From contig JAPDKB010000007.1 in NCBI GenBank assembly GCA_029258795.1, forward strand, positions 1 through 64,000: a stretch of 64,000 nt of DNA, written 5' to 3'. Position 1 is the stretch's first letter. Each line of letters begins with the position of its first letter. Position numbers and translations under genes: made by a program. This document shows, piece after piece, positions 1 to 64,000 of the stretch. Origin of the DNA: an archaeon (lineage in GTDB: Archaea > EX4484-52 > WAPT01). The notes under the pieces are model-generated. The model had not been told where the DNA came from. It searched no databases and saw only the letters and a list, made by a program, of their open reading frames with translations.

Positions 1-104
1 CCGGTGTGCAGGAAGGAATGGAGGAGAAGAAAAAAGGCCTTACAAAATCCCTTTTGGTTTTAACAATATTAGCGGTGGTTCTTCTGATAGTGGGGCTTCT
101 CTAA
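1..104 (+). CDS. C-terminal end of a membrane-anchored protein (partial)
   Basis: An open frame entering from the left edge ends at TAA 102-104. The 33 visible residues consist of a charged stretch (GMEEKKKGLTKS) followed by about 18 hydrophobic residues (LLVLTILAVVLLIVGLL) at the extreme C-terminus. This is the form of a C-terminal membrane anchor with a short or absent outer tail. The function is not visible. An internal ATG at position 18 could make a free 28-residue peptide, but no promoter can be judged at the edge, so a truncated larger gene is more likely. Confidence 0.5.
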   Translation, partial: GVQEGMEEKKKGLTKSLLVLTILAVVLLIVGLL

Positions 105-148
105 AAACCATCAGCTAATTTAAAAATCTCTCATCGAAATAGTGTAAT

Positions 149-1012
149 TCACCCGTTTTTCAAAATATCGTATCTCTTAACAACATTTATCGCCTCGGGA
201 TGCTGAGGGTGACAAAAGATTATGGAGCTGTGACCGCTCCCGTTTTTGGCAGGAATCATATACGCGGCCTTCCAATCACCATGTTTTTTCAGAACATGGT
301 CTGGAAATTCTTCCGGTCTGAAATACACCATTTCAACCCTATCAGTTACAAAGCCAAATGCAACATCATCGTTCACCACACCAACAGGTTTATTTATTTT
401 TAAACTCTCAGGGGCTTCCGCACCGACCATAACCATTGTTTCAACTTCCATGAGCGATACGGGACGAAAAGCTGGATGGATGGTATTTTCTCGCTTCGCA
501 TCATCGATTCTGTTTACCATCGATTTCACAATATAGTACTGAGATTCGTAATCTCGAGGTAATTTTAAAAGAGGCTCAGCACATATACTTATTAAGCAAT
601 CGGGTTCGTTTATTTCAACATGCTTCACATCTCTCCACAATAACATGTATATTTCTACTTCGTTCAGATTTTTGATACGTTCGTATCCGTCTTTCGGGAA
701 AATCACCAATCCATCCCGAAATTCAGGATTTTGATCACTTATCCAACCTTCCACCTTCAAGGACAAATTCGTAACGATTTCAGAGAGTTTTCCATACCCT
801 TTCACACATTCTACATCTCCGCTATAATTATCTCCCCTAAAAACCTCAACCCATGAACAGTCAACATTTCCATTTCTTTTTAGGCCAATATCTCTTAGTA
901 GGTGTTCAAAGTCCACACAATCAACACTTCTCGGATCGAATCCATAAAGTTCCAGAGTTTTACCAGCATCCTCATACACTGAGTTTAACACATCATCAAC
1001 ATCCAGAAACAT
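149..1012 (-). CDS. hypothetical protein, 287 residues
   Basis: I do not recognise this protein. It is soluble-looking and acidic, with no signal peptide, membrane segment or cysteine cluster. The C-terminal third has His-containing stretches (FPDHVLKKHGDW, CHPQHPEAI) that could be a small domain. The start is supported by a TATA-like element (cttaaatttt, about 1038-1047 read on the minus strand) about 30 bases upstream, with no Shine-Dalgarno site, implying a leaderless transcript independent of Hel308. A second TATA-like box (gatttataaat) lies about 46 bases upstream. The sequence looks more AT-rich than the housekeeping genes beside it, which could mean later acquisition; that is inference. 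Confidence 0.7.
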   Translation of the reverse strand: MFLDVDDVLNSVYEDAGKTLELYGFDPRSVDCVDFEHLLRDIGLKRNGNVDCSWVEVFRGDNYSGDVECVKGYGKLSEIVTNLSLKVEGWISDQNPEFRDGLVIFPKDGYERIKNLNEVEIYMLLWRDVKHVEINEPDCLISICAEPLLKLPRDYESQYYIVKSMVNRIDDAKRENTIHPAFRPVSLMEVETMVMVGAEAPESLKINKPVGVVNDDVAFGFVTDRVEMVYFRPEEFPDHVLKKHGDWKAAYMIPAKNGSGHSSIIFCHPQHPEAINVVKRYDILKNG

Positions 1013-1068
1013 GCTTCAAAACTCCACAGCAAAATTTAAGTTCATTTTCATCATTTATAAATCGTAAA

Positions 1069-3300
1069 TCAGCGCTCCAGTTCGTTAAGGCTGCGCTGCA
1101 GCTCGCCACTTTTCAAAGCATCTCTAACCTTCTGAGCAGTTTTTTTGCCAAGAATGCTCTCCAGCAGAGGGAGTGACGCTTTCTCTACATCCTTGAGAGT
1201 TCTTATGCCAGCGTTGTAAAGCTTTCTCGCCTTGACCCTCCCAACACCCGGGAGAAGCACGAGCTCGAGCAGCTCTTCCTTCACGCCGTGCTGCAGACGC
1301 TTCCTTATTCTTTCCAGCTTGTTTACGATGTCGCGCTTCACACCCTCTATTGCCGCTATCTCCTTCAATGAATAAAGAAGCCAGTCCGCATTTTCAATCA
1401 TGACGCGCAAATCCCCGGGTGCAACCCCGTAATTGGACGCTATCACATCTTCCTTCACTTCATCCATCCACGCCTTGAGCACAAGAGCGGCTTTAACGGC
1501 ATACATGTGCTTGGCCATCTCAAAACTCCAGAGCGGCGGAAGCTCGGTAAGCAGTTTGTCCTCATACTCCTCCAGCAACATCAGCACTTCATCTTCCTCC
1601 TTCTTGGTGACTCTAGGTAACGGTCTGAATTCGGTTGTAAGCGCTATCAAGTGAAGGAACGAGATTTCATCTGCACGCTTGATATTCTCGTGTCTCAACC
1701 CGCTAAGCATTATGTGTGCTGAAAGCGGATCGATGTAGAGCTCGGAAACCCTCCTGCCGAGCTTGGTGGCTCTTATCTTCATGTCAGCAAGCAATGAAGA
1801 AGCTCTTGCAAAAAAAGAGGAGCTGGAGGAGCTTCTGGCTTCAATTTCCACAAGCTCGTAAACCTCAAGCATGTCCACAACCTTCCTTATCTTGGCTTCC
1901 AGCTCGTCAAGCTTTTTGTACTGGTGCGCATAAAACGTCTTCGACATGAACTCCATGAGCTGTCTGAAGGTGGTGAATGGAACGCTTGCTATCAACCCGA
2001 GCAGATGGATTCTGAGCACGGGCTCGACAGCAAGTTTTGAATAGATGGGTTCCGGCTTACCCTTTATGTAGTTTTCCATTATGTACTCCGCATCCCTATC
2101 ATTTCTTGCAACGGCTATAGCTAAACCTTCCTTATCATACTTGGGCCTTCCGCTCCTCCCTATCATCTGCTGGAATTCCAGCACAGGAATGTAGTTCATG
2201 CCCTCTCCGCTCTCGAATCTGTGCAGGTGTTTAACCACAACGATGCTGGCAGGCAGGTTCACTCCCGCAGCCAGAGTTGGTGTGGCCACAATTATCTTTA
2301 TTGCGCCCTTCCTGAACCATTCTTCCACCAGCTCCCGCTGCTTCTGCACCAGACCGGCATGATGAAAAGCCACGCCACACGCCACACATGAAGCCAGCTT
2401 CCTGCACTGCTCCGTGGGAGTTTCGAGAGCATGTTCCACCTCTTTTGCTACGCTTTCAAGCAGCGCTTTCTCGTTCTTCTTCACCACCACTCTTCTTGCA
2501 AGCTTCACAGCCAGATTTTCAGCATTTCTTCTCGAGTTTACGAACACAAGAAGTTGTTTGTTGCGCGCTGCAAAGTAGAGAATCATGTCATCAGCATCCA
2601 GAACATTCGGAAGAGTGTTCACCACTCCGTTCTCAAAAACAAGCTTACCGCCGAGAAAAACGGCCTTTCTGACCGGAACGGGTCTGTAGCTGGACTTCAC
2701 AAGCTCGGCATCGAGCCACTTGGCCAGCTCTTCAGCGTTGCTTATCGTGGCCGATAGCGCAAGAACGCGCAGCTTGCTCAAACTTTCCCTCAACTTGGTT
2801 ATCACCACCTCCAGCGTTGGACCCCTGCTGACATCGTTAAGCAGATGTATCTCATCCACCACCAGCAGACCAACATCCTTTATCCATTCCACATTGTGAC
2901 GCAGCAAAGATTCGAGCTTTTCGGCAGTCACTATTATTATGTCATAGTATCTGAGCCACGGGTCATCACTATCATAGTCGCCCATGCTCAGCGCGATTTT
3001 CACGTTAAGGTCTTCATATTTTTCTTTGAACTCCCTGTACTTCTCGCTTCCTATCGAGCGGAGAGGCACCACGTAGAGGGCTTTTCTTTTGTTTTTCGTG
3101 ACCTCATAAAGCGCGGCAAGCTCCGCGATAAGCGTTTTGCCGGAAGCGGTTGGGGCTGCAACTACCATGTTCACATCGGAAAACAGACCCGCTTTGATGG
3201 CCTTGATCTGGGGATCGTTCAGCTCAACCACACCATCTTTCTCCTTTATGCTCGCCACAACGTCTTCTCCAACAAAAGGAGCGAGCTCATCGATTTTCAT
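1069..3300 (-). CDS. hel308: Hel308 family DNA repair helicase
   Basis: This is an ATP-dependent 3'-5' superfamily 2 DNA helicase that acts at stalled replication forks. In order there is a Q motif near residue 31, Walker A APTASGKT (49-56), DEIH Walker B (149-152), the SAT motif (183-185), the motif VI signature QMIGRSGRP (about 380) and a C-terminal helix-hairpin-helix LPGVGRVKARKL. The length (743) is normal for the family. A run of six serines in the winged-helix region (IEARSSSSSS) is an oddity. A TATA box 27 bases before the ATG and no Shine-Dalgarno site indicate leaderless expression. It sits downstream of Kae1 but has its own promoter. Confidence 0.96.
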   Translation of the reverse strand: MKIDELAPFVGEDVVASIKEKDGVVELNDPQIKAIKAGLFSDVNMVVAAPTASGKTLIAELAALYEVTKNKRKALYVVPLRSIGSEKYREFKEKYEDLNVKIALSMGDYDSDDPWLRYYDIIIVTAEKLESLLRHNVEWIKDVGLLVVDEIHLLNDVSRGPTLEVVITKLRESLSKLRVLALSATISNAEELAKWLDAELVKSSYRPVPVRKAVFLGGKLVFENGVVNTLPNVLDADDMILYFAARNKQLLVFVNSRRNAENLAVKLARRVVVKKNEKALLESVAKEVEHALETPTEQCRKLASCVACGVAFHHAGLVQKQRELVEEWFRKGAIKIIVATPTLAAGVNLPASIVVVKHLHRFESGEGMNYIPVLEFQQMIGRSGRPKYDKEGLAIAVARNDRDAEYIMENYIKGKPEPIYSKLAVEPVLRIHLLGLIASVPFTTFRQLMEFMSKTFYAHQYKKLDELEAKIRKVVDMLEVYELVEIEARSSSSSSFFARASSLLADMKIRATKLGRRVSELYIDPLSAHIMLSGLRHENIKRADEISFLHLIALTTEFRPLPRVTKKEEDEVLMLLEEYEDKLLTELPPLWSFEMAKHMYAVKAALVLKAWMDEVKEDVIASNYGVAPGDLRVMIENADWLLYSLKEIAAIEGVKRDIVNKLERIRKRLQHGVKEELLELVLLPGVGRVKARKLYNAGIRTLKDVEKASLPLLESILGKKTAQKVRDALKSGELQRSLNELER

Positions 3301-3321
3301 GGAGAAAACTTTACGGAGAAA

Positions 3322-3332
3322 CCTTATAAATA
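3322..3332 (-). promoter_or_regulatory. TATA box of the Hel308 gene
   Basis: The minus strand reads tatttataagg, centred 27 bases before the Hel308 ATG. The spacing implies that transcription starts at or next to the start codon. Confidence 0.7.
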
Positions 3333-3344
3333 GAGTGCAAGGAC

Positions 3345-4322
3345 TTACAGCTCCACCTCCTCAATTCTCCATCTCTGCATGCTCTTCACAGCCGTAATGT
3401 CCTTCGTTCCGTATGTGGGCGCCATCACTATACCCGTCCAGGCAATCATGGCTCCGTTGTCTCCAGCATACTCCTTCGGCACAACAAGGAACTTGACATC
3501 CCTGTCATCGCACATCACTCTCAGCATTTCCTGAAGTCGTTTGTTGGCAGCTACACCTCCGGTAAGAAGCACCTCCCTCTTTTCCGTATGCGCCAGTGCT
3601 CTTTCAACGGCCTCCACCATCATGGCAAAAGCATGTTCCTGAAAGGAATAGCAGAGATCCTCCAGCCTGTATCCCTGCTCCAGCTTCCTCTCAAGCTCCG
3701 TAACCAAACCCGAAAAGGAGAAGTCCATACCCTTCACAACATAAGGAAGCGGCACGAATCTGCCCTTCCTGGCAAGCTCCTCTATCTTCGGCCCGCCTGG
3801 AAAGCCAAGGCCGGCGCTTCTTGCAAACTTGTCAAGCGCATTGCCGATGGCTATATCCAAAGTTTCCCCAAACACCCTGTAGCGGTTGTTCAGTTTTGCA
3901 ATTATCTGCGTGTTACCTCCTGAAACGTAAAGCGTCACAGGATCCTTGGCTTTCGTTACGAGCAGCCCTATTTCCACATGAGCTTGACAATGGTTGACGG
4001 GCACGATCACTTTATCGTGCTTCAACGCAAGATACTTAGCCACGATCTCCCCGATCTTCAGGCACGGCCCCATACCGGGTCCAGCTGAGAAAGCTATGAT
4101 ATCAATCTCCTTCACACTCACTCCGGCTTTTTCAAGTGCTCTGTCCAATACCTCCCTCGCTACGGAAGCATGATGCTCCGCAACATCCCTTGGCCTCATG
4201 CCTCCATGCTCTGTGGTGAAAACGCTCTTTTCGTTGGCAAGAATCCTTCCCCTACCGTTTTCCTTGACAGCAATCCCGACTCCAAGGGTGTGGGCCGTGC
4301 TCTCAATACCGAGACAGAGCAT
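3345..4322 (-). CDS. kae1: tRNA N6-threonylcarbamoyladenosine synthase subunit Kae1
   Basis: Kae1 is the catalytic KEOPS subunit that transfers threonylcarbamoyl from the adenylate made by Sua5 onto A37 of ANN-decoding tRNAs. The ASKHA-fold protein shows the metal-binding histidines in NHCQAHVE (H111, H115), the SGGNTQI nucleotide loop and the distal YAGDNGAM motif. At 325 residues it is the Kae1 domain alone; the Bud32 kinase that is fused to it in many euryarchaea is missing, and no Bud32 follows. Its partner Sua5 lies at 25.3 kb. A TATA-like box (TTTTAAA) 28 bases upstream suggests its own leaderless transcript. Confidence 0.96.
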   Translation of the reverse strand: MLCLGIESTAHTLGVGIAVKENGRGRILANEKSVFTTEHGGMRPRDVAEHHASVAREVLDRALEKAGVSVKEIDIIAFSAGPGMGPCLKIGEIVAKYLALKHDKVIVPVNHCQAHVEIGLLVTKAKDPVTLYVSGGNTQIIAKLNNRYRVFGETLDIAIGNALDKFARSAGLGFPGGPKIEELARKGRFVPLPYVVKGMDFSFSGLVTELERKLEQGYRLEDLCYSFQEHAFAMMVEAVERALAHTEKREVLLTGGVAANKRLQEMLRVMCDDRDVKFLVVPKEYAGDNGAMIAWTGIVMAPTYGTKDITAVKSMQRWRIEEVEL

Positions 4323-4346
4323 ATCAAGGTGTATGGAGAATCAGAA

Positions 4347-4353
4347 TTTTAAA
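4347..4353 (-). promoter_or_regulatory. TATA box of kae1
   Basis: The minus strand reads cctttaaaatt, centred 28 bases before the Kae1 ATG, in the 62-base gap behind the S27ae gene. Confidence 0.55.
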
Positions 4354-4384
4354 GGTAATGAAAAGCAGAAATCGAAAGAAGGCA

Positions 4385-4609
4385 TCAGCCGGACTGCTGT
4401 GCCGCCCGCGCTTCCCCTTCTTTTGCTTCCTTCGGCACTTCCACATACCAGCACTTGCCACAGAAAAGCCTGTTTCCGGCTTCAGCAAGAAAGCTCCTGC
4501 ACTTGGGGCAGAGTTTACCCTTTCTTATGACCTTCCCATCCTTGACCTCATACTTTTTCCACAGTTGCACCTTCTTATGCTTGCTCTTGCTCTTTGGTTT
4601 CTTTGCCAT
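4385..4609 (-). CDS. rps27ae: 30S ribosomal protein S27ae
   Basis: This is a small zinc-ribbon protein of the small ribosomal subunit. The two cysteine pairs CPKC and CGKC are both present in the 74-residue product, which begins with a typical Lys-rich tail (MAKKPKSKSKHKK). The C-terminus adds an acidic/Ala tail (EAKEGEARAAQQSG). A GGTG-type Shine-Dalgarno site lies just upstream of the ATG. It follows S24e on the same strand, the usual archaeal order (Spt4, S24e, S27ae, Kae1). Confidence 0.95.
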   Translation of the reverse strand: MAKKPKSKSKHKKVQLWKKYEVKDGKVIRKGKLCPKCRSFLAEAGNRLFCGKCWYVEVPKEAKEGEARAAQQSG

Positions 4610-4657
4610 GGTTCATCACACCCTAAAGAGTAGTGGGAAAAAGTTTAAAATAGTTTA

Positions 4658-5044
4658 TCACTCGTCTCCCTTGCTTTCCTCTTCCTCCTTGCCCTCCTTT
4701 TGCTCTTCCTTACCCTCTTCCTTCTCTTCCGAAGCTTTCTCAGCTCCACCTTCCTGCTCTGTCTGGCTTTCTTCGCCGCCTTCCTCCTTTTCCTCCTTCA
4801 CCTCGACCTTCTTCTCCCTCACCGGCTTGTCGAACACAAACGCTATTACTTTCGCTTCCTGCCTGCCGAAGCGCTGGTAAATTTTATCCACTTCCACGTG
4901 CGTGTCATCAACCTTCAGCACCTTTGCGAGCTCCACGAGCACTTCATCCCTTTTAGGAGTGGGGCCCTGAAAAGCAATTATCGCCTCTATTTCCCTTCTC
5001 TCAAGTAAGGGGTTCTTGACATCCTTGACGATCGTTATCTCCAT
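4658..5044 (-). CDS. rps24e: 30S ribosomal protein S24e with acidic C-terminal extension
   Basis: Residues 1 to about 75 match the S24e fold (MEITIVKDVKNPLLERRE, GRQEAKVIAFVFD). After the usual end the protein continues for about 45 residues that are almost only Glu, Lys, Gly, Ser and Gln. Archaeal S24e is usually close to 100 residues, so 128 is long and the acidic tail is unusual for an rRNA-binding protein. The Shine-Dalgarno GGAGGTG lies 7 bases before the ATG. It is co-transcribed between Spt4 and S27ae. Confidence 0.95.
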   Translation of the reverse strand: MEITIVKDVKNPLLERREIEAIIAFQGPTPKRDEVLVELAKVLKVDDTHVEVDKIYQRFGRQEAKVIAFVFDKPVREKKVEVKEEKEEGGEESQTEQEGGAEKASEEKEEGKEEQKEGKEEEESKGDE

Positions 5045-5090
5045 AACATCACACCTCCAGCATACTTATTGATGATCGAATAGGACAAGC

Positions 5091-5270
5091 TCAGTAAACA
5101 TTGAGAGCATACTTGCCCGGGGCTTCAATGCCGAGCTTCTTGGCTATCTCGCTGTTCACATCCCAGATTATGACTATGCCCTTCCAGTTTCTGGTGAGGT
5201 CCTTACTACCACACACAGCACATTCATTACCCTCTTCCACAATCCTCTTGCAGACCCGACAAGCTTTCAT
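5091..5270 (-). CDS. spt4: transcription elongation factor Spt4
   Basis: This 59-residue zinc-ribbon protein pairs with Spt5 and clamps RNA polymerase for processive elongation. Four zinc-binding cysteines are at C4, C7, C17 and C20, followed by the typical W-G-V/I-x-x-I-W core (NWKGIVIIWD) and an S-x-x-A-x-x-L-x-I segment. A Shine-Dalgarno GGTGAGG lies 6 bases before the ATG. It is immediately downstream of Rpo7, the standard archaeal pair. It is short enough to be missed by length-filtered gene calling. Confidence 0.95.
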   Translation of the reverse strand: MKACRVCKRIVEEGNECAVCGSKDLTRNWKGIVIIWDVNSEIAKKLGIEAPGKYALNVY

Positions 5271-5291
5271 TCAACCTCACCACACACACCG

Positions 5292-5861
5292 CTACTTCTT
5301 ATCCTGAGTTTTTTCCTTCTCCTCTCTTTCCATCTTAATCCATTCCAGCGCTCCAAGTCCGGGCTGCCTCATGGTCAAAATTATCTTGTTCTGCTCGCTC
5401 TTCTTCATGCTCACACCTATAATTCTGGCTCTCACGATGTGACCCACTCTCAACGTCTTTTTGGTATCTCTACCCACCAGCATAATGTTCTTTCTGTCGT
5501 AGCTCAGGTAATCGTTTGTAACTTGTGAGATGTGGCACAATGCATCTATCGGTCCAAATCGCACAAACACGCCGAACTCAGCAATATCGACAACTTGTCC
5601 TTCCACCACTTCATTAAGCATGGGCTTGAACACGAGCGCTTTGAACTTCACAGGATAGTGCACACCCGGATCTTCAACAATCAGTCTGCCCTGTCCAACT
5701 TCCAGTATATCCATTATGGCAAGCACAACTCCTTCAAGTTCAGGTACAATTTTGTTTTCATATTTTTGTGCAAGCGCTTTTTTTATCGCAACCTTCTTAT
5801 CTTCGTTCATCCACTCCGGCGGAACTCTCACCCTGTCTTCAATTGTTGCAACGACATACAT
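5292..5861 (-). CDS. rpo7: DNA-directed RNA polymerase subunit Rpo7 (E')
   Basis: Rpo7 forms the RNA polymerase stalk with Rpo4 and binds emerging RNA. The N-terminal tip domain (MYVVATIEDRVRVPPE) is followed by an S1-type OB fold (about residues 80-165: VVEGQVVDIAEFGVFVRFG, DALCHIS). The 189-residue length is typical, with a charged C-terminal tail. A GGTGA Shine-Dalgarno site is 8 bases before the ATG and a TATA-like box (cctttaaaaaatt) lies about 70 bases upstream, giving a leader of roughly 40 bases. It heads the Rpo7-Spt4-S24e-S27ae unit. Confidence 0.95.
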   Translation of the reverse strand: MYVVATIEDRVRVPPEWMNEDKKVAIKKALAQKYENKIVPELEGVVLAIMDILEVGQGRLIVEDPGVHYPVKFKALVFKPMLNEVVEGQVVDIAEFGVFVRFGPIDALCHISQVTNDYLSYDRKNIMLVGRDTKKTLRVGHIVRARIIGVSMKKSEQNKIILTMRQPGLGALEWIKMEREEKEKTQDKK

Positions 5862-5924
5862 TCAAGCTCACCAGAAGTTGGTTTTTGAAAGTGAAAAACA
5901 AAATGTAAAGTTAAATGGGAGGGT

Positions 5925-5936
5925 AATTTTTTAAAG
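5925..5936 (-). promoter_or_regulatory. TATA box of the rpo7-spt4-rps24e-rps27ae unit
   Basis: The minus strand reads cctttaaaaaatt about 70 bases before the rpo7 ATG. The gene has a Shine-Dalgarno site, so a short leader is expected here, unlike most first genes in the window. Confidence 0.5.
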
Positions 5937-5974
5937 GTTTGTGAACGCGCAGACAAAATCTCGATGCTGAAAAT

Positions 5975-5985
5975 TTTATAAAATT
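5975..5985 (+). promoter_or_regulatory. TATA box of the sugar nucleotidyltransferase gene
   Basis: The box tttataaaatt is centred 28 bases before the ATG at 6008, with no Shine-Dalgarno site, as expected for a leaderless transcript. Confidence 0.65.
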
Positions 5986-6007
5986 TTAATCCCCCATCAA
6001 CTTTATC

Positions 6008-6715
6008 ATGACGAAGGCGGTTATTCTTGCTGGAGGAAAGGGAACACGACTCAGACCCTTAACATATGCCGTACCGAAACCACTCCTCCCCATCAATGAA
6101 AGACCTATGCTGGAACACATTCTTATGCATCTCAAGAATCACGGCATTAATGAGTTCATAATAACAGTTGGATATCTTGGTTATCAGATCAAAAATTACT
6201 TCAGGGATGGTAGCGATCTGGGAATAAAGATCGAATATGCTGAGGAGAAGGAGCCGCTTGGCACGGCTGGCTGTCTCCTTCCGATCAAGGACAAGCTGCA
6301 GGAAACATTCCTGCTTTATGGCGGAGACAACGTAACCACCATGAATATAAGTAAGTTCTTGGAGTTCCACAAGGAAAAGGGAGGTATAGTGACGGTTGCG
6401 CTAAGCGAGATGGAAATACCTATAGAGTATGGAGTTGTGGAGTTTGACGAGGATCACGTCATCACGGGCTTCAGAGAAAAACCGCGACTCAAGTTCAACA
6501 CCGTTACCATGATCATGGCGGTTGAGCCGCGCATATTTGAGTATATAGAGCCGGGTTTCAGCAACATAACCGATCACGTGTTTCCAAAGCTCCTGAAGGC
6601 GGGAGAAAAAATAGTTGCCTACCCGTTCCGCGATTTCTGGCTGGATGTTGGAAGACCAGATGACTACCACAAGGTTAACAACGTGCTCAACTCAAACGTG
6701 CAGAATCAGTCCTGA
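6008..6715 (+). CDS. sugar-phosphate nucleotidyltransferase
   Basis: This enzyme makes NDP-sugars (NDP-glucose or GDP-mannose type) from a sugar-1-phosphate and NTP. The N-terminal signature ILAGGKGTRLRPLT and the KP-x-x-P-I-x-x-x-P-M substrate loop are intact, as is the YGGDN metal-binding region. At 235 residues it is the catalytic GT-A-like domain only, without the left-handed beta-helix found in the larger GlmU-like gene at 30.8 kb. The substrate cannot be told from sequence. It may supply sugar nucleotides for surface glycans or for the storage polysaccharide genes at 39-47 kb. Confidence 0.9.
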   Translation: MTKAVILAGGKGTRLRPLTYAVPKPLLPINERPMLEHILMHLKNHGINEFIITVGYLGYQIKNYFRDGSDLGIKIEYAEEKEPLGTAGCLLPIKDKLQETFLLYGGDNVTTMNISKFLEFHKEKGGIVTVALSEMEIPIEYGVVEFDEDHVITGFREKPRLKFNTVTMIMAVEPRIFEYIEPGFSNITDHVFPKLLKAGEKIVAYPFRDFWLDVGRPDDYHKVNNVLNSNVQNQS

Positions 6716-6725
6716 TTTCAGCTTT

Positions 6726-6735
6726 CTATTTAACT
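6726..6735 (+). promoter_or_regulatory. TATA box of hef
   Basis: The sequence ctatttaact is centred about 27 bases before the Hef ATG; no Shine-Dalgarno site is present. Confidence 0.55.
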
Positions 6736-6756
6736 TTTTGTAACCAACCCATTAGC

Positions 6757-9309
6757 ATGAGTCATGAGGAAATAAAGAATGAGATGAGAAGCAATAACGA
6801 TGTGCAGTATTTCTCACATCCCTTACTGAAACCCAACAAAATGGAAAGGAGAAAATATCAGGAAATAATAGCTGCAAGCTGCTGCAACAAGAACTCACTG
6901 GTGGTGCTTCCTACAGGGCTTGGAAAGACACCCATAGCAATTCTCGTTGCGGCACACCGTCTTCACAGGTTTCCCGAAAGCAGGGTGCTTGTACTTGCTC
7001 CCACAAAGCCGCTTGTGGAGCAGCATCGAAAGACCTTTGAAGAGTTCATGAACCTGCCTCCCGATGCTTTTGTGGTGGTTACCGGTAAGATCAAAAGGGA
7101 TAAAAGGGCTGAGCTGTGGAGAAAAGGTAAGGTCATCTTCGCAACCCCGCAGGTGGTGGAGAACGATATAATGACCGGATTGCTCAACCTCCACGACTTC
7201 TCCCTCATTGTTTTTGATGAGGCGCATCGCGCTGTTGGAGATTATGCTTACACGCACATAGCAAAGAGGTATATGGAGGAAGGAGAAAACTCTCTGATAC
7301 TTGGCTTAACCGCATCTCCCGGTGGTACTGCTGAAAAGATAGGTGCGATATGTGGCAACCTCTTCATAGAGAACGTGGAGATAAAGACGGAGCATGACTG
7401 GGATGTCAAACCCTATGTTGCCAAAAAGGAGATGGAGTGGGTGATGGTAAAGCTGCCTGATGAATTCATGAAAGCTCTGAAATTGCTTGAAGAAGCGTTG
7501 AGCAAGCAGCTTGAAACTCTCAGAGAGTGCGGGTTCATGGAAGTGCCGGCAAGCCCGAGAAAAATCAGTAAGAAGGTGTTGCTCGAGCTGCAGAACAGAA
7601 TAATGAAAGCTCTGGATAGGCGCGAAGCTAAGGCGTATCTTTTTTCAGCGGCTCAGGCGAATGCCATAGCCCTAAAGATATTGCATGCCATAGAACTTTT
7701 GCAGACGCAGGGTGTTAAGCCGTGTTATGAATTTTTCAGAAAGCTGGATGAGGAGAGAGAAAGCAGAGCGGACGAGCTCTTGCTTGCGGATGAAAAAGTT
7801 CGCGCTGCCATAGCAATACTCGCTTGGATGATGGAGCGCGGGATAGAACATCCGAAACTGAGAGTGCTCACAAAACTCCTCCAAAAGGAGCTGACAGGTA
7901 AGGATAAGAAAGCCATAGTTTTCACACAGTATGTAAAGACAGCTGAACTTATAGTTGAACATCTTAAGAAAGTTGGGCACCTCAAACCTGTTCTGTTTGT
8001 GGGTCAGAGAAAGGGCTTCACCCAGAAAAAGCAGCTGGAGGTCATGGAAGCTTTCAGGAAAGGACTTTACAATGTGCTTGTGGCTTCATCCGTTGCGGAG
8101 GAAGGGCTTGATATTCCAAAGGTGGATGTGGTTGTGTTTTACGAGCCAATCCCATCAGAGATAAGGAGCATACAGCGCCGCGGCAGGACGGGCAGGTTTG
8201 GAGCGGGTAAAATTTACATTCTTATAGGAAAGGGGACGATGGACGAAGCTTTTTACTGGAGCGCATACCACAAGGAAAGAAAGATGATGCGTTACCTCCA
8301 GAAGCTCAGAAGGGAGCTTCGAGGGACGAGCGTTAAGGTGAGAAGTGTACCGCCCATTTTCAGGGAAGCGAGCAATAATGTAGAAATTGCATCACATCAC
8401 ACACCTCGTGGTGGAGAAGGAGGAAGTACTGAGGAAAATAAAGGTGTGGCAGAAGTCAGGAAATCATCTTTGCCCGTCCAGATGTCGCTTGATAATTTTT
8501 TGAAGAATTTAGGTGTGTTAGGAAGTAATGGAAGGAATAAAAACACAGAAAATAAAGGGGAGCGAGGAGAGAGTAATGAGGAAGAGAACGGAAATGACGG
8601 TACGGGAGGAGAGGAGGACGCAAGCATTTCTGAAAAGGGGAATAGGAAGAACAGCGCTCCGATCATCTATGTGGATTCTCGCGAGAGAAAACTCATTCGA
8701 ATTCTGCAGGAGTTTGGCGCGGATGTGAGAGTAAAACAGGTGGATGTTGGTGATTTCCAGCTTTCCACACGTGTGGGTGTGGAGAGAAAGACAGCCAAGG
8801 ATTTCGTTAACTCGATAATTGATGGTCGCCTTTTCAACCAGCTCAAAAACCTTGCGGATGCGTTTGAAAAGCCCATACTCATAATCGAGGGAAAGGATTA
8901 CGGGTTGAGGAATGTGCATCCCAATGCGATTAGAGGAGCGATTGCATCAGCGGTGCTGGATTTCGGAATCACAACACTCTTTACGGAGGATGAGCGAGAA
9001 ACTGCGTTGCTTCTGATTGCACTTGCAAGGAGGGAGCAGGAAGGTGAAAAAAGCGCGGTCGGCATAAGAACGAAAAAACAACCCAGAAGTTTGGCAGAAC
9101 TACAGGAGTTTGTGGTTGCAGGATTGCCGGGAGTCAATGCTAAGCTAGCCAGAAGGTTATTGAGTCATTTTGGTTCTGTCAGAAGAGTGTTTATGGCGGA
9201 TGAGCATGAACTTCAGAAGGTGGAAGGAATAGGTAAAAAGAAAGCAAGAGAAATAACAGGGCTTCTGGATGCGAAGTATGAGGGGAGAGATGACGATAAT
9301 GAGAGCTAA
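6757..9309 (+). CDS. hef: Hef helicase-nuclease (FANCM/XPF-like)
   Basis: Hef unwinds and cleaves forked DNA at stalled replication forks. The N-terminal SF2 helicase carries Walker A PTGLGKT (52-58), DEAH (154-157), LTASPGG and the motif VI RRGRTGR. A low-complexity Glu/Asn/Gly linker (about 565-635) leads to an XPF nuclease domain with DSRER near 640 and the catalytic GVERKTAKDF near 675, then tandem helix-hairpin-helix motifs (LPGVNAKLARRL, VEGIGKKKAREI). All catalytic motifs are intact and the 850-residue length is usual. The helicase-nuclease fusion is characteristic of Euryarchaeota. Confidence 0.97.
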   Translation: MSHEEIKNEMRSNNDVQYFSHPLLKPNKMERRKYQEIIAASCCNKNSLVVLPTGLGKTPIAILVAAHRLHRFPESRVLVLAPTKPLVEQHRKTFEEFMNLPPDAFVVVTGKIKRDKRAELWRKGKVIFATPQVVENDIMTGLLNLHDFSLIVFDEAHRAVGDYAYTHIAKRYMEEGENSLILGLTASPGGTAEKIGAICGNLFIENVEIKTEHDWDVKPYVAKKEMEWVMVKLPDEFMKALKLLEEALSKQLETLRECGFMEVPASPRKISKKVLLELQNRIMKALDRREAKAYLFSAAQANAIALKILHAIELLQTQGVKPCYEFFRKLDEERESRADELLLADEKVRAAIAILAWMMERGIEHPKLRVLTKLLQKELTGKDKKAIVFTQYVKTAELIVEHLKKVGHLKPVLFVGQRKGFTQKKQLEVMEAFRKGLYNVLVASSVAEEGLDIPKVDVVVFYEPIPSEIRSIQRRGRTGRFGAGKIYILIGKGTMDEAFYWSAYHKERKMMRYLQKLRRELRGTSVKVRSVPPIFREASNNVEIASHHTPRGGEGGSTEENKGVAEVRKSSLPVQMSLDNFLKNLGVLGSNGRNKNTENKGERGESNEEENGNDGTGGEEDASISEKGNRKNSAPIIYVDSRERKLIRILQEFGADVRVKQVDVGDFQLSTRVGVERKTAKDFVNSIIDGRLFNQLKNLADAFEKPILIIEGKDYGLRNVHPNAIRGAIASAVLDFGITTLFTEDERETALLLIALARREQEGEKSAVGIRTKKQPRSLAELQEFVVAGLPGVNAKLARRLLSHFGSVRRVFMADEHELQKVEGIGKKKAREITGLLDAKYEGRDDDNES

Positions 9310-9310
9310 A

Positions 9311-9321
9311 CTTTATTAACT
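9311..9321 (+). promoter_or_regulatory. TATA box of the 601-residue gene
   Basis: The sequence ctttattaact is centred 28 bases before the ATG at 9344 and overlaps the region just past the hef stop, so the unknown gene has its own leaderless promoter. Confidence 0.5.
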
Positions 9322-9343
9322 GCCATTTCCTCAAATAAATGAT

Positions 9344-11149
9344 ATGGGTGAGTCCTTAGTATCTCGTATAGAACATAACAGAGATGATCCAAAGCTGAGA
9401 GAATATTTTGGAGATATGGGTCCCAATCCTATTTTCTGGAGGGAAGGGAAGTGGTGTGGTAACGCATGGGCTATGTCTCCGAGAAATCAGCAGATAAGTA
9501 TAAATCCAACGGGTTTTCCGGGATTCATTTCAAAAGTTTATTTTGGAACAATATTTGAGATCAAGAAGGATAAATATAATGTTGAGAAGGTAAACGAAGC
9601 GATAGACGTCTCTCCGGAACATCAGCAGTACTGGCAGATAACTCTTGCCCAGAAGGAAGCGCTCGAACAGAAAATCAAGCAGGCGCTCATGGGTATAAGC
9701 TCATCCATAGCTGATCTCGAGCTTGTAAAGACGGACCTTGAGCGTTATGAGGAGTTTCTGAACTGGATAAAGGATCTGGAAAGTGATGATGAGAAGAAGA
9801 GGAAGGAAGCGATGCTTGTTCTCAAGAGTTTTTTTGTGGATCAGGTGGATTATTATGCAGGAGGTGGCGGAGCTGAAGGTCCGGGTAGATTAAGCATGGC
9901 TTTCATGCGCAACAGAAACATAATGCCGACGATAGTTCAGGACTTCATGATGATGGAAAGTGAGGGTGATCTGAAAGAAGGTGGGAAGCTTGCTCATTTA
10001 CCAGAGGTTGAAAAACAGGTTTTGAGAACAAAATGGAAAGCTTTTGAGGACTGGCTTGAAGTTTTCAGGAGCAATGTGGAGAGAAGAGTGGAGCATTTAC
10101 GCACTCTCGTGAGGAGCAGAGAAAAAACCATTGAAGAAATGAGAGAATCGGCAAAACCGCTTATATTGCGTTACAAGATGATTGTGGATGCGCTTAGCTC
10201 TCCTAAGATGAGAAAGGAAATGCCGCACATTTTTGTTAGAGTTGTGGGTCATGCGATATCCATGACCACCATAGATCTCTGGGTGTGGAAGGTGTATCCG
10301 CTTTTTGATGAATTTCCCGTACCCGGAGAGCTGAGAGCGAAAGTGGAGAGCGAGATAAACCCGTATAATGACTGGACCAAGGAAAATCTTATATTTCACT
10401 CCCAACTCGGACTCATTGCGGATTATCCGTGGATAACTGAAGAGTGGGTTGAGGATAAGAAGTCAGGCATTCTCAGTAAGATGGGGTGGAAGGGGAGGTA
10501 TTACCACTACTACATCTTCATGCCCATAACCCTTGAGAAAGTAAATATAAGGTTTGCGGATGGAGGCGAGCTGGAGGACGGTGTTTTTAAAGTGACGAAC
10601 TGGGCATTGAGCGCTAACGTTATGTTCACGAAACTGCTTGAACTTGAAGCCATGAAGGAAGAAAATGAGATTTACGTGGATGATATGCTTGGGCTAAAAC
10701 ACGAGATTCCTGGAAATCCGGTGGTGTTTTACAAAAAAAGTAAGAAAAAACGGGAGAATCAGGAGATAGTCAGAAAGCACTACGATAGAATAACCAAATT
10801 CGTCTTTCGGGCGAAGAACAAAAAAGGGGATGAGAAGCTTATAGAGCTGCCACGCCTCACCAAATACACAGTGGGGGAGCTTGAGGAGAAACTCGGCAAG
10901 GATGTTGTGCAGGAATTTATCGACCTGAAAGAAGCAAAAGAAGAAAAAAGTTTGCTTGACTCCATAAAGAGATTTTTCGAGTTTTTTGGAATAGATATAA
11001 CTCCATACAGGTTTAAGGGCCCTTACGGTCATTTCAACAAGGACTTTGCGAACAAATACATTGCAAAACCCATGTCTTCGAACTTCAACTATGTGTCCGG
11101 AACGATTCTCAACAAATCGGCGTTTGGCAAAATCCTAAAACCCGCTTAA
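9344..11149 (+). CDS. hypothetical protein, 601 residues
   Basis: I do not recognise the family. The protein is soluble with no signal or membrane segment. The N-terminus is aromatic-rich (NPIFWREGKWCGNAWAM), residues about 105-165 and 215-275 look helical and coiled, a Gly-rich loop (YYAGGGGAEGPGRLS) lies near 175, and the C-terminus ends with a conserved-looking YVSGTILNKSAFG. There is only one obvious cysteine (in KWCG). Codon use and the clean leaderless promoter indicate a real, expressed gene. It follows Hef by 34 bases but need not be functionally linked. Confidence 0.85.
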   Translation: MGESLVSRIEHNRDDPKLREYFGDMGPNPIFWREGKWCGNAWAMSPRNQQISINPTGFPGFISKVYFGTIFEIKKDKYNVEKVNEAIDVSPEHQQYWQITLAQKEALEQKIKQALMGISSSIADLELVKTDLERYEEFLNWIKDLESDDEKKRKEAMLVLKSFFVDQVDYYAGGGGAEGPGRLSMAFMRNRNIMPTIVQDFMMMESEGDLKEGGKLAHLPEVEKQVLRTKWKAFEDWLEVFRSNVERRVEHLRTLVRSREKTIEEMRESAKPLILRYKMIVDALSSPKMRKEMPHIFVRVVGHAISMTTIDLWVWKVYPLFDEFPVPGELRAKVESEINPYNDWTKENLIFHSQLGLIADYPWITEEWVEDKKSGILSKMGWKGRYYHYYIFMPITLEKVNIRFADGGELEDGVFKVTNWALSANVMFTKLLELEAMKEENEIYVDDMLGLKHEIPGNPVVFYKKSKKKRENQEIVRKHYDRITKFVFRAKNKKGDEKLIELPRLTKYTVGELEEKLGKDVVQEFIDLKEAKEEKSLLDSIKRFFEFFGIDITPYRFKGPYGHFNKDFANKYIAKPMSSNFNYVSGTILNKSAFGKILKPA

Positions 11150-11153
11150 TTGA

Positions 11154-11987
11154 TCACTTTTCCTCCCTCAAGAACTGCTGGAGGTAAAGTCCCGCAAGCC
11201 CGCTGTACTTTCCAAACCTCCTTTTTGCGTATCTCTCAAGCTCAGCATCCCTCTCAAACACGAAGTTGTAGTGCTGCGCGAATATCTTTCGCATGAGCAC
11301 ATCCACGTAAAATCTGGAGTAGTCCCTGCCCTGCAACAGGTAGAAGAGGGTTGTTGTGTAGTTACCTACGCCCTTCATGTTTTTCAATCTGGATTCTTCG
11401 GGTAGGGCAAATCTATCCACCCTCGAAAAGAACCTTGCCGCCTCCAGAATATAGGTTGCGCGATACCCCACACCGCTATTCTCAAGCAAATGAGGATTTT
11501 CAAGCACCTCAGCCCATGTAGGGAGTCGGTCTTCCAGCCCATAGGAACTCACAACTCTCAACAGCATTTTCTTGTAGGTGTTGAAACTGACGTTCTGCGA
11601 GCATATTATTGCAAATATCGCCTCAAAGGAATCGAAAAAGGCAAGAGCCCTCGTTCCGTAAATTCTATCGTAAAATCTGGAGAGAACTCCATCGTTTTTC
11701 ACAAGCGCATAAAACTCATCCAGTTTTTCCCGGCAGCCAAGGCAGAATTCCAGTCTGTTTTTGATGAAGTCAAGCATGTTTCCATTCAGCTTATCCCTAC
11801 ACCTCACATGACAAACGAGTTTTCCATCTTCTTTCTGATCCAGCTCAAGAAAAACATCTCTACCAAACACATGCAGACATCTTTTTGCATCATTCCCGAA
11901 AAAGAAAGCAAACGGCTCGTTTTTTAGAATCTTGTTCAGATCAAAGTCCTCCGCACATTCAAGAAAAAAGGTGTTGCGATATTCCAT
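11154..11987 (-). CDS. helix-hairpin-helix DNA glycosylase (OGG1/AlkA superfamily), probably monofunctional
   Basis: The protein removes damaged bases from DNA. The HhH-GPD core is clear: FEAIFAIICSQNVSF, GVGYRATYILEAARF, the hairpin MKGVGNYTTT (about 205-214) and the catalytic aspartate in YVDVLMRKIF (about 227). The lysine that follows the hairpin GVG-T in OGG1-type enzymes (GVGTKVADC) is replaced by tyrosine here (GVGNYTT), so lyase activity is not predicted and the enzyme should act like AlkA. No iron-sulfur cluster cysteines are present. A GGAGGTGA Shine-Dalgarno site 5 bases before the ATG lies against the end of the upstream kinase gene; it is the last gene of the operon. Confidence 0.85.
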   Translation of the reverse strand: MEYRNTFFLECAEDFDLNKILKNEPFAFFFGNDAKRCLHVFGRDVFLELDQKEDGKLVCHVRCRDKLNGNMLDFIKNRLEFCLGCREKLDEFYALVKNDGVLSRFYDRIYGTRALAFFDSFEAIFAIICSQNVSFNTYKKMLLRVVSSYGLEDRLPTWAEVLENPHLLENSGVGYRATYILEAARFFSRVDRFALPEESRLKNMKGVGNYTTTLFYLLQGRDYSRFYVDVLMRKIFAQHYNFVFERDAELERYAKRRFGKYSGLAGLYLQQFLREEK

Positions 11988-11997
11988 GTCTCACCTC

Positions 11998-12552
11998 CTA
12001 TTCCCCGCTTTCCACCACATTTTTGAAGAACTCCTCGACCTTCCCCTTGAGCGTGTCTATCGCATTCTCATTGATGATCACGTAATCTGCCATTGCTATG
12101 GGTCCTGCTTTGTTCAGCTTTTCAATCTCCGCTTTATCACGTTCCCACGCTTCCTCCTCGCTCAACGGCCTTACGGGTCTGTTCTTCAACCTTTTGTATC
12201 GGGTGCGGGGAGATGCATACACGTGAAGCACAACAAATCTATCTCCATAATTTTCCCGCATGTAGAGGTATTCCTCCCAGCTGTACAGCCCATCTATCAC
12301 CACCACCTTACCCTCAGAAAGAAAGCCATCTATTTTATTCTTGTTCAGCTTCGCGTAGGCATCCATCCCATACTCCTTCCTTATCTGCTCCCTTATCATC
12401 CTCTCGTTCTTTTCATTCACCTCAAGCCCCCTTTCCTTCAAAATCTCCTCGGTTATATCCCCAAACCTTATCACAGCACAACCAAGCTCTTTGAAAAAAG
12501 AGGCCGCGGTCGTCTTACCGCTTCCAGGCATTCCAACGATACCCACGATCAT
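11998..12552 (-). CDS. P-loop small-molecule kinase (UPF0200 / dephospho-CoA kinase-like)
   Basis: The N-terminal Walker A GMPGSGKT (7-14), the following LGCAVIRFGD segment, the DGLYSWEE region and the lid motif RPVRPLSEEEAWERD match the archaeal UPF0200 group, which resembles dephospho-CoA and nucleotide kinases. The substrate is not established. The ATG at 12552 is chosen because GGAGG sits 7 bases upstream; an upstream in-frame ATG at 12594 would add 14 residues without a ribosome site. The gene overlaps the end of the preceding Cys-cluster gene by 38 bases. The canonical archaeal GTP-dependent dephospho-CoA kinase is not in this window. Confidence 0.85.
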   Translation of the reverse strand: MIVGIVGMPGSGKTTAASFFKELGCAVIRFGDITEEILKERGLEVNEKNERMIREQIRKEYGMDAYAKLNKNKIDGFLSEGKVVVIDGLYSWEEYLYMRENYGDRFVVLHVYASPRTRYKRLKNRPVRPLSEEEAWERDKAEIEKLNKAGPIAMADYVIINENAIDTLKGKVEEFFKNVVESGE

Positions 12553-13021
12553 GCTTCTCCCTCCTTCTGACAATCCTCGTTCCTTCCCTTCCACCTTGCT
12601 CTCTTGCCTTTAAATATCTTTTCACCCACTCACAATGCTTCCACGCAAGTGTGTCCGTTCTGAAAGGGAATGCTCTACATATTGATGGTCTGCTGTGATA
12701 AATTGTGCATCTTCTTCTTTTTGGATCGTAGAAAGCACACCCACCCGCATTTCCCTTTTTATTCGTTATTATCTTAAATGCCATGAGCATACCACTCTTC
12801 TCTCCATATCGAATGTAGTTTTTGAAATATTTGAGAGAGCGCTCATCATGCCTGACTATACGCGCCATATCCTTACTGCTTATAGGGCCTATGATTAAGG
12901 AGGAGCAGCATCTCCCACATCTCAAACATCTGAATTTTTTTCTTGCATGCCTGTCAAGCTGTACATAATCCTCCAGCTCAAAAACAGTCCTGCCGTCTTT
13001 TCCGTTGCGCAGCTCTTCCAT
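12515..13021 (-). CDS. YkgJ-family cysteine-cluster protein
   Basis: The protein contains the CxxCxxCC cluster (C32, C35, C38, C39: RCLRCGRCC) and later cysteines in GGCAFYD, RRCTIYHSRPSICRAFP, which together form the metal-binding set of the YkgJ/UPF0153 family (zinc or iron-sulfur chelating). The biochemical role of the family is not settled. The ATG at 13021 has a GGGGTGG site about 6 bases upstream; a GTG nine bases earlier is possible. It lies in the ABCE1 operon between ABCE1 and the kinase. Confidence 0.85.
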   Translation of the reverse strand: MEELRNGKDGRTVFELEDYVQLDRHARKKFRCLRCGRCCSSLIIGPISSKDMARIVRHDERSLKYFKNYIRYGEKSGMLMAFKIITNKKGNAGGCAFYDPKRRRCTIYHSRPSICRAFPFRTDTLAWKHCEWVKRYLKAREQGGREGTRIVRRREKHDRGYRWNAWKR

Positions 13022-13086
13022 GGGCACCACCCCCTTTCAGAACAGGAGTGGAAATCCGGAGCTGCGCACCAGTATTTAATTAATTA

Positions 13087-14856
13087 TCAGCCCAAGAAAT
13101 AAATGCCTTTCTCCTTCTGTTCCATATCCTTCTGCGATCCGGGTTTGTTTGCCCTCGGTCTGAAGGTTTCTTCATCCTTCCTGAAAGTTATACCCACCTT
13201 TTTCAGGAAGATGTTGATGCCTTCATCAAAACTCATAACTCCTGATGCCTTACCTTCCACTGATGGAATACCATCAAACACCACACACTCCTTGGCAAGA
13301 TAGGTTAGCAGGAGGAGGTCGTGGTCTATAACCATACAGCCCTTGTGAGTGTCCATCAGGAAGCGCTTAAGAAGCTTGGCAAACTTGACACGCTGCTCCA
13401 CATCAAGGAAGCTGGAGGGCTCATCAAAAAGATAAAAATCGGCATCCTTCAGCATGCATGCAGCTACGGCAACACGCTGAAGCTCTCCTCCACTCAGCTC
13501 GTTGAGCTTTCTTTCCATCAGATCATCGATTTCCAATGGCTTGAGTATTTTCTCCTTTATCGAGCTTGCCATTATGTTCTTACCACCTGAAGCGCTCATT
13601 AGAGCTTGAAGGACGGTAATGTCTCCTTCCTTCACCTGAATGTACTGGGGCTTGTACGCTATCTTTATCTCCGCTTCCACCTCGCCTTCATCCGGCTTTA
13701 TCACGCCTGCAAGCATTTTTGCAAAGGTCGTCTTACCCAGAGCATTTGCTCCGAGCACAGCTATTATGTTCTTGTTTTTGAGCGAGCTTCCCTCAACTTC
13801 CAGCTTGAAGGAAGGGAATTTCTTGACAAGTTTGGTGTAGCGTACCACCTCTTCTCCTTCCTCCTCAATTCTTGCCTGTGGTTGGAAGGATAAAGGTTCA
13901 TCCCTGAATCGCACGTTCTCCTCCTTTATGTAACCATCAAGATAGAGGTTTATCCCCCTCCTCACGCCGTAGCTGTTGGACACCACACCATATACGCCGG
14001 ATTCTCCATAGAAAATGTGAACATAGTCCGCCATGAAGTCAAGCGTTGCCAGATCGTGCTCCACCACCATCACGCTCTTGCCACTTTCAGCCAGGGACCT
14101 TATGGCTTTGGCCACATTCAAACGCTGCTCCACATCAAGGAAGCTGGAGGGCTCATCAAAAAGATAAAAATCGGCATCCTTCAGCATGCATGCAGCTACG
14201 GCAACACGCTGAAGCTCTCCCCCACTCAGCTCGTTGAGCTTTCTTTTCAGAAGGGTGCGGAGGTTCAGCATTTCAACAACTTCATCCATCGCTCCGCGTT
14301 CATCCTTGAGAAGGTTTTCAACCTTATCGTTGTAGTAGAGAGGTATCTTGTCCACTTCCTGCGGCTTCAAACTGGCTTTTATCTTTCCTTCAGCCAGCTT
14401 TTTGAGGTAGGTCTGGAGTTCATTCCCTTTAAAGCGCTCCAGAACTTCATCCCAAGCGACATCCTCCTCTCTTCCTAAATTGGGTTTCAGCAGACCAGCA
14501 AGTATCTTTATGGCGGTGGACTTGCCTGTACCGTTCAGGCCAAGCAGACCAACCACACTTTTTTCCTTCGGCACAGGCAAGCCGTAAAGTCTGAAGCCAT
14601 TCTTTCCATACTGATGAACCTTGTTTTTCGGTTCAGAAGCAAGATTCACTATCTTCACGGCTTTCTTGGGACACTTCTTAACGCATATACCACACCCTAT
14701 ACAGGTCAGCTCATCGATGTAAGCACGTTTATCATCCACCACAACCGTTTCATCTCCGGCCCTCACCCTCGGGCAAAACCTCTTGCACTCCTGATTGCAT
14801 TTTTTGGGGTTGCACTTCTTAACATCAACAACAGCTATTCTTATCCTTTCTTCCAT
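13087..14856 (-). CDS. abce1: ribosome recycling ATPase ABCE1 (Rli1)
   Basis: ABCE1 splits 70S ribosomes after termination. The N-terminal ferredoxin-like domain has eight cysteines (C15, C20, C24, C28, C52, C55, C58, C62). Two ATPase domains follow with Walker A GLNGTGKST and GANALGKTT. Both have LSGGELQRVAVAA signatures and DEPSSFLD Walker B regions. A 41-residue block covering signature to D-loop is identical in the two halves and the DNA is 124/125 identical, showing recent gene conversion. The usual second-domain form is closer to DEPSAYLD, so domain 1 may be the donor. It lies 21 bases behind the KH protein gene. Confidence 0.98.
   Translation of the reverse strand: MEERIRIAVVDVKKCNPKKCNQECKRFCPRVRAGDETVVVDDKRAYIDELTCIGCGICVKKCPKKAVKIVNLASEPKNKVHQYGKNGFRLYGLPVPKEKSVVGLLGLNGTGKSTAIKILAGLLKPNLGREEDVAWDEVLERFKGNELQTYLKKLAEGKIKASLKPQEVDKIPLYYNDKVENLLKDERGAMDEVVEMLNLRTLLKRKLNELSGGELQRVAVAACMLKDADFYLFDEPSSFLDVEQRLNVAKAIRSLAESGKSVMVVEHDLATLDFMADYVHIFYGESGVYGVVSNSYGVRRGINLYLDGYIKEENVRFRDEPLSFQPQARIEEEGEEVVRYTKLVKKFPSFKLEVEGSSLKNKNIIAVLGANALGKTTFAKMLAGVIKPDEGEVEAEIKIAYKPQYIQVKEGDITVLQALMSASGGKNIMASSIKEKILKPLEIDDLMERKLNELSGGELQRVAVAACMLKDADFYLFDEPSSFLDVEQRVKFAKLLKRFLMDTHKGCMVIDHDLLLLTYLAKECVVFDGIPSVEGKASGVMSFDEGINIFLKKVGITFRKDEETFRPRANKPGSQKDMEQKEKGIYFLG
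13390..13514 (-). repeat. intragenic direct repeat copy B in ABCE1 (second ATPase domain)
   Basis: This 125-bp segment matches 14122-14246 at 124 positions (single T/C difference at 13489 versus 14221). It encodes the signature, Walker B and D-loop of the second ATPase domain. The copies are exactly 732 bases (244 codons) apart and identity stops sharply on both sides. Confidence 0.97.
14122..14246 (-). repeat. intragenic direct repeat copy A in ABCE1 (first ATPase domain)
   Basis: This is the partner of 13390-13514 in the same reading frame, covering the equivalent part of the first ATPase domain. Such DNA-level identity, with silent sites included, between ancient paralogous domains is best explained by gene conversion. 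Confidence 0.97.
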
Positions 14857-14877
14857 TCTATCAGCCCCCAGAAAACG

Positions 14878-15381
14878 TCACTCAAAAACTATTTCAACCT
14901 TTTTGGAAGTTATCAGGGTGGCTGCACTTTCAATCACGTTTTTCGGGATTTCCAGGTTATTCTGGAGATTTGCAGCCACTCTAACTCTATAAACCTCACC
15001 CTCCTTGGTGTACAGGATGTTTATTCCTTTGATGGTGGCAGGTTTTATCAAGCGTTCAACCGTTTTTTCCACATCCTTATTTTCCTCAATCACTTTCACG
15101 TTCTTGCCAAGCTCTTTGGATATTTTTTTGATGGTTGTGCCCTTCTTTCCTATCACCTTTCCAACATCCTCCTTTCTGACCACCAGAATGTAGAAGTCCC
15201 TTGCCTCGATAACCCTTTTTATAACAACATCTTTCAGAGCAGGAATTTTTTCCTCGAGCTTCACAAGCTTCCTGCTAACCTCCACATCAGCTGGAGTTAT
15301 CTTACCTTCCTTTAATTTTGCTTCACATCCTGCACACAGAATGTCGTTCTTTAAACATATCTCGCATATGGGTGCCTTCAT
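14878..15381 (-). CDS. KH-domain RNA-binding protein with N-terminal zinc knuckle (archaeal NusA-like)
   Basis: The 167-residue protein starts with a four-cysteine cluster (C6, C9, C16, C19), followed by a helical linker and a KH domain with the GKKG loop in GKVIGKKGTTIKKI (about 73-86); a second KH-like half follows. This resembles the archaeal NusA-related KH proteins thought to act in transcription or ribosome function. A TATA box 27 bases before the ATG shows its own leaderless promoter, from which ABCE1 and the genes behind it could be transcribed. Assignment to an exact family is uncertain. Confidence 0.8.
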   Translation of the reverse strand: MKAPICEICLKNDILCAGCEAKLKEGKITPADVEVSRKLVKLEEKIPALKDVVIKRVIEARDFYILVVRKEDVGKVIGKKGTTIKKISKELGKNVKVIEENKDVEKTVERLIKPATIKGINILYTKEGEVYRVRVAANLQNNLEIPKNVIESAATLITSKKVEIVFE

Positions 15382-15401
15382 AAAAGAAGCTTTGAAGGGG
15401 A

Positions 15402-15413
15402 ACTTTTAAATTG
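15402..15413 (-). promoter_or_regulatory. TATA box of the KH protein-ABCE1 unit
   Basis: The minus strand reads caatttaaaagt centred 27 bases before the KH protein ATG. Confidence 0.6.
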
Positions 15414-15451
15414 ATTGGGGGTGGAGCTTTCTCACAAGTTATTGTGGTGCT

Positions 15452-15814
15452 TCAATCTTTCATGAATTTCTTTTTAGCTCTCTTTATCGTTCCAGAAACT
15501 CCGAGAACATGAAACACCACTTTCTCCCCTTCAATCTCGGTTATGGTTGCAAGCGCAAACCTAACCATCTCAACGGTTCTGGATGTGCACCTTATCACAC
15601 CTACCCTTTTCTTCTCATCGTAAAGGTTGGATGGGACCCAGAGCATGATTGAAGCGCAGCCAACACTCCCAAAATTATTCATGCAAGCATTCCATACAGA
15701 ATTAACAACCTTCTCAAGCGGGAATGTAACATCATCCCTTTCAGCGATTATTCTGAAGGCAACCCATCTTTCCTTCTCCCTTAGCGTTGGAGGGAGCGGA
15801 TTAAGCTTTGCCAT
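15452..15814 (-). CDS. rnp2: RNase P protein component Pop5 (Rnp2)
   Basis: Pop5 pairs with Rpp30 and activates the RNase P catalytic RNA in 5' tRNA maturation. The sequence LPPTLREKERWVAFRI, the WxPSNL stretch and RCTSRTVEMVRFALA are typical. The ATG at 15814 is preferred because GAGGTGA lies 9 bases upstream; a GTG at 15826 would add four residues (MRRR). It overlaps the end of Rpp30 by 14 bases, consistent with translational coupling and a 1:1 complex. Confidence 0.93.
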   Translation of the reverse strand: MAKLNPLPPTLREKERWVAFRIIAERDDVTFPLEKVVNSVWNACMNNFGSVGCASIMLWVPSNLYDEKKRVGVIRCTSRTVEMVRFALATITEIEGEKVVFHVLGVSGTIKRAKKKFMKD

Positions 15815-16589
15815 TCTTCTTCTCACCTCTTTTCACAATTTTAACTCCCGGTATGATAAGGCTGGGGTTTCTCCTCCATGCGGCAGCTTTCAACATTTTT
15901 TCAGGATTTTCCGAAACAAATGCCAGAGCTCTGTCCTGCCTGACCCCGAGCACTGATGCGAGCGAAGCCAGAGCCCTACCATCCCTCATCTCCAACGGGT
16001 TTGTCGCTCCCGAGACCAAAATAAAGCTGGCTCCATACTTCTCACAAAGAATGATGTTTCTCTTTATGTGCTGCAGAATGTGGCTCATCTTTTTGCTTCC
16101 CGCATCCAGCAGGCATTTGAAGGATGATGCAATCCCCACATTGAACTCGGCTGCGAGCTTGGCCATCACGTGATCCATCCCACTATCTTTTCTTCCGGCA
16201 TGCGGATCAAGCAGTAAGTCAACCCACGGATGTGAACATGCTACCCTGTTGATGGTAACTTCTCCACCTTTAACCACAACAAAGTCCACTCTTTTTTTCA
16301 ATTTGTCCACATTTCTTTTCAGCTCCTTCTCGCTGGACGCTTGAATACATGCACCCATCCAACATTTCAAGGCGGGGTTAGCGTTGCTCTTGCATTCTTC
16401 CAGCATTTTTCGCGCTTTTTTCACTTCCGAAGTTCTGGAAAAGTTAAAAACAACACCCACCCCATCAATTCCGAGTTTTGATGCCATGGAGAGCATAGAA
16501 CTGAGGTTGTTGATGATTTGTTCGCTATCTTTTTCAGCAAATGCACCATCTCCTGCTGGCATCACCGCAAGGTCAAAAAAGCGACGCAT
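15801..16589 (-). CDS. rnp3: RNase P protein component Rpp30 (Rnp3)
   Basis: This is the TIM-barrel subunit of archaeal RNase P. Recognisable features are the N-terminal FDLAV, the beta-strand VDFVVVKGGEVTINRVACSH region, the WVDLLLDPH motif, the GVGVVFNFSRT strand and the conserved C-terminal SGATNPLEMRDGRALASLA. The length (262) is slightly longer than the common 210-240. A TATA element about 25 bases upstream and no Shine-Dalgarno site show that it heads the RNase P unit. In many euryarchaea Rpp30 and Pop5 lie in an exosome/proteasome superoperon; here they precede KH protein and ABCE1 instead. Confidence 0.93.
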   Translation of the reverse strand: MRRFFDLAVMPAGDGAFAEKDSEQIINNLSSMLSMASKLGIDGVGVVFNFSRTSEVKKARKMLEECKSNANPALKCWMGACIQASSEKELKRNVDKLKKRVDFVVVKGGEVTINRVACSHPWVDLLLDPHAGRKDSGMDHVMAKLAAEFNVGIASSFKCLLDAGSKKMSHILQHIKRNIILCEKYGASFILVSGATNPLEMRDGRALASLASVLGVRQDRALAFVSENPEKMLKAAAWRRNPSLIIPGVKIVKRGEKKNGKA

Positions 16590-16606
16590 ACCGAATCATC
16601 GTACTA

Positions 16607-16619
16607 AAATTTATAAATA
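16607..16619 (-). promoter_or_regulatory. TATA box of the rnp3-rnp2 unit
   Basis: The minus strand reads tatttataaattt about 25 bases before the Rpp30 ATG. The AT-rich region also separates it from the divergent SepF gene. Confidence 0.6.
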
Positions 16620-16674
16620 TATTTGCAGTAAATTTAACTAAACTTTTCGCGTATAAACTGCATGGTGGTAAGTG

Positions 16675-17019
16675 ATGCCCATAAGAGGATTTTTGTCAAG
16701 GACTAAAGAACCCGAATATGAGGACTTTGATTATATTGAAGTTGATGAGGATGTGGTGCATGAGGAGGGTGGAAAACTTCTCATAAAGGTGAGAACTCTT
16801 TCAGAGTTCAAGGATGTTGAGGTTATTCAGCAGGATGTTAGGTCTGGCAATATAGTGTTCGTGAAAATAAAGCCATTGAAGGAAAGAGATATGATGGAGC
16901 TCAAAAGGGCCATAGATAAGCTCAGAAAGACATGTGTTGCTCTCGATGGAGACATTGCGGGCGTGGATGAGGATTACATCGTTGTCACTCCTGCTGGTGT
17001 GAGAGTACACCGAGGGTGA
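16675..17019 (+). CDS. sepF: cell division protein SepF
   Basis: SepF is the membrane anchor for FtsZ in archaea that use FtsZ division. The 114-residue protein has a short N-terminal targeting segment (MPIRGFLSR), an acidic linker and the SepF alpha/beta core (LLIKVRTLSEFKDVEVIQQD, SGNIVFVKIKPLKERD, RAIDKLRKTCVALDGDIAGVDEDYIVVTP). The ATG at 16675 follows a GGTGG site; a GTG codon just before could also serve. No FtsZ gene is in the window. The presence of SepF supports a euryarchaeal-type division system. Confidence 0.92.
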   Translation: MPIRGFLSRTKEPEYEDFDYIEVDEDVVHEEGGKLLIKVRTLSEFKDVEVIQQDVRSGNIVFVKIKPLKERDMMELKRAIDKLRKTCVALDGDIAGVDEDYIVVTPAGVRVHRG

Positions 17020-17076
17020 CCATTTCTCCTTTCTTTTTCTGTAGAGAGTATTGCTCAACATTTCGAGACACCAAAA

Positions 17077-17087
17077 CCAATAAATAC
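17077..17087 (+). promoter_or_regulatory. TATA box of the voltage-sensor-like gene
   Basis: The sequence ccaataaatac is centred about 30 bases before the ATG at 17112 and supports that start rather than a longer upstream reading frame. Confidence 0.5.
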
Positions 17088-17111
17088 AGATTCATTACAT
17101 CTTTTCATTCT

Positions 17112-17630
17112 ATGGACACTCAAACTCTTTTGAAAAAATTTGATGACTTTATGTTCCTGCTCATCCTGATGGTGTGTGGAGAGCTAGTCATTTATATATT
17201 CTTTCCGGAGGTTGCTCACACTCATCACAATTTACTGCACTTAATAGATTATATAGTTTTGATTGCTTTCAGCACAGAGCTTCTTCTGGGATATCTCAAA
17301 TCCCGCGACTTTAACAAATTTTTGAGGGAGCACTGGCTCTCCGTGATTACTCTTTTTTTCGCGCTGGGGGCGGCAAGAATTTTCAGGGCTGGTCGATTGA
17401 TGAACATTCTGACAGAAGAAGAAAAAATACTGACAGCCACACTACCCAGAGGTTCGAGATTGGTGGAAGCACCCATCATCTTTGGAAAACTGGGAAAAGT
17501 AGGTGCTTATGCCCATAAAAAAAGAAAGATGAGTGCGGGTTATGGTGGACAAACCAGTGTGAGTAAATACACTTTCACTTTTTACAACCCCATTGAACTC
17601 AAAGAGTTGAGGGACCGGGTGGTGAGGTGA
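17112..17630 (+). CDS. membrane protein resembling a voltage-sensor domain without a pore
   Basis: About three to four hydrophobic segments occur in residues 14-105: FMFLLILMVCGELVIYIF, LLHLIDYIVLIAFSTELLLG, and WLSVITLFFALGAARIFRAG. The pattern (S1; S2 with an acidic residue; a short loop K-F-L-R-E-H-W; then an Arg-containing helix) resembles the S1-S4 part of ion-channel voltage sensors. A pore loop with a TVGYG-like filter is absent; the protein ends with a basic soluble tail of about 70 residues. The start at 17112 is set by a TATA box 30 bases upstream. Function unknown; the family assignment is inference. Confidence 0.6.
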   Translation: MDTQTLLKKFDDFMFLLILMVCGELVIYIFFPEVAHTHHNLLHLIDYIVLIAFSTELLLGYLKSRDFNKFLREHWLSVITLFFALGAARIFRAGRLMNILTEEEKILTATLPRGSRLVEAPIIFGKLGKVGAYAHKKRKMSAGYGGQTSVSKYTFTFYNPIELKELRDRVVR

Positions 17631-17638
17631 ACTGATGC

Positions 17639-18313
17639 TCAGCTGCTGTTTTGCTTGACGGAAACGAATTCGCAGTATTCATCTCCTCTTGCCTCACATT
17701 TCACTTCTCTTATTTCCACATCCTTGCCGATTATTTCTTTCAGGGCTCCGGCACACACCCCCGCTATCAGATGGCACACTGGCTCTTTCGTTTTTATACC
17801 TTTCTGCTTGTAATAAGAAGCTATGAATACATTTTGCATTCTTGCCCTTACAATACCTTCATTTGCATCGAACTCAACGAGCTCAAATTTTCCCAGCCAT
17901 CCGTTGTGTCGACCATAACCGAATATTTTTGCTATGATGTCTACAGCATCATTTCCTTTAATTTTCTTTAAGAGCTCTAAATCAAACCCTGATTTGAACG
18001 CAACTCGAAGTTTGGTCATTGTACCGCTTTTCGCCATTCTTTTAAACATCCTTGCAATATCCTGTCCTGCGTTAACTCCTATTTCGTACATCACCTTTTT
18101 GCCAAAGGATGCTCCCAGAAATTCCATAAACGCATCCTGAACTTTCACGAAGGTGCTGTGTGTTATGGCAACCTGCCTTCTTCCATGATATTCTATCACG
18201 CCAACTTCCGAAGGAGTTATCGGCGTGAGCTTGTACCCAAGCCGGTACATGGCTTCCGAAACTTCTTTAAGCCTTTTCCTTTCAGCTTCATCGAGAGTTG
18301 CGGATGTTGACAT
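17639..18313 (-). CDS. V4R (4-vinyl reductase) domain protein
   Basis: The C-terminal part (about 130-220) matches the V4R small-molecule-binding domain: FVIASYY-type strand, CHLIAGVCAGALKEIIGKDVEIREVKCEARGD and the terminal EYCEF. Its cysteines (CHLIAGVC, CEARGDEYC) may bind a metal. The N-terminal part contains the helices typical of the same fold. V4R proteins act as sensors, often in transcription control, but no DNA-binding domain is obvious here. A GAGGTG Shine-Dalgarno site lies 6 bases before the ATG, and a TATA-like stretch (agatatatag) about 50 bases upstream. Confidence 0.85.
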   Translation of the reverse strand: MSTSATLDEAERKRLKEVSEAMYRLGYKLTPITPSEVGVIEYHGRRQVAITHSTFVKVQDAFMEFLGASFGKKVMYEIGVNAGQDIARMFKRMAKSGTMTKLRVAFKSGFDLELLKKIKGNDAVDIIAKIFGYGRHNGWLGKFELVEFDANEGIVRARMQNVFIASYYKQKGIKTKEPVCHLIAGVCAGALKEIIGKDVEIREVKCEARGDEYCEFVSVKQNSS

Positions 18314-18449
18314 TCAGAACACCTCACGTGCTTTTTAGATTTAGTTCAGTATTCCCACTATATATCTTTATCTACGTTTAATGTCGAAGATTTCTCTAAA
18401 AACGCTCTATTTTCTATAGAATCGTGCAAAATTCAAGAAAAAGTATTGT

Positions 18450-20351
18450 TTATCTTAACCTGTACGCATCCAGGTTGGATGGAACCACCGTCTCAACTCT
18501 GTGTATTTTGTGGAGTGTTGCTGCAAGGTTGTGTGATTTGGATGGCTCACCGTGGTTAAGGAAGATTCTCTGCGGTCTACTCTTAAGCCTGCTGACGAAA
18601 TTTATGAGCTGGTTCCTGTCTGAGTGGCCAGAGAAACCCTCGACCGTCACAACCTCCATTTCAATTTTGAGCACCTTGTTCTCACCAGACACTGATGAAA
18701 GTGGAATTTCCCGCCATCCCTTCTGAATCTTTGCTCCTAATGTACCTTCTGCCTGATACCCCACAAATATGAGCGTGTTCTTGCTATCGGAGGCAAGGCC
18801 TTTCAAATACTCCATGACAGGACCGCCGTTTATCATACCAGAAGTTGTTATTATGACCGCAGGCTCCTTACTGTCTATGATGTTCGCTCTCTCGCTCGCG
18901 GTTGTGACATTATTGAATATCTCCTCCGCAAACGGATTCTTATCCTCCCTGAAAATCAGCTTTTGCAAGTATCTGGACAGAAATTCAGGATAGGTAGTGT
19001 GGATTATCGTGCTTTCCCATATCATACCGTCAAGATAGACAGGTACATCTATTTCGCCCTTCCTCCAGCGGTCTGCAAGAACCATCATTATTTCCTGCGC
19101 TCTTCCAACCGCAAATGACGGTATTATGACCTTTCCTTTTCTTTCCACAGTTCTCTTTATGACATCAATCAAATTCTCCTGCGCTTTCTTTATGGGAGGC
19201 ATTATATCGTTCTTCCCACCGTATGTGCTCTCCATGATCATCGCTTCCACTCTGGCAAAGTTGGTGTATGCGGGCTCGAAGAGATAAGTTCTTCCATACT
19301 TGAAGTCGCCAGTATAAAGCAGATTGAAAAAGCCCTCTCCTATGTGGAGGTGTGCCATGGCACTACCCAGAATATGACCCGCATTCTGGAATGTTAATCT
19401 CATGTCCGGAGTGATGTCGCAAACCTCTCCGTAATCAAGAGCTATGCTGTGCTTCACAGCATTTCTAATTCCTTTAGAAGTGTAAGGAGGATCTATCCCA
19501 TCCTTCTGCAACACATCTATATAGTCCAGTTGTAGTAGCACCATCAAATCTCTGGTGGGAGCGGTCAAATACACAGGTCCTTTGTATCCGTACTCATAAA
19601 GAAACGGCAAAAAGCCAGAGTGGTCGAGGTGAGCATGGGTGAGTATGACGGCATCCAGCTCATCCATCTGGAACTCTGGAGCGTCAAGGTAGGGATGAGG
19701 GTTGTTACCTATGGACATGGATTCTCCACAATCAAGAAGCACTTTGCTCTCTTTCGTTTGAAGCAGGATGCAGCTTCTTCCAACCTCTCCAGCACTGCCG
19801 AGAAAAGAAACTCTCACCCACCCTTTCTTCGAACCTTTCTTGAACTTAATCATCTCTCCTATCTTGTTGAGGAACTTGACTCTGTATTTCGCTTCCTCGT
19901 GCAAAATCTCTCTGGCCTTTTCGACTATGGGTGAGTGGTAGAGTGGAACTCTCAGAACCTCAGGGCTCCAGCCCACTGCCTCCTTTATTTTTCGCAACGT
20001 CTCACCATTCTTTCCAATCACAAGCCCGGGCTTTTTGGCAAAGATCAGAACTTTGGAGAACTCCGGCTCGAATTTTATGTCCTTTATCTCGGCTTCTTTC
20101 GGCACAATTTCCATTATTTTCTTCTTTGCTTCTTCCGGATCAAGTGAAAGGACGGGGTCAGGCCTTATCTCTATTCTCTTCCTTATCTCGGAAATAATTT
20201 CCTTTATTTTTTCCCCTCCATTCAAAAAGAAATCTTTGTTTTTAGTGTAGACCACTATGTTCGGTCCTTCAAACAGCGCTTTTGTTATCTCCGCATCTTC
20301 CGGAAACTTTTTTTCTATCAGTTCCTGCAAGCTCTTATATTCCACACTCAT
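18450..20351 (-). CDS. fttA: archaeal CPSF1 / transcription termination factor FttA
   Basis: This beta-CASP metallo-beta-lactamase ribonuclease cleaves nascent RNA and terminates transcription in archaea. Two N-terminal KH domains (GKNGETLRKI near 118) precede the lactamase core: HxHxDH in THAHLDHSGF (about 238-244), GDFKYGRT, ESTYGG, then the beta-CASP insert with PSFAVGRAQEI and the C-terminal GHSDRNQL and LNHGEPSK. All metal ligands are intact. The ATG at 20351 has GGAG nine bases upstream; an ATG three codons earlier abuts the same site. The length is typical (633). Confidence 0.96.
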   Translation of the reverse strand: MSVEYKSLQELIEKKFPEDAEITKALFEGPNIVVYTKNKDFFLNGGEKIKEIISEIRKRIEIRPDPVLSLDPEEAKKKIMEIVPKEAEIKDIKFEPEFSKVLIFAKKPGLVIGKNGETLRKIKEAVGWSPEVLRVPLYHSPIVEKAREILHEEAKYRVKFLNKIGEMIKFKKGSKKGWVRVSFLGSAGEVGRSCILLQTKESKVLLDCGESMSIGNNPHPYLDAPEFQMDELDAVILTHAHLDHSGFLPFLYEYGYKGPVYLTAPTRDLMVLLQLDYIDVLQKDGIDPPYTSKGIRNAVKHSIALDYGEVCDITPDMRLTFQNAGHILGSAMAHLHIGEGFFNLLYTGDFKYGRTYLFEPAYTNFARVEAMIMESTYGGKNDIMPPIKKAQENLIDVIKRTVERKGKVIIPSFAVGRAQEIMMVLADRWRKGEIDVPVYLDGMIWESTIIHTTYPEFLSRYLQKLIFREDKNPFAEEIFNNVTTASERANIIDSKEPAVIITTSGMINGGPVMEYLKGLASDSKNTLIFVGYQAEGTLGAKIQKGWREIPLSSVSGENKVLKIEMEVVTVEGFSGHSDRNQLINFVSRLKSRPQRIFLNHGEPSKSHNLAATLHKIHRVETVVPSNLDAYRLR

Positions 20352-20441
20352 ACTTTCCATCTCCTTCAGTTTTCACATGAAAAGCATGAAACATTCGTTC
20401 GGGCTCGGACGGAAAAAGAAGATAAAATGATCTATACATAT

Positions 20442-21092
20442 TCACCCATTTAGCTTCTTTTCTATCAGTTCCTGTGGCACTTCCTCCACGCCTTTTTGCG
20501 TGACGGTAATTATCGTCATGGATTTACCACCACTATATACGTCTCTTTCCCTTGCTGCTTTTATCGCTCGTAGCAGGAGGTCTACCCCTTCCTTAGTTGT
20601 CATTTCGGGATTGTACTGGTCTTCCAGCACACCAACGGCTATGGGTGAACCAGATCCGGTGAAAGTAAACGTCTTTTCCTCGCTCACACCTCCAGCCACA
20701 TCAAGGGAGAACAATCTTGCCCCAGTGTGATCATAGCCACCTATAACCAGCTGCACAAGCTCGGGCACGAAGGATTTATAAGAAGCTCTAAGGATGTTCG
20801 CAAGCAGCGTTGCGGCAGCTTTAACCGTCACAACTCCATGCTCAAGCTCGTACAATTTCATCTCAGCCCTCAGCAGCCTGACCATCGCCTGAGCATCTCC
20901 CACACTTCCCGCTATGGTCATGGCTATGTTATCGGTTATCTTAAACACCTTCTGGGCTTCCTTCGAAGCTACGATGTTTCCCATAGTGGCCTTTTGGTCT
21001 GCAGCCAGTACCACACCATCCTTGCAAACGATACCTGCAGTGGTCGTTCCCGTTTTTAGTATGTATTCAGAAATCTTCACCACCCCTTTCAC
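20442..21092 (-). CDS. psmB: proteasome subunit beta
   Basis: This is the catalytic subunit of the 20S proteasome. A short propeptide ending in KTG (residues 13-15) precedes the N-terminal nucleophile Thr16; the partner residues Asp32 and Lys48 (Asp17 and Lys33 of the mature chain) are present, with the GSGSP and YSGGKSMTI motifs later. The start shown is a GTG. The TATA-like stretch attaaaaataa is centred only about 19 bases before it and fits better with the in-frame GTG codons at 21083 or 21080, so the true propeptide may be 3-4 residues shorter. No alpha subunit is in the window. Confidence 0.96.
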   Translation of the reverse strand: MKGVVKISEYILKTGTTTAGIVCKDGVVLAADQKATMGNIVASKEAQKVFKITDNIAMTIAGSVGDAQAMVRLLRAEMKLYELEHGVVTVKAAATLLANILRASYKSFVPELVQLVIGGYDHTGARLFSLDVAGGVSEEKTFTFTGSGSPIAVGVLEDQYNPEMTTKEGVDLLLRAIKAARERDVYSGGKSMTIITVTQKGVEEVPQELIEKKLNG

Positions 21093-21199
21093 AGAATACT
21101 TGGGTTATTTTTAATCTTGAGGGAAATTTTATAAATGTTTGCCAGCTCGTGAAAAATTTATAAAAAATAGACTCCTGATTGAGTTGCGGGTGGTGAAAT

Positions 21200-21763
21200 G
21201 TGAAAAGAGAGGACGCGCTTCAGCTCTTGCAAAAATATGTGAAGGATGATAAGCTTGTGAAGCACTGCATTGCTACTGGCGCGATAATGAGAATGCTTGC
21301 GAGAGAGCTGGGAGCTGATGAGGAAATGTGGGAAGCTATCGGCATTCTGCACGATATAGATTATGAGGTTGTTGGAAAGGACATGAAGAGGCACGGAAAG
21401 GAAGGAGAGAAGATTTTGCTGGAGGAGAGAGTGGATGAGGAGATCGCAAGAGTGGTTGGCAGGCACAATCATTTCGCGCTTGAGATGAGCATAGAGGAAT
21501 ATGAAGAACCGGTGGAGATAGCATTGCAGTGTGCCGACAACCTGTCCGGGCTGATTGTGGCATGTGCCCTTGTAAAGGACGGAAAGCTGAGCGAGGTGAG
21601 CGTGAAAACAATTAAAAAGAAGTTCAAAGAGAAGTGCTTTGCTGCCGGGTGCCTGAGAGAGAACATAAAGCTGGTGGAGAAACTCAACATCCCGCTGGAA
21701 AGAGCTTTCGAGCTTGCTCTGGAAGGAATGCTTGATGTGAAGGACGAGCTTGAGCTGGAATGA
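21200..21763 (+). CDS. HD-domain phosphohydrolase
   Basis: A small single-domain HD protein (187 residues). Metal ligands are visible: H22 in VKHCIATG, the HD pair at 51-52 (LHDIDYE), His in VVGRHNH (about 89-91), and Asp in QCADNLSG (about 112). Such proteins hydrolyse nucleotide or other phosphates; the substrate is unknown. The GTG start is preceded by GGTGGTGA. Two similar AT-rich boxes (attttataaat, aatttataaaa) lie between this gene and the divergent proteasome gene and probably serve opposite directions. Confidence 0.88.
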   Translation: MKREDALQLLQKYVKDDKLVKHCIATGAIMRMLARELGADEEMWEAIGILHDIDYEVVGKDMKRHGKEGEKILLEERVDEEIARVVGRHNHFALEMSIEEYEEPVEIALQCADNLSGLIVACALVKDGKLSEVSVKTIKKKFKEKCFAAGCLRENIKLVEKLNIPLERAFELALEGMLDVKDELELE

Positions 21764-21788
21764 GATGGTGATGTTTACTTGGACAAAT

Positions 21789-22499
21789 TCATCTGAGCTG
21801 TTCCGCAATCCCCTCCTTTCCATACTCCAAATCCTTTCTGCACTCACGGCAAAGAGCATCTCCCGTCTTTCTTTTTCTTTTCGCAACCTTCACGGCCTGC
21901 TCTCTAAGATCCACGAATCTGTGCTCGTACCTCCCGGTTCTGCCGTTCACCACTGGCCTTACAACGTTCACCTGTCCCATCGCACAGTCATCCAGAATGC
22001 AGTGAGTACCCAGTATTTCCACAGTTCCTTCTCTTCCGGGTCGCGGAGCGCTGAAAAGATGAGAGAACTCATGCAATATCATGGTGTACATCGCTTGTGG
22101 TTTCACATCGGAGTACCATTCGCTTATTCTGTAGTCGGAGATTATCGTGAATCCGGGCGGAATCCTTCCTGTATTGATGGGAATTGTGGTTCCGTAAACA
22201 AAATTGTTATTTCTATCACCGGAATAGAGATCGATTCCTGTGAGAACGAACTCCACATGGGGCTCTGCCTTTTGGTAGGGTTCCATGGCGCATTTAACCA
22301 ACACCGCGAGAGTTGATGCCTGCTCTGTTCCCTTGGTCTCCCTCCCCACGTTCAGTGCTTCTTCAAAATAATCGAGAGAGGACACACCGAAGTACTTAAC
22401 AGGGAACTTGGTTTCGTACCCTCTACGCACAATCTCCTCATCGAGGACTCTCAATCCCAGCTCAACAGTATCTCTACCCACCTTTCTGTCGTGCCACAC
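21789..22499 (-). CDS. archaemetzincin-like zinc metalloprotease with an insertion in the active site
   Basis: The zinc motif HEFSH (143-147) is followed by an HCxxxxCxM element (H166, C167, C172, M174) and a CxxC pair (C217, C220), the cysteine pattern of archaemetzincins. In the standard family the third zinc histidine comes six residues after the second; here about 18 residues intervene (APRPGREGTVEILGT). The third ligand is therefore uncertain. The start is a GTG 17 bases after the enolase stop, with a TGA only four codons further upstream in frame and no clear ribosome site. It is the third gene of the exchanger-enolase unit. Confidence 0.72.
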   Translation of the reverse strand: MWHDRKVGRDTVELGLRVLDEEIVRRGYETKFPVKYFGVSSLDYFEEALNVGRETKGTEQASTLAVLVKCAMEPYQKAEPHVEFVLTGIDLYSGDRNNNFVYGTTIPINTGRIPPGFTIISDYRISEWYSDVKPQAMYTMILHEFSHLFSAPRPGREGTVEILGTHCILDDCAMGQVNVVRPVVNGRTGRYEHRFVDLREQAVKVAKRKRKTGDALCRECRKDLEYGKEGIAEQLR

Positions 22500-22516
22500 G
22501 TAGAACGGAAGTCAGT

Positions 22517-23764
22517 TCATTCCATTTCCAGTTCGAATATCTCCAGAAGCCGGTTGTACTTGCACGTTCTCTCTGCTCTCGCAGGTGCGCCGAACTTTAC
22601 CAGATCTGCCCTCGCGCCGGCAGCAAAATCCGCAATGAACACATCTTCGCTATCTCCTGACCGGTGAGAAGGGATGACAGCAATTTTTTTCTTCTTCGCA
22701 GCTTTTACAGCCATGATGGCTTTCGTCACAGTTCCTATCTGGTTCGGTTTTATTATCACCCCGTTTATCAGCTTCTTCGCATACCTGTCAATCACCACAT
22801 AGTTCGTTGTGGTTAGATCATCGCCCACCACCAACACTCTCTTGCCAATCGAGGCGTAAAGCAGTTGCCACCCTTCCAGATCATTCTCATCCATCCCATC
22901 TTCGAGATAGACAAGCGGGAATGCTGATGCAAGTTCCTCGTACACCTCCGCCAGCTTTTCTCTGCTCATCTTCCTCTTCTGCAAAACATACAAATCTCGC
23001 TTCTCATTGTAGAATTGAGAGGCCGCAGCATCCAGACCAAGTGCTATTCTACCCGTGATTCCAACTTCATCCGCGCATGCAAGAATGAGCTCAAACCTGT
23101 CACGCACATCTCTCAGCGGAGGAACGAAGCCGCCCTCATCAGCAACCAGTGTGTGCACGGCTCCGTATTTTTTCTTCACCTTCTCCCTAAGAACATTGTA
23201 AAGCATGCATGCGTCCATAACCGCTTCGCTCAGCTTCCTGTAGTTTTTCATTATAACCAGATGCTCCTGAAAATCGTTCTCTATACCAGCATGCACCCCA
23301 CCGTTTATGAAGTTCATCAGCGGGAGCGGAAAACTCCGCCCTTCGGTCTTCGCTTCACCATTTTTGCCAATAAATTCCTCAATCAGCTCCCAGCACTTCA
23401 CACCTTTTGCATGGGATGTTGCTTTGAATAGAGCAATGGATGTGGCTATGGTGAAGTTACCCCCTACACCCTTTTCCAGCATTGAATCCAGCAAGCTCTC
23501 CAGCCCCTCCAAGCAGGTAATTTCGCTTCCTACAAGATGTTCGGCATACTTCGTGTTAAACTCTTTACAGCTTTTTTTCACTCGCAAAGCATTAAAGCCG
23601 GCACCACCATCCGTTCTGATTTTCACTTCCCTGCTGCCGGTTGACGCTCCTGACGGAGATGTGCCCGAGAAAACGCTACCGTCCTCCAACACTACAACAA
23701 CCCTAACCGTCGGTCTTGCTCTGGAATCCACAACTTCCATGGCATGCACAGCTTTTATTTTCAT
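22517..23764 (-). CDS. eno: enolase (divergent)
   Basis: Enolase converts 2-phosphoglycerate to phosphoenolpyruvate in glycolysis and gluconeogenesis. The catalytic and magnesium residues are present: FQE, ADEGG, LGLDAAAS, YLEDG, GDDLTTTN, IKPNQIGT, PSHRSGDSED and the Lys-containing KFGAPARAERTCKYN. Two usual signatures are altered: SRGNPT near the N-terminus is SRARPT, and the FQEFMIMPxGA loop is FQEHLVIMKNYRK. The enzyme is probably active but far from typical archaeal enolases; a second canonical enolase elsewhere is possible. A GGTGG site precedes the ATG. It sits 13 bases after the exchanger gene. Confidence 0.92.
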   Translation of the reverse strand: MKIKAVHAMEVVDSRARPTVRVVVVLEDGSVFSGTSPSGASTGSREVKIRTDGGAGFNALRVKKSCKEFNTKYAEHLVGSEITCLEGLESLLDSMLEKGVGGNFTIATSIALFKATSHAKGVKCWELIEEFIGKNGEAKTEGRSFPLPLMNFINGGVHAGIENDFQEHLVIMKNYRKLSEAVMDACMLYNVLREKVKKKYGAVHTLVADEGGFVPPLRDVRDRFELILACADEVGITGRIALGLDAAASQFYNEKRDLYVLQKRKMSREKLAEVYEELASAFPLVYLEDGMDENDLEGWQLLYASIGKRVLVVGDDLTTTNYVVIDRYAKKLINGVIIKPNQIGTVTKAIMAVKAAKKKKIAVIPSHRSGDSEDVFIADFAAGARADLVKFGAPARAERTCKYNRLLEIFELEME

Positions 23765-23777
23765 CCGCCCACCATAT

Positions 23778-24722
23778 CTACGCAGTTACGTATGCAGCAT
23801 ACATGAACACGAAGTAAAGTGAGAGAAGTATGATCCCCTCCCATCTTGTGTATCTTTTATGGAGAGTCATCAGCGTGAAAATAACTGTGATGAGTATCAT
23901 GTTAATCGTGCTAACCATTCCGCAGAAATCCACCACCATGGGCCTAAGAATCGCAGCACCTCCCAATGCAAGGAGGAGATTCACAACGTTGCTCCCGACT
24001 ATGTCTCCCACAAGCAGCTCATAGTAGTGCTTCCGCATAGCTGCTATGGTTGTAAAGAGCTCCGGCAGAGAGGTGCCGACAGCCACAGCAGTCATCCCTA
24101 TAAAAGTATGTGTTATGCCCAGAGCATCAGCGATCATTGCGGCCGAGTTGACGACGAGCTGCGCACCAAAAATCACGAAGACAGAGCCGAAGTAAAGGAG
24201 AGCCAGTTCCTTTCTGGCTAATTTGTTCGCTCTCACTTTTTTTCTTTTCATCTCGCTGGCCCTTCTCTTCTTTTCTTTATTGTACCATAGATAAAAGTAA
24301 AGGATGAAAAGAAGAAGAGACACAAAACCCTCAACCCTGCTTATGAACCTTCCTGAAAAGATGAAAATGCTCCACAGAAGTGTTATGGCAAGCATTTCCA
24401 GCTCCCCGCCCCGTTCACTTCTCGTTACCTTCATCGATCTTATGCCGAGCATTCCTATTCCAAACACGAGCCCTATATTGGCTATGTTGCTCCCCACTAT
24501 GTTACCTACGGCTATCCCTCCAACTCCCTTGTAGGCAGCATATAGTGTGGAGGCTATCTCTGGCAAAGATGTGCTGATGGCCACGCCGAAGAACCCCACG
24601 ATGAATGGAGAAACATGCATCTTTTCAGCGATTCTCTGACAGCTCTCCACAAACCAATCGCTACCCTTGTTAAGGAGCACAAGTCCTACCACGAACATGA
24701 GAAGCAGGATGCTTAGCATCAT
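23778..24722 (-). CDS. sodium/calcium exchanger family (CaCA) membrane protein
   Basis: This is a ten-helix antiporter with the two inverted alpha-repeats: GVAISTSLPEIASTL followed by GNIVGSNIANIG in the first half, and AVGTSLPELFTT followed by GDIVGSNVVNLL in the second. The Glu in each TSLPE motif binds the cation. A basic cytoplasmic loop (KEKKRRASEMKRKK) separates the halves. It probably exports calcium in exchange for sodium or protons. A TATA box (ccatataaagg in reverse) lies 29 bases upstream and heads this unit with enolase and the protease. Confidence 0.93.
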   Translation of the reverse strand: MMLSILLLMFVVGLVLLNKGSDWFVESCQRIAEKMHVSPFIVGFFGVAISTSLPEIASTLYAAYKGVGGIAVGNIVGSNIANIGLVFGIGMLGIRSMKVTRSERGGELEMLAITLLWSIFIFSGRFISRVEGFVSLLLFILYFYLWYNKEKKRRASEMKRKKVRANKLARKELALLYFGSVFVIFGAQLVVNSAAMIADALGITHTFIGMTAVAVGTSLPELFTTIAAMRKHYYELLVGDIVGSNVVNLLLALGGAAILRPMVVDFCGMVSTINMILITVIFTLMTLHKRYTRWEGIILLSLYFVFMYAAYVTA

Positions 24723-24744
24723 GATTTTTTATCTTTTCGAGCTC

Positions 24745-24755
24745 CCATATAAAGG
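24745..24755 (-). promoter_or_regulatory. TATA box of the exchanger-enolase-protease unit
   Basis: The minus strand reads cctttatatgg centred 29 bases before the exchanger ATG. Confidence 0.6.
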
Positions 24756-24811
24756 TTTTGTCCCGCAGAAGACGTGAAACACTCTTTTCCAGTTGCTCGC
24801 TCTCAATCCAT

Positions 24812-25279
24812 TTACGCGCTTTCGTTCATCCACACATCATATACATTTGCGCACTCTGTAGTTACTCTCACTTTATACACACTGCCAAATCCAGCGGGGC
24901 AGGTGGCTGTGAAGTCCCTCACTTCATTGCTACCGAACTCCACACCATCACCTCCAGAATACACATCACATCCGCTGAAGGACTTGTTGAAAGCAAAAAC
25001 TCTCGTTACCTTTATCGGCTCAGCTCCCGGGTTTTCAACTCTCACCACAAGCCGATCCCCCTGCCAGAATACCCCACTTATCTTTATCAGCTTGTTGGAA
25101 CAATAAATTACGTTGGTGGTGGAGCTTTCAGTTTCTTTCGTCTGAGTTAAAGCATAGTTCCTGAGCCATGAGCCCACAAACATGGAGAGACCAACGGTTA
25201 TCACCACCAGAATAACCACGGCTATGAAAGGGGAGATAGCCTTTCTGCCGGAAGACACATCTCTTGCTTTTTCACTCAT
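24812..25279 (-). CDS. archaeal type IV pilin-like protein
   Basis: The N-terminus (SSGRKAISPFIAVVILVVITVG, residues 9-30) has the basic-then-hydrophobic form of the archaeal pilin/DUF1628-type class III signal, with cleavage expected after the basic stretch and the helix kept for assembly. The rest is a small beta-rich extracellular domain with about four cysteines (YCSN, SGCDVY, ATCPAG, TECAN), possibly two disulfides. The ATG at 25279 is chosen since a TATA box is 30 bases upstream; an in-frame codon nine residues earlier is unlikely. No pilus assembly ATPase is nearby. Confidence 0.75.
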   Translation of the reverse strand: MSEKARDVSSGRKAISPFIAVVILVVITVGLSMFVGSWLRNYALTQTKETESSTTNVIYCSNKLIKISGVFWQGDRLVVRVENPGAEPIKVTRVFAFNKSFSGCDVYSGGDGVEFGSNEVRDFTATCPAGFGSVYKVRVTTECANVYDVWMNESA

Positions 25280-25303
25280 AACAATTATTTCCGGCAGGAA
25301 TTG

Positions 25304-25314
25304 CATATAAAATT
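25304..25314 (-). promoter_or_regulatory. TATA box of the pilin-like gene
   Basis: The minus strand reads aattttatatg centred 30 bases before the ATG at 25279. Confidence 0.55.
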
Positions 25315-25327
25315 TTCGGTTTTATGT

Positions 25328-26386
25328 TTAAACTTGAATTATTCTGCCCTCAGCAGCTTTTTTCAACCTGTTCATTATGCTTATCCACAACCCATCTTCA
25401 ATCCTTCCTTCTGCAACGATGAAATCCACGTTTTCTTTATCAAATTCTCTCAAGACGGAGAACAGAGTTCTTGCTGCTTTTCTCGCGTCTCTTCCACACA
25501 GCTTTATCACCACAAGGTTTTCAAGCTTTTTCAAGGCAGCATGAGTTTCATCATCGAAAAGCAGGGTCCCGACTTTCCTCCCTTTCTTCAGCTCGGAGAT
25601 CGCAACTTCAGAAATCTTCCTAATCACAAGGTCGCGGTTTTCACCCACCACAACCACCATGTCAGCATCAGGAGCATAATGCCTGTACTTCATGCCGGGA
25701 GAAAGGGGCTTGCTCAGGTCTTTTCCTTTCAGCTGCTCGTAAAGAACGGCTTTCTTCCCAATCACACTTTCGATATCCTCTGGCGTTATGAATCCCGGCC
25801 GGAGCACAACAACCCTGTCCTTCTCGATCTTTACAACCGTCGACTCTAGGCCAAGAGGAGTATCTCCGCTGTCTATTATCACGTCCACTTTGCCGTAAAA
25901 ATCCTGCATGACATGTTCCGCTTTCGTTCCGCTTGGCTTGCCCGCTATGTTTGCACTGGGCGCGGCTATGGGTGTTTCACACCCCTCTATGAGTTTAAGC
26001 GCAACCCTGTGGGAGGGCATTCTGACTGCTACGGTATCCAAACCTGCGGTTACCTCAGCAGGTACTTCCTCTCGCTTGGGAAGCACTACGGTCAGCGGTC
26101 CCGGCCAGAAAGCATCCATGAGCTTCTTAGCATCATCACTTATCTCCCTTGCCACGTTTTCCACCTGTTCCATGGAACAGACGTGAACGATAAGCGGGTT
26201 ATCGGCTGGCCTGCCCTTTACCTCAAATATTTTTCTCACCGCTCTTCTGTTGAACGCATCAGCTCCGACACCATACACGGTTTCGGTGGGGAAGACGACC
26301 ACCCCGCCCCTTCTTACCGCTTCTATTGCCGGCTTTAACGCATCAATGCTCGCTTTTTCCTCATCAACCCTGATGATCTCGGTCAT
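25328..26386 (-). CDS. sua5: threonylcarbamoyl-AMP synthase Sua5
   Basis: Sua5 makes threonylcarbamoyl-AMP from Thr, bicarbonate and ATP for the t6A tRNA modification completed by KEOPS/Kae1 (3.3 kb). The YrdC domain (about 1-205) shows FPTETVYGVG, KGRPADNPL, PSANIAGKPSG and LESTVV. The linker with SPGMKYRHYAP leads to a C-terminal Sua5 domain (about 230-352). The 352-residue two-domain form is normal. A palindromic TATA box 27 bases upstream is shared with the divergent gene. Confidence 0.96.
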   Translation of the reverse strand: MTEIIRVDEEKASIDALKPAIEAVRRGGVVVFPTETVYGVGADAFNRRAVRKIFEVKGRPADNPLIVHVCSMEQVENVAREISDDAKKLMDAFWPGPLTVVLPKREEVPAEVTAGLDTVAVRMPSHRVALKLIEGCETPIAAPSANIAGKPSGTKAEHVMQDFYGKVDVIIDSGDTPLGLESTVVKIEKDRVVVLRPGFITPEDIESVIGKKAVLYEQLKGKDLSKPLSPGMKYRHYAPDADMVVVVGENRDLVIRKISEVAISELKKGRKVGTLLFDDETHAALKKLENLVVIKLCGRDARKAARTLFSVLREFDKENVDFIVAEGRIEDGLWISIMNRLKKAAEGRIIQV

Positions 26387-26407
26387 GTGAAGAGCGATGG
26401 TGCGGAA

Positions 26408-26417
26408 TCTTTAAAGA
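26408..26417. promoter_or_regulatory. palindromic TATA box shared by two divergent genes
   Basis: TCTTTAAAGA is a perfect 10-bp palindrome centred 26-27 bases before the Sua5 ATG (minus) and 29-30 bases before the ATG of the Cys-cluster protein (plus). Both genes lack Shine-Dalgarno sites. One symmetric box at the right spacing for both sides suggests a single bidirectional promoter. Confidence 0.65.
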
Positions 26418-26441
26418 ATTTGCTTTCGAGAAATTTCTTAC

Positions 26442-27242
26442 ATGGAACGCAAGGGTTTCGCACAGCTTTTTGCTGTTGCGCTTATCGTGCTCGGTTTGAC
26501 AGCGGTTTTTATGGTGAGCACGCATCAGAATCCGCACGCTGCAAGTTCACAAACTCGCAAGCTCAGCTTCCAGTACGACGTTTCTGGATGCGGTGATGAC
26601 AGCAGGAGCGAGGTAAAAAGAGCGGACATGAATGTTGAAGCCGGCGGAGGAATAAACGTTAATACAACCTCAGATTCCATCATGATTCTTCATGAGCTCA
26701 ACTACTTCTGCTGCGCAAAGCTCAAACTGGAGGCAGCACGACAGAACAGCACCATTATCGTCACAGAGGTGAATGAAGGGGATGTGTGTAAGTGCATATG
26801 CACCTACAGGGTGAGCGCTGAGATAAAAGACCTGCAGCCGGGCAGATACACCGTGATCCTGAAAGGCGTGGAAATGAAGCACGGCAACATAACGCACGAG
26901 GGAAGCGTGCTGTGGAAAGGCGAGGTTGCGGTTGGCTCGGAAGGAAACATGAAAAGTGACGCGGGGCAAAAAGAGCAGGAAGAATCAGGCACTGCCGGTG
27001 CTGAAAAAGAGGGGAGCGGAAATGAAGGAGATGGTGGGGAGTTCTGTGGCCTCTCAACCAAAGGTAAGTGCAGCAGCGATGACGACTGCATCGTATCCGG
27101 ATGTTCAGCGCAGGTCTGTCAGAGCAGGTTTGAAGCACCTGTTATGACGACGTGCGAGATAAGGAAGTGCTATAACGCTGCTGCCTACGGAATGAAGTGT
27201 AAATGCGTTGACGGTAAGTGCATGTGGGTCAAGGTTGCATGA
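26442..27242 (+). CDS. secreted or membrane-tethered protein with eight-cysteine-cluster domain
   Basis: An N-terminal hydrophobic segment (residues 6-25, FAQLFAVALIVLGLTAVFMV) acts as signal or anchor. A middle domain has CxxC-type cysteines (YFCCAKL, CKCICTY) in a beta-rich context, then an acidic low-complexity Glu/Gly/Ser linker. The C-terminal 60 residues hold eight cysteines in the order FCG, KCSSDDDC, SGCSAQVC, TTC, KCY, KCKC-DGKC, like the eight-cysteine-cluster domain of archaeal secreted proteins. Function unknown; the spacing recalls disulfide-rich inhibitors, which is only a resemblance. Confidence 0.75.
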   Translation: MERKGFAQLFAVALIVLGLTAVFMVSTHQNPHAASSQTRKLSFQYDVSGCGDDSRSEVKRADMNVEAGGGINVNTTSDSIMILHELNYFCCAKLKLEAARQNSTIIVTEVNEGDVCKCICTYRVSAEIKDLQPGRYTVILKGVEMKHGNITHEGSVLWKGEVAVGSEGNMKSDAGQKEQEESGTAGAEKEGSGNEGDGGEFCGLSTKGKCSSDDDCIVSGCSAQVCQSRFEAPVMTTCEIRKCYNAAAYGMKCKCVDGKCMWVKVA

Positions 27243-27251
27243 TCTTCTGTT

Positions 27252-28361
27252 TTACACAAGAGACAGGTACGCTTCGCAATACTCGTTCGATACTCTTTCC
27301 CAGCACGCCCTTTTGAGATCGCAGGACGGTGGAGTAAGTTTCTCTGCTGAATAATCAAAAGCAATCAGCGCTTCAGCCAGTTCCTCCACAGCAACACTCC
27401 TGAAAGTTTGCACGTTTTCGATCACTTCCAGAGCTCCGCACCGTTCTGAGCAGAGCAGCGGGATATTCAGCACGGCGCAATCCACGAGACTTATCCCGTA
27501 AGGCTCAAAATGAGCCGGATGGACCACCGCTCTGGCTTTCGAATACGCTTCTAGCAACTCGTTTTTCTCCACGAACCCCCGAAACTCGACCATGTTCTCG
27601 AGCCCGAGAAGTCCAGCCAGCGTTCTCAGCTTGTCTCTCAGCTCACCATCTCCGATAATCACAAGCTTTGCGGGCTCTGAACTTTCATCCAGATATCTTC
27701 GATAAGCGCACAGGAGCACATCAACACCCTTGTGTCTGGTCAATCTTCCGACGTAAAGGAAACAAGAGCTTTCATCATCTTTTGTTTTTGCATGATGTTG
27801 GAAATATCTTACAATATCTTGAGATGAAAATGTTGGTCCGCCATAGGTAACGCTATCTATGCGCATCCCCCTCCTTGTGGCTTCCTTTTCCATCAACCTG
27901 CTCACGGTGAAGACGAAAGATGCCTTATCTGCAATTTCTTCCAGTCGCCTGAGCTCATCATTCTCATGCTCGAAGGCCTGTCTTGTAAACCAGAAAGAAT
28001 GGTGGGTGTGCACCCATCTAACATCCTTTCCCAAATGGTTCGCCAGCATGATACCCATCCAGTCGTGCGTGTGAATTACATCAAACTTCTCGCTTTTAAC
28101 GAGTCGTTTCAATCTGCTTGCGTAATGAATCGAATTTTCAATTATGTTTTCTGAATGAGGAAGATGAACGTTGATGACTTTCTCATTCGGAGAAATGCTG
28201 TACGGTGATGCACGTCCTTCCCATGATGGGAGCGCCATCCAGACATCAAGCCCTTCTTCTTGCCTTAAAAAGGAGAACACCCTCTCCAGATGCACCTCCA
28301 ATCCACCATAGATGGTGGGATGCGTTCTCCACCCAACCAGCAGAACTCTTGGCTTAGACAT
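27252..28361 (-). CDS. GT4-family glycosyltransferase
   Basis: A GT-B fold transferase for cell-surface or lipid glycans. It shows the Gly-rich acceptor loop (YGGLEVHLERV), IHTHDWMG, the nucleotide-sugar domain start (FLYVGRLTRHKGVDVLL) and the donor-binding E-x7-E motif in HFEPYGISLVDCA, where the second Glu of EPxGxxxxE is replaced by Asp. The ATG at 28361 overlaps the stop of the preceding membrane-protein gene by one base (TGATG), so the two are probably translationally coupled; a TTG codon before it is less likely. The acceptor is unknown. Confidence 0.88.
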   Translation of the reverse strand: MSKPRVLLVGWRTHPTIYGGLEVHLERVFSFLRQEEGLDVWMALPSWEGRASPYSISPNEKVINVHLPHSENIIENSIHYASRLKRLVKSEKFDVIHTHDWMGIMLANHLGKDVRWVHTHHSFWFTRQAFEHENDELRRLEEIADKASFVFTVSRLMEKEATRRGMRIDSVTYGGPTFSSQDIVRYFQHHAKTKDDESSCFLYVGRLTRHKGVDVLLCAYRRYLDESSEPAKLVIIGDGELRDKLRTLAGLLGLENMVEFRGFVEKNELLEAYSKARAVVHPAHFEPYGISLVDCAVLNIPLLCSERCGALEVIENVQTFRSVAVEELAEALIAFDYSAEKLTPPSCDLKRACWERVSNEYCEAYLSLV

Positions 28362-28996
28362 CAAGCAATAATGATGTGGAACACAAATTTATAGATGAAG
28401 ATCATCAACAGCAGGTTAACCGCCGAGCTGACTGCAGAGTGCATGTATTCCGGCACGTCTGAGGAACGCGTTCTCAGAATGTTAAGGATGGACTTAACAC
28501 CAAGGGTGAGCACAAATACAGCCAGCAGAGGTACACCACTGAGCTGAGACGCCATATAACCGAATGCGCACACCACAAAATCTATCAGCGTGGTTAAGCC
28601 AAAGTTCACCGGCCACTCGTCAGGATTGACGTACTCCCTCCACAGCCAGAACTTCAACAGCTTGAGAGCAATGTTGGGTACGAGCAGAGTCAGCAGGATG
28701 CCATTAACTAATCCGTACCTGTAACCGAAGAGAAAGGTGGCTGTGGTGGTGAACTCCAGTCCCGGAAAGGAAAGGGTGCTCAGCACGGTCTTTTCCATCA
28801 GCATGATGAAAAGACAGAAGGCCATGAGCTTGTCGAAAGGCAGCACAATCATCACCGGAAGAAAGGTTATGTAAATTCTGTATTTTTGAAAGATGTTTTG
28901 GCTTTCCGCCGGGTCCACATTGCGTGTTTTAGAATCAGCATGCCGAGCTTTACGGTGGTCGTCATCACCACTACTTGATTCACCATCACTCTCCAT
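28361..28996 (-). CDS. polytopic membrane protein coupled to a glycosyltransferase
   Basis: After a 37-residue hydrophilic acidic start (MESDGESSSGDDDHRKARHAD) there are about five to six hydrophobic helices (IYITFLPVMIVLPFDKLMAFCLFIML; TATFLFGYRYGLVNGILLTLLV; TTLIDFVVCAFGYMAS; LLAVFVLTLGVKSIL; AVNLLLMIFIYKFVFHI). I do not recognise the family; the size and six-helix form resemble small-molecule uptake components such as ECF S subunits, but no signature is seen. A TATA-like box lies about 29 bases before the ATG. The one-base overlap with the glycosyltransferase suggests a joint role. Confidence 0.7.
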   Translation of the reverse strand: MESDGESSSGDDDHRKARHADSKTRNVDPAESQNIFQKYRIYITFLPVMIVLPFDKLMAFCLFIMLMEKTVLSTLSFPGLEFTTTATFLFGYRYGLVNGILLTLLVPNIALKLLKFWLWREYVNPDEWPVNFGLTTLIDFVVCAFGYMASQLSGVPLLAVFVLTLGVKSILNILRTRSSDVPEYMHSAVSSAVNLLLMIFIYKFVFHIIIA

Positions 28997-29082
28997 AACG
29001 ATAAAGAGATATGCGGGTTGGATTTTTATTTTTTAGGGTATGCCACCCCCAAGCAAAAATGTAAGGTATGTGTTGTATTATT

Positions 29083-30051
29083 TTAACTCCTTCCCATCAT
29101 TATCTCCAGCAACACCTCCCTGACCTTCTTGGGATCGTAAGCTACATCTCCCTTCTCAAGAAGCAGATCTCTGCCTATGAACCTTTCATCCTCGACACCG
29201 CACTTCACCACATCCAGAAGCAATGGCTCTTTCATCTTGTATTGGCGCAACCGTTTTTCATCGACGCTTGTAGTGTTGTATATCACGTAGTCCAGCTTCG
29301 TTCCAGCATACCTCTCTATCACATCCACGAAATCCTCAACGAAGAAGCCGTTGCTCTCACCGAACTTCGTCATGGCAGGAGCTATGAATATTTTTTTCGC
29401 TTTGGTTTCTGCTATCGCTTCCCTGATTCCTTTCGGCAGGAAACAGCACACCAAACTTGAGTAAATGTCGCCGGGCCCGATTATTATGAAGTCAGCGCTT
29501 TTTATCTCTTCCACCACAGGAGGATAGGCTTCCGCTTCCGGCTCCAGCCACACCCTGACTATGCGCAGATTTCCGTCGTGCTGCTTCGGCACATCTATCT
29601 CATCCTCTCCCTCAATCACCTGCCCGTTCTCAAGCTCAGCACACAGCTGCACCTTCTCAAGGGTTGCAGGGTAGCACTTACCCTTCACCTTCATGAATTC
29701 GTGCACCACTTTCATCGCTTCCTCAAAGCTGCCGAGCACGTGCTCCAGCCCGGCAATAAAGACGTTCGCAAAGCTGTGCCCTCTATGACCTCCACCGAAA
29801 ACAACGTCATTGGCAAACCTCAGCTGCCAGAGCTTCTTTTTCCATTCTTCCGCTTCCGAAAGAGCGAGTATGTGCCTCCTTATATCCCCGGGGGGAAGAA
29901 CATCCAATTCTTTCCTCAACGCTCCGGTTGAGCCACCGTTATCCACCATCGAAGTTACGGATACAAGTTCCACACCCTCGACATCCTTCAGCTGAGAGAG
30001 CACGAGTTCTGGCATTGCCGAACCGCCGCCAAAGCAGAGCACTTTCACCAT
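29083..30051 (-). CDS. YvcK/CofD-family protein
   Basis: The protein matches the YvcK (gluconeogenesis factor) branch: VKVLCFGGGSA at the N-terminus, SMVDNGGSTGALRKE, PPGDIRRHILALS, HSFANVFIAGL, CYPATLEK, and IIIGPGDIYSSL. In bacteria YvcK binds UDP-GlcNAc; CofD uses a similar fold for coenzyme F420. The ATG at 30051 has GAGGGTGA upstream and is preferred to an ATG nine codons earlier inside the HAD gene. It is the third gene behind a GlmU-like enzyme and a phosphatase, fitting UDP-sugar sensing better than F420 synthesis. Confidence 0.85.
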   Translation of the reverse strand: MVKVLCFGGGSAMPELVLSQLKDVEGVELVSVTSMVDNGGSTGALRKELDVLPPGDIRRHILALSEAEEWKKKLWQLRFANDVVFGGGHRGHSFANVFIAGLEHVLGSFEEAMKVVHEFMKVKGKCYPATLEKVQLCAELENGQVIEGEDEIDVPKQHDGNLRIVRVWLEPEAEAYPPVVEEIKSADFIIIGPGDIYSSLVCCFLPKGIREAIAETKAKKIFIAPAMTKFGESNGFFVEDFVDVIERYAGTKLDYVIYNTTSVDEKRLRQYKMKEPLLLDVVKCGVEDERFIGRDLLLEKGDVAYDPKKVREVLLEIMMGRS

Positions 30052-30064
30052 CCACTCATCACCC

Positions 30065-30763
30065 TCACATCTTCTCAATCATCTTTTCGAGCTCGTCCAG
30101 TTTCTGAACCCACCCATCCGGACTGCCTTTCTTCTCAGCTGAAACCAGCACAGTTTTCATGCCGAGCTGTTTTGCCGGCTTTAGATCGCGTTCCCAGTCA
30201 TCACCCACAACCACACACTCTTCCGGCTTGACATTCAGTTCTTCCATTATGATGCGATAGAATTTGCGGGAGGGTTTCATTGTGCCCGTTTTTTCCGGCG
30301 TGACAACCATCCTGAAAATACCCCGCCATGAAGGTAACGCTTTATCGAGCTTCAGCTCGAGCATGTCCATGAACTCGTCACTGGCTATGCATAGCACGTA
30401 CTTTTCAGCAAGCTTTTTTATGAACCTCTCAAGCTCTGGTACGGCAGGACTGAGCGTGGAGAGTATGCCCTCCCAGAAAATGGAAAGCGCTTCCTCCATT
30501 ATCCTTTCCACACCATCCTCGTGCGTCACTCCGAACTGCCCGAGAACTATGTAGAGAGAGTAGTATCTGCTCCTTTTTTCGGGATTTTTCGCATCCTTCG
30601 AGTTAAGTATGTTTCTCACATGTTCACGCCACACGCGTTCAACCACACTCTTCTCCTCTTTCAGCACTTTGGCAAGGTAGCGAAACATCTCGTCGTAAGC
30701 GTGAGAGGTGTCCGTCGTGTAGAGGGTGTGATCCGCGTCAAATATAACAACCTTAACGCTCAC
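30065..30763 (-). CDS. HAD-superfamily phosphatase
   Basis: The catalytic DxDxT motif is at residues 9-13 (FDADHTLY), the motif II serine lies in CIASDEF (about 127), Lys in PSRKFY (about 164) and motif III in VVVGDDWERDLK (about 185-190). A helical cap follows motif I. Substrate not predictable; sugar or nucleotide phosphates are likely given the neighbours. The GTG start is preceded by GGTGGTGA and lies 11 bases inside the end of the GlmU-like gene, so the two are probably translationally coupled. Confidence 0.88.
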   Translation of the reverse strand: MSVKVVIFDADHTLYTTDTSHAYDEMFRYLAKVLKEEKSVVERVWREHVRNILNSKDAKNPEKRSRYYSLYIVLGQFGVTHEDGVERIMEEALSIFWEGILSTLSPAVPELERFIKKLAEKYVLCIASDEFMDMLELKLDKALPSWRGIFRMVVTPEKTGTMKPSRKFYRIIMEELNVKPEECVVVGDDWERDLKPAKQLGMKTVLVSAEKKGSPDGWVQKLDELEKMIEKM

Positions 30764-32045
30764 GCTTCACCACCATTTTCTCGCCTTTTGTGAAGTAGAG
30801 CACGTTTGAAGGCACGTTTTCATCAACAAGCGTTGCCGGTCCCACCACCACATTGCTTCCCACCATCTTGCCGGGCATTATGCTGCAATTTATACCGATT
30901 TTCGTGTTCACCCCCACAATCCCGCCCAGTTTTCTTCTGCCCGTATCGATCTTTTTTCCTTTCACCTCCGCCATGATGTTCTTCCTGTCAAGCCTGACGT
31001 TTGCGAAGATCGTGCCCGCTCCAACCTTGACTTCTTCCGCCAGCACCGTATCTCCGAAAAATCCTGAATGGACGTGCACACCATCCAGAAAGGCGCTTCT
31101 TGTGACTTCAGCGTTGGCTCCGACCACCACATCCTCCTCCAGCACCGTGTAATCCCTCACAAGAGCATTTGTTCCAACAACAGCATTCCTTCCTATATAT
31201 GCTGGACCTTTGATCACCGCGTTTTCCATAATTTTCGCTCCACTTTCAACCATAACGTTACCTTCTATCACCGCTCTTTCGGAAATGCTGGCATCATCAC
31301 TTATCCAACCATCCCTGAACCATTCATCAAGCACGCTTCTTGCAAAGTCAAGAACATGCCACGGGAATTTAAGGGTGGTGGTTTCTCTTTCCATAATCAT
31401 GAGCTCCGCGCTCTCTTTTTTCAGCATGGCGTCCAGAGCTTCTTCATAGGAATAATGGTGTTTGCTCACCTTTTTATGATAATCAAAGAACTTGGAAGAC
31501 AGGAGGTAGATACCCATTATTCTGATGTTCGACGGCTCTTTACCCTTCTCCGGCTTCTCCACAAGTCCGACTGGTTTACCATCCTCTCCCAGCACGAAAA
31601 CTCCATAGTTCCATGGCGCTTCTGTCTTCCTGCCCACAACTACCGTATCCGGCTTTTTTCTCTTCCACACATCCAGCATGCTTTTAACGAAGTGGTGCGC
31701 ATCCGCATGATTGGGATTGAGCACAAGGAAATAATCATCTACAAGCTCTCTCGCCTTTTCAACAGCATCCCCCATGCCTGCAGGCTTCTCTTGCACGACG
31801 AAATCGATGGTTGCATCCACATCGTAGCTTTCAAGCGCTTTCTCAACATCTCCCGAGGGAGATTGCACCACCACGAAATCCTTTATGCCGGCTTTCATCA
31901 AACTCAGAATCGTCCACAGGATAATGGGTTTTCCCGCTATCTTAATTGTGCTCTTATGCCTCGTTTTTCCGGATGGCGCTTCATTCAGAGGCCAGAATCT
32001 TGAGCTTTCTCCTGCAGCAAGCAGAACAGCTTTGATGTTCCTCAT
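30753..32045 (-). CDS. bifunctional sugar-1-phosphate nucleotidylyltransferase/acyltransferase (GlmU-like)
   Basis: The N-terminal nucleotidyltransferase (about 1-240) has LLAAGESSRFWPLN, the Lys-bearing GKTRHKSTIKIAGKP and the PNHADAHH metal region. The C-terminal half (about 250-420) is a left-handed beta-helix of hexapeptide repeats (IEGNVMVESGAKIMENAVIKG), as in archaeal GlmU-type enzymes that make UDP-GlcNAc or dTDP-glucose. The signature loop G-E-S-S-R is a variant of GxGTR. A GGTGA site is 7 bases before the ATG with a TATA-like stretch further upstream. It heads the GlmU-HAD-YvcK unit. Confidence 0.9.
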   Translation of the reverse strand: MRNIKAVLLAAGESSRFWPLNEAPSGKTRHKSTIKIAGKPIILWTILSLMKAGIKDFVVVQSPSGDVEKALESYDVDATIDFVVQEKPAGMGDAVEKARELVDDYFLVLNPNHADAHHFVKSMLDVWKRKKPDTVVVGRKTEAPWNYGVFVLGEDGKPVGLVEKPEKGKEPSNIRIMGIYLLSSKFFDYHKKVSKHHYSYEEALDAMLKKESAELMIMERETTTLKFPWHVLDFARSVLDEWFRDGWISDDASISERAVIEGNVMVESGAKIMENAVIKGPAYIGRNAVVGTNALVRDYTVLEEDVVVGANAEVTRSAFLDGVHVHSGFFGDTVLAEEVKVGAGTIFANVRLDRKNIMAEVKGKKIDTGRRKLGGIVGVNTKIGINCSIMPGKMVGSNVVVGPATLVDENVPSNVLYFTKGEKMVVKRER

Positions 32046-32147
32046 TTACTTATCACCAATCATATTTTAGCGGTAATATTTTTATTACTCAATTGTACTG
32101 TTTACTCGTGTTTGTAAAAAATAAAAAATAGTAGCGATTTTGCGCGT

Positions 32148-32735
32148 TTATTGCATCAAGGATTCGTTTATGACTTCCTCGATCGCCTTTTTTACGTATT
32201 CTCGTTTATCTGCCGGTACTTTGAATATGTTCCGTAAGGCGTCATAGCCCCAGAAAGGAGGCTCTGCTATAAATGGAGGATTATCTCTGCCTTTTTCACT
32301 GTAAGCATCTCTAGATGGCACACCCGCCAGCAGGATATCCTTACTCTCATAATCTGGTATATTGTAGACCCAATCTCTAATTACTCTTGAAATGTGGTCT
32401 TTGCTGCTTACTGCAAATATTCCCTTTGCTCCTTCTTTCTTAGCCAGATCATATATATTTTGTACATTTTCAAAGGTATTTTTGGAATCCTTCTCTAAAA
32501 CGACATTATATTTCTTTATTTCAGGCATTTTTTCTTTAGCCCACTGATAAATTATGTCTGCTTCCTTTATGCCATCTTTTTCGACACCTCCAGAAATCAC
32601 CACTTCACATTCGATGCCATATTTTTCCAAAAATTTAGCCACTTCTAATGTTCTACTCAATCTGTCGTTAACCACAGCATCAAAATTATCTGCACTTGGA
32701 TTGTATCCGTGCATTGCAACAATAATATCGCTCAC
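32148..32735 (-). CDS. DUF218/YdcF-family protein
   Basis: The protein shows the family pattern: an early IVAMHGYN strand, ECEVVISGG near residue 45, EADIIYQWA, the VLEKDSKNTFENVQN block and a C-terminal strand (FAVSSKDH). No signal or membrane segment is present, unlike the membrane-bound members, so it is a cytoplasmic form. Biochemical role unknown. The GTG at 32735 is chosen as GGAGGTGA lies 5 bases upstream; an earlier GTG overlaps the ribosome site. The gene looks more AT-rich than its neighbours. It diverges from the HTH regulator. Confidence 0.8.
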   Translation of the reverse strand: MSDIIVAMHGYNPSADNFDAVVNDRLSRTLEVAKFLEKYGIECEVVISGGVEKDGIKEADIIYQWAKEKMPEIKKYNVVLEKDSKNTFENVQNIYDLAKKEGAKGIFAVSSKDHISRVIRDWVYNIPDYESKDILLAGVPSRDAYSEKGRDNPPFIAEPPFWGYDALRNIFKVPADKREYVKKAIEEVINESLMQ

Positions 32736-32843
32736 ACCACTCACCTCCTTTATTCACTTTCTCGTGGTTAAAAAATAGAGCAGAAGCTTTTTAAACAGAT
32801 ATTTAAAAACTTTTTTAATCCATTTTTACCGATTTCAAAAATA

Positions 32844-32852
32844 TTTTTAAAG
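32844..32852 (+). promoter_or_regulatory. TATA box of the HTH/S-layer-like regulator gene
   Basis: The sequence tttttaaag is centred 26 bases before the ATG at 32874. Further AT-rich boxes for the divergent DUF218 gene lie at about 32787-32797. Confidence 0.55.
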
Positions 32853-32873
32853 ATTCCACACAAATTTTCAAGC

Positions 32874-33782
32874 ATGTTTCTGATCGTGGATGAAGGAAAA
32901 AAGAAAGCGTATCCTGCTGTGCAGGCAGATGAGGAGATGTTGAAGGTTGTGACACATCCCTTACGGCTCAGAATTCTCGAGCTTCTCTCCCAGGACTCGC
33001 TCTATCTTTCGGAAATTGCCAGAACGCTCGGCACAAATGAGCAGAAAATCTTTTATCACCTCAACTTGCTAAAGAGGGCAGGACTGGTTATGGAGGACAA
33101 GAAGAAAAGCCACGCCGGGTTGAAATATTTTAAGGCGGTGAAAAAGGGGATCGCGTTTCTGCCCGATTATGTTGCTTCTCTTACCCATGATCTCGAGCTG
33201 AGCGATTTCATAGCGGTTCCTGAAATTCTGGACGGGTTCGTGCAGGACGGAAAGATAAACTGCAAGATCGTGGTTGGTGCGCCATTTCCCCACGGAAAAT
33301 GGAACAAAGGAAGTAGATCCAATTATCTGGCTGCTGAAGTTGCAAGTGTGCTGGGGAAGTACGGCACCACCACGGAAAGGCTTGCCTATCTGGACGTGGA
33401 GCTGGACGATGAGATGAAAAAGGATAATCTGGTGGTTATAGCTGGCATGCACGTCAACACCCTACAAGAAGAGCTAAACCCATACCTTCCTATAAGGTTC
33501 GATGAACACGGTACCCGAATAATCTCAACCATCAGCGGAACCGAGTATACGGATGATGATTGCGGTTTTGTTTGTGTGGCGGAAAATCCGTTCGCTTCGG
33601 GCAAAAAAGTGCTCGTTCTTGCAGGACTGGAATCGATTGGCACGAGGGCTGCGGTCTTTGCCTTCAAAAACTACATCGAAAAGCTAAACAAGGGAAATAT
33701 GTATGATCGCGAGATTAAGGCACGGGTTGTAAGGGGAGTGGAGAGCAAGGGCGATATAAAAGAAATTGTGTTTCTTGAGTGA
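32874..33782 (+). CDS. ArsR-type HTH regulator with a C-terminal S-layer-like domain
   Basis: Residues about 22-85 form a winged helix (THPLRLRILELLSQDSLYLSEIARTLGTNEQKIFYHLNLLKRAGLV). The remaining 200 residues contain VVIAGMHVNT, CGFVCVAENPF and KVLVLAGLESIGTRAAVFAFKNY, a pattern close to the C-terminal domain of archaeal S-layer proteins. There is no signal peptide, so that domain acts inside the cell, perhaps as a ligand or dimer module. The ATG has a TATA box 26 bases upstream. The target is unknown; the divergent DUF218 gene and the next small gene are candidates. Confidence 0.75.
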   Translation: MFLIVDEGKKKAYPAVQADEEMLKVVTHPLRLRILELLSQDSLYLSEIARTLGTNEQKIFYHLNLLKRAGLVMEDKKKSHAGLKYFKAVKKGIAFLPDYVASLTHDLELSDFIAVPEILDGFVQDGKINCKIVVGAPFPHGKWNKGSRSNYLAAEVASVLGKYGTTTERLAYLDVELDDEMKKDNLVVIAGMHVNTLQEELNPYLPIRFDEHGTRIISTISGTEYTDDDCGFVCVAENPFASGKKVLVLAGLESIGTRAAVFAFKNYIEKLNKGNMYDREIKARVVRGVESKGDIKEIVFLE

Positions 33783-33879
33783 GAAGATTAACCGAAAAGT
33801 GATGAAAAAATTGAAAAGTTTTTTTCTCTCAGGAATGAGTTAGAGATAACACACAAATCAAATTAGTGGGGTGAGTAAG

Positions 33880-34170
33880 ATGAACGAGATTAAAGCTGTG
33901 CCTTACGTGGAGGTTGATTTCTCCAGAATCTCAGAATCTAAGGTGCTGGGGTTGCTGAATGAACCACCTTTTAGAACAACAGAATGTGTAACGGCCAACA
34001 CCATTTACAGAGGTATTTTATTGGAGGACTACACTACATTAATAGGAGCGGTAGAAACTCTGAAAAAATCAGACCCTACTACCTATGAGTTGGTGCTTGA
34101 AGCTCTTGAGGAAGATGGCAGGAAGGGAATAATAAGATTAGTTTACTCTTCGAGAAATGAGCGCGCATAA
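33880..34170 (+). CDS. hypothetical protein, 96 residues
   Basis: A small soluble protein with no recognisable domain; it has an alternating beta/helix pattern (KAVPYVEVDFSRI, TIYRGILLEDYTTLIGAVETLKKSD). The ATG at 33880 is preferred because GGGGTGA is 5 bases upstream; a GTG three codons earlier overlaps it. The last 33 bases overlap the end of the convergent MFS transporter gene. It follows the HTH regulator by about 100 bases and could be under its control. Confidence 0.65.
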   Translation: MNEIKAVPYVEVDFSRISESKVLGLLNEPPFRTTECVTANTIYRGILLEDYTTLIGAVETLKKSDPTTYELVLEALEEDGRKGIIRLVYSSRNERA

Positions 34171-35352
34171 AATAGCGCACAATCCAAGAGCGATGCCGTC
34201 CATCAGGAAAGCAGCCCTTATGCCGTGGTTGTGGGCAACGAAGCCAGCAACCAGAGAGCCGACAGCCACACCCAGAGCAGTGATGAAAGTATCTAACACC
34301 GCCCCTTCTTCTTCGTTGTGTCTGAACGTCCGTGCAATTAGCCCGCTCTTCCCGCTTTCTGAGACAAGCTTTGCGCTGTATTCGATAAGGTAAATGATGA
34401 AGAGAAGTGGCAGGTAGAAGCACGTAGCAACACCGAGAGCCATGATGGATGATATGCTATTTCCCACGAGCAGATTGTTCTCACTTTTCCTTTTCTCCAC
34501 AAATTTTGCAAGTTTCCATGAGATTATTATGGAAATTAGCGAGGTAATGGATATCCATCCAACTATCCAGCTTTTTGATAGATAAAACTCATTTTTGAGA
34601 AGTAAAACAAAAAAGCTGCGGTACACACCGGCAGAAAACATTGCTATGAATGCTGCTGCAAGGAAGATTGCGATTTTCATCTCGTAGCGGGTTTTTTTAT
34701 GGCTTGTAGCTTTGCTTTTTTTAGTTAGAGTTGCGCTATCAGCATCTGTTTTAATGAATTCCCACTCCCGCACTGCAAAAACCACCGCGATGAAATAAAC
34801 CAGCAGCGAGGTCATAAAAACCTCTCTGAACGAAAACGCCCAGAGAATCACACCCCCGATTGTGGGTGCGAGAAAGTTGGAGTAGAATGGTGCACTGTAA
34901 AAATACAGGAAATCCTTATCGTACGACTTGCTTTTATGTTCCATTATAACGCTCCTCATGCCAACATAAAACAGTGCGGCGCTCAACCCTAGCTCCACCT
35001 GCCACAAATAGAAGGTTGTAACACTCCTTGCAAATAGCATGCCGATGGAGTAAGCAGCATAACCCATCATACCTGTGGGAATAGCGTATCTGGCCGACAC
35101 TCGCTCTCGAGTGATGAGTATCCACACCACGATGCTGAAAAAGGCCATGCTTGCATAGAGCAGCATATACATCGAACCTATGACTGCCAGATCGAATCCC
35201 TTCTGCTCAAGAAAAAGTGGATAGTAAAGGGAGAACATCTTGTAGCCAAAGAGTACGAGAAAATGAGACAGAGAAGCGTAGAGCACGGGCGTCATTTCGG
35301 AAGTATGAAGCAAAAATGTTCTTTTCATGGAAGTACTGTTTTGATTTTCCAT
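34138..35352 (-). CDS. major facilitator superfamily transporter
   Basis: A 404-residue protein with about 12 hydrophobic helices in two halves, separated by a basic cytoplasmic loop (TDADSATLTKKSKATSHKKTRYEMK, about 200-225). The typical GxxxDxxGRR-type loop between helices 2 and 3 is degenerate (ITRERVSARYAI). Substrate unknown. A TATA-like box (agtataaaga) lies about 24 bases before the ATG. It is preceded on the same strand by the small duplicated protein, 10 bases away. Confidence 0.85.
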   Translation of the reverse strand: MENQNSTSMKRTFLLHTSEMTPVLYASLSHFLVLFGYKMFSLYYPLFLEQKGFDLAVIGSMYMLLYASMAFFSIVVWILITRERVSARYAIPTGMMGYAAYSIGMLFARSVTTFYLWQVELGLSAALFYVGMRSVIMEHKSKSYDKDFLYFYSAPFYSNFLAPTIGGVILWAFSFREVFMTSLLVYFIAVVFAVREWEFIKTDADSATLTKKSKATSHKKTRYEMKIAIFLAAAFIAMFSAGVYRSFFVLLLKNEFYLSKSWIVGWISITSLISIIISWKLAKFVEKRKSENNLLVGNSISSIMALGVATCFYLPLLFIIYLIEYSAKLVSESGKSGLIARTFRHNEEEGAVLDTFITALGVAVGSLVAGFVAHNHGIRAAFLMDGIALGLCAILCALISRRVN

Positions 35353-35362
35353 TAGATAAATG

Positions 35363-35641
35363 TTATTCTTTATACTGACTCATACTCTCTCTGTAGCTTT
35401 TCAGTTTCTGTGCTGATGTGTTTGCAGGATCAAAATAAAAGCCATTCACAGGGTCGAAGAAAACGATGCCAGTTTTGACACATACTATGGGGTGGCGGAG
35501 TCCCACGACACCTTCTTCTCTGAACTGACCCACTTTGTCCTGATAGCTCTCTTTTGGTTTGCCGATAAGTTCGACGTAAAACCCATTCACGGGATCAATA
35601 TATGCTCTTCCTCTTTTTGTATCAACCACAGGATGTCTCAC
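35363..35641 (-). CDS. small protein made of two tandem repeats
   Basis: The 92-residue protein is an internal duplication: unit 1 (residues 2-43) RHPVVDTKRGRAYIDPVNG and unit 2 (49-92) RHPIVCVKTGIVFFDPVNG. Each then ends in K-x-x-SY-x-x-x-x-x-Q-aromatic-basic-E. The repeated core HP-V-x-x-K-x-G-x-x-aromatic-DPVNG-F-Y is suggestive of a small beta-sheet module of about 22 residues with an amphipathic helix. I do not recognise a family. The start is GTG with GGTGG 7 bases upstream. It ends 10 bases before the MFS gene and probably shares its transcript. Confidence 0.7.
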   Translation of the reverse strand: MRHPVVDTKRGRAYIDPVNGFYVELIGKPKESYQDKVGQFREEGVVGLRHPIVCVKTGIVFFDPVNGFYFDPANTSAQKLKSYRESMSQYKE

Positions 35642-35713
35642 GAAACACCACCTTTTTAACTTTCGAATGTGTTGAAAAACTTAAAAATCATTTCTCCTCG
35701 GCGGTGAAGAAAA

Positions 35714-35723
35714 AGTTATAAGG
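35714..35723 (+). promoter_or_regulatory. TATA box of the cation/proton antiporter gene
   Basis: The sequence agttataagg is centred 28 bases before the ATG at 35746. Confidence 0.6.
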
Positions 35724-35745
35724 GAGTTCTGATCAAGATTATCTC

Positions 35746-36903
35746 ATGGAACTCTTCACACTTCTTGCGGTGATGTACCTGGCCACGGTAGCTGTGGGTA
35801 TCGTGCTTGAAAGGCTTCGTGTGCCTTGGATTTTTGGAGCGCTGCTATTTGGGGTTGCTTTGTCCGCGCTTGGAATTAAAATGAAAAATGGCAACATGGA
35901 ATATCTTGAACCTTTAGGGGAGCTCGGGATGCTCTTCTTGCTGTTCATAATAGGGTTCGAGATCAGCATACATGAACTTAGAAGACAGAGCAAATACGTA
36001 ATCTCTCTCACGACGTTCATCATTCTTTTTGAAGCACTGATGGGAGGGCTGACACTCCACTACATTTTTCACTATCCTATTAAAGTATCCTTCATCGCAG
36101 CATTATCTCTGGCCACCATCGGGGAAGCTATTCTCGTACCCATCCTTGACGAGTTCGGGATCGCGAGAACGAGAATCGGGGAAGTGATAATAAGCGTTGG
36201 CACACTTGATGATATCTTTGAAGTTGTGGCCATATTCTTTGCGGGATTGCTCGTAAGCGCGACAAGCTATCAGACCCTCGAGAGAAGTGCGATTGCTCTT
36301 GGAGTACTGCTCATCAGCACCGCGGTGCTTCTCAAAGTCAGAAAACTGATAAAGGAAGAAATAAGGCATGCTAAGCTCAAGTACTTCCTGCTGGGAGGCT
36401 GTCTGTTCGTATTTTTCAGCTTTGTGAGCATTGCGAAGTGGGGAGGAATGGATGCCGTGGGGGCCATCTTGGCTGGAGTGGTTGCGGGAAATCTCCTGCC
36501 TTCCGGACTCAAACGGCACATTGAAAGCGAGGTGAGGGTTCTTGCGTATGGATTTTTTGCCACCATATTCTTCTTCGTGGTCGGGCTGAGCATGGATGTG
36601 CATGAAATCCTCGCATATCCTCTGCTAACCCTGACCATATTTGCGGTTGCGACCGCAAGCAAATATGTTGCGGTGTGGGTTGGCGGACTCGGAAGGATGA
36701 ATGTAAGGGAGCGGCTGGTAACAGCAACAGGACTTTCGGTCAGATTTTCCACAAGCTTGGTGGTGGCAAAGATATTGCTGAACAACAAACTCATAGATAT
36801 CTCCCTTTATAGCGCGTTCGTTGCAGCTTCATCCATATCAACAATTCTCGTGCCCTTCGTTTTCGCATGGATGCTGAAAAGGTGGAGGGAAACGTTCGTA
36901 TAA
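35746..36903 (+). CDS. CPA2-family sodium (or potassium)/proton antiporter
   Basis: A protein of 385 residues with about 12 membrane helices, typical of the CPA2/KefB-like exchangers. Notable are the N-terminal VPWIFGALLFGVALS, the helix LFLLFIIGFEISIHELRR and the conserved ALSLATIGEAILVPILDE-type discontinuous helix; usual ion-binding Asp/Glu positions are plausible in GTLDDIFEVVAIF. No C-terminal TrkA domain is present. It starts from its own TATA box with no Shine-Dalgarno site. Confidence 0.88.
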   Translation: MELFTLLAVMYLATVAVGIVLERLRVPWIFGALLFGVALSALGIKMKNGNMEYLEPLGELGMLFLLFIIGFEISIHELRRQSKYVISLTTFIILFEALMGGLTLHYIFHYPIKVSFIAALSLATIGEAILVPILDEFGIARTRIGEVIISVGTLDDIFEVVAIFFAGLLVSATSYQTLERSAIALGVLLISTAVLLKVRKLIKEEIRHAKLKYFLLGGCLFVFFSFVSIAKWGGMDAVGAILAGVVAGNLLPSGLKRHIESEVRVLAYGFFATIFFFVVGLSMDVHEILAYPLLTLTIFAVATASKYVAVWVGGLGRMNVRERLVTATGLSVRFSTSLVVAKILLNNKLIDISLYSAFVAASSISTILVPFVFAWMLKRWRETFV

Positions 36904-36958
36904 AAGTTAATCGTCAGCGACCGGATGGAAAATGAGAAAATAACAGCTCTTCCATCAC

Positions 36959-38332
36959 TCAAACCGCACCCATGGATTTGAGCACACTCTCCAGCTCATT
37001 CATGATCTCTTCCTTTATTCTTTCCAGGGCTTCCTCGTTATCGGCTTCGAACCTGCATTTTATCATCGGCTCCGTGTTTGATGGCCTCACTATCCCCCAA
37101 CCATCTTCAAAGTCAACTCTCACTCCATCCATCGTGTTGAGCTGATAGCCCTTGGCTTCAAGCCTTTCCCTCAGCTTTTCAATGACATCCCATTTCAGCT
37201 CATCCTTCACTTTTATGTGGATCTCCGGCGTGGCCATGGCTTTCGGCAGCTCTGCCACGAAAGAACTCAGCGGAACATCAAGCTTGCTCACGAACTCCGC
37301 CATTTTCGCGCATGCGAAGATACCGTCGTCAAAGTAATGGTAGCAATAGGGGAAATACATGTGGCCCGAGAGCTCTCCTCCAAAAACAGCATTTCTCTTC
37401 ATCACCTCGTCCAGAATGTAGGCATGCCCAACTTTAGTTATAACAACCTTCCCTCCATTTTCCTCCACGAACTTCATGACAGCTTTTGATGTCCTGACCT
37501 CAAACACGACATAACCCTTTCTGTGCTCCAGAGCCTGCTTTGCGAGTATCATGAGGATCTGATCCTGCGTGACAACATTTCCTTTCTCATCCACAACTCC
37601 AATGCGATCACCATCTCCGTCAAGCGCTAAGCCGAGATCCGCTTTCTCTTTCACGACCTCCTCCTGAAGCCATTTCAGTGTTTCAGCTTTGAGGGGATCA
37701 GCTATATGGTTGGGAAATGTGCCATCCGGCTCCTTGAATATGGTCTTGACATCACAGCCGAGCTCCTTCAGAATTCTCTCGGGAATGTCCGCGCATGCTC
37801 CGTTACCAACATCCACCACAACCTTCAGCTTCCTTCCCAGCTTTACACGGGAAACTATGTTCTGGATGTAATCCTCAACCATGTTTTTATTCTCAACAAC
37901 TCCTCTCTCACTTGCTTTCTCTACCTCACCTTCCGCAACCATCCTTCCTATCTCATAGATTCCATTTTCGGCGTAAATTGGGTAGGCATTCTTACCGTTC
38001 AGCTTGAAGCCGTTATACTCGGGTGGGTTGTGGCTTGCTGTGACAGCAACACCACCATCGGTACCCAGCTTTATTATGCCGTAATACATGAGCGGGGTTG
38101 GACCGAAACCCAGATCAATTACATCACACCCCGCATCGAGAATTCCCTCGATTAGCTTTCCTTTGAGCTGGGGTGTGCTTGTCCTGTAATCTCCTATCAC
38201 CACCAGCTTTTTTGCTTTCAGAAACTGTGGAAAAGCGAGCCCCATCCTGTAAGCTATATCCTCGTTCAGCTCAGAAGGGTAAATGCCACGAACATCATAA
38301 GCTTTGAAGATGCGCGGGATCTCAGCAGGCAT
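36959..38332 (-). CDS. phosphomannomutase/phosphoglucomutase
   Basis: The enzyme interconverts hexose-6-phosphate and hexose-1-phosphate. The catalytic phosphoserine is S100 in TASHNP (98-103), the metal loop is DGDGDR (about 243), GELSGH is the sugar-binding loop and RPSNTEP the phosphate-binding loop. The start at 38332 is set by a TATA box 30 bases upstream; a longer frame upstream encodes unlikely sequence. It links the FBP aldolase/phosphatase product (fructose-6-P) and hexose-1-P used for glycogen by the synthases at 42-45 kb and for the nucleotidyltransferases. Confidence 0.93.
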   Translation of the reverse strand: MPAEIPRIFKAYDVRGIYPSELNEDIAYRMGLAFPQFLKAKKLVVIGDYRTSTPQLKGKLIEGILDAGCDVIDLGFGPTPLMYYGIIKLGTDGGVAVTASHNPPEYNGFKLNGKNAYPIYAENGIYEIGRMVAEGEVEKASERGVVENKNMVEDYIQNIVSRVKLGRKLKVVVDVGNGACADIPERILKELGCDVKTIFKEPDGTFPNHIADPLKAETLKWLQEEVVKEKADLGLALDGDGDRIGVVDEKGNVVTQDQILMILAKQALEHRKGYVVFEVRTSKAVMKFVEENGGKVVITKVGHAYILDEVMKRNAVFGGELSGHMYFPYCYHYFDDGIFACAKMAEFVSKLDVPLSSFVAELPKAMATPEIHIKVKDELKWDVIEKLRERLEAKGYQLNTMDGVRVDFEDGWGIVRPSNTEPMIKCRFEADNEEALERIKEEIMNELESVLKSMGAV

Positions 38333-38357
38333 ACTGCACAACCATGAGGTAAGAAAA

Positions 38358-38368
38358 ATATTTAAAGG
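38358..38368 (-). promoter_or_regulatory. TATA box of the phosphohexomutase gene
   Basis: The minus strand reads cctttaaatat centred 30 bases before the ATG at 38332. It separates the mutase from the upstream FBP aldolase/phosphatase gene. Confidence 0.55.
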
Positions 38369-38412
38369 GAAGGGTGCTCGAAAACGGCAAGCAGCACCCC
38401 ACCGAACCAACT

Positions 38413-39519
38413 TCACTCCGGCCCTTCCAGCTTTTCAAACCTGTCCTTGAACTTCTCGAGCACGTGAGGCAGTGTGGTGTACTCCATCTCGTCAGCGCTG
38501 AGCCTGTGTGGCTCGAACGGTCCGTGCCTTCTGATGTAATCAGCAACGAAATTGGCTGTCTCTCTTGCTCTGTCAAATGCCGGGTCATCGAACATGTCAA
38601 TTGGACCATCGAGCATTCCGTTACAGAGCTGGAATCCGGCTGCTATGACACGCGGAGGTCCGTCAAACCTTGAAGGAGTTGCGTGCTTGAAGCTCACAGG
38701 CATTAATGGACCGTGGTGGCTGCCGCGCATCCACCCTGCAACCATGTGAGGGAAAGCAAATGGCTCAAGCACCTCACCCACTGCGGGGAAACCACTCTGG
38801 CATCTCACTATCATGACAGGGTCGTCCTTGCCAACGTACTTGCCTGCCATGAGGTTCAATCTCTGGGTTGAGGTTACTGCCGCCACCTCGCCATCACTCT
38901 TCCTGAACACGCTTTTTATCACGTATCTGCTGGGCTGACCGATTAGGGCAAGTAGATCATACATTTCTTCCGGCACATTGAACCTTATCTTTTTGTGCTC
39001 GATCACATCATGCACCTCAAAGATGAAGCCATCATGCATTTTTGGATCTATCACAAGACCTGCTGTGTTGAATGGATCCGCGAATATCCTGAATAGAGGC
39101 ATGTTCCATGCTCCCGGCTCCGTCTTATCAGCCATGAAAACGATTACCGGTTCGGAGGGTCTCTCCTCAAAAGCCATTTCAGCCACGCCCGGCCCCATAC
39201 CTTTCACATTACCGCTGAACGTGTCCTTGAGTAAGTCCTGACCGGCTCCGTAGAGCTTTTTCTCCTTCGCAACCTCTGTAGCTGCAAGAAAAGTATCCCA
39301 TGCCGCTTTGTGTATCTCCTCGTTCTCTATGAACTTATCATGCGTCATGATAAGCTGGAGATCATCACCGCATGCCATGACCCTGTAGTCAAAGATCACT
39401 CCTTCCTCTTTCTTTTGTTCCAGTACTTCTCTTGCCTTCTCCATCAGTGCGTAATGCACGCGAGAGTGGCCAACAAGGCCACCAACATCCGCCTTTATTA
39501 CGGACAGCGTTACTTTCAT
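38413..39519 (-). CDS. fbp: bifunctional fructose-1,6-bisphosphate aldolase/phosphatase
   Basis: This archaeal gluconeogenic enzyme condenses triose phosphates to FBP and hydrolyses it to fructose-6-phosphate in one active site. Features: N-terminal KADVGGLVGHSRVH metal-binding loop, CGDDLQLIMTHDK, GNVKGMGPGVAEM, DKTEPGAWN, and the Schiff-base Lys region near FKHATPSRFDGPPRV. The length (368) is normal. A GGAGGTGATAAA Shine-Dalgarno site precedes the ATG, and only 16 bases separate it from the debranching enzyme gene, so both are on one transcript. Confidence 0.96.
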   Translation of the reverse strand: MKVTLSVIKADVGGLVGHSRVHYALMEKAREVLEQKKEEGVIFDYRVMACGDDLQLIMTHDKFIENEEIHKAAWDTFLAATEVAKEKKLYGAGQDLLKDTFSGNVKGMGPGVAEMAFEERPSEPVIVFMADKTEPGAWNMPLFRIFADPFNTAGLVIDPKMHDGFIFEVHDVIEHKKIRFNVPEEMYDLLALIGQPSRYVIKSVFRKSDGEVAAVTSTQRLNLMAGKYVGKDDPVMIVRCQSGFPAVGEVLEPFAFPHMVAGWMRGSHHGPLMPVSFKHATPSRFDGPPRVIAAGFQLCNGMLDGPIDMFDDPAFDRARETANFVADYIRRHGPFEPHRLSADEMEYTTLPHVLEKFKDRFEKLEGPE

Positions 39520-39535
39520 TTTATCACCTCCATCA

Positions 39536-41611
39536 TTATTTGATAAAGCACTTGATCATGTTACGCTTAGATGGCTTGAAAACAGCCACATTACCCTCAT
39601 ACACTTTATCATTTATACTTATCATCTCCACATCTTTCGGCATGATGAGTTTGCACTTACAGTTTGGCTTCTTATCGAACACAATCTCCATCTGATAAAG
39701 ATGTGAGAGCTTTGCAGCGGTCAAGCTGAAATTCTCACCCAGCATTCTCAACTTCCCACGCTTCCAGAACCGAATACCTGCGGGAAATTTGGGAGATACT
39801 ACTATGCAGTTTTCTTCCGCATCCACACCCATCAGGAAGCGATCAACTATGAACGGCACGAGAGACACGCTCCAGAGCTGAGCTCCCGCTCCGACCAGCT
39901 CACCTGTTTCGGAATTCCACGCTTCTCCCACAAACCCTATATGACCTCTATCCACATCCGCAAGCAGCTTTCTCAGCAAAATGATGCCGTGATGGAGTTC
40001 GCCGGCCATAAAGCACGTGGCACTTCCAAGCAATGTGGTGAAACCCCACGCACTTCCTCTGTGATAACTCCAGCTCCAGTATTTTGCATCGAGGTTAGAG
40101 AGTGTTCTTATTCCATAATCGCATTCGAGCTCCTCCTTCATCTTTCTCACGATGGCTTTGAGCTCGTGTTTTGTGTAAGCGCCAAAAAGTGCGGCTATCA
40201 TGCAGTTAGGAGTTACGGAAGCATCCACCACTCTCCCAAAGGAATCAAACGGATACATGAAATCGTTGTTCCAGTAAAACTTTCTGAACGCGGTTTCAAG
40301 CTCCTTCGAAAGCTTCCTCTTTCTGTTTCTCAAAGCCTTCCACCACATGGATTGAATTTCCACTGCTGTTGGCCCTCTGCTTATCGAGTCCATCCACGTT
40401 TCGTTTCCCTTGTGAATGACAAAATTCTGCTCCACTTCAAGCGATTTAAGCACTTTATTTTCCACATTCTTGATAAAAGGAAGAGCGATGCCACTGATTT
40501 TTTCGTATTCATCAGCCACAAGAAGGAAAAGCGGAGAAACATCAGCGCCATGATATAAAGCTTCCACATGATTAACATCCAATGTGAGAGTGCATGGCAC
40601 TCTGTTCTTGGTGTTCTTGGCTAACAGCTCCATAATTTTACCGGCTTCTTCGTCCATGCCGAGAGAGAGTAAAGAGAGAGCAGAAAAGAGATTGTCTCTA
40701 CCCCACATCTCGATAAACCATGGGTATCCCGAAATCAAATAAGTTCTATCATCCTTTTCATATAGAAATGAATCCATATTCAGGAGAGCGATCTTGAACA
40801 TCGTGTTGAGAGATTCATCATTGGAAATCAAGACGTTTCTCCTCAGAAGTTCGAGGACGTGCTTGACTCTTTCCTTCATCAGCTTTCTCCAGTCGGCTAT
40901 GCATGCATCTAAGCTATCGATCGCTTCCCTCTTTCTGAACCCTGCTGCCAGCACAAACGGTAAGTAGTAAGTTTCATGAGGAGCCAGTGTAAATTTCACA
41001 ACATAGCTTGCGGGCAAAAAGCATTTCTGTAGCTCTCCCGAAGGATAATGCTCTTTGTAATGAAGAATGGGAGTTATCTTAATATCCAGCGCCTCTTCCA
41101 TGAAATCACTGCCATAGCACGCATAAAGTCCATCATCACTCCTCACTATAACACTCTTTCTCTTACTTTCAACTTCAACATCATACTTCCTCAAATTGAA
41201 TTCTTCCTGCTTCCGTCTGATGTTAACTGCGACCTCTGCCCCCACCTCCACATCCCTTTCCTCATTACTCTCATTCGTGAACTTGAGAAGCACGACGAGC
41301 GAGTTCTGGTTTAAAGGCACGAAAAGAATCTCCTCCACCTCAACATCATCGTTCATACTGTTTTCAAGCCGATATTTGTGAGTTGCACTATAATAACAAT
41401 ATTTAGTTTCAGTTATATTCTGAGGAGAAAGCCACTCATCGTTGATCTTGAAAGCGAAATATTCGTAGAATTTGAATGGTGGCTTCCATATTCCACACCA
41501 CTTGTTCACAAATCCATTATTCGTGCATCGATAAAGAAACAGTTTTCTTCCTGAAAGGGAGTAAAATGATCGATGAATTTTCTCCCCTTTCACGACATAA
41601 TGCGGTAACAT
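39536..41611 (-). CDS. amylo-alpha-1,6-glucosidase (glycogen debranching enzyme)
   Basis: This enzyme hydrolyses alpha-1,6 branch points of glycogen. An N-terminal beta-sandwich domain (about 1-250) is followed by an (alpha/alpha)6 barrel with GYPWFIEMWGRDN, ETWMDS, YHRGSAWGF and GAGAQLWSVSLV, the usual GH133-type catalytic region (Glu/Asp in the WGRDN, ETWMD and late GEAW segments). The 691-residue length is typical of archaeal members. A TATA box 28 bases before the ATG and no Shine-Dalgarno site imply a leaderless mRNA that continues into the FBP aldolase/phosphatase gene. Confidence 0.93.
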   Translation of the reverse strand: MLPHYVVKGEKIHRSFYSLSGRKLFLYRCTNNGFVNKWCGIWKPPFKFYEYFAFKINDEWLSPQNITETKYCYYSATHKYRLENSMNDDVEVEEILFVPLNQNSLVVLLKFTNESNEERDVEVGAEVAVNIRRKQEEFNLRKYDVEVESKRKSVIVRSDDGLYACYGSDFMEEALDIKITPILHYKEHYPSGELQKCFLPASYVVKFTLAPHETYYLPFVLAAGFRKREAIDSLDACIADWRKLMKERVKHVLELLRRNVLISNDESLNTMFKIALLNMDSFLYEKDDRTYLISGYPWFIEMWGRDNLFSALSLLSLGMDEEAGKIMELLAKNTKNRVPCTLTLDVNHVEALYHGADVSPLFLLVADEYEKISGIALPFIKNVENKVLKSLEVEQNFVIHKGNETWMDSISRGPTAVEIQSMWWKALRNRKRKLSKELETAFRKFYWNNDFMYPFDSFGRVVDASVTPNCMIAALFGAYTKHELKAIVRKMKEELECDYGIRTLSNLDAKYWSWSYHRGSAWGFTTLLGSATCFMAGELHHGIILLRKLLADVDRGHIGFVGEAWNSETGELVGAGAQLWSVSLVPFIVDRFLMGVDAEENCIVVSPKFPAGIRFWKRGKLRMLGENFSLTAAKLSHLYQMEIVFDKKPNCKCKLIMPKDVEMISINDKVYEGNVAVFKPSKRNMIKCFIK

Positions 41612-41634
41612 GATGTAAATTAGCGGTAGAAAAT

Positions 41635-41644
41635 CTTATATACT
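41635..41644 (-). promoter_or_regulatory. TATA box of the debranching enzyme-fbp unit
   Basis: The sequence cttatatact (agtatataag on the minus strand) is centred 28 bases before the debranching enzyme ATG. Being nearly symmetric it could also start the divergent glycogen synthase transcript, which would then have a leader of about 80 bases. Confidence 0.6.
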
Positions 41645-41680
41645 TATTGTTCCCAAAATAAAAACCATAAAGTACAAAGA

Positions 41681-41697
41681 TTTGCCATCACGGCAAA
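41681..41697 (+). promoter_or_regulatory. inverted repeat in the leader of the glycogen synthase gene
   Basis: TTTGCC-ATCAC-GGCAAA is a perfect 6-bp inverted repeat with a 5-base spacer, located between the divergent glycogen degradation and synthesis units. It is a candidate operator for a sugar-responsive regulator; alternatively it forms a small RNA hairpin in the leader. The role is inferred. Confidence 0.4.
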
Positions 41698-41744
41698 ATC
41701 GTAGCATTAAATCATCACTACCAAATAATGAACTCGTGATTTTT

Positions 41745-43589
41745 ATGGAACAGAAAGCTAAATTCGTGTTTGAGGTTTCTTATGAGGTGTGCAATAAAGT
41801 TGGGGGCATCCACACCGTCATTTCTTCAAAAGCCCAGTTCATGAAGGACGTGTATGGTGATAATTACATAGCAATCGGTCCATATTTTGAGGAGAAAGCA
41901 AAAATGGAGTTTGATGAAACAAAATGTCCACATGCATTTCTGGAGGAAGCCATAAAAGAGATGAAAGATGCAGGAATAGAATGCAAATTCGGTGTTTGGC
42001 GAGTGCCCGGCAATCCGTATGCTGTTCTGGTGGATTATCGTGCGGTCATGGATATCAAAAATGCTGTTAAGGGTAAGTTCTGGGAGCTTTACGGCATCGA
42101 CTCCATAAGATCTGGAATGGATTACGATGAACCCCTTATGTGGAGTTACGCATGCGGCATTCTGATAGAAAAAATGCTGGAGAAGATGAAGCACGATGAA
42201 AAAAAGAGAGTGGTGGTGCATCTCCATGAATGGTTGAGTGGCGGCACATTGTTTTACCTTAAGATGAGGGACATAGACGTGCCTGTTGTTTTCACCACTC
42301 ATGCGACCATGCTGGGTAGAACGCTTGCACACCATCTCCACAACTTTCATGAGGTGGTGGAGTCGGGATTAAAGGAAGGGAAAGTGGTTGATGAGAAGAT
42401 GGCATACAAATTCTGGATGGAGGCAAAGCACCAAACAGAAAGAAAGTGTGCTGAGCTTGCAACGGTTTTCACTACCGTCTCCGACACCATGGTTGAGGAG
42501 TGCATGTTCATTCTGGGGAGAAGACCTGATCTTGTTCTCCCAAACGGGCTGGATATGAGGAGTTTCCCTTCCATAGAAATGATCACATATTTGCATGTGA
42601 TGAATAAACAAAAGTTGCTGGATTTTGCAAGGGGATACTTTAGCCCGTATTACGAAATAAAAACGGACGGTACGAGATTCATATTCATCTCTGGAAGGTA
42701 CGAGTTCAGGAATAAGGGCATAGATATTTTCATTCGTGCTCTGGGGAAAGTGAACAGAATGTTGAAGGCAGAGGGGTGCAAAACGGATTACTTTGCATTG
42801 ATTCTGGTGCCTTCTGGAGTAAAGGCAGAACGTCAGGACGTGCTCGAGAACATCTCCCTTTATAGAGGTATAAAGGACTACATGGAAGAAATACTGGAGC
42901 GTGTGGAAGATAGATTCATGGATGTGGTGACAAACAGGAGAAAGGGCGACATAGCCTCACGCATAAGAAACGTGCTGACGGAGGAAGAGCGGTTGAAACT
43001 GAGAAAGCTTTCCCTCTCGTTCCAATCAAGAACAGAGGATCGTGCACCACTCACACCTTTCGTCTTGAATTACGAGGAAAAGGATGATATCATTCTCAAT
43101 GAGCTAAAAAAAGAAGGTCTTCTCAACAGAAAGGAGGATAAGATTAAGGTTGTGTTCTATCCTTCTTACCTCTCCATCACCGATCGTTTGCTCGGCATGG
43201 ATTACAAATCCGTTGTGATGGGTTGTAGTGTGGGTATCTTTCCTTCATATTATGAGCCATGGGGCTACACACCTCTTGAAACGGCAGCGTTGGGGGTTGT
43301 TGCCATTACGACTGATTTTGCTGGATTTGGTAGGGCTGTAATGAAGCTGGAGGAAGTGGATAAAGATGGTATCATCGTGCTGAAAAGAAAAGGTAAGAGT
43401 GATGAGGAGGTTGTGGAAGAGCTTGCTTCACATATTTACACACTTCTCAAATCTCCAAAGGAAAGAATAGGTGTGCTAAAACATCATGCGGTGGAGCTTT
43501 CCAGACATTTTGACTGGAATGTGCTTGGGTGGAGATACATCGAAGCGCATAATTTGGCGATTGATAAAGTGAGTAAGGAAGGCACTTAA
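41745..43589 (+). CDS. glycogen synthase, eukaryotic-type (GT3)
   Basis: A 614-residue retaining GT-B glucosyltransferase of the animal/fungal Gys type. It carries the acceptor-side loop FEVSYEVCNKVGGIHTVI, HEWLSGGTLFYLK, FTTHATMLGR, the donor domain start FIFISGRYEFRNKGIDIFI and the paired Glu in YEPWGYTPLETAALG. The long insertion between the two (about 380-480) is characteristic of GT3. The ATG at 41745 is preferred; a TTG 21 codons earlier overlaps the inverted repeat. It is transcribed away from the debranching gene and followed by the half-glycosyltransferase. Confidence 0.92.
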   Translation: MEQKAKFVFEVSYEVCNKVGGIHTVISSKAQFMKDVYGDNYIAIGPYFEEKAKMEFDETKCPHAFLEEAIKEMKDAGIECKFGVWRVPGNPYAVLVDYRAVMDIKNAVKGKFWELYGIDSIRSGMDYDEPLMWSYACGILIEKMLEKMKHDEKKRVVVHLHEWLSGGTLFYLKMRDIDVPVVFTTHATMLGRTLAHHLHNFHEVVESGLKEGKVVDEKMAYKFWMEAKHQTERKCAELATVFTTVSDTMVEECMFILGRRPDLVLPNGLDMRSFPSIEMITYLHVMNKQKLLDFARGYFSPYYEIKTDGTRFIFISGRYEFRNKGIDIFIRALGKVNRMLKAEGCKTDYFALILVPSGVKAERQDVLENISLYRGIKDYMEEILERVEDRFMDVVTNRRKGDIASRIRNVLTEEERLKLRKLSLSFQSRTEDRAPLTPFVLNYEEKDDIILNELKKEGLLNRKEDKIKVVFYPSYLSITDRLLGMDYKSVVMGCSVGIFPSYYEPWGYTPLETAALGVVAITTDFAGFGRAVMKLEEVDKDGIIVLKRKGKSDEEVVEELASHIYTLLKSPKERIGVLKHHAVELSRHFDWNVLGWRYIEAHNLAIDKVSKEGT

Positions 43590-43612
43590 AGATTGTTGGA
43601 GGGTATGAGAGC

Positions 43613-44335
43613 ATGGAGGAGCAGGCGCTGAGCAGGAAGATCGCAGAGAAGATAATAAAAAGACTGGGTGTGGATGAGAAGGACATCGAATATGGAAAGA
43701 AGCCAAAAACAGTAGTGCTTATAACCCCTGATTTCTTTCCAAGAATGAGTAATGAGATAGCATACACAACTAAAGAAATTGCTCAGCATCTCGCCTCAAG
43801 AAACCTAAACGTGCATGTTGTGAGCTACGATCCGTGGAAAGCCGAGCAAAAAGAGAGTTTTGCAGGTTTTACCGTGCATTATGTCAACAATCCTGTGAGG
43901 GCATACTCCCCATTAACATGGACTCTCACCTTATCCATGGAAGTCAGCAGGGTCATTGCAGATATATTTCATGAGGAGGGCAATATAGACCTCATACATG
44001 CTCACGAATGGTTGAGCTTTCCTGCTGGCATTCATTTGCAGGCAGCCCTGAAAAAACCGTTGCTTGTAAACTATTACTCCATCGAACATATAAGAACACC
44101 GGGAGTATGTAATGGTTATACAGAGGCAGTAAAGCAAATTGAGTGGCTGGCGAGCTACGAATCAAGAAGAATATTTGTGAATCAGGAATGGTTAAAGAAC
44201 CTACTCCACATGCATTACAGCACGCCGTATGATAAAGTGAATGTCGTGAATCCGGAGGATAAGGAGTTTGATAGAAAAATTTTGCGCGATTACACATGGG
44301 TGATGAGGCAATGGAGAGAAATGATGGAGAAATAA
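43613..44335 (+). CDS. half-glycosyltransferase: N-terminal GT-B domain only
   Basis: The 240 residues align by eye with the N-terminal half of GT4/GT5 glycogen synthases: VVLITPDFFP, NEIAYTTKEIAQHLASR, IDLIHAHEWLSFPAGIHLQAAL, and NVVNPEDKEFD. The KVGGLG acceptor/ADP loop of the next gene is replaced by RMSNEI, and the whole C-terminal nucleotide-sugar domain (GR..KG, EPFGxxxxE) is missing. The reading frame is clean to its own stop, so it is not obviously a pseudogene. The stop overlaps the start of the following complete synthase by 25 bases. A regulatory or scaffolding partner is the best guess. Confidence 0.8.
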   Translation: MEEQALSRKIAEKIIKRLGVDEKDIEYGKKPKTVVLITPDFFPRMSNEIAYTTKEIAQHLASRNLNVHVVSYDPWKAEQKESFAGFTVHYVNNPVRAYSPLTWTLTLSMEVSRVIADIFHEEGNIDLIHAHEWLSFPAGIHLQAALKKPLLVNYYSIEHIRTPGVCNGYTEAVKQIEWLASYESRRIFVNQEWLKNLLHMHYSTPYDKVNVVNPEDKEFDRKILRDYTWVMRQWREMMEK

Positions 44336-45570
44336 CTGTGTTGCATCTGAGCTGGGAGTTTCCGCCTTTCAAAGTTGGAGGGCTGGGTACGCACGTTTAC
44401 AATCTGAGCAGAGCTCAGGCGAAAGTGGGGTTGAAGCCCATTGTGCTCACCTGCGGATTTAACGGACTCTATGGAAAGGAGGAAACGAAGGATGGCGTTA
44501 CCATCTACCGGATAAACGCGGACAACATTCCTGCTGAAGATTTTTTCTCTTGGGTTCTGCAGATGAACATGCTTTTGCAGATCGAGGCTGCAAGGATTTT
44601 CCGTGAGAACAGAATAAGCATAATTCATGCTCATGACTGGCTCGTGACCACGACAGCAGTTGCGCTAAAACACATATATCGTGTGCCGTTGGTGGGGACC
44701 ATCCATGCTCTTGAAAGCGGAAGGTATGGTGGGATAAGAGGAGATAGGCAGGTGTTGATTCATGATCTGGAAGCCAAACTTGTTTTTGAAGCGTGGCGTG
44801 TCATCTGCTGCTCCAACTTCATGAAGTACAGTGTTGTAAGCACCTTCGGCACGCCAGAGAACAAGATTGATGTCGTGCCCAATGGTGTGAATGCTCAGGA
44901 CTTTGACTTCGAGTTTGATGAGGAGGAGTTCAAATCAAGATACGCTTTACCCGATGAAAAAATCGTGCTGTTTGTGGGGAGACATGTTTGGGAAAAGGGT
45001 CTTGACATTCTGATGGGAGCTGTGCCGATGATCTTGGCAAAGCATCCTGAAGCCAAATTTGTGGTCACGGGAGACGGTTATCTTAAGCCCAAATGTGAGG
45101 AACTCGCAAGGCAGAACGCGCCTGAAGGAAAGGTGCTCTTCACGGGCTACGTGGACGATGACACACTCAAAAAGCTGATGAGAGTGGCAAGCGTTATAGT
45201 TGTACCCTCCCGATACGAGCCATTCGGCATAGTTGCTCTTGAAAGCATGGCGGCAAGAACGCCTGTGGTGGTGGCAGATACAGGGGGGCTTGGAGAGATT
45301 GTGGAGCACGATAAAACCGGCATAAAGGTGTGGGTGGATAATTCCGAGTCGGTGGCGTGGGGTGTCAATTACGTTCTTGATGAAGCCAACGCACAGAAGA
45401 TTAAGGAGATTGTGGATACCGCACATAAAATTGTCCGAGAAAAATACAACTGGGAATATATTGCTAAAGGAACAAAGTCCGTGTACAGCAGAGTGCTCGA
45501 AGAGTATGAGCAGATAACTTGGAAGCCCAGACCGGAAATATTTGGGTGGAGAGAAATTGAAACTGCGTGA
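44311..45570 (+). CDS. glycogen synthase / GT-B glycosyltransferase (GT4/GT5)
   Basis: A complete GT-B enzyme: WEFPPFKVGGLGTHVYNLSRA acceptor loop, IHAHDWLV, TIHALESGR, donor domain VLFVGRHVWEKGLDIL, and SRYEPFGIVALESMAA with both catalytic-loop glutamates. It resembles the archaeal GT5-like glycogen synthases that use ADP- or UDP-glucose. The ATG at 44311 has GGGTGA seven bases upstream; an ATG 15 bases earlier is possible. It is coupled to the half-transferase and shares the operon with a GT3-type synthase, giving two unrelated glycogen synthase types. Confidence 0.92.
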   Translation: MERNDGEITVLHLSWEFPPFKVGGLGTHVYNLSRAQAKVGLKPIVLTCGFNGLYGKEETKDGVTIYRINADNIPAEDFFSWVLQMNMLLQIEAARIFRENRISIIHAHDWLVTTTAVALKHIYRVPLVGTIHALESGRYGGIRGDRQVLIHDLEAKLVFEAWRVICCSNFMKYSVVSTFGTPENKIDVVPNGVNAQDFDFEFDEEEFKSRYALPDEKIVLFVGRHVWEKGLDILMGAVPMILAKHPEAKFVVTGDGYLKPKCEELARQNAPEGKVLFTGYVDDDTLKKLMRVASVIVVPSRYEPFGIVALESMAARTPVVVADTGGLGEIVEHDKTGIKVWVDNSESVAWGVNYVLDEANAQKIKEIVDTAHKIVREKYNWEYIAKGTKSVYSRVLEEYEQITWKPRPEIFGWREIETA

Positions 45571-45648
45571 GGTTTTGGCACTGCGGGAGAGTCGATATAC
45601 TAACAATATAAATATCACAGGATTTTACGGATCGAGTAGTGGTGTGCT

Positions 45649-46926
45649 ATGGTATCTGTTTGCTTCTACTTCGAGGTTCATCAGCCGCGCAGGTTGAAGC
45701 CGGGATGGAGGATAAAGCTGGAGGGAGTTGAAAGCTTTGAGGAGTTTGAGAAAGCGATATTTGATGAGGATACGAATGAAAGGATAATGAAAAAAGTTGC
45801 ATCCAAATGCTATCTCCCGACCAACAAGCTCATTCTAACTCTGGTGGATAATTATCGGAAACAAAAAAAGAAGTTCAAGGTTAGCTATTCTCTCTCCGGA
45901 GTATTTCTGGAACAGGCCCAGAAGTACGTTCCGGATGTTGTTGAAAGCTTCAGATGGCTGGCCGATACTGGCTGTGTGGAGTTTCTGGCTGAAACCTATT
46001 ACCACAGCCTCTCCAGCCTGTGGATCAACAACGAGCTCCATGATGAATTTGTCGAGCAGGTGGAGATGCACAAAGCCATGATCAAGGACCTGCTTGGTGT
46101 TGAGCCGAAGGTTTTCAGGAACACGGAACTCATTTTCAACAACGACATAGCCAAGGTTGTGGAAAAAATGGGATTTAAGGCGATGCTTGCTGAGGGGATA
46201 GAGCATGTGCTGAATGGCAAGAGTCCTGAGCATATCTATAAAGCTTACGGCACGAATTTGCCCGTTTTGCTCAGGCATTACAGGCTCAGCGATGATATAA
46301 GCTTTCGGTTTTCTGCAAGGTGGTTTGAAGCTTGGCCTCTAACCGCTGATAAATTCGCGAGCTGGGTGGCTGCATGTCAGGGAGAGGTCATAAATCTATT
46401 CATGGATTACGAAACGTTCGGGGAGCATCAGTGGGAAGATACGGGCATTTTTGAGTTTCTGAAACACCTGCCCTATGAAATTTTCAAGTATGAACATGTC
46501 GATTTTGTAACGATAAGTGAAGCGGTGCAACGATATCCCATTAGAGGCGAGATAGATGTGCCTGGATGGAGCACTATATCGTGGGCTGACCTTGAAAGGG
46601 ATCTCTCAGCATGGCTTGGAAATGAGATGCAGAGAATAGCTTTCAAGGAGCTCGAAAAGATAGGAAAGATGCTGAAGGAGAGAAACATCGAGGAAGCAAG
46701 AAGGTTGTGGCGCTACCTTCAAACATCGGACCATCTCTACTACTGCTGTACCAAACACTGGAGTGATGGTGATGTGCACAAATACTTCAGCCCGTATGGT
46801 ACGCCGCACGAAGCTTTTGAGGGTGTGATGAAGGTGCTCACCCATCTCCAGTATCTCATGAAAAAGAGTTATGAGGAAGATGAAGCTGATCTGGATGTAG
46901 AGGAAAAGGCAATGAGTGCGGAGTGA
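45649..46926 (+). CDS. GH57-family glycoside hydrolase (alpha-amylase-like)
   Basis: The GH57 conserved regions are visible: YFEVHQPRRL (region 1), the nucleophile Glu region FRNTELIF, GFKAMLAEGIEHVL, and the acid/base Asp in FMDYETFGEHQW. The product (425 residues) corresponds to the catalytic barrel of intracellular archaeal alpha-amylases or glucan-acting enzymes; no signal peptide, so it works in the cytoplasm on storage glycogen. A GGTG element precedes the ATG and an AT-rich box (aatataaatat) lies about 40 bases upstream, so it may also have its own promoter. Confidence 0.9.
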   Translation: MVSVCFYFEVHQPRRLKPGWRIKLEGVESFEEFEKAIFDEDTNERIMKKVASKCYLPTNKLILTLVDNYRKQKKKFKVSYSLSGVFLEQAQKYVPDVVESFRWLADTGCVEFLAETYYHSLSSLWINNELHDEFVEQVEMHKAMIKDLLGVEPKVFRNTELIFNNDIAKVVEKMGFKAMLAEGIEHVLNGKSPEHIYKAYGTNLPVLLRHYRLSDDISFRFSARWFEAWPLTADKFASWVAACQGEVINLFMDYETFGEHQWEDTGIFEFLKHLPYEIFKYEHVDFVTISEAVQRYPIRGEIDVPGWSTISWADLERDLSAWLGNEMQRIAFKELEKIGKMLKERNIEEARRLWRYLQTSDHLYYCCTKHWSDGDVHKYFSPYGTPHEAFEGVMKVLTHLQYLMKKSYEEDEADLDVEEKAMSAE

Positions 46927-46931
46927 TTGCA

Positions 46932-47300
46932 ATGGCTCTGGAGGTTTTGATTTCTGAAAGTGAAGACAAAGTGGAGGCGACAATATTCAGCAGAAAGGGG
47001 AATGAGTATGTTGATGTTCAGTTCGTTATTCTTGCAAGGTATGGTGGTAGTGAGGGGAAAGAATTGCTGGACATCCTCTGTTTTCAGGAGGAAGGTGGAG
47101 CGCAGGTTTCACCCATCTTTCACTATTACGCCAGCTTTGAGGATGAGTGTGGGATAAGGAAACTCGCTACCGGAATTTACAGATTGGTTTTGCCGAAATG
47201 CGCCGCTGATGGAAAACAACTGCAAGAGCTTGAGGTTGTGGGTAGTGCCGGCATTGTGCTGAAAAAAATAGAAGTTGGAAGAGTAAGAGGTCACTCATAA
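46932..47300 (+). CDS. hypothetical protein at the end of the glycogen operon
   Basis: A 122-residue soluble protein with beta-rich pattern ([67 protein letters not shown]). I do not recognise it; a small carbohydrate-binding or enzyme-partner role is possible from position only. The ATG at 46932 is six bases after the GH57 stop; a GTG three codons earlier overlaps that stop. It overlaps the convergent NDK gene by 10 bases. Confidence 0.65.
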
Positions 47301-47752
47301 ACCCAGTCAACATCGCATCGCTCATAGTTCAGAATTTCTGATTCGTTAAAAAACAGTTCGATTTCCCTTTTTGCTGTTTCAGGCGAGTCGGAAGCGTGAA
47401 TCAAATTCCTTCCTATGTCCATGGCATAATCATGCCTTATGGTGCCGGGCTCAGCTTCCTGCGGATTCGTTGCTCCGACCATTTTTCGAACACAAGCAAT
47501 GGCGTTCTTGCCCTCAACCACCATCGCCACGATTGGAGCAGAGGTTATGTAGTTGATAAGGCCCTCAAAAAAGGGCTTACCTTTGTGCTGTTCATAATGC
47601 TTTTCCGCAAGCTCATTCGTAACTTTCATCATTTTCATGGCAACAATCTTGAGACCCTTTTCCTCAAATCGTGTGATTATCCTGCCCATAAGGCCGCGCA
47701 TAACTCCGTCGGGCTTTATAAGAACCAGCGTCCTTTCCACACCCTCGCTCAT
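47291..47752 (-). CDS. ndk: nucleoside diphosphate kinase
   Basis: NDK transfers the gamma phosphate from ATP to NDPs through a phosphohistidine. The catalytic H119 lies in the signature NLIHASDS; other motifs are [24 protein letters not shown] and the terminal WVYE. The length is typical (153). A GAGGTGA site lies 7 bases before the ATG. It follows L24e, S28e and L7Ae as in many archaea; the aIF5B (infB) gene that usually continues this cluster is not present because the glycogen operon converges here. Confidence 0.97.
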
Positions 47753-47763
47753 GAAATGTCACC

Positions 47764-47970
47764 TCATTTCTTTCCTCCCTTGTGTTTACCCAGCCTCAGC
47801 ATCTTGTTCTTTCGATAGGCCTCAGTCCACCTGACCTTAACCGGATTTCTCATCTGAGCGTTCCTCTCGCACTTTGAACTGCAGTAATAAAACACAGTGC
47901 CATCATTCTTCACAAACATGGTGCCTCTTCCGGGTGGAATTTCCTTCCCACAAAACGAACAGCTCACCAT
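47764..47970 (-). CDS. rpl24e: 50S ribosomal protein L24e
   Basis: A small zinc-finger protein of the large ribosomal subunit with the four cysteines CSFCGKEI and YYCSSKCERN. The motif PGRGTMFVKNDGTVF and the basic C-terminus RLGKHKGGKK are typical; the length is 68. A GGGGTGA site precedes the ATG. Confidence 0.96.
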   Translation of the reverse strand: MVSCSFCGKEIPPGRGTMFVKNDGTVFYYCSSKCERNAQMRNPVKVRWTEAYRKNKMLRLGKHKGGKK

Positions 47971-48020
47971 TTCGTTTCACCCCACATTTCATGGTGTAAA
48001 CTTCTGAAAAATTAAAGGCG

Positions 48021-48215
48021 TCACTCGATTGTACCGACGGTCTCCATTTCCGGCTCTGCTATCATCAAAATATCGCCCTTTCTTACGGGCCCGAGTACGT
48101 TCCTGATTATTACCCTGTCCTTTCTTGGCCCTTCAAGCACTCTACACCTTGCTCTGGTAACGCCTTTTGACCCGCTTCTGTCAATGATTTCTATGACCTC
48201 AACAGGCACAGCCAT
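48021..48215 (-). CDS. rps28e: 30S ribosomal protein S28e
   Basis: A small OB-fold ribosomal protein (64 residues). The conserved stretch [17 protein letters not shown], the [13 protein letters not shown] segment and the acidic C-terminus are all present. A GGTGATG Shine-Dalgarno site lies 6 bases before the ATG. It is cotranscribed between L7Ae and L24e. Confidence 0.96.
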
Positions 48216-48236
48216 GAAACATCACCAATATCTGGT

Positions 48237-48617
48237 TCACTCATTCTTTTTGCCTCTCAATGCTTCAACTTCCTTGATTATTTCAGCCATCTTTTTCTCG
48301 GCTTTTCCCGCATCAACCACAGCAACGGCTGAGGCAGCTACTTCTATACCTGCGGCAGCCCCCAGCTCTTTCTTGCTGGGCACGAATGCATAAGGAACGT
48401 TCTTTTCCTTACAGAGTGGTGGTATGTGCATCACTATTTCTTCCGGATTAACATCCTCTGCCACCACCACAAACTTCGCAAATCCCCTCTCTATGGCTTT
48501 GGTTGTTTCGTTGCTTCCCTTCTTAACAACTCCACCACTTTTCACGATTTCCTCTATCAGATCGTAAATCTTTTCGGCAAGTTCCGCAGGAATCTGCACA
48601 TCCACATACGCTGGCAT
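48237..48617 (-). CDS. rpl7ae: ribosomal protein L7Ae
   Basis: This kink-turn-binding protein is part of the ribosome, box C/D and H/ACA RNPs and archaeal RNase P. The RNA-binding GSNETTKAIERG (about 35-46), the hydrophobic core FVVVAEDVNPEEIV and LGAAAGIEVAASAVAVVDAG are diagnostic. The ATG at 48617 is chosen for the GGTGATGAAC ribosome site; earlier GTG and ATG codons overlap it. A TATA box about 82 bases upstream gives a leader of about 55 bases with repeated UGAUGA boxes. Confidence 0.97.
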   Translation of the reverse strand: MPAYVDVQIPAELAEKIYDLIEEIVKSGGVVKKGSNETTKAIERGFAKFVVVAEDVNPEEIVMHIPPLCKEKNVPYAFVPSKKELGAAAGIEVAASAVAVVDAGKAEKKMAEIIKEVEALRGKKNE

Positions 48618-48619
48618 GT

Positions 48620-48650
48620 TCATCACCTCTTTTCATCAGCTCATCAAAAC
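48620..48650 (-). promoter_or_regulatory. possible L7Ae-binding (C/D-like) element overlapping the ribosome site
   Basis: The leader RNA just before the ATG reads, in part, UUUUGAUGAGCUGAUGAA and GAGGUGAUGAAC: three UGAUGA (box C-like) units and a CUGA (box D-like) unit within 30 bases. A kink-turn or kink-loop here would block the ribosome site on L7Ae binding, as known for other archaeal L7Ae leaders. The ribosome site itself contributes one UGAUGA. Confidence 0.4.
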
Positions 48651-48693
48651 ATGAAATTTAGGTTGCGTGATGTCATAATAAATAAAGAGGATA

Positions 48694-48705
48694 ATTTTAT
48701 AAAGG
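48694..48705 (-). promoter_or_regulatory. TATA box of the rpl7ae-rps28e-rpl24e-ndk operon
   Basis: The minus strand reads cctttataaaat about 82 bases before the L7Ae ATG. This is one of the few strong boxes here that imply a real 5' leader. Confidence 0.6.
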
Positions 48706-48739
48706 TTGCGAGCTCACGAAAACTGCTCATAATCGGGTC

Positions 48740-50485
48740 TTATTTCTTCACTTTACTCTTACCTCCTCGATAACTTCCTTTCGCAACAATGACAGCAAGA
48801 GCTGGCACAACAGTGATGGCTGCGATGAAACACATCGCAACGCCGTAGCTCATCATCGCGCCCAGATCTTTAAGGATAGTTATGGTACCCATGCCCATGG
48901 CTCTGAAGCCTATCAAAGCGGCGAGCGTTGTGATCAGCATGGGGTAGAACGTTCTTTTGATTGCTGTTTCTGCCGCTCTTTCCACATCTCCGTTCCTGAG
49001 CTCCTGCCTGAAACGGTTCACCACCTGTATTCCGAAATCTATACCTATACCCATTATCATGGAGATGGCTCCTGATGTTGAGGGGCTTATATCCACACCC
49101 ATCAATCCAAACATTCCATAGACCCAGATCGTGCCGAACAGTATGGCCGCAAGGGAAGTCAGCCCGAATCTGACGGAATAGAGGATAAGGCAAACTATTA
49201 TCAGAATGGAAAGCAGGGAGATGGTTGAGGTTTTCCTCATTATTTCACCAACTCTCATTTTAATCTCGGTTCCATAAACAATACCCCCTCCAAGTTCAGC
49301 CACAACTCCGGGAGGAGCGGGCACATCCTCCACAACTTCCTCCAGTTCCTTTACGAGTTCAGCGCTCTGATCCTCGTTGAGAGCATAAACGGAAAGGTGT
49401 ATTACGGCTAATGTCCTGTCATCGCTGACATACCCCTTCAGGGGATCGGTTCTGATGCACTGGATGGTGTGCTTTTGTTGCGGAACGATGGTTGAAAGCA
49501 TGATTTCGAGCTGCTGTAAACCTGAGGAGAGGTTGACCAGAGCTTCTGAAACCATCATGCTTGCGTTTGCTGAAGCATTCATTCCCGCTGAAATCTGCTG
49601 GAGGGATGCGCTTATTCCCTCCAGAGCCATGGCCATTCCGTCCAGAGCACCGGCAAGTTCATTAAAGTGGTATCCGATGTTCTGAAACGCGTTCGTTATG
49701 CTGTTCAGATCGTCCTCAAGCTGCGCAAGCGAGGCAAGCATTGCATCCTTCTCCTGCTGCGAGAGGGTTGGTGATGTTGAGATAGCGTAATTAAGCGTGT
49801 AGAGCTGCACGTAAGCATCTTCCAGAGCTTTGGTATCCATCTTTCCCTCCCTGATGTTTCTGCTTATCGTTTTTAGTGTGAGACTGAGGGAGCTCAACCC
49901 GGCAGATATTTCAGAAAGGCCGTAACTCATGTTGAGCTGCGCTTCCCCAACTTTCTCCGAAACTTCAGAGAGCTGAAAGCCGGCTTCAGCAGCCTGATGA
50001 ATTGCTTCCTGCGGAGATGGTGCTGGCGGGTAGCATCTGATCTCGGAAGCGTGAATCGCCCTCAAAACGTCGGACTTGGCGGAGGGTATCGTGCCATTGG
50101 TGTACGGCAGAATGACATCCAGAATTGAGGAAGCGGAGTCAATGTAGGGATTGGTCAGCAACGCCCCCGTTAACCTGTCCATGTACCTGAGCACTGTCGG
50201 ATCCAGCACGTCGGCAGCGCCACTTCCATCAGCTTTCACAACCACATATACCGTGGAGGATGTCATACCGAACTCATCAATTATCGTGAACATCGCACCT
50301 ATCTCATCCACACTCTTGGGTAGCATTTCCTCATAATTCATCGACTTCGTTTTCACCTTGGATCCGGCCACACCCATCACGATCGTGAATATGATTATGA
50401 TTGCAAGTACCAGCTTTGGATTTCTTGCAAGGAAGCGTGCATAGGTCCCCACAGCTCTTGAAAACACACTTTCTTCCCCTCTCAT
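48740..50485 (-). CDS. RND/MMPL-type exporter, second half-protein
   Basis: A 581-residue half-transporter. One helix near the N-terminus (LVLAIIIIFTIVMGVAG), a large extracellular domain (about 50-400) with long Ala/Ser/Leu-rich coiled-coil segments (SYGLSEISAGLSSLSLTL), then five helices (ISLLSILIIVCLILYS, LAAILFGTIWVYGMFG, IMGIGIDFGIQVVNRF, MLITTLAALIGF, MCFIAAITVVPALAVIV). The Asp in GIGIDFG matches the proton-relay region of RND/MMPL proteins. It overlaps the preceding half by ATGA and has GGAGG eight bases upstream; the two halves should form one transporter. Confidence 0.88.
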   Translation of the reverse strand: MRGEESVFSRAVGTYARFLARNPKLVLAIIIIFTIVMGVAGSKVKTKSMNYEEMLPKSVDEIGAMFTIIDEFGMTSSTVYVVVKADGSGAADVLDPTVLRYMDRLTGALLTNPYIDSASSILDVILPYTNGTIPSAKSDVLRAIHASEIRCYPPAPSPQEAIHQAAEAGFQLSEVSEKVGEAQLNMSYGLSEISAGLSSLSLTLKTISRNIREGKMDTKALEDAYVQLYTLNYAISTSPTLSQQEKDAMLASLAQLEDDLNSITNAFQNIGYHFNELAGALDGMAMALEGISASLQQISAGMNASANASMMVSEALVNLSSGLQQLEIMLSTIVPQQKHTIQCIRTDPLKGYVSDDRTLAVIHLSVYALNEDQSAELVKELEEVVEDVPAPPGVVAELGGGIVYGTEIKMRVGEIMRKTSTISLLSILIIVCLILYSVRFGLTSLAAILFGTIWVYGMFGLMGVDISPSTSGAISMIMGIGIDFGIQVVNRFRQELRNGDVERAAETAIKRTFYPMLITTLAALIGFRAMGMGTITILKDLGAMMSYGVAMCFIAAITVVPALAVIVAKGSYRGGKSKVKK

Positions 50486-51687
50486 TCACGACCCCTCCTG
50501 AAGCGAACAATTGTGCTTTCCATCAGCAAAAGCGAAGGCATGAAAAAGATGGTTATGAAGAGCATGCATCCTATACCCAGAGCGAGAGCTATACCGAGTG
50601 ACTCGAGCATGGGAAATGCCGTACTTAGCAAAGCGAGAAATCCTGCTATCGTTGTCATGCCGGAACCCGTTATGCTTGAACCCACCGACGGAAGCGCATT
50701 TCTTATGGCGTCAGGTGGTGTTGAGCCCCTCTCAACCTCCTCCCTGTAGCGCTCCACCATGAAAACTCCGTACTCCACCCCAAGCCCCACAACCATGGCT
50801 CCGACACCCACGGTGGCCATGGTAAGCTTCCACCCCATCCACCCGAAGATTCCGGCAGTCCAAGCAACGCCCATTGTGAGGGGTATGAATATGAGCACAG
50901 CGTCCTTCAAACTTCTTCTCAGGAACACGAGAAGAACGAAAATGATAATGATCGCCAAACCCAAGGTGTAAGCCATATCGTGCAGCATCAGCTCAAACAG
51001 CTTGCGACGCATTGGCGGCATGCCGGTTATGGTGTATTTCAGACATGCAGGCCTCTCGACGCTCTCCATGATCTGCCGAATTCTGTCCGTGTTTCTCTTG
51101 ATGCTTTCCTCACTGCTACCTACATCCATATCGATCAGCATCACCGTGGATCTCCTGTCCTTGCTGATGAGCGAATCCAGACCCGCCTTTTCTATTATGC
51201 TCTTGATCATACCCTCATCGGCGGGCACATAACCCATGGACGTGAAGGGCAGTGCAATTGAAACAACGCTCCGGACATTCGGCTCATGTGAAAGCTTTTC
51301 AGATGCATCAATCAAAAACCGGATGATGGCCGGGGAGGTAATCTCCTTGGGTGTGGAGGTTGCAGCGCAGTTCTCATCCAAACTGACCAGAATGAAAACT
51401 TTGTCGGCCGTGCCGAAAACATCTCTAACCGCAAGCTCGAGCTTCACGCTTTCTATATTGGAGGGAAGGAGTTTTACGATGTCGGTTTCCATATTCACAC
51501 TGGGTATGCTCAAAATCATCAAGAAGGTAATTGTTGTCATCAGCACCAGAATATAAGGATAATAATTAATGTGGATTTCGGCCAGCTTTCTCAGCGCTCT
51601 TTCCGCTGGCGTTGAGCGGGATGAAGCTTCCGCTCTCTTTCCTTCGGTCACTCTCCTTCTCTTACTCTTTCGTCTCGAATCCGTCAT
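50482..51687 (-). CDS. RND/MMPL-type exporter, first half-protein
   Basis: A 400-residue half-transporter: basic N-terminus, one helix (YILVLMTTITFLMILSI), an extracellular domain (about 70-225) and five helices (LGLAIIIIFVLLVFLRR, VLIFIPLTMGVAWTAGIFG, TVGVGAMVVGLGVEYGVFMVERY, GMTTIAGFLALLST, IALALGIGCMLFITIF). The VGLGVEYG motif corresponds to GIGIDFG in the other half. The ATG at 51687 is set by GGGTG about 7 bases upstream; a longer upstream frame lies inside the permease gene. RND proteins usually contain both halves in one chain. Confidence 0.88.
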   Translation of the reverse strand: MTDSRRKSKRRRVTEGKRAEASSRSTPAERALRKLAEIHINYYPYILVLMTTITFLMILSIPSVNMETDIVKLLPSNIESVKLELAVRDVFGTADKVFILVSLDENCAATSTPKEITSPAIIRFLIDASEKLSHEPNVRSVVSIALPFTSMGYVPADEGMIKSIIEKAGLDSLISKDRRSTVMLIDMDVGSSEESIKRNTDRIRQIMESVERPACLKYTITGMPPMRRKLFELMLHDMAYTLGLAIIIIFVLLVFLRRSLKDAVLIFIPLTMGVAWTAGIFGWMGWKLTMATVGVGAMVVGLGVEYGVFMVERYREEVERGSTPPDAIRNALPSVGSSITGSGMTTIAGFLALLSTAFPMLESLGIALALGIGCMLFITIFFMPSLLLMESTIVRFRRGRE

Positions 51688-51701
51688 GAAGTGCACACCC
51701 T

Positions 51702-52493
51702 TCAAACTTCCATTCTGCTGAAGCTTATCGCGCTCAGGACAAAGGTTATGGTTGCTGCGATGCATGCTACGAAAGCGTCATACACAAGCCCAATTTCCCC
51801 GCTGCCGATCAGCATGTGCCTTATCCCATCCAGAATGTAAGATACCGGGTTGATGAGAAGTATGTTTCTCAACCATTCGGGAGCAAGGGTTATCGGCATG
51901 AAAGCCGTTGAAAGAAACACCATCGGCATTATGAAGATGTTCTGCACGAACTGAAAGCTCTCCATGTCCTGCATTCTTGAGGACACTGTCAATCCTATCC
52001 CCGTGGCAAATATGGAAAGAGCAATTATAAACGGCACGGCTGAAATAAAACCGGGAAGGTTCAGGTTTATTCTCATCATCATCGCTATCAAAACTATCAC
52101 GCACGCCTGAATCAGCGCCGTTGTCACAGCTCCCAGCGTTCTGCCCAGAACTATGGATAACCTGCTGACGGGAGCAACGAGCACCTCCTTCAGGAAGCCG
52201 AACTGTCTGTCCCATATCACCGCTATTCCAGCCATGACGGATGCGAAGATAACACTCATACCTATGAGCCCGCAGAGCAGAAATTGAAGGTATGTGATAC
52301 CACCGCTTGCCCCAGCTGATGCTCCACCGCCCAGGGTCAGCGCTCTCCCCACACCCATTCCGAAAGCCAGCAGGAAGAATAATGGCTGTAGCACGCTCCC
52401 CAGCACCCTGCCTTTCGTTCTTACAAATCGCTTCATGTGTCTCATCCAGATTATGTACACTGCCTGAAGCTCGTTGGTGGTTCTTTTTCTCAT
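51702..52493 (-). CDS. ABC-2 type transporter permease
   Basis: A 263-residue protein with six helices typical of drug/polysaccharide exporters of the DrrB/NodJ type: FVRTKGRVLGSVLQPLFFLLAFG, LQFLLCGLIGMSVIFASV, then the ABC-2 signature region with FGFLKEVLVAPVSRLSIVLGRTLG and the motif NPVSYILDGIRH near the end. The ATG at 52493 has GAGGTG six bases upstream and lies 10 bases after the ATPase stop; an upstream in-frame extension is inside the ATPase gene and is rejected. Confidence 0.92.
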   Translation of the reverse strand: MRKRTTNELQAVYIIWMRHMKRFVRTKGRVLGSVLQPLFFLLAFGMGVGRALTLGGGASAGASGGITYLQFLLCGLIGMSVIFASVMAGIAVIWDRQFGFLKEVLVAPVSRLSIVLGRTLGAVTTALIQACVIVLIAMMMRINLNLPGFISAVPFIIALSIFATGIGLTVSSRMQDMESFQFVQNIFIMPMVFLSTAFMPITLAPEWLRNILLINPVSYILDGIRHMLIGSGEIGLVYDAFVACIAATITFVLSAISFSRMEV

Positions 52494-52503
52494 TATCAAC
52501 ACC

Positions 52504-53508
52504 TCATGCCATTCTCGAAAACCTCCTTTTTCTGAAGGGAGGAATATAAGCCCCACCATCGTTTCCGTTTTCAACATCTTCCGTGAGTTCCAGATAAACA
52601 TCTTCAAGCGAGGGATACTTCACGCTGAGCTCAATTAGCCGGACACCCCTCCTGACAAAAAGTTTTCGCAGAGCGCTGATCTTTTCCTCTATTCTCGAGC
52701 TTTCCAGCTCCACCGATTTCTCTTTCTCCACGATTACGCGCATCTCGCCCATCTCCCGCTTCAGCATTTCAAGGGCTTTTTTCTTGTCCGCTTCTGAAGA
52801 AAACACCACCACCAGCCTTTTCCTTCCGAACTTCTTTTTCAGCTCCTCAGGCGTGCCTTCCGCGACGATCCTGCCTTTATCGATCACAGCCACCCTATCG
52901 CACAGTTTCTCTGCTTCCTCGATGTAATGCGTTGTGAGAAATATGGTCAAACCCTTCTCCTTCTTTATTCTCAGTATATGCTCCCATATTTTCTTTCGGG
53001 TGTGGGCATCCAGCCCTATGGTCGGCTCATCCAGGAAAAGCAGTTCGGGATCATGCATAACGCTTCTCGCCACCTCCAGCTTTCTCCGCATACCTCCGGA
53101 GTAGCTTGAAACGAGCTTATCTTCCCACCCCTCAAGCTCCACAAGAGACATGAGTTCCTTTATCTTTCTTTTTATTTCATCCCCGCGCAAGCCATAAAGA
53201 CGCGCGTGATACTCCAGATTCTCTTTACCCGTGAGCTTGTCATCAAGAGCTGGATCCTGAAACACAACCCCAATCTTTCTTCTGACTTCCCATGGGTCCT
53301 TCACAACATCATGGCCCATAACAATGGCATTTCCACTCGTTGGTTTAAGCAGAGTGCAGAGAATTTTCTGCGTGGTCGTCTTTCCAGCGCCATTTGGTCC
53401 GAGAAACCCGAATATTGTGCCTTTTTTGACACGGAAGCTTATGGATTTAAGTGCCTGCACCCCACCTGCATACGTTTTGGTTAAGTTTTCAACAATTATG
53501 GCGTCCAT
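52504..53508 (-). CDS. ABC transporter ATP-binding protein (DrrA-like)
   Basis: The ATPase has Walker A GPNGAGKTT (37-45), Q-loop VFQDPALDDKLTG, signature SYSGGMRRKLEVA, Walker B LLFLDEPTIGLD and H-loop TTHYIEEAE. The C-terminal 90 residues form an extra regulatory domain seen in DrrA/CcmA-type drug exporters (VKYPSLEDVYLELT). The ATG at 53508 follows GGTGA by 8 bases; a GTG four codons earlier is possible. It energises the permease in the next gene. Confidence 0.95.
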   Translation of the reverse strand: MDAIIVENLTKTYAGGVQALKSISFRVKKGTIFGFLGPNGAGKTTTQKILCTLLKPTSGNAIVMGHDVVKDPWEVRRKIGVVFQDPALDDKLTGKENLEYHARLYGLRGDEIKRKIKELMSLVELEGWEDKLVSSYSGGMRRKLEVARSVMHDPELLFLDEPTIGLDAHTRKKIWEHILRIKKEKGLTIFLTTHYIEEAEKLCDRVAVIDKGRIVAEGTPEELKKKFGRKRLVVVFSSEADKKKALEMLKREMGEMRVIVEKEKSVELESSRIEEKISALRKLFVRRGVRLIELSVKYPSLEDVYLELTEDVENGNDGGAYIPPFRKRRFSRMA

Positions 53509-53529
53509 GATCAGCATCACCCACCATCC

Positions 53530-54072
53530 TCAATCCATTTCTGCCATTCTTTCCAGTTTCTTCCTCGCGTTTTCAAGCACCTTTCTGACTTCTTCCGCGT
53601 CCACATTTTTTTCGGACACGGCAATGAACACCATCTTGATCAATTCGTTCAGCTCATCGATCAGACCGCTATCTCCAAGCTTCTCCTTACTGATGTTATT
53701 GAAGGTCTCGAACAGCATCCTAACCTCGTTAACATTCAGACATGTGGACACGCTTATCATCTCGTACATCTTTTCCCTGAGCTCTCTCTTGATCTCGCTC
53801 ACCTTCTCGGCAAGCTCGCTGCCCTTCTGAGTCAGCCGATACACCTTCTTTCCCCTTTCCTCGCGCGAAACTACAAGACCCTCTTTTTCCATGCTTTTCA
53901 GCGCGGGATAAAGCGTGCCGAAGGACGGCTTCCAGAAGCCCGTCTCCCTCATTATCCTGTTTCGGATTTCATATCCGTGAGCATCCCCCTCCCTCAGCAC
54001 AGCCAAAATGTGAGCTCTCAAAAACCCTTTTGGAATGAATTTTTTACCTTCAACTCCAGTTTTTTCATCCAT
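53530..54072 (-). CDS. PadR-family transcriptional regulator
   Basis: The N-terminal winged helix (about 14-90) shows the PadR pattern: FLRAHILAVLREGDAHGYEIRNRI, FGTLYPALKSMEKEGLV, GKKVYRLTQKGSE. The C-terminal helices form a dimerisation domain. PadR proteins usually repress neighbouring efflux genes, and this gene lies inside an ABC/RND operon, second after the CARDB-like protein. The ATG at 54072 has GGTGAG upstream. The palindromic promoter at 55.36 kb is a candidate target. Confidence 0.9.
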   Translation of the reverse strand: MDEKTGVEGKKFIPKGFLRAHILAVLREGDAHGYEIRNRIMRETGFWKPSFGTLYPALKSMEKEGLVVSREERGKKVYRLTQKGSELAEKVSEIKRELREKMYEMISVSTCLNVNEVRMLFETFNNISKEKLGDSGLIDELNELIKMVFIAVSEKNVDAEEVRKVLENARKKLERMAEMD

Positions 54073-54102
54073 CAAAACTCACCGTAATGGTGACCTGCTG
54101 CT

Positions 54103-55335
54103 TTACCCTTTCCTTCTGCGGTAGAGATACACAAGAATCAATGCAATCACACCCATTATCGCAACCAGAACGGCTCTTCTTACCATGATATTTCTTGCCT
54201 CCGCAACATTCACATTCACGTACTCTTCTCTCACCACCACATCATCTCCCGCCAGATACCTTATCTCCACCTTCAGCTGGTAGCTCTTTGGCTGCGCGTT
54301 TCTGTCTGCGCTGAGTGTGAAAACAGCAGTACCTTCAGCCTGTGGTTCGAGAGTTCCGATGTAATCGTACCTGTTATCCAAGCTTATGGGGACGAGAGCG
54401 CTTTTGACCAGTCTCACGGAAACGCTTTCAGCTTTCTCCTCGCCTCTATTCACAACCTTCAGCACAAGCCTGCCGTCACCACCCTGCACAACCTGATCCG
54501 GCTGGACGGAATAGCTTTCAAGCACGACTTCCGGATAGGGCGGGAGCTCTATGATGAGAGGTAATCGAATCTCCCGCTTAACCGATTTGCCACCACTCCT
54601 CTCCACATATTTTATCAGCAAAGTTGCATTGTAGTTGCCGGATTTAACACCTTCGTCGATATCAACATAAAAGCTGGCTGTGGCGGAATCCCCTTCCTTT
54701 ATCTCTCCCAGACCCGCAACATTGCTGTATGAGTGAGATGGCTCGAATCCATCCGGCAAAATGAGGGTTGCAACCACCCCGTAGGCAGGAGCATCCCCCA
54801 CATTCGTAATCTCGACCTCAAGCAGGTTTTCCTCGCTGTCTGGAAGAAGCTTGGAAGGCACGGTGGAAAGCTTGGTTATCACGAACTCGGACTGCTTGCT
54901 TTCCACATATATCCGGAGTTTTTCCTCCTTCCAGATGGCTCCACCTGAAGCTGTGCACCTGATCTTGAGCTCGTTCCAGCCGTCAGATGCCAGTTCATCC
55001 ACCCTCAACCTGAACTGCATCAGAGCTTCCTTCCCGGGAAGTAGATCTCCAACGGTGCAGGATTTCTGCTCTCCCGGCAGAACTGAAAATGGAAATTGCT
55101 CTACGACAGAACAAGAGACATTTACCGCCTCTTCATTTCCATCATTGACGACCTTAATCCAGACATCCAGATCCTTCCCCGCTTCAGCAGGATAGGGTTC
55201 ATATTTAACGTTCAACACGGTTAGATGTGGCGCAGCAAAAGCACCCGTGTTCATAAACACCAACACGATTAATGCAAAAACTAGCGCACGCACCACATTT
55301 CCATAATCAATTCTGTGCTCATATTTGCCAGACAT
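54103..55335 (-). CDS. cell-surface protein with CARDB-like repeats and C-terminal anchor
   Basis: An N-terminal signal peptide (VVRALVFALIVLVFMNTGAFA, about 14-34) leads to three beta-sandwich repeats of the CARDB/COG1361 type, each with VKVVNDGNEEAxxV-like, VEITNVGDAPAYGV and LKVVNRGEEKAESV strands. A final helix (AVLVAIMGVIALILVYLY) and RRRKG tail anchor it in the membrane. Such proteins accompany archaeal ABC and RND exporters, perhaps as the extracytoplasmic adaptor. GGTGG and GGAG elements precede the ATG. It is the first gene of the operon. Confidence 0.85.
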   Translation of the reverse strand: MSGKYEHRIDYGNVVRALVFALIVLVFMNTGAFAAPHLTVLNVKYEPYPAEAGKDLDVWIKVVNDGNEEAVNVSCSVVEQFPFSVLPGEQKSCTVGDLLPGKEALMQFRLRVDELASDGWNELKIRCTASGGAIWKEEKLRIYVESKQSEFVITKLSTVPSKLLPDSEENLLEVEITNVGDAPAYGVVATLILPDGFEPSHSYSNVAGLGEIKEGDSATASFYVDIDEGVKSGNYNATLLIKYVERSGGKSVKREIRLPLIIELPPYPEVVLESYSVQPDQVVQGGDGRLVLKVVNRGEEKAESVSVRLVKSALVPISLDNRYDYIGTLEPQAEGTAVFTLSADRNAQPKSYQLKVEIRYLAGDDVVVREEYVNVNVAEARNIMVRRAVLVAIMGVIALILVYLYRRRKG

Positions 55336-55355
55336 AACTCCACCACCCCTGAATT

Positions 55356-55372
55356 TATATCGAACCGATATA
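55356..55372. promoter_or_regulatory. palindrome overlapping the promoter of the export operon
   Basis: TATATCG-AAC-CGATATA is a perfect 7-bp inverted repeat with a 3-base spacer. It overlaps the probable TATA box (gatataaatt on the minus strand) about 25-30 bases before the CARDB-like gene ATG. A regulator bound here would block TBP; the PadR protein in the same operon is the obvious candidate. The binding partner is inferred. Confidence 0.5.
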
Positions 55373-55464
55373 TTCGTCTATTATCGTAAAATTATTTATA
55401 GATTTCGGTGACATCCCACACAAAAATAAAAAGCACCTACCCAAACTTACGGCAGCACCACAGT

Positions 55465-56169
55465 TCATATTCTCATTATCTTGACCAGAGTTTCAACTCT
55501 GTCCTCCATTTTCTGGAGCTGCTCCACGCATCTCTCCAGCTCATCTATGCCTTTAGAGCGAGTGTCCTTCATCTCTTTTATCAGCTTGGTGAGCTCTCCA
55601 GTGCTTGAGCCTATCTCGCGGAGCATGGACACAATCTCTTTATATCTGGATAAGCTCACGAAGACCGGTCCTTCAACCTCGGCAATGGAGCGCATCTCCA
55701 GCATCCTTTTTTCGAGATTTTCTGCACTCATCTCCTCACGGACAGCAGGACTTCTGACACTCTCTTTCTTGGGAGCTTGAAGAGCTTGAGCTGGTTGGGC
55801 ATCGGATCCTGAAGCAACCTCCTTTCCTTCACTCTGCTCAACACTCTCCACACGGAACAGCTCCTCCTCAATCGGCTTCAGATTTTCCAGCTCCGCAACT
55901 TCCTCTTCTGGAATCACCTCAATTTTCTCCATCTCTTCCTTCACTTTCTCCGATTTCTTCTCCTTCTTTTTACTCGGAGCCACTTTGACCTCTTCCTTAG
56001 CTTCAGGCACGACTTCCGTAACTTCCACTATCTCCTTTCCCCCCTCCTTCGTTTCAGAAGCAGCAGCTTCAACATCCTTTGCTATCTCCTTCAATTCCTC
56101 TTCAAGAAGTTTGAGTTCATCATCAAGTTTATCATGTTTTTTTGCTTTTTTTGAGGTTCTGGCTACCAT
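55465..56169 (-). CDS. Glu/Lys-rich coiled-coil protein
   Basis: A 234-residue cytoplasmic protein without recognisable domain. An N-terminal basic stretch (MVARTSKKAKKHDK) is followed by a long acidic low-complexity region (EVTEVVPEAKEEVKVAPSKKKEKK) and a C-terminal heptad-like coil (about 150-234: LEKRMLEMRSIAEVEGPVFVSLSRYKEIVSML is split by one beta-like segment). The ATG at 56169 follows GGTGA by four bases. The gene lies 4 bases after the GluRS stop and is co-transcribed with it. The C-terminal part may bind a partner; function unknown. Confidence 0.75.
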   Translation of the reverse strand: MVARTSKKAKKHDKLDDELKLLEEELKEIAKDVEAAASETKEGGKEIVEVTEVVPEAKEEVKVAPSKKKEKKSEKVKEEMEKIEVIPEEEVAELENLKPIEEELFRVESVEQSEGKEVASGSDAQPAQALQAPKKESVRSPAVREEMSAENLEKRMLEMRSIAEVEGPVFVSLSRYKEIVSMLREIGSSTGELTKLIKEMKDTRSKGIDELERCVEQLQKMEDRVETLVKIMRI

Positions 56170-56173
56170 GGTA

Positions 56174-57898
56174 TCACCTGTGTGTATAATATGCCAGCAA
56201 TTCTTTATTAAGTTTATCATAGCTTTCAATTCTGCAGAATCCGAATCGTTCAAACTGGACTATTGTGTCGGGCTTCACACTGGCACATGTGCTCTCAGCA
56301 TAACCCTTGAGAATTGTTGCATCAGGCATTACAACACGTGCACTGATGAAATCATGGGCTGGTACCCACTGCACCTTTACAATTTTCCTCATATCCACTT
56401 CATCATCTTCAATCCTCCTTACCACCATTCTATCATTTTCCTCCCCCACAAACTCCACATTCATCAGATCTTTTAATCTTACAATCCTCTGAGTCCTCAG
56501 GAGCTCCGCGTCCTGCTTGGTTATGTAAGCTTTACCTTTGAACTCCAGCTTTCTATGGCCACGCCCCCTGAAATCCGGATGTAACGGAGGTGTGGCAGCT
56601 ACGGGCTGAGTGCAGTTTTCAATCTCCAGAAGAACAGGGTCATGCACGAAAAAGTATCTGTTTGCCAGCGGATCGATAAGCCTTCTGTTCTCCTTGTAGA
56701 GCGCTTCCACCGGCACCACTATATCTGCTTCGCTCATGCCAACTGATAGCACGAACCTTCTGATGGCTTCCGGCATGAAGCCCCTCTTTCTCAACGATTG
56801 CATGCTCCAGGTGCGCGGATCATGCCATCCCATGAACTCTCCACTTTTCACCTCCTTCTGGAACTTGCTCTTGCTGAGCTTTACACCTTCTATCCTCATC
56901 AGGCCAGTGTGAATAACAACGGGGTGCTCCCAACCAAAAATATCCCAGATGAACTTTTCCATCTCCGTCTCCATCATCAGATCCTTACCCCTCAGAATGT
57001 GGGTGATGCCAAGAAGATGGTCGTCTATAGCCCAGGAGAATTCCAGCAGAGGCCACACCACATACTTGTTTCCTACTCGCGGATGCTCTCTTTCACTTAT
57101 CCTCATGAGCACTCTATCCCTGAAAGCTGGGTTCGGGTGCTTCATGTCCGTTTTTATGCGGAGGGATGCCTCCCCCTCTTTATACTCGTGGTTCAGCATC
57201 CTTTCAAAATATTCAAGGTTTTCTTCAACGCTCTGCTTCCTGTGCTCGCACTCCATACCCTTCCTCCTGTTCTCCCTCAAAGTTTCCACGTCGCAGAGGC
57301 ACACGTATGCCTTACCCATTTCTATGAGCTTCCTCGCATAATCGTAATAGAGCTCCAGCCTGTCGGATTTATAAACAACCTCATGCCATTCAACGCCGAG
57401 CCATCTCAACCCCTCGGGAATCAAATCATAAGCTTCGGGATCTATCTCCTTTCCTCCCCCGCCGATGGTGTCGTCAAAGACCAGAATGAGCTTTCCATCG
57501 TACATTTTCACATACTCATCGTTGAGAATGAAGGGCCTAGCGTTGCCTATATGGATCGGGCCTGAAGGAAAGGGTGCTATGCGCATCACGACTTTTCCTT
57601 TTTCCGCATGAGGTAATGGAGGGAGCTTTACTCCTTCATCCCCACCTTTTTCCTCCTCAACTGTAGCCACACCAAGCTCCGTTGCAAGCTTCTCCATTTC
57701 CTCTTTGCTCATCGAATTGACCTTAGCAACAGCTCGCTTTACCGCTTCCATCACAGCTTTTATATCCTTCTTCAGCTCGGGATTCTCCTTAAGAATCATA
57801 CCCATAACTGGCTTCTCACTCGCTTTACTATCGTGCTGCAGCGCATTTTTCAGAGCCATTCGAAGCGCGATATCTTTCAGATTCTGCATAGGAGGCAT
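56174..57898 (-). CDS. gltX: glutamyl-tRNA synthetase (archaeal type)
   Basis: A class I synthetase that charges tRNA-Glu (and may be non-discriminating for tRNA-Gln). An N-terminal archaeal extension (about 1-95) leads to the Rossmann fold with HIGN (116-119, the HIGH motif) in PFPSGPIHIGNARPF, the ILVFDDT strand, KLSKS in GVKLSKSKFQ (KMSKS motif) and a beta-barrel anticodon-binding C-terminus of the GluRS/GlnRS type. The ATG at 57898 is chosen from a TATA box 29 bases upstream; the frame extends 24 codons further but through that box. Confidence 0.96.
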   Translation of the reverse strand: MPPMQNLKDIALRMALKNALQHDSKASEKPVMGMILKENPELKKDIKAVMEAVKRAVAKVNSMSKEEMEKLATELGVATVEEEKGGDEGVKLPPLPHAEKGKVVMRIAPFPSGPIHIGNARPFILNDEYVKMYDGKLILVFDDTIGGGGKEIDPEAYDLIPEGLRWLGVEWHEVVYKSDRLELYYDYARKLIEMGKAYVCLCDVETLRENRRKGMECEHRKQSVEENLEYFERMLNHEYKEGEASLRIKTDMKHPNPAFRDRVLMRISEREHPRVGNKYVVWPLLEFSWAIDDHLLGITHILRGKDLMMETEMEKFIWDIFGWEHPVVIHTGLMRIEGVKLSKSKFQKEVKSGEFMGWHDPRTWSMQSLRKRGFMPEAIRRFVLSVGMSEADIVVPVEALYKENRRLIDPLANRYFFVHDPVLLEIENCTQPVAATPPLHPDFRGRGHRKLEFKGKAYITKQDAELLRTQRIVRLKDLMNVEFVGEENDRMVVRRIEDDEVDMRKIVKVQWVPAHDFISARVVMPDATILKGYAESTCASVKPDTIVQFERFGFCRIESYDKLNKELLAYYTHR

Positions 57899-57920
57899 GC
57901 TGATATTATGAAGGGTAACA

Positions 57921-57932
57921 TTTTTTAAAAGC
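57921..57932 (-). promoter_or_regulatory. TATA box of gltX
   Basis: The minus strand reads gcttttaaaaaa centred 29 bases before the ATG at 57898. Confidence 0.55.
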
Positions 57933-57971
57933 TCCGTCAGAGGTGTGCGCAAGCGAATTGACGGATTCACC

Positions 57972-58055
57972 CTACTCGGTCAGAAACAGCAGCCCCACTC
58001 CAAAGAAAGTCAAACAAAGCAAGATTAGAGCTACGAGTCCACTCAGCAAATCCAT
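57972..58055 (-). CDS. 27-residue single-helix membrane peptide
   Basis: An ATG-to-TAG frame encodes MDLLSGLVALILLCLTFFGV then GLLFLTE: an uninterrupted hydrophobic helix with short polar ends, as for small membrane proteins. A TATA box (ctttatattc on the minus strand) is centred 29 bases before the ATG, precisely the spacing used by other leaderless genes here. It lies in the gap between the gltX promoter and the divergent small gene. Function unknown; it is well below usual length cut-offs. Confidence 0.55.
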   Translation of the reverse strand: MDLLSGLVALILLCLTFFGVGLLFLTE

Positions 58056-58077
58056 GAAAGTTTTGATGGATGAAGTT

Positions 58078-58088
58078 GAATATAAAGC
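58078..58088 (-). promoter_or_regulatory. TATA box of the 27-residue membrane peptide gene
   Basis: The forward sequence gaatataaagc (gctttatattc on the minus strand) is centred 29 bases before the ATG at 58055. Confidence 0.5.
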
Positions 58089-58144
58089 TTTTTGTGTCTC
58101 GAGATACCGAAAAAATTAATAATTATGTGTTTTCTACCATTTTC

Positions 58145-58330
58145 ATGGTTCACGACCCCATCGAATATATCAGAAAGATAAGGCAAGAGGAGCTGGAGAA
58201 GTGCACCGCAGCCCTGAGGGCTGCAAGAGGAGAGGAAATAGAAAAAGCTATGCTGGCAAAAAGCTACCGGGAAGAAAGATGGCAGCAACTCTACGAGCTG
58301 CCGAGAGATCTGCAGAAAAAATATGTGTGA
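58145..58330 (+). CDS. small helical protein, 61 residues
   Basis: A charged, probably all-helical protein (MVHDPIEYIRKIRQEELEKC, then AARGEEIEKAMLAKSYREERW). I do not recognise the family. The ATG has an AT-rich box (attaataatta) about 26 bases upstream, supporting a leaderless transcript from this start rather than a longer frame that begins at 58070. Its stop is one base before the end of the convergent RuBisCO gene. Confidence 0.6.
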   Translation: MVHDPIEYIRKIRQEELEKCTAALRAARGEEIEKAMLAKSYREERWQQLYELPRDLQKKYV

Positions 58331-58331
58331 G

Positions 58332-59744
58332 TTATATCGTCCACACTTCCCTGAAGCTCATCCTGCCGGAGAGTACCATTTCCACAAGCAAGTCCCTGTT
58401 CTTCTTCTCAAACTCAAGCTTGCCGTAAATCTCGCGGGGGTCAGCATAATTGAAGTAGGAAAGCGCTTCCTTCAGCTCTTTGTGTTTTTTAGCATATTCC
58501 TTAAGCGATTTACCTTCAGCCACAGCTTCTGCTGCCTGCCTCATGGCTCTGGCTCCGGCTTTCGTGCCCTTCGGATGGCCGTGCACGCCACCCCCTGCCT
58601 GCGCAGTAACATTTTTGCCGTGCAAAGCTATGAGCGCTTCCATTCTTGCCGGATCGAGCCCTCCAGAAGCAACAGGCATGAGCGGCTTTATGTGGGGAGC
58701 AAACTCAAACTCCAAGGCGCCAAGGTAAAGTTTATCGTGCACCTTTCTCTTTTCTGCAATCTCGTGAAAGTGCTTTATCAAAAGCGTGCCTCCTTCCATC
58801 TTGCCCACTCCCGTGCCTATGTGGAGCTGATCCACCCCAATCATGCGGTAAAGCTTCTCAAGCACCTGAAAGTTTATGCCGAAAGATCCGCGATGCCAGG
58901 CAGCGTAGCCAGCTCTGTGTGCATGGATGGCAAGCCTCCTTTTTCTCGCTTCCTCCACCAGAAAGCTGAGCGCAGCAAATCCAAGAATGAAAACATCCAG
59001 CATTATCATGTTGTGCCCTCTTTCCACCACGTAATCCATTCTATCCAGCATCCTTTCGAAGCTCACATCGGTGATGTTGGTGCAATACAGCTTTTTCTCG
59101 CCCGTTTCCCTTTCAGCTTTATCCATCGCATCAAAGGTGGCATCAAACCTTTCCTTCCATTTGCAGAACTCCTGATCCACCAGATTCTCATCATCCTTGA
59201 CAAGGTCAAGACCACCGACCCAAGAATCGTATGCAACCTGCGCAAACTCCTTCGGAGCAAGCCCGACCTTTGGCTTGACTATGGTGCCGACATGCGGCCT
59301 TCTGTTTTTGGTGGTGCCGACATGCTTCCTTATGCCCTCAAGTCCGTAGAGCGGGCCCTTGAACTGCTTCTGGAACTCAGCGGGGAACTTTATGTCCAGC
59401 ACGTAAAGCTCGTCCAGCTCTTTCAGGCCAAATATGTTTCCGAGCACTGACGCTTGGAATTGCAGCAGGTTTTTGGTGTCGAAATGCTGGAAGGGATAAG
59501 CCACAAAAACGTAGCCGGATGTCTCGCTCGTTTTCTCGATTCTGAAAACTCTTGCTCTGTATTCCTTCAGAACTTTCTCGTTCATGGTCTTAATCGCGAC
59601 CCATGTTCCGACCGAGCTCTCGGAAGCCACGGCTTCAGCAAGCTTCTCCACCCTTTCCTTTCCCTTCACCCAGAAAAGCACGATGAAATCATCCTTTCCC
59701 GGCTGGTAATCCGGCTCAAGATAACTGTAGCCGCCGTATGCCAT
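58332..59744 (-). CDS. rbcL: ribulose-1,5-bisphosphate carboxylase, form III
   Basis: The enzyme carboxylates RuBP, which in archaea is mostly made from AMP. All catalytic positions are retained: E42, N103, KPK (157-159), the carbamylated Lys and metal acids in KDDE (183-186), H276/R277, H308, loop 6 K315 in GVGKMEGG, S360-G361-G362 and the GGGVHGHP phosphate loop. It is therefore a true RuBisCO, not a RuBisCO-like protein. AMP phosphorylase and ribose-1,5-bisphosphate isomerase are not in the window. The ATG at 59744 follows GGTGG by about 5 bases; a GTG four codons earlier is possible. Confidence 0.96.
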   Translation of the reverse strand: MAYGGYSYLEPDYQPGKDDFIVLFWVKGKERVEKLAEAVASESSVGTWVAIKTMNEKVLKEYRARVFRIEKTSETSGYVFVAYPFQHFDTKNLLQFQASVLGNIFGLKELDELYVLDIKFPAEFQKQFKGPLYGLEGIRKHVGTTKNRRPHVGTIVKPKVGLAPKEFAQVAYDSWVGGLDLVKDDENLVDQEFCKWKERFDATFDAMDKAERETGEKKLYCTNITDVSFERMLDRMDYVVERGHNMIMLDVFILGFAALSFLVEEARKRRLAIHAHRAGYAAWHRGSFGINFQVLEKLYRMIGVDQLHIGTGVGKMEGGTLLIKHFHEIAEKRKVHDKLYLGALEFEFAPHIKPLMPVASGGLDPARMEALIALHGKNVTAQAGGGVHGHPKGTKAGARAMRQAAEAVAEGKSLKEYAKKHKELKEALSYFNYADPREIYGKLEFEKKNRDLLVEMVLSGRMSFREVWTI

Positions 59745-59770
59745 AAAACCCACCACTGTCCTGCACTCAA

Positions 59771-59801
59771 CATATCTAAAGTTTTCGTTCCAATATATAA
59801 A
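59771..59801. promoter_or_regulatory. overlapping divergent promoters of RuBisCO and acylphosphatase genes
   Basis: Two AT boxes lie in 60 bases between the genes. The box atatctaaagt (about 59773-59783) is 27 bases before the acylphosphatase ATG; aatttatatat on the minus strand (about 59791-59801) is about 51 bases before the RuBisCO ATG, which has a Shine-Dalgarno site and so a short leader. The two promoters overlap head to head. Confidence 0.5.
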
Positions 59802-59803
59802 TT

Positions 59804-60100
59804 ATGGTCGCCGACAATAACAACACCCGGACTGCAGCTCTCATAAGAGTATATGGCGTGGTGCAGGGCGTTGGCTACAGGGCTTTTGCCATGCAGCGTG
59901 CAGAAAGGTTGGGGCTGGTTGGCTACGTGAGGAATCTGGATGACGGAAGCGTGGAAGTTTATGCGGAAGGGGAAAAGCAGGCAATAGAAGCGCTGATAAA
60001 AGAACTGGAAGAAGGTCCGTTTCTTGCAAGGGTGGAGAAGGTGGATGTGCAGTGGGTCGAGCCCTCAGGAAGCTATGAGGAGTTCAGGATAGAATATTGA
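59804..60100 (+). CDS. acyP: acylphosphatase
   Basis: A 98-residue ferredoxin-like-fold enzyme hydrolysing acyl phosphates. The catalytic Arg26 lies in VVQGVGYRAFA and Asn44 in GYVRNLDDGSVEVYAEG, the two family signatures. The length is typical. It ends 61 bases before the convergent SRP54 gene; that short gap contains two imperfect CAACAA repeats and nothing else I can identify. Confidence 0.95.
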   Translation: MVADNNNTRTAALIRVYGVVQGVGYRAFAMQRAERLGLVGYVRNLDDGSVEVYAEGEKQAIEALIKELEEGPFLARVEKVDVQWVEPSGSYEEFRIEY

Positions 60101-60161
60101 TGGAAACGAAAAAGCTGAGCGAGTTATTGCAAGTTATTGACAACAACATGCAACAACAAAA

Positions 60162-61478
60162 TCACAACCCGAAGCCCGGCATGAGCTTGCCCATCTTCAT
60201 TCCCCTCCTGAACATCCTGCCCTTCTTCAGCTTCCTGATCATCTTCTTCATTTCCTTGTAAGCTTTGATTAGTTCAGCTACTTCTTCAGGCTTCGTTCCG
60301 CTACCCCTCGCTATCCTCTCGATTCTGGAGCGGTTTATGATTTCGGGATTCATCCTCTCTTCCTTCGTCATCGAATCTATCATGTACTTCCACTTTTTGA
60401 ACTTCTCCTCCTGCACCTCCAGCATATCCTTCGGTATCTTCACACCCGGCAGCGGAAGCATCTCCATAATTCTGGCAAGTCCGCCCATCTTCCTAACATT
60501 TTCTATTTGCGCGTAGAAATCCAGAATGGTGAACTCGCCCTCCAGCATTCTTTTTGCCTGCTCCTCATCCACAACTTCTTTTGCCTTTTCAAGCAGCGTT
60601 TGCAGATCACCCATACCAAGGAGGCGAGAGACAAACCTGACGGGATCGTACTCCTCAAGATCGTCTATTTTCTCTCCAACCCCTATGAACTTGACTTTTG
60701 CTCCAGAGGCGTGACAGGCAGAGAGAGCTCCACCCCCCTTGGCTGATGAGTCCATTTTGGTCACTATTATTCCTGTTATGCCTATCGCTTCGTTGAATCC
60801 TTTGGCTTGAGTGTAAGCCGCCTGTCCGATATCCCCAGATATAACGAGCCATTTTTCATCAGGATTGAGAATGCTCACTATAGATTTGAGTTCATGAATG
60901 AGCTCGTCATCCAGCGCTGACCTTCCTGCAGAGTCCACAATCATAACATCATACTTTTTCTCATCATAAACTCTCATCGCTTCCCGTACGATTTTCGTCG
61001 CATCCCTCTCGTTCTCCATCCCGAAGAAATCTATGCCGTGCTTCTCACACAGTTGTTTGAGCTGAGCATAAGCGGCTGGCCTGTGCACATCTGCCGCAAC
61101 CGCAAGCACCTTCAAGCCGCGCTTCATGAAATACCTCGCGAGTTTAGCAGTACTCGTTGTCTTCCCGCTTCCGTAAATTCCCACAAGCAGAATCTTCTGC
61201 TTACCGATGTTGATTTCAGCTTTACTCTCTCCCAGCAACTCCACAAGCTCGTCATAAACAACCTTTATAACATGCTCCCTTCTTGTCATTCCTGCGGGGG
61301 GTTCTTTTTCAAGTGCTCTTTCCTTTATCCGCTTGGAAAGTTCAAAAACCAGCTTTACATCAACATCCGATTGAATAAGAACACGCTGAATATTCCTCAC
61401 AAGTTCTTCCACTTCCGCTTTACCTGGGGAGGGCTTTGAAAGGAAAGCCCCCACAGCATCCTTAAGCTTGGATAGCAT
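60162..61478 (-). CDS. srp54: signal recognition particle GTPase SRP54 (Ffh)
   Basis: SRP54 recognises signal sequences and hands ribosomes to FtsY. An N-domain four-helix bundle (1-90) precedes the G-domain: G1 GIYGSGKTT (100-108), DVHRPAAYAQL, DSAGR, TKMDSSAKGGGAL. The Met-rich M domain (about 300-438) has MGGLARIMEMLPLPG, IARGSGT and a short Gly/Met tail. Its length (438) is normal. The usual G1 residue Q (GLQGSGKT) is Y here. A TATA box 26 bases before the ATG gives a leaderless transcript. Confidence 0.97.
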   Translation of the reverse strand: MLSKLKDAVGAFLSKPSPGKAEVEELVRNIQRVLIQSDVDVKLVFELSKRIKERALEKEPPAGMTRREHVIKVVYDELVELLGESKAEINIGKQKILLVGIYGSGKTTSTAKLARYFMKRGLKVLAVAADVHRPAAYAQLKQLCEKHGIDFFGMENERDATKIVREAMRVYDEKKYDVMIVDSAGRSALDDELIHELKSIVSILNPDEKWLVISGDIGQAAYTQAKGFNEAIGITGIIVTKMDSSAKGGGALSACHASGAKVKFIGVGEKIDDLEEYDPVRFVSRLLGMGDLQTLLEKAKEVVDEEQAKRMLEGEFTILDFYAQIENVRKMGGLARIMEMLPLPGVKIPKDMLEVQEEKFKKWKYMIDSMTKEERMNPEIINRSRIERIARGSGTKPEEVAELIKAYKEMKKMIRKLKKGRMFRRGMKMGKLMPGFGL

Positions 61479-61498
61479 GAACGTTGTTTTGGTGGCTT

Positions 61499-61509
61499 AA
61501 TTTTTTAAG
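61499..61509 (-). promoter_or_regulatory. TATA box of srp54
   Basis: The minus strand reads cttaaaaaatt centred about 26 bases before the SRP54 ATG. Confidence 0.55.
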
Positions 61510-61613
61510 ATTGTAAAGCTTGTTTAGGGCGTGCTCTGTGCGAGCTGTGCAAACGCAGCACATTTTTAAAGGTTCATGTACAGAAGCATGGTAAAGCGAT
61601 AGAGGTGTGTAGA

Positions 61614-62039
61614 ATGGTGGATGAGCAGCAGAGGTTTGCAAAAATCATGCAGGCGGAAATTTATGGGCAGGAGATGAAGAAGCTGGAGCAGGAATACGGC
61701 ATGTTGATGATGCGGCTTCAGGAACTGGAAAAAACCGTAAAGGCACTGGATGACGTGATCGCAAAGAAAAAATTCAAGGCGATGGTTCCGTTAGGGAGCG
61801 GTATATTCCTCAATACTGAAGTGAATGACGTCTCTCAGTTTCTTGTTGCGGTCAGCTCAAAATATCTGGTTAAGATGGATCCGAAAAGGGCAAGAGAGTT
61901 CCTACAGGAACAGAAGAAGCTTGTGGAGGATGCTGCTGAAAGGCTTGAGAAGCAGTTCGAAGCTCTGGAAGAACAGCTTCAGAAGGTCGTCAACGAGCTG
62001 CAGGAAATGGAACGGGAAACCGAAAGCCATAATGAGTGA
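61614..62039 (+). CDS. pfdA: prefoldin subunit alpha
   Basis: Prefoldin holds unfolded proteins for the thermosome. The 141-residue protein has two long coiled-coil helices (about 1-50 and 90-141) joined by the hairpin core FKAMVPLGSGIFLNTEV and SSKYLVKM that assembles the jellyfish body. The ATG at 61614 follows GAGGTG by six bases. The start of the adjacent NUDIX frame overlaps its stop. Prefoldin alpha next to FtsY is a common archaeal arrangement. Confidence 0.93.
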   Translation: MVDEQQRFAKIMQAEIYGQEMKKLEQEYGMLMMRLQELEKTVKALDDVIAKKKFKAMVPLGSGIFLNTEVNDVSQFLVAVSSKYLVKMDPKRAREFLQEQKKLVEDAAERLEKQFEALEEQLQKVVNELQEMERETESHNE

Positions 62040-62080
62040 TGGTTCATTTTTACTTTCACACTGGCGCAGGTGGAAGGAGG

Positions 62081-62566
62081 ATGGTAAGAGGAAGTGTGGT
62101 TGATGAAGCCCCTCATATCAACGATTTTGCCAAGGACCCTTACAAAGACAGAATAGTTGTCGGAGTGATCATCTATATCTTCGATGAAAAGGGCAGAACA
62201 CTTCTGTTTAAGAGGAAGAACCACCCGTATCAGGGTTACTGGGAAGCTGTCGGAGGTAAGGTGAACTTTCTGGAAAGGCTGGAGGAAGCGGCTGTACGTG
62301 AAGCGGAGGAGGAAGCGGGAATAAAGATAGAGGAGGAAGATCTCAAATTCGTGTGTGTTTTTCAGCATATAGTGAAGAAGGAAAGATATCATCGTGTTCT
62401 TGTGGTTTATGCCACCAAGGTTGATTCGTCGGTGCATATAAAACTCAGCGAGCATGATGAGTATGGATGGTTCGAGATGAATAAACTGCCGGAAAAGTTT
62501 CTCTGCGGGCCTGTGGAAGAAGCTTACAAAGTGGTGTTCGGTGAAGAACCGTGCTTAAACGACTGA
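62081..62566 (+). CDS. NUDIX hydrolase
   Basis: The NUDIX box GxxxxxExxxxxAxxREAxEEAGI is present (G-G-K-V-N-F-L-E-R-L-E-E-A-A-V-R, then E-A-E-E-E-A-G-I), preceded by VVGVIIYIFDEKGRTLLFKR. Hydrolyses nucleoside-diphosphate derivatives; substrate unknown. The ATG at 62081 is preferred because GGTGG lies seven bases upstream. An alternative ATG at 62039 overlaps the prefoldin stop by one base (TGATG) and would encode an additional 14 residues derived from that ribosome site. It is unusual here, between prefoldin alpha and FtsY. Confidence 0.9.
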   Translation: MVRGSVVDEAPHINDFAKDPYKDRIVVGVIIYIFDEKGRTLLFKRKNHPYQGYWEAVGGKVNFLERLEEAAVREAEEEAGIKIEEEDLKFVCVFQHIVKKERYHRVLVVYATKVDSSVHIKLSEHDEYGWFEMNKLPEKFLCGPVEEAYKVVFGEEPCLND

Positions 62567-63591
62567 AGAAAAGACTGGAGAGTATTTTCAAGGATGTGGA
62601 AGAAGAACTTGAAGAGAAGGAAGTGGAAGGGCTGGAAGGTAAAGAATCTAAGGATGGGATGGCAAAAGAGGTTAATGGTAGTGGTGAGGTTAGAAAAGAC
62701 GAGGGGAGGGCTGCTGAAAAAAGCAAAGCACTGCCATTGTTAACGGTTAAGCTTGATGAGAGTAAGCTTGATGATCTTCTCTGGCAGGTGGAGCTTGCGA
62801 TGCTGGAAAACAATGTGGCTGAGGAAGCATCTTCCTTCATCTGCCAGAAAGCGAAGGAAAAGTTGATGGGTAAGGTTGTGAGCAGAAAGGACGTTGGTAA
62901 GGTTGTCAAGCAGGCCATAAGGGATGTGATGGAAGAGCTTTTAACATGGGATGATGTTGATGTTGTCAAGATTGTTGAGGGAAGAGCGAAGGAAGGTAAG
63001 CCAGCACTCATTCTTTTCTTTGGATTTAACGGTACGGGTAAGACGACAACCATGGCTAAAGTGGCGAAGATGCTTAAAGATCACGGCTTCAGTGTCGTTT
63101 TTGCGGCAGCAGACACTTTCCGTGCTGCTAGCATAGAGCAGCTGGAGGAGCACGGTTCGAAGCTGGGTATTAGAGTGATAAAGCACAAGTACGGCTCTGA
63201 CCCCGCTGCCGTGATTTTTGATGCCATGCGCTATGCGGAAAGCAAGGGGATAAACGCTGTGCTTGCAGATACAGCGGGGAGGAGTCACGCTGACAGAAAC
63301 CTTCTGGAAGAGCTGAAGAAGATCGTGAGGGTGAACAAGCCAGATCTGCGCATCCTTGTGCTTGAAGCCATAGCTGGCAACGATATAGTGGAGCAGGCGA
63401 GGAGGTTTGAGGAGGCGGGAGTGGATGGGATAATTCTAACCAAGTGGGATGTTGATGAGAGGGGGGGAGCCGCTGTCTCAGTTTCCTACGTATTGAAAAA
63501 GCCCATCCTCTTCATAGGCACGGGACAGAACTATGAGGATTTGGAGAAGTTTGACAAAAAGAGGGTGCTGGACGAGATAATCGGAAACTGA
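62551..63591 (+). CDS. ftsY: SRP receptor GTPase FtsY
   Basis: FtsY receives SRP-ribosome complexes at the membrane. A charged, Glu/Lys-rich N-terminal region (1-60) replaces the acidic A-domain, followed by the N bundle and the G domain: GFNGTGKTT (158-166), DTFRAASIEQL, DTAGR, TKWDVDERGGAAVS and GTGQNYEDLEKFD. In the last signature the usual D-x-x-K-GG has Arg instead of Lys. The GTG start lies 6 bases after GGTGA and overlaps the NUDIX gene by 16 bases. Confidence 0.96.
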   Translation: MLKRLKKRLESIFKDVEEELEEKEVEGLEGKESKDGMAKEVNGSGEVRKDEGRAAEKSKALPLLTVKLDESKLDDLLWQVELAMLENNVAEEASSFICQKAKEKLMGKVVSRKDVGKVVKQAIRDVMEELLTWDDVDVVKIVEGRAKEGKPALILFFGFNGTGKTTTMAKVAKMLKDHGFSVVFAAADTFRAASIEQLEEHGSKLGIRVIKHKYGSDPAAVIFDAMRYAESKGINAVLADTAGRSHADRNLLEELKKIVRVNKPDLRILVLEAIAGNDIVEQARRFEEAGVDGIILTKWDVDERGGAAVSVSYVLKKPILFIGTGQNYEDLEKFDKKRVLDEIIGN

Positions 63592-63629
63592 TATAAAGAT
63601 TTAAATTCTAGTTTTTTGTGGGGGTTGAA

Positions 63630-64000
63630 ATGGTGTTGACAATAAGGAAGATAAAGAGTAAAGAAATGGAAGATGTTGAACTTTCTGAGGTGGAGGCAAA
63701 GATAGAACAATTGAAAAAAGAAGTAGAAGAAAAAAAGAAAAAGGAAAAAACATTGATTAGTAAAAAGAAAGATGATGAAGAAAATAAAAAAATTAAAAAA
63801 GAAATTAGTTCGCTTCATAATGAGGTAGAAATGCTCAAGATGGAAGTTGATAAAATTAAAAATATCGAGAGCTCTGAGCTAAACCAAAAAATCAAAATTC
63901 TTGAAGCCGAATTGAATGGATTAAAACCGGTTGTCGATAATTTGCGTGCTGAGTTTGAATCCAGTGAAAAGAGAAAGGATGATTTGAACAGAATAAAAGA
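63630..64000 (+). CDS. coiled-coil protein (partial, runs off the end)
   Basis: From ATG 63630 (GGGG element four bases upstream, TATA-like gatataaag about 31 bases upstream) the frame stays open to the window edge. The visible 123 residues are Lys/Glu/Ile-rich and heptad-like (VEAKIEQLKKEVEEKKKK, IKILEAELNGLKPVVDNLRA). The DNA is markedly more AT-rich than elsewhere. It could be an SMC-like or structural coiled-coil protein; nothing more specific is visible. Confidence 0.65.
   Translation, partial: MVLTIRKIKSKEMEDVELSEVEAKIEQLKKEVEEKKKKEKTLISKKKDDEENKKIKKEISSLHNEVEMLKMEVDKIKNIESSELNQKIKILEAELNGLKPVVDNLRAEFESSEKRKDDLNRIK

Follow-up and report, generated by a model that had tools for sequence, protein, structure and literature searches.

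In a DPANN archaeon we find a lone N-terminal GT-B domain, encoded directly before a complete GlgA-like glycosyltransferase, that we read as a conserved non-catalytic subunit of a heteromeric alpha-glucan synthase, with a probability of about two in three. The window, by which we mean the whole stretch of 64,000 nucleotides analysed, belongs to a genome of 1.17 Mb (96% complete) in a phylum with 34 sampled genomes. The two proteins are called the half and the full-length enzyme below, and their locus is given in Table 1. The upstream GT3-type synthase was called with a mechanical TTG start and has an in-frame ATG at 41745; the GH57 gene adjoins the full-length gene in most members of the phylum.

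Table 1. Features of the locus, in window positions
Feature	Position	Strand	Basis
Half: N-terminal GT-B domain only, 240 aa; predicted non-catalytic paralogue of the full-length enzyme	43613..44335	+	intact ORF; Pfam
Full-length enzyme: complete GT-B glycosyltransferase, GlgA/GlgM-like, 419 aa	44311..45570	+	Glyco_transf_4 + Glycos_transf_1
GT3-type glycogen synthase, directly upstream of the half	41682..43589	+	Pfam Glycogen_syn 2e-133
GH57 glycoside hydrolase (alpha-amylase/branching type), downstream, same direction	45649..46926	+	Glyco_hydro_57 6e-81
Amylo-alpha-1,6-glucosidase (glycogen debranching), divergent from GT3	39536..41611	-	GDE_C 3e-18
RMSNE, site of the lost K-x-GG-L loop in the half	43742..43756	+	alignment with full-length enzyme
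HAHEW motif in the half	43997..44011	+	motif comparison of halves
Overlap of half end and full-length start, 25 bases	44311..44335	+	sequence; same overlap in both congeners
KVGGL loop of the full-length enzyme, intact	44371..44385	+	sequence

Pfam matches the half only to families of the N-terminal GT-B domain (Glyco_transf_4, 8e-16; Glyco_trans_4_4, 6e-11). The donor domain Glycos_transf_1 gives no Pfam match in it, and the reading frame stops past the N domain. Alignment of the two proteins places FPRMSNE of the half against PPFKVGGL of the full-length enzyme. The original prediction of an intact frame encoding an N-terminal domain that has lost the KVGG loop is thereby confirmed. The half is more than a simple truncation, since one further conserved helix is found at its C-terminal end (assigned by DSSP as H220-234 in a relative's model); this helix may be the GT-B crossover helix. 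The losses are shared by all halves. The donor domain is absent from every copy, and the K-x-GG motif is found in 0 of 43 halves, while all 40 full-length partners and all 15 solo homologues retain GG. Of the 43 halves, 17 have another residue in place of the second His of HxHDW (Asn in 15, Gln in 1 and Val in 1), and in 25 the residue equivalent to His132 of the full-length enzyme is replaced. With donor domain and GG loop missing throughout, the half cannot be a usual GT-B transferase and is, judged by its anatomy, catalytically incompetent, as had been proposed. Part of its N-domain core is strongly constrained: Trp133, Pro149, Arg161 and Glu177 (numbering of the window's half) are invariant in all 43 halves, His129 is present in 41 (95%), and Tyr227 also reaches 95%.

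The full-length enzyme has the domains of a retaining GT-B glycosyltransferase of GT4/GT5 type (PF13439, 4e-31; PF00534, 1e-38). Its nearest solved relatives, GlgM (6tvp, 81 bits) and Pyrococcus abyssi GlgA (2bis, 78 bits), fit equally well. It stays below the cut-off of every NCBIfam glgA model (TIGR02149, the best-scoring one, 144.6 versus 302.4 bits; TIGR02095, 109.5 versus 328.45 bits) and is thus called GlgA-like only. GH13 (PF00128) has no match in the window's genome (G000) or in genomes G001 and G002. No GH13 means no GlgE, which speaks against a GlgE/GlgM route, and at 96% completeness this pathway is rejected for the window's genome. The lack of GlgE and the glycogen-gene neighbours make alpha-glucan synthesis the likely role of the enzyme. 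Of the earlier label "complete glycogen synthase", the complete GT-B architecture holds, while its identity as a glycogen synthase, like its exact reaction, is something we infer, given the tie between GlgM and GlgA and the missed cut-offs.

Both solved relatives are oligomers built through their N domains: P. abyssi GlgA forms a trimer via N domains and GlgM a dimer via N-domain helices arranged in a six-helix bundle (PMC11046441). These are homo-oligomers of complete enzymes, whereas in the proposed pair one partner would be a lone N domain. We modelled the pair of a relative (L072), with a half of 249 residues, 53% identical to that of the window, and a full-length enzyme 56% identical. Both L072 genes lie in one frame, so that a natural tethered pair results when the stop codon is read as Gly. 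For this chain, AF2 reached a pTM of 0.84 and a pLDDT of 83.7, where by our own estimate about 0.6 in pTM would be expected from the full-length enzyme alone if the half were freely placed. A control joining full-length enzyme and GH57 (L078), built likewise, gave a pTM of 0.56, an imperfect comparison as it is of a different size (837 aa) and its GH57 part is itself less confidently predicted. The L072 result represents one pair in a single tethered chain with few paired rows, and two of the five models had low pLDDT (66.5 and 64.0). With the fused model as query, Foldseek/VIA-align alignments covered the full-length part only. The heterodimer prediction suggested at the outset thus yielded a confident placement in one lineage, and its contrast with the control gives moderate support for a complex. 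That the complex forms in cells we infer from this model. As for the dead partner of a glycogen synthase originally envisaged, the maintained, constrained and paired gene is upheld; the physical association rests on the predicted structure.

A candidate contact site can be named. Full-length partners differ from the 15 solo homologues at Ser80, Trp81 and Ala93, all on one N-domain helix, and 84% of the halves retain a Trp (Trp103) matching Trp81; within the limits of 15 solo sequences, this hints at a contact helix. We propose that an old duplication of a GlgA-like gene would have produced a copy that shed its donor-binding domain and GG loop and retained the N-terminal Rossmann domain and the terminal helix. 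This copy would fill the place of an N domain in N-domain-to-N-domain contacts such as those of GlgM and P. abyssi GlgA, presumably through GlgM-like helices, so that the full-length enzyme would work as a hetero-oligomer with the half, instead of or besides a homo-oligomer. The retained face of the half may hold or position the glucan acceptor or set the oligomeric state. The gain for the cell could be a stabilised enzyme, a fixed oligomeric state or a held acceptor.

The phylogeny of the N domains points to one origin of the halves. In a quick tree, all 43 lie on one side of one branch (SH-aLRT 90). In a careful tree of 93 rows, the 37 halves included form one clade (98/89) and are on one side of the branch in 98% of bootstrap trees, and independent origins are not favoured. 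The groups of halves mirror those of the full-length enzymes, and the pairwise identities of the two correlate (r = 0.88 for all 780 genome pairs; r = 0.95 inside the phylum). This fits joint inheritance, as expected, and shared ancestry alone gives the same pattern. Solo homologues branch within the full-length partners, which hence do not form a single clade; either the half was lost in some lines or the pairs moved between lines.

Of 394 archaeal genomes sampled, 50 carry the half: 30 of the 34 in the window's phylum, a share that is not due to chance, and 20 others; the phylum members without it are incomplete MAGs (68-80% complete). It is also found in several other DPANN-type families and in four Methanomethylicia-type genomes, including Methanosuratincola petrocarbonis. 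Named contigs carrying it belong to Candidatus Parvarchaeota and to the Asgard archaea Candidatus Borrarchaeum yapensis and weybense. Thermoproteota and bacteria (Chloroflexota and Clostridium, for example) include full-length enzymes without a half. In every family except one (f5), the half lies directly 5' of the full-length gene in the same direction, and the pairing is therefore conserved across DPANN, Asgard and Methanomethylicia lineages, as a search for the same gene pair in relatives was meant to reveal. No fusion of the two was seen.

In the window, the half ends with the stop codon at 44333-44335. The 25-base overlap follows from a full-length start at 44311, which both congeners keep; an in-frame ATG at 44296 is a possible alternative. 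The overlap had been regarded as a design that favours equal synthesis and complex formation. It is real, but the gap between the genes varies from -41 to +186 bases across relatives (commonest, -4) and the f5 genes are unlinked, so coupling is not required. Since the half is retained where unlinked, its role cannot be solely that of a leader ORF or of translational coupling. Synthesis of one polypeptide by frameshift or read-through is unlikely in view of the different relative frames, the different stops across genomes and the unlinked f5 genes.

Among other explanations, the half could resemble plant SS5 and serve as a glucan-initiation factor, a putative binder of malto-oligosaccharide or the nascent particle that helps to start chains with only transient contact to the full-length enzyme or GT3. 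SS5 is an inactive, starch-synthase-like protein that takes part in glucan initiation alongside active synthases (PMC9168746, PMC9332351, PMC11772324). It lacks the C-terminal GT1 catalytic part (PMC9168746) and, in potato, the XXGGL motifs (PMC9332351), and it promotes granule initiation with partner proteins (PMC11772324). In addition, DPANN have GT3 synthases and no convincing glycogenin (PMC11046441), and GT3 is present in 48 of the 50 half-bearing sampled genomes versus 53 of 344 others, counts uncorrected for kinship. The four Methanomethylicia genomes, however, carry both half and full-length enzyme without GT3. Aid to GT3 is then not a general role, a half private to GT3 as a general rule is rejected, and the constant companion of the half is the full-length enzyme. 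On this balance we consider an initiation factor of the SS5 kind rather unlikely. Since an SS5-type helper exists and DPANN have no accepted glycogen starter, an attractive form of the subunit reading is a priming device of archaea without glycogenin, in which the dead half would hold the first malto-oligosaccharide, the full-length enzyme would elongate it and, in DPANN, GT3 would take over. We regard this version as doubtful. If true, archaea would have their own equivalent of SS5 and glycogenin, older than the split of the lineages carrying the half.

Two gene arrangements are worth recording here. A genome of 0.6 Mb (G037, L064:6998-8891) has half and full-length enzyme without GT3 and would be useful to separate the roles of the two synthases. 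Nanohaloarchaeal-type relatives have the order GT3, SIS-domain sugar isomerase-like gene, half, full-length enzyme; at one such locus (L052:6377-7540, + strand), a compact glycogen-synthesis operon, the intervening gene resembles glucose-6-phosphate isomerase by eye and overlaps the half by 4 bases.

It is improbable that the half acts alone in another process, such as sugar or nucleotide sensing, as a mere neighbour of the full-length enzyme. This explanation draws on family f5 (G006, G011 and G020), whose halves are unlinked from the full-length gene and under constraint (dN/dS 0.07). In this family the half has moved to a place after an ftsZ-like gene, as seen in G020, with none of the glycogen genes nearby, and is still intact (L058:5619-7641, + strand). 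The adjacency of half and full-length gene in DPANN, Asgard and Methanomethylicia lineages argues against it, and G006 and G011 still carry the full-length gene on another contig. The unlinked halves and G020, which has a half without the full-length gene in a genome only 57% complete, remain counterpoints to the subunit reading.

In Alg13/Alg14, a known case, two polypeptides share one GT-B function, and one of them contributes just the N domain. By the same logic the half might borrow the donor domain of the full-length enzyme or form a second, hybrid active site with it, and the HxH(D/E)W region, Arg161 and Glu177 are indeed kept. In Alg13/Alg14, though, the partner supplies only the C domain of a joint single active site, whereas the full-length enzyme is complete by itself and already owns an N domain. 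The loss of the GG loop in all halves and the frequent replacement of the second His of HxHDW and of the His132 equivalent also count against a hybrid site, which we think highly improbable.

Selection on the half is strongly purifying. For 13 close pairs whose synonymous sites are not saturated, some of them sharing a genome, NG86 gives a dN/dS of 0.018-0.076, lower than that of the full-length gene in 11/11 comparable pairs. The window's half shares 86% identity with its counterparts in two congeners; for the window's gene, synonymous sites are saturated (dN 0.094, pS about 0.9), and the low dN against this pS indicates constraint too. The overlapping frames and lost catalytic motifs could suggest a decaying pseudogene or a mere leader ORF for translation of the full-length gene, but dN/dS far from the value near 1 expected of decay, intact halves in distant lineages and retention where unlinked leave this with next to no probability, and decay is ruled out.

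Thus, being old and strongly preserved, the half is probably a helper subunit of a complete enzyme. Our search of the open literature found no prior description of such an archaeal pair, and the search on inactive GT-B partners returned no match. In GtfA/GtfB, an active GT-B enzyme is paired with an inactive protein of GT-B-like build. GtfB, however, has a complete GT-B body and adhesin proteins as its targets, while the half has lost a domain and belongs to a glycogen locus. The nearest analogue in the way it would work is SS5, likewise an N-terminal synthase part without the GT1 domain and with lost catalytic motifs. SS5 differs as a plant starch synthase working with several scaffold proteins, the halves being a separate archaeal clade usually encoded beside its synthase, and the two are likely of independent origin. 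The half is therefore probably an archaeal variant of a known theme, an inactive paralogue serving an active glycosyltransferase, in a partnership so far known for plant starch making. If the parallel is true, donor-domain loss would be a repeatable route from glucan synthase to helper. According to a 2024 review, a glycogenin-like starter in DPANN is questionable and archaeal glycogen regulation is mainly unexplored (PMC11046441). For the question of how glycogen is started and controlled in archaea, above all in tiny DPANN, this pair gives a concrete two-gene test system.

Further downstream in the window, an ORF of 125 aa (46923-47300) shares 4 bases with the 3' end of the GH57 gene and has no Pfam match. 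The congeners have a gene at the same site that is 32% identical, which indicates fast evolution for an operon member. A cluster on the minus strand (47291-48626) encodes nucleoside diphosphate kinase and then small proteins that resemble, by eye, ribosomal proteins L24e, S28e and L7Ae; such a cluster is ordinary in archaea. A gene on the same strand (48740-50485) encodes a 581-aa protein resembling an RND/MMPL-type membrane transporter.
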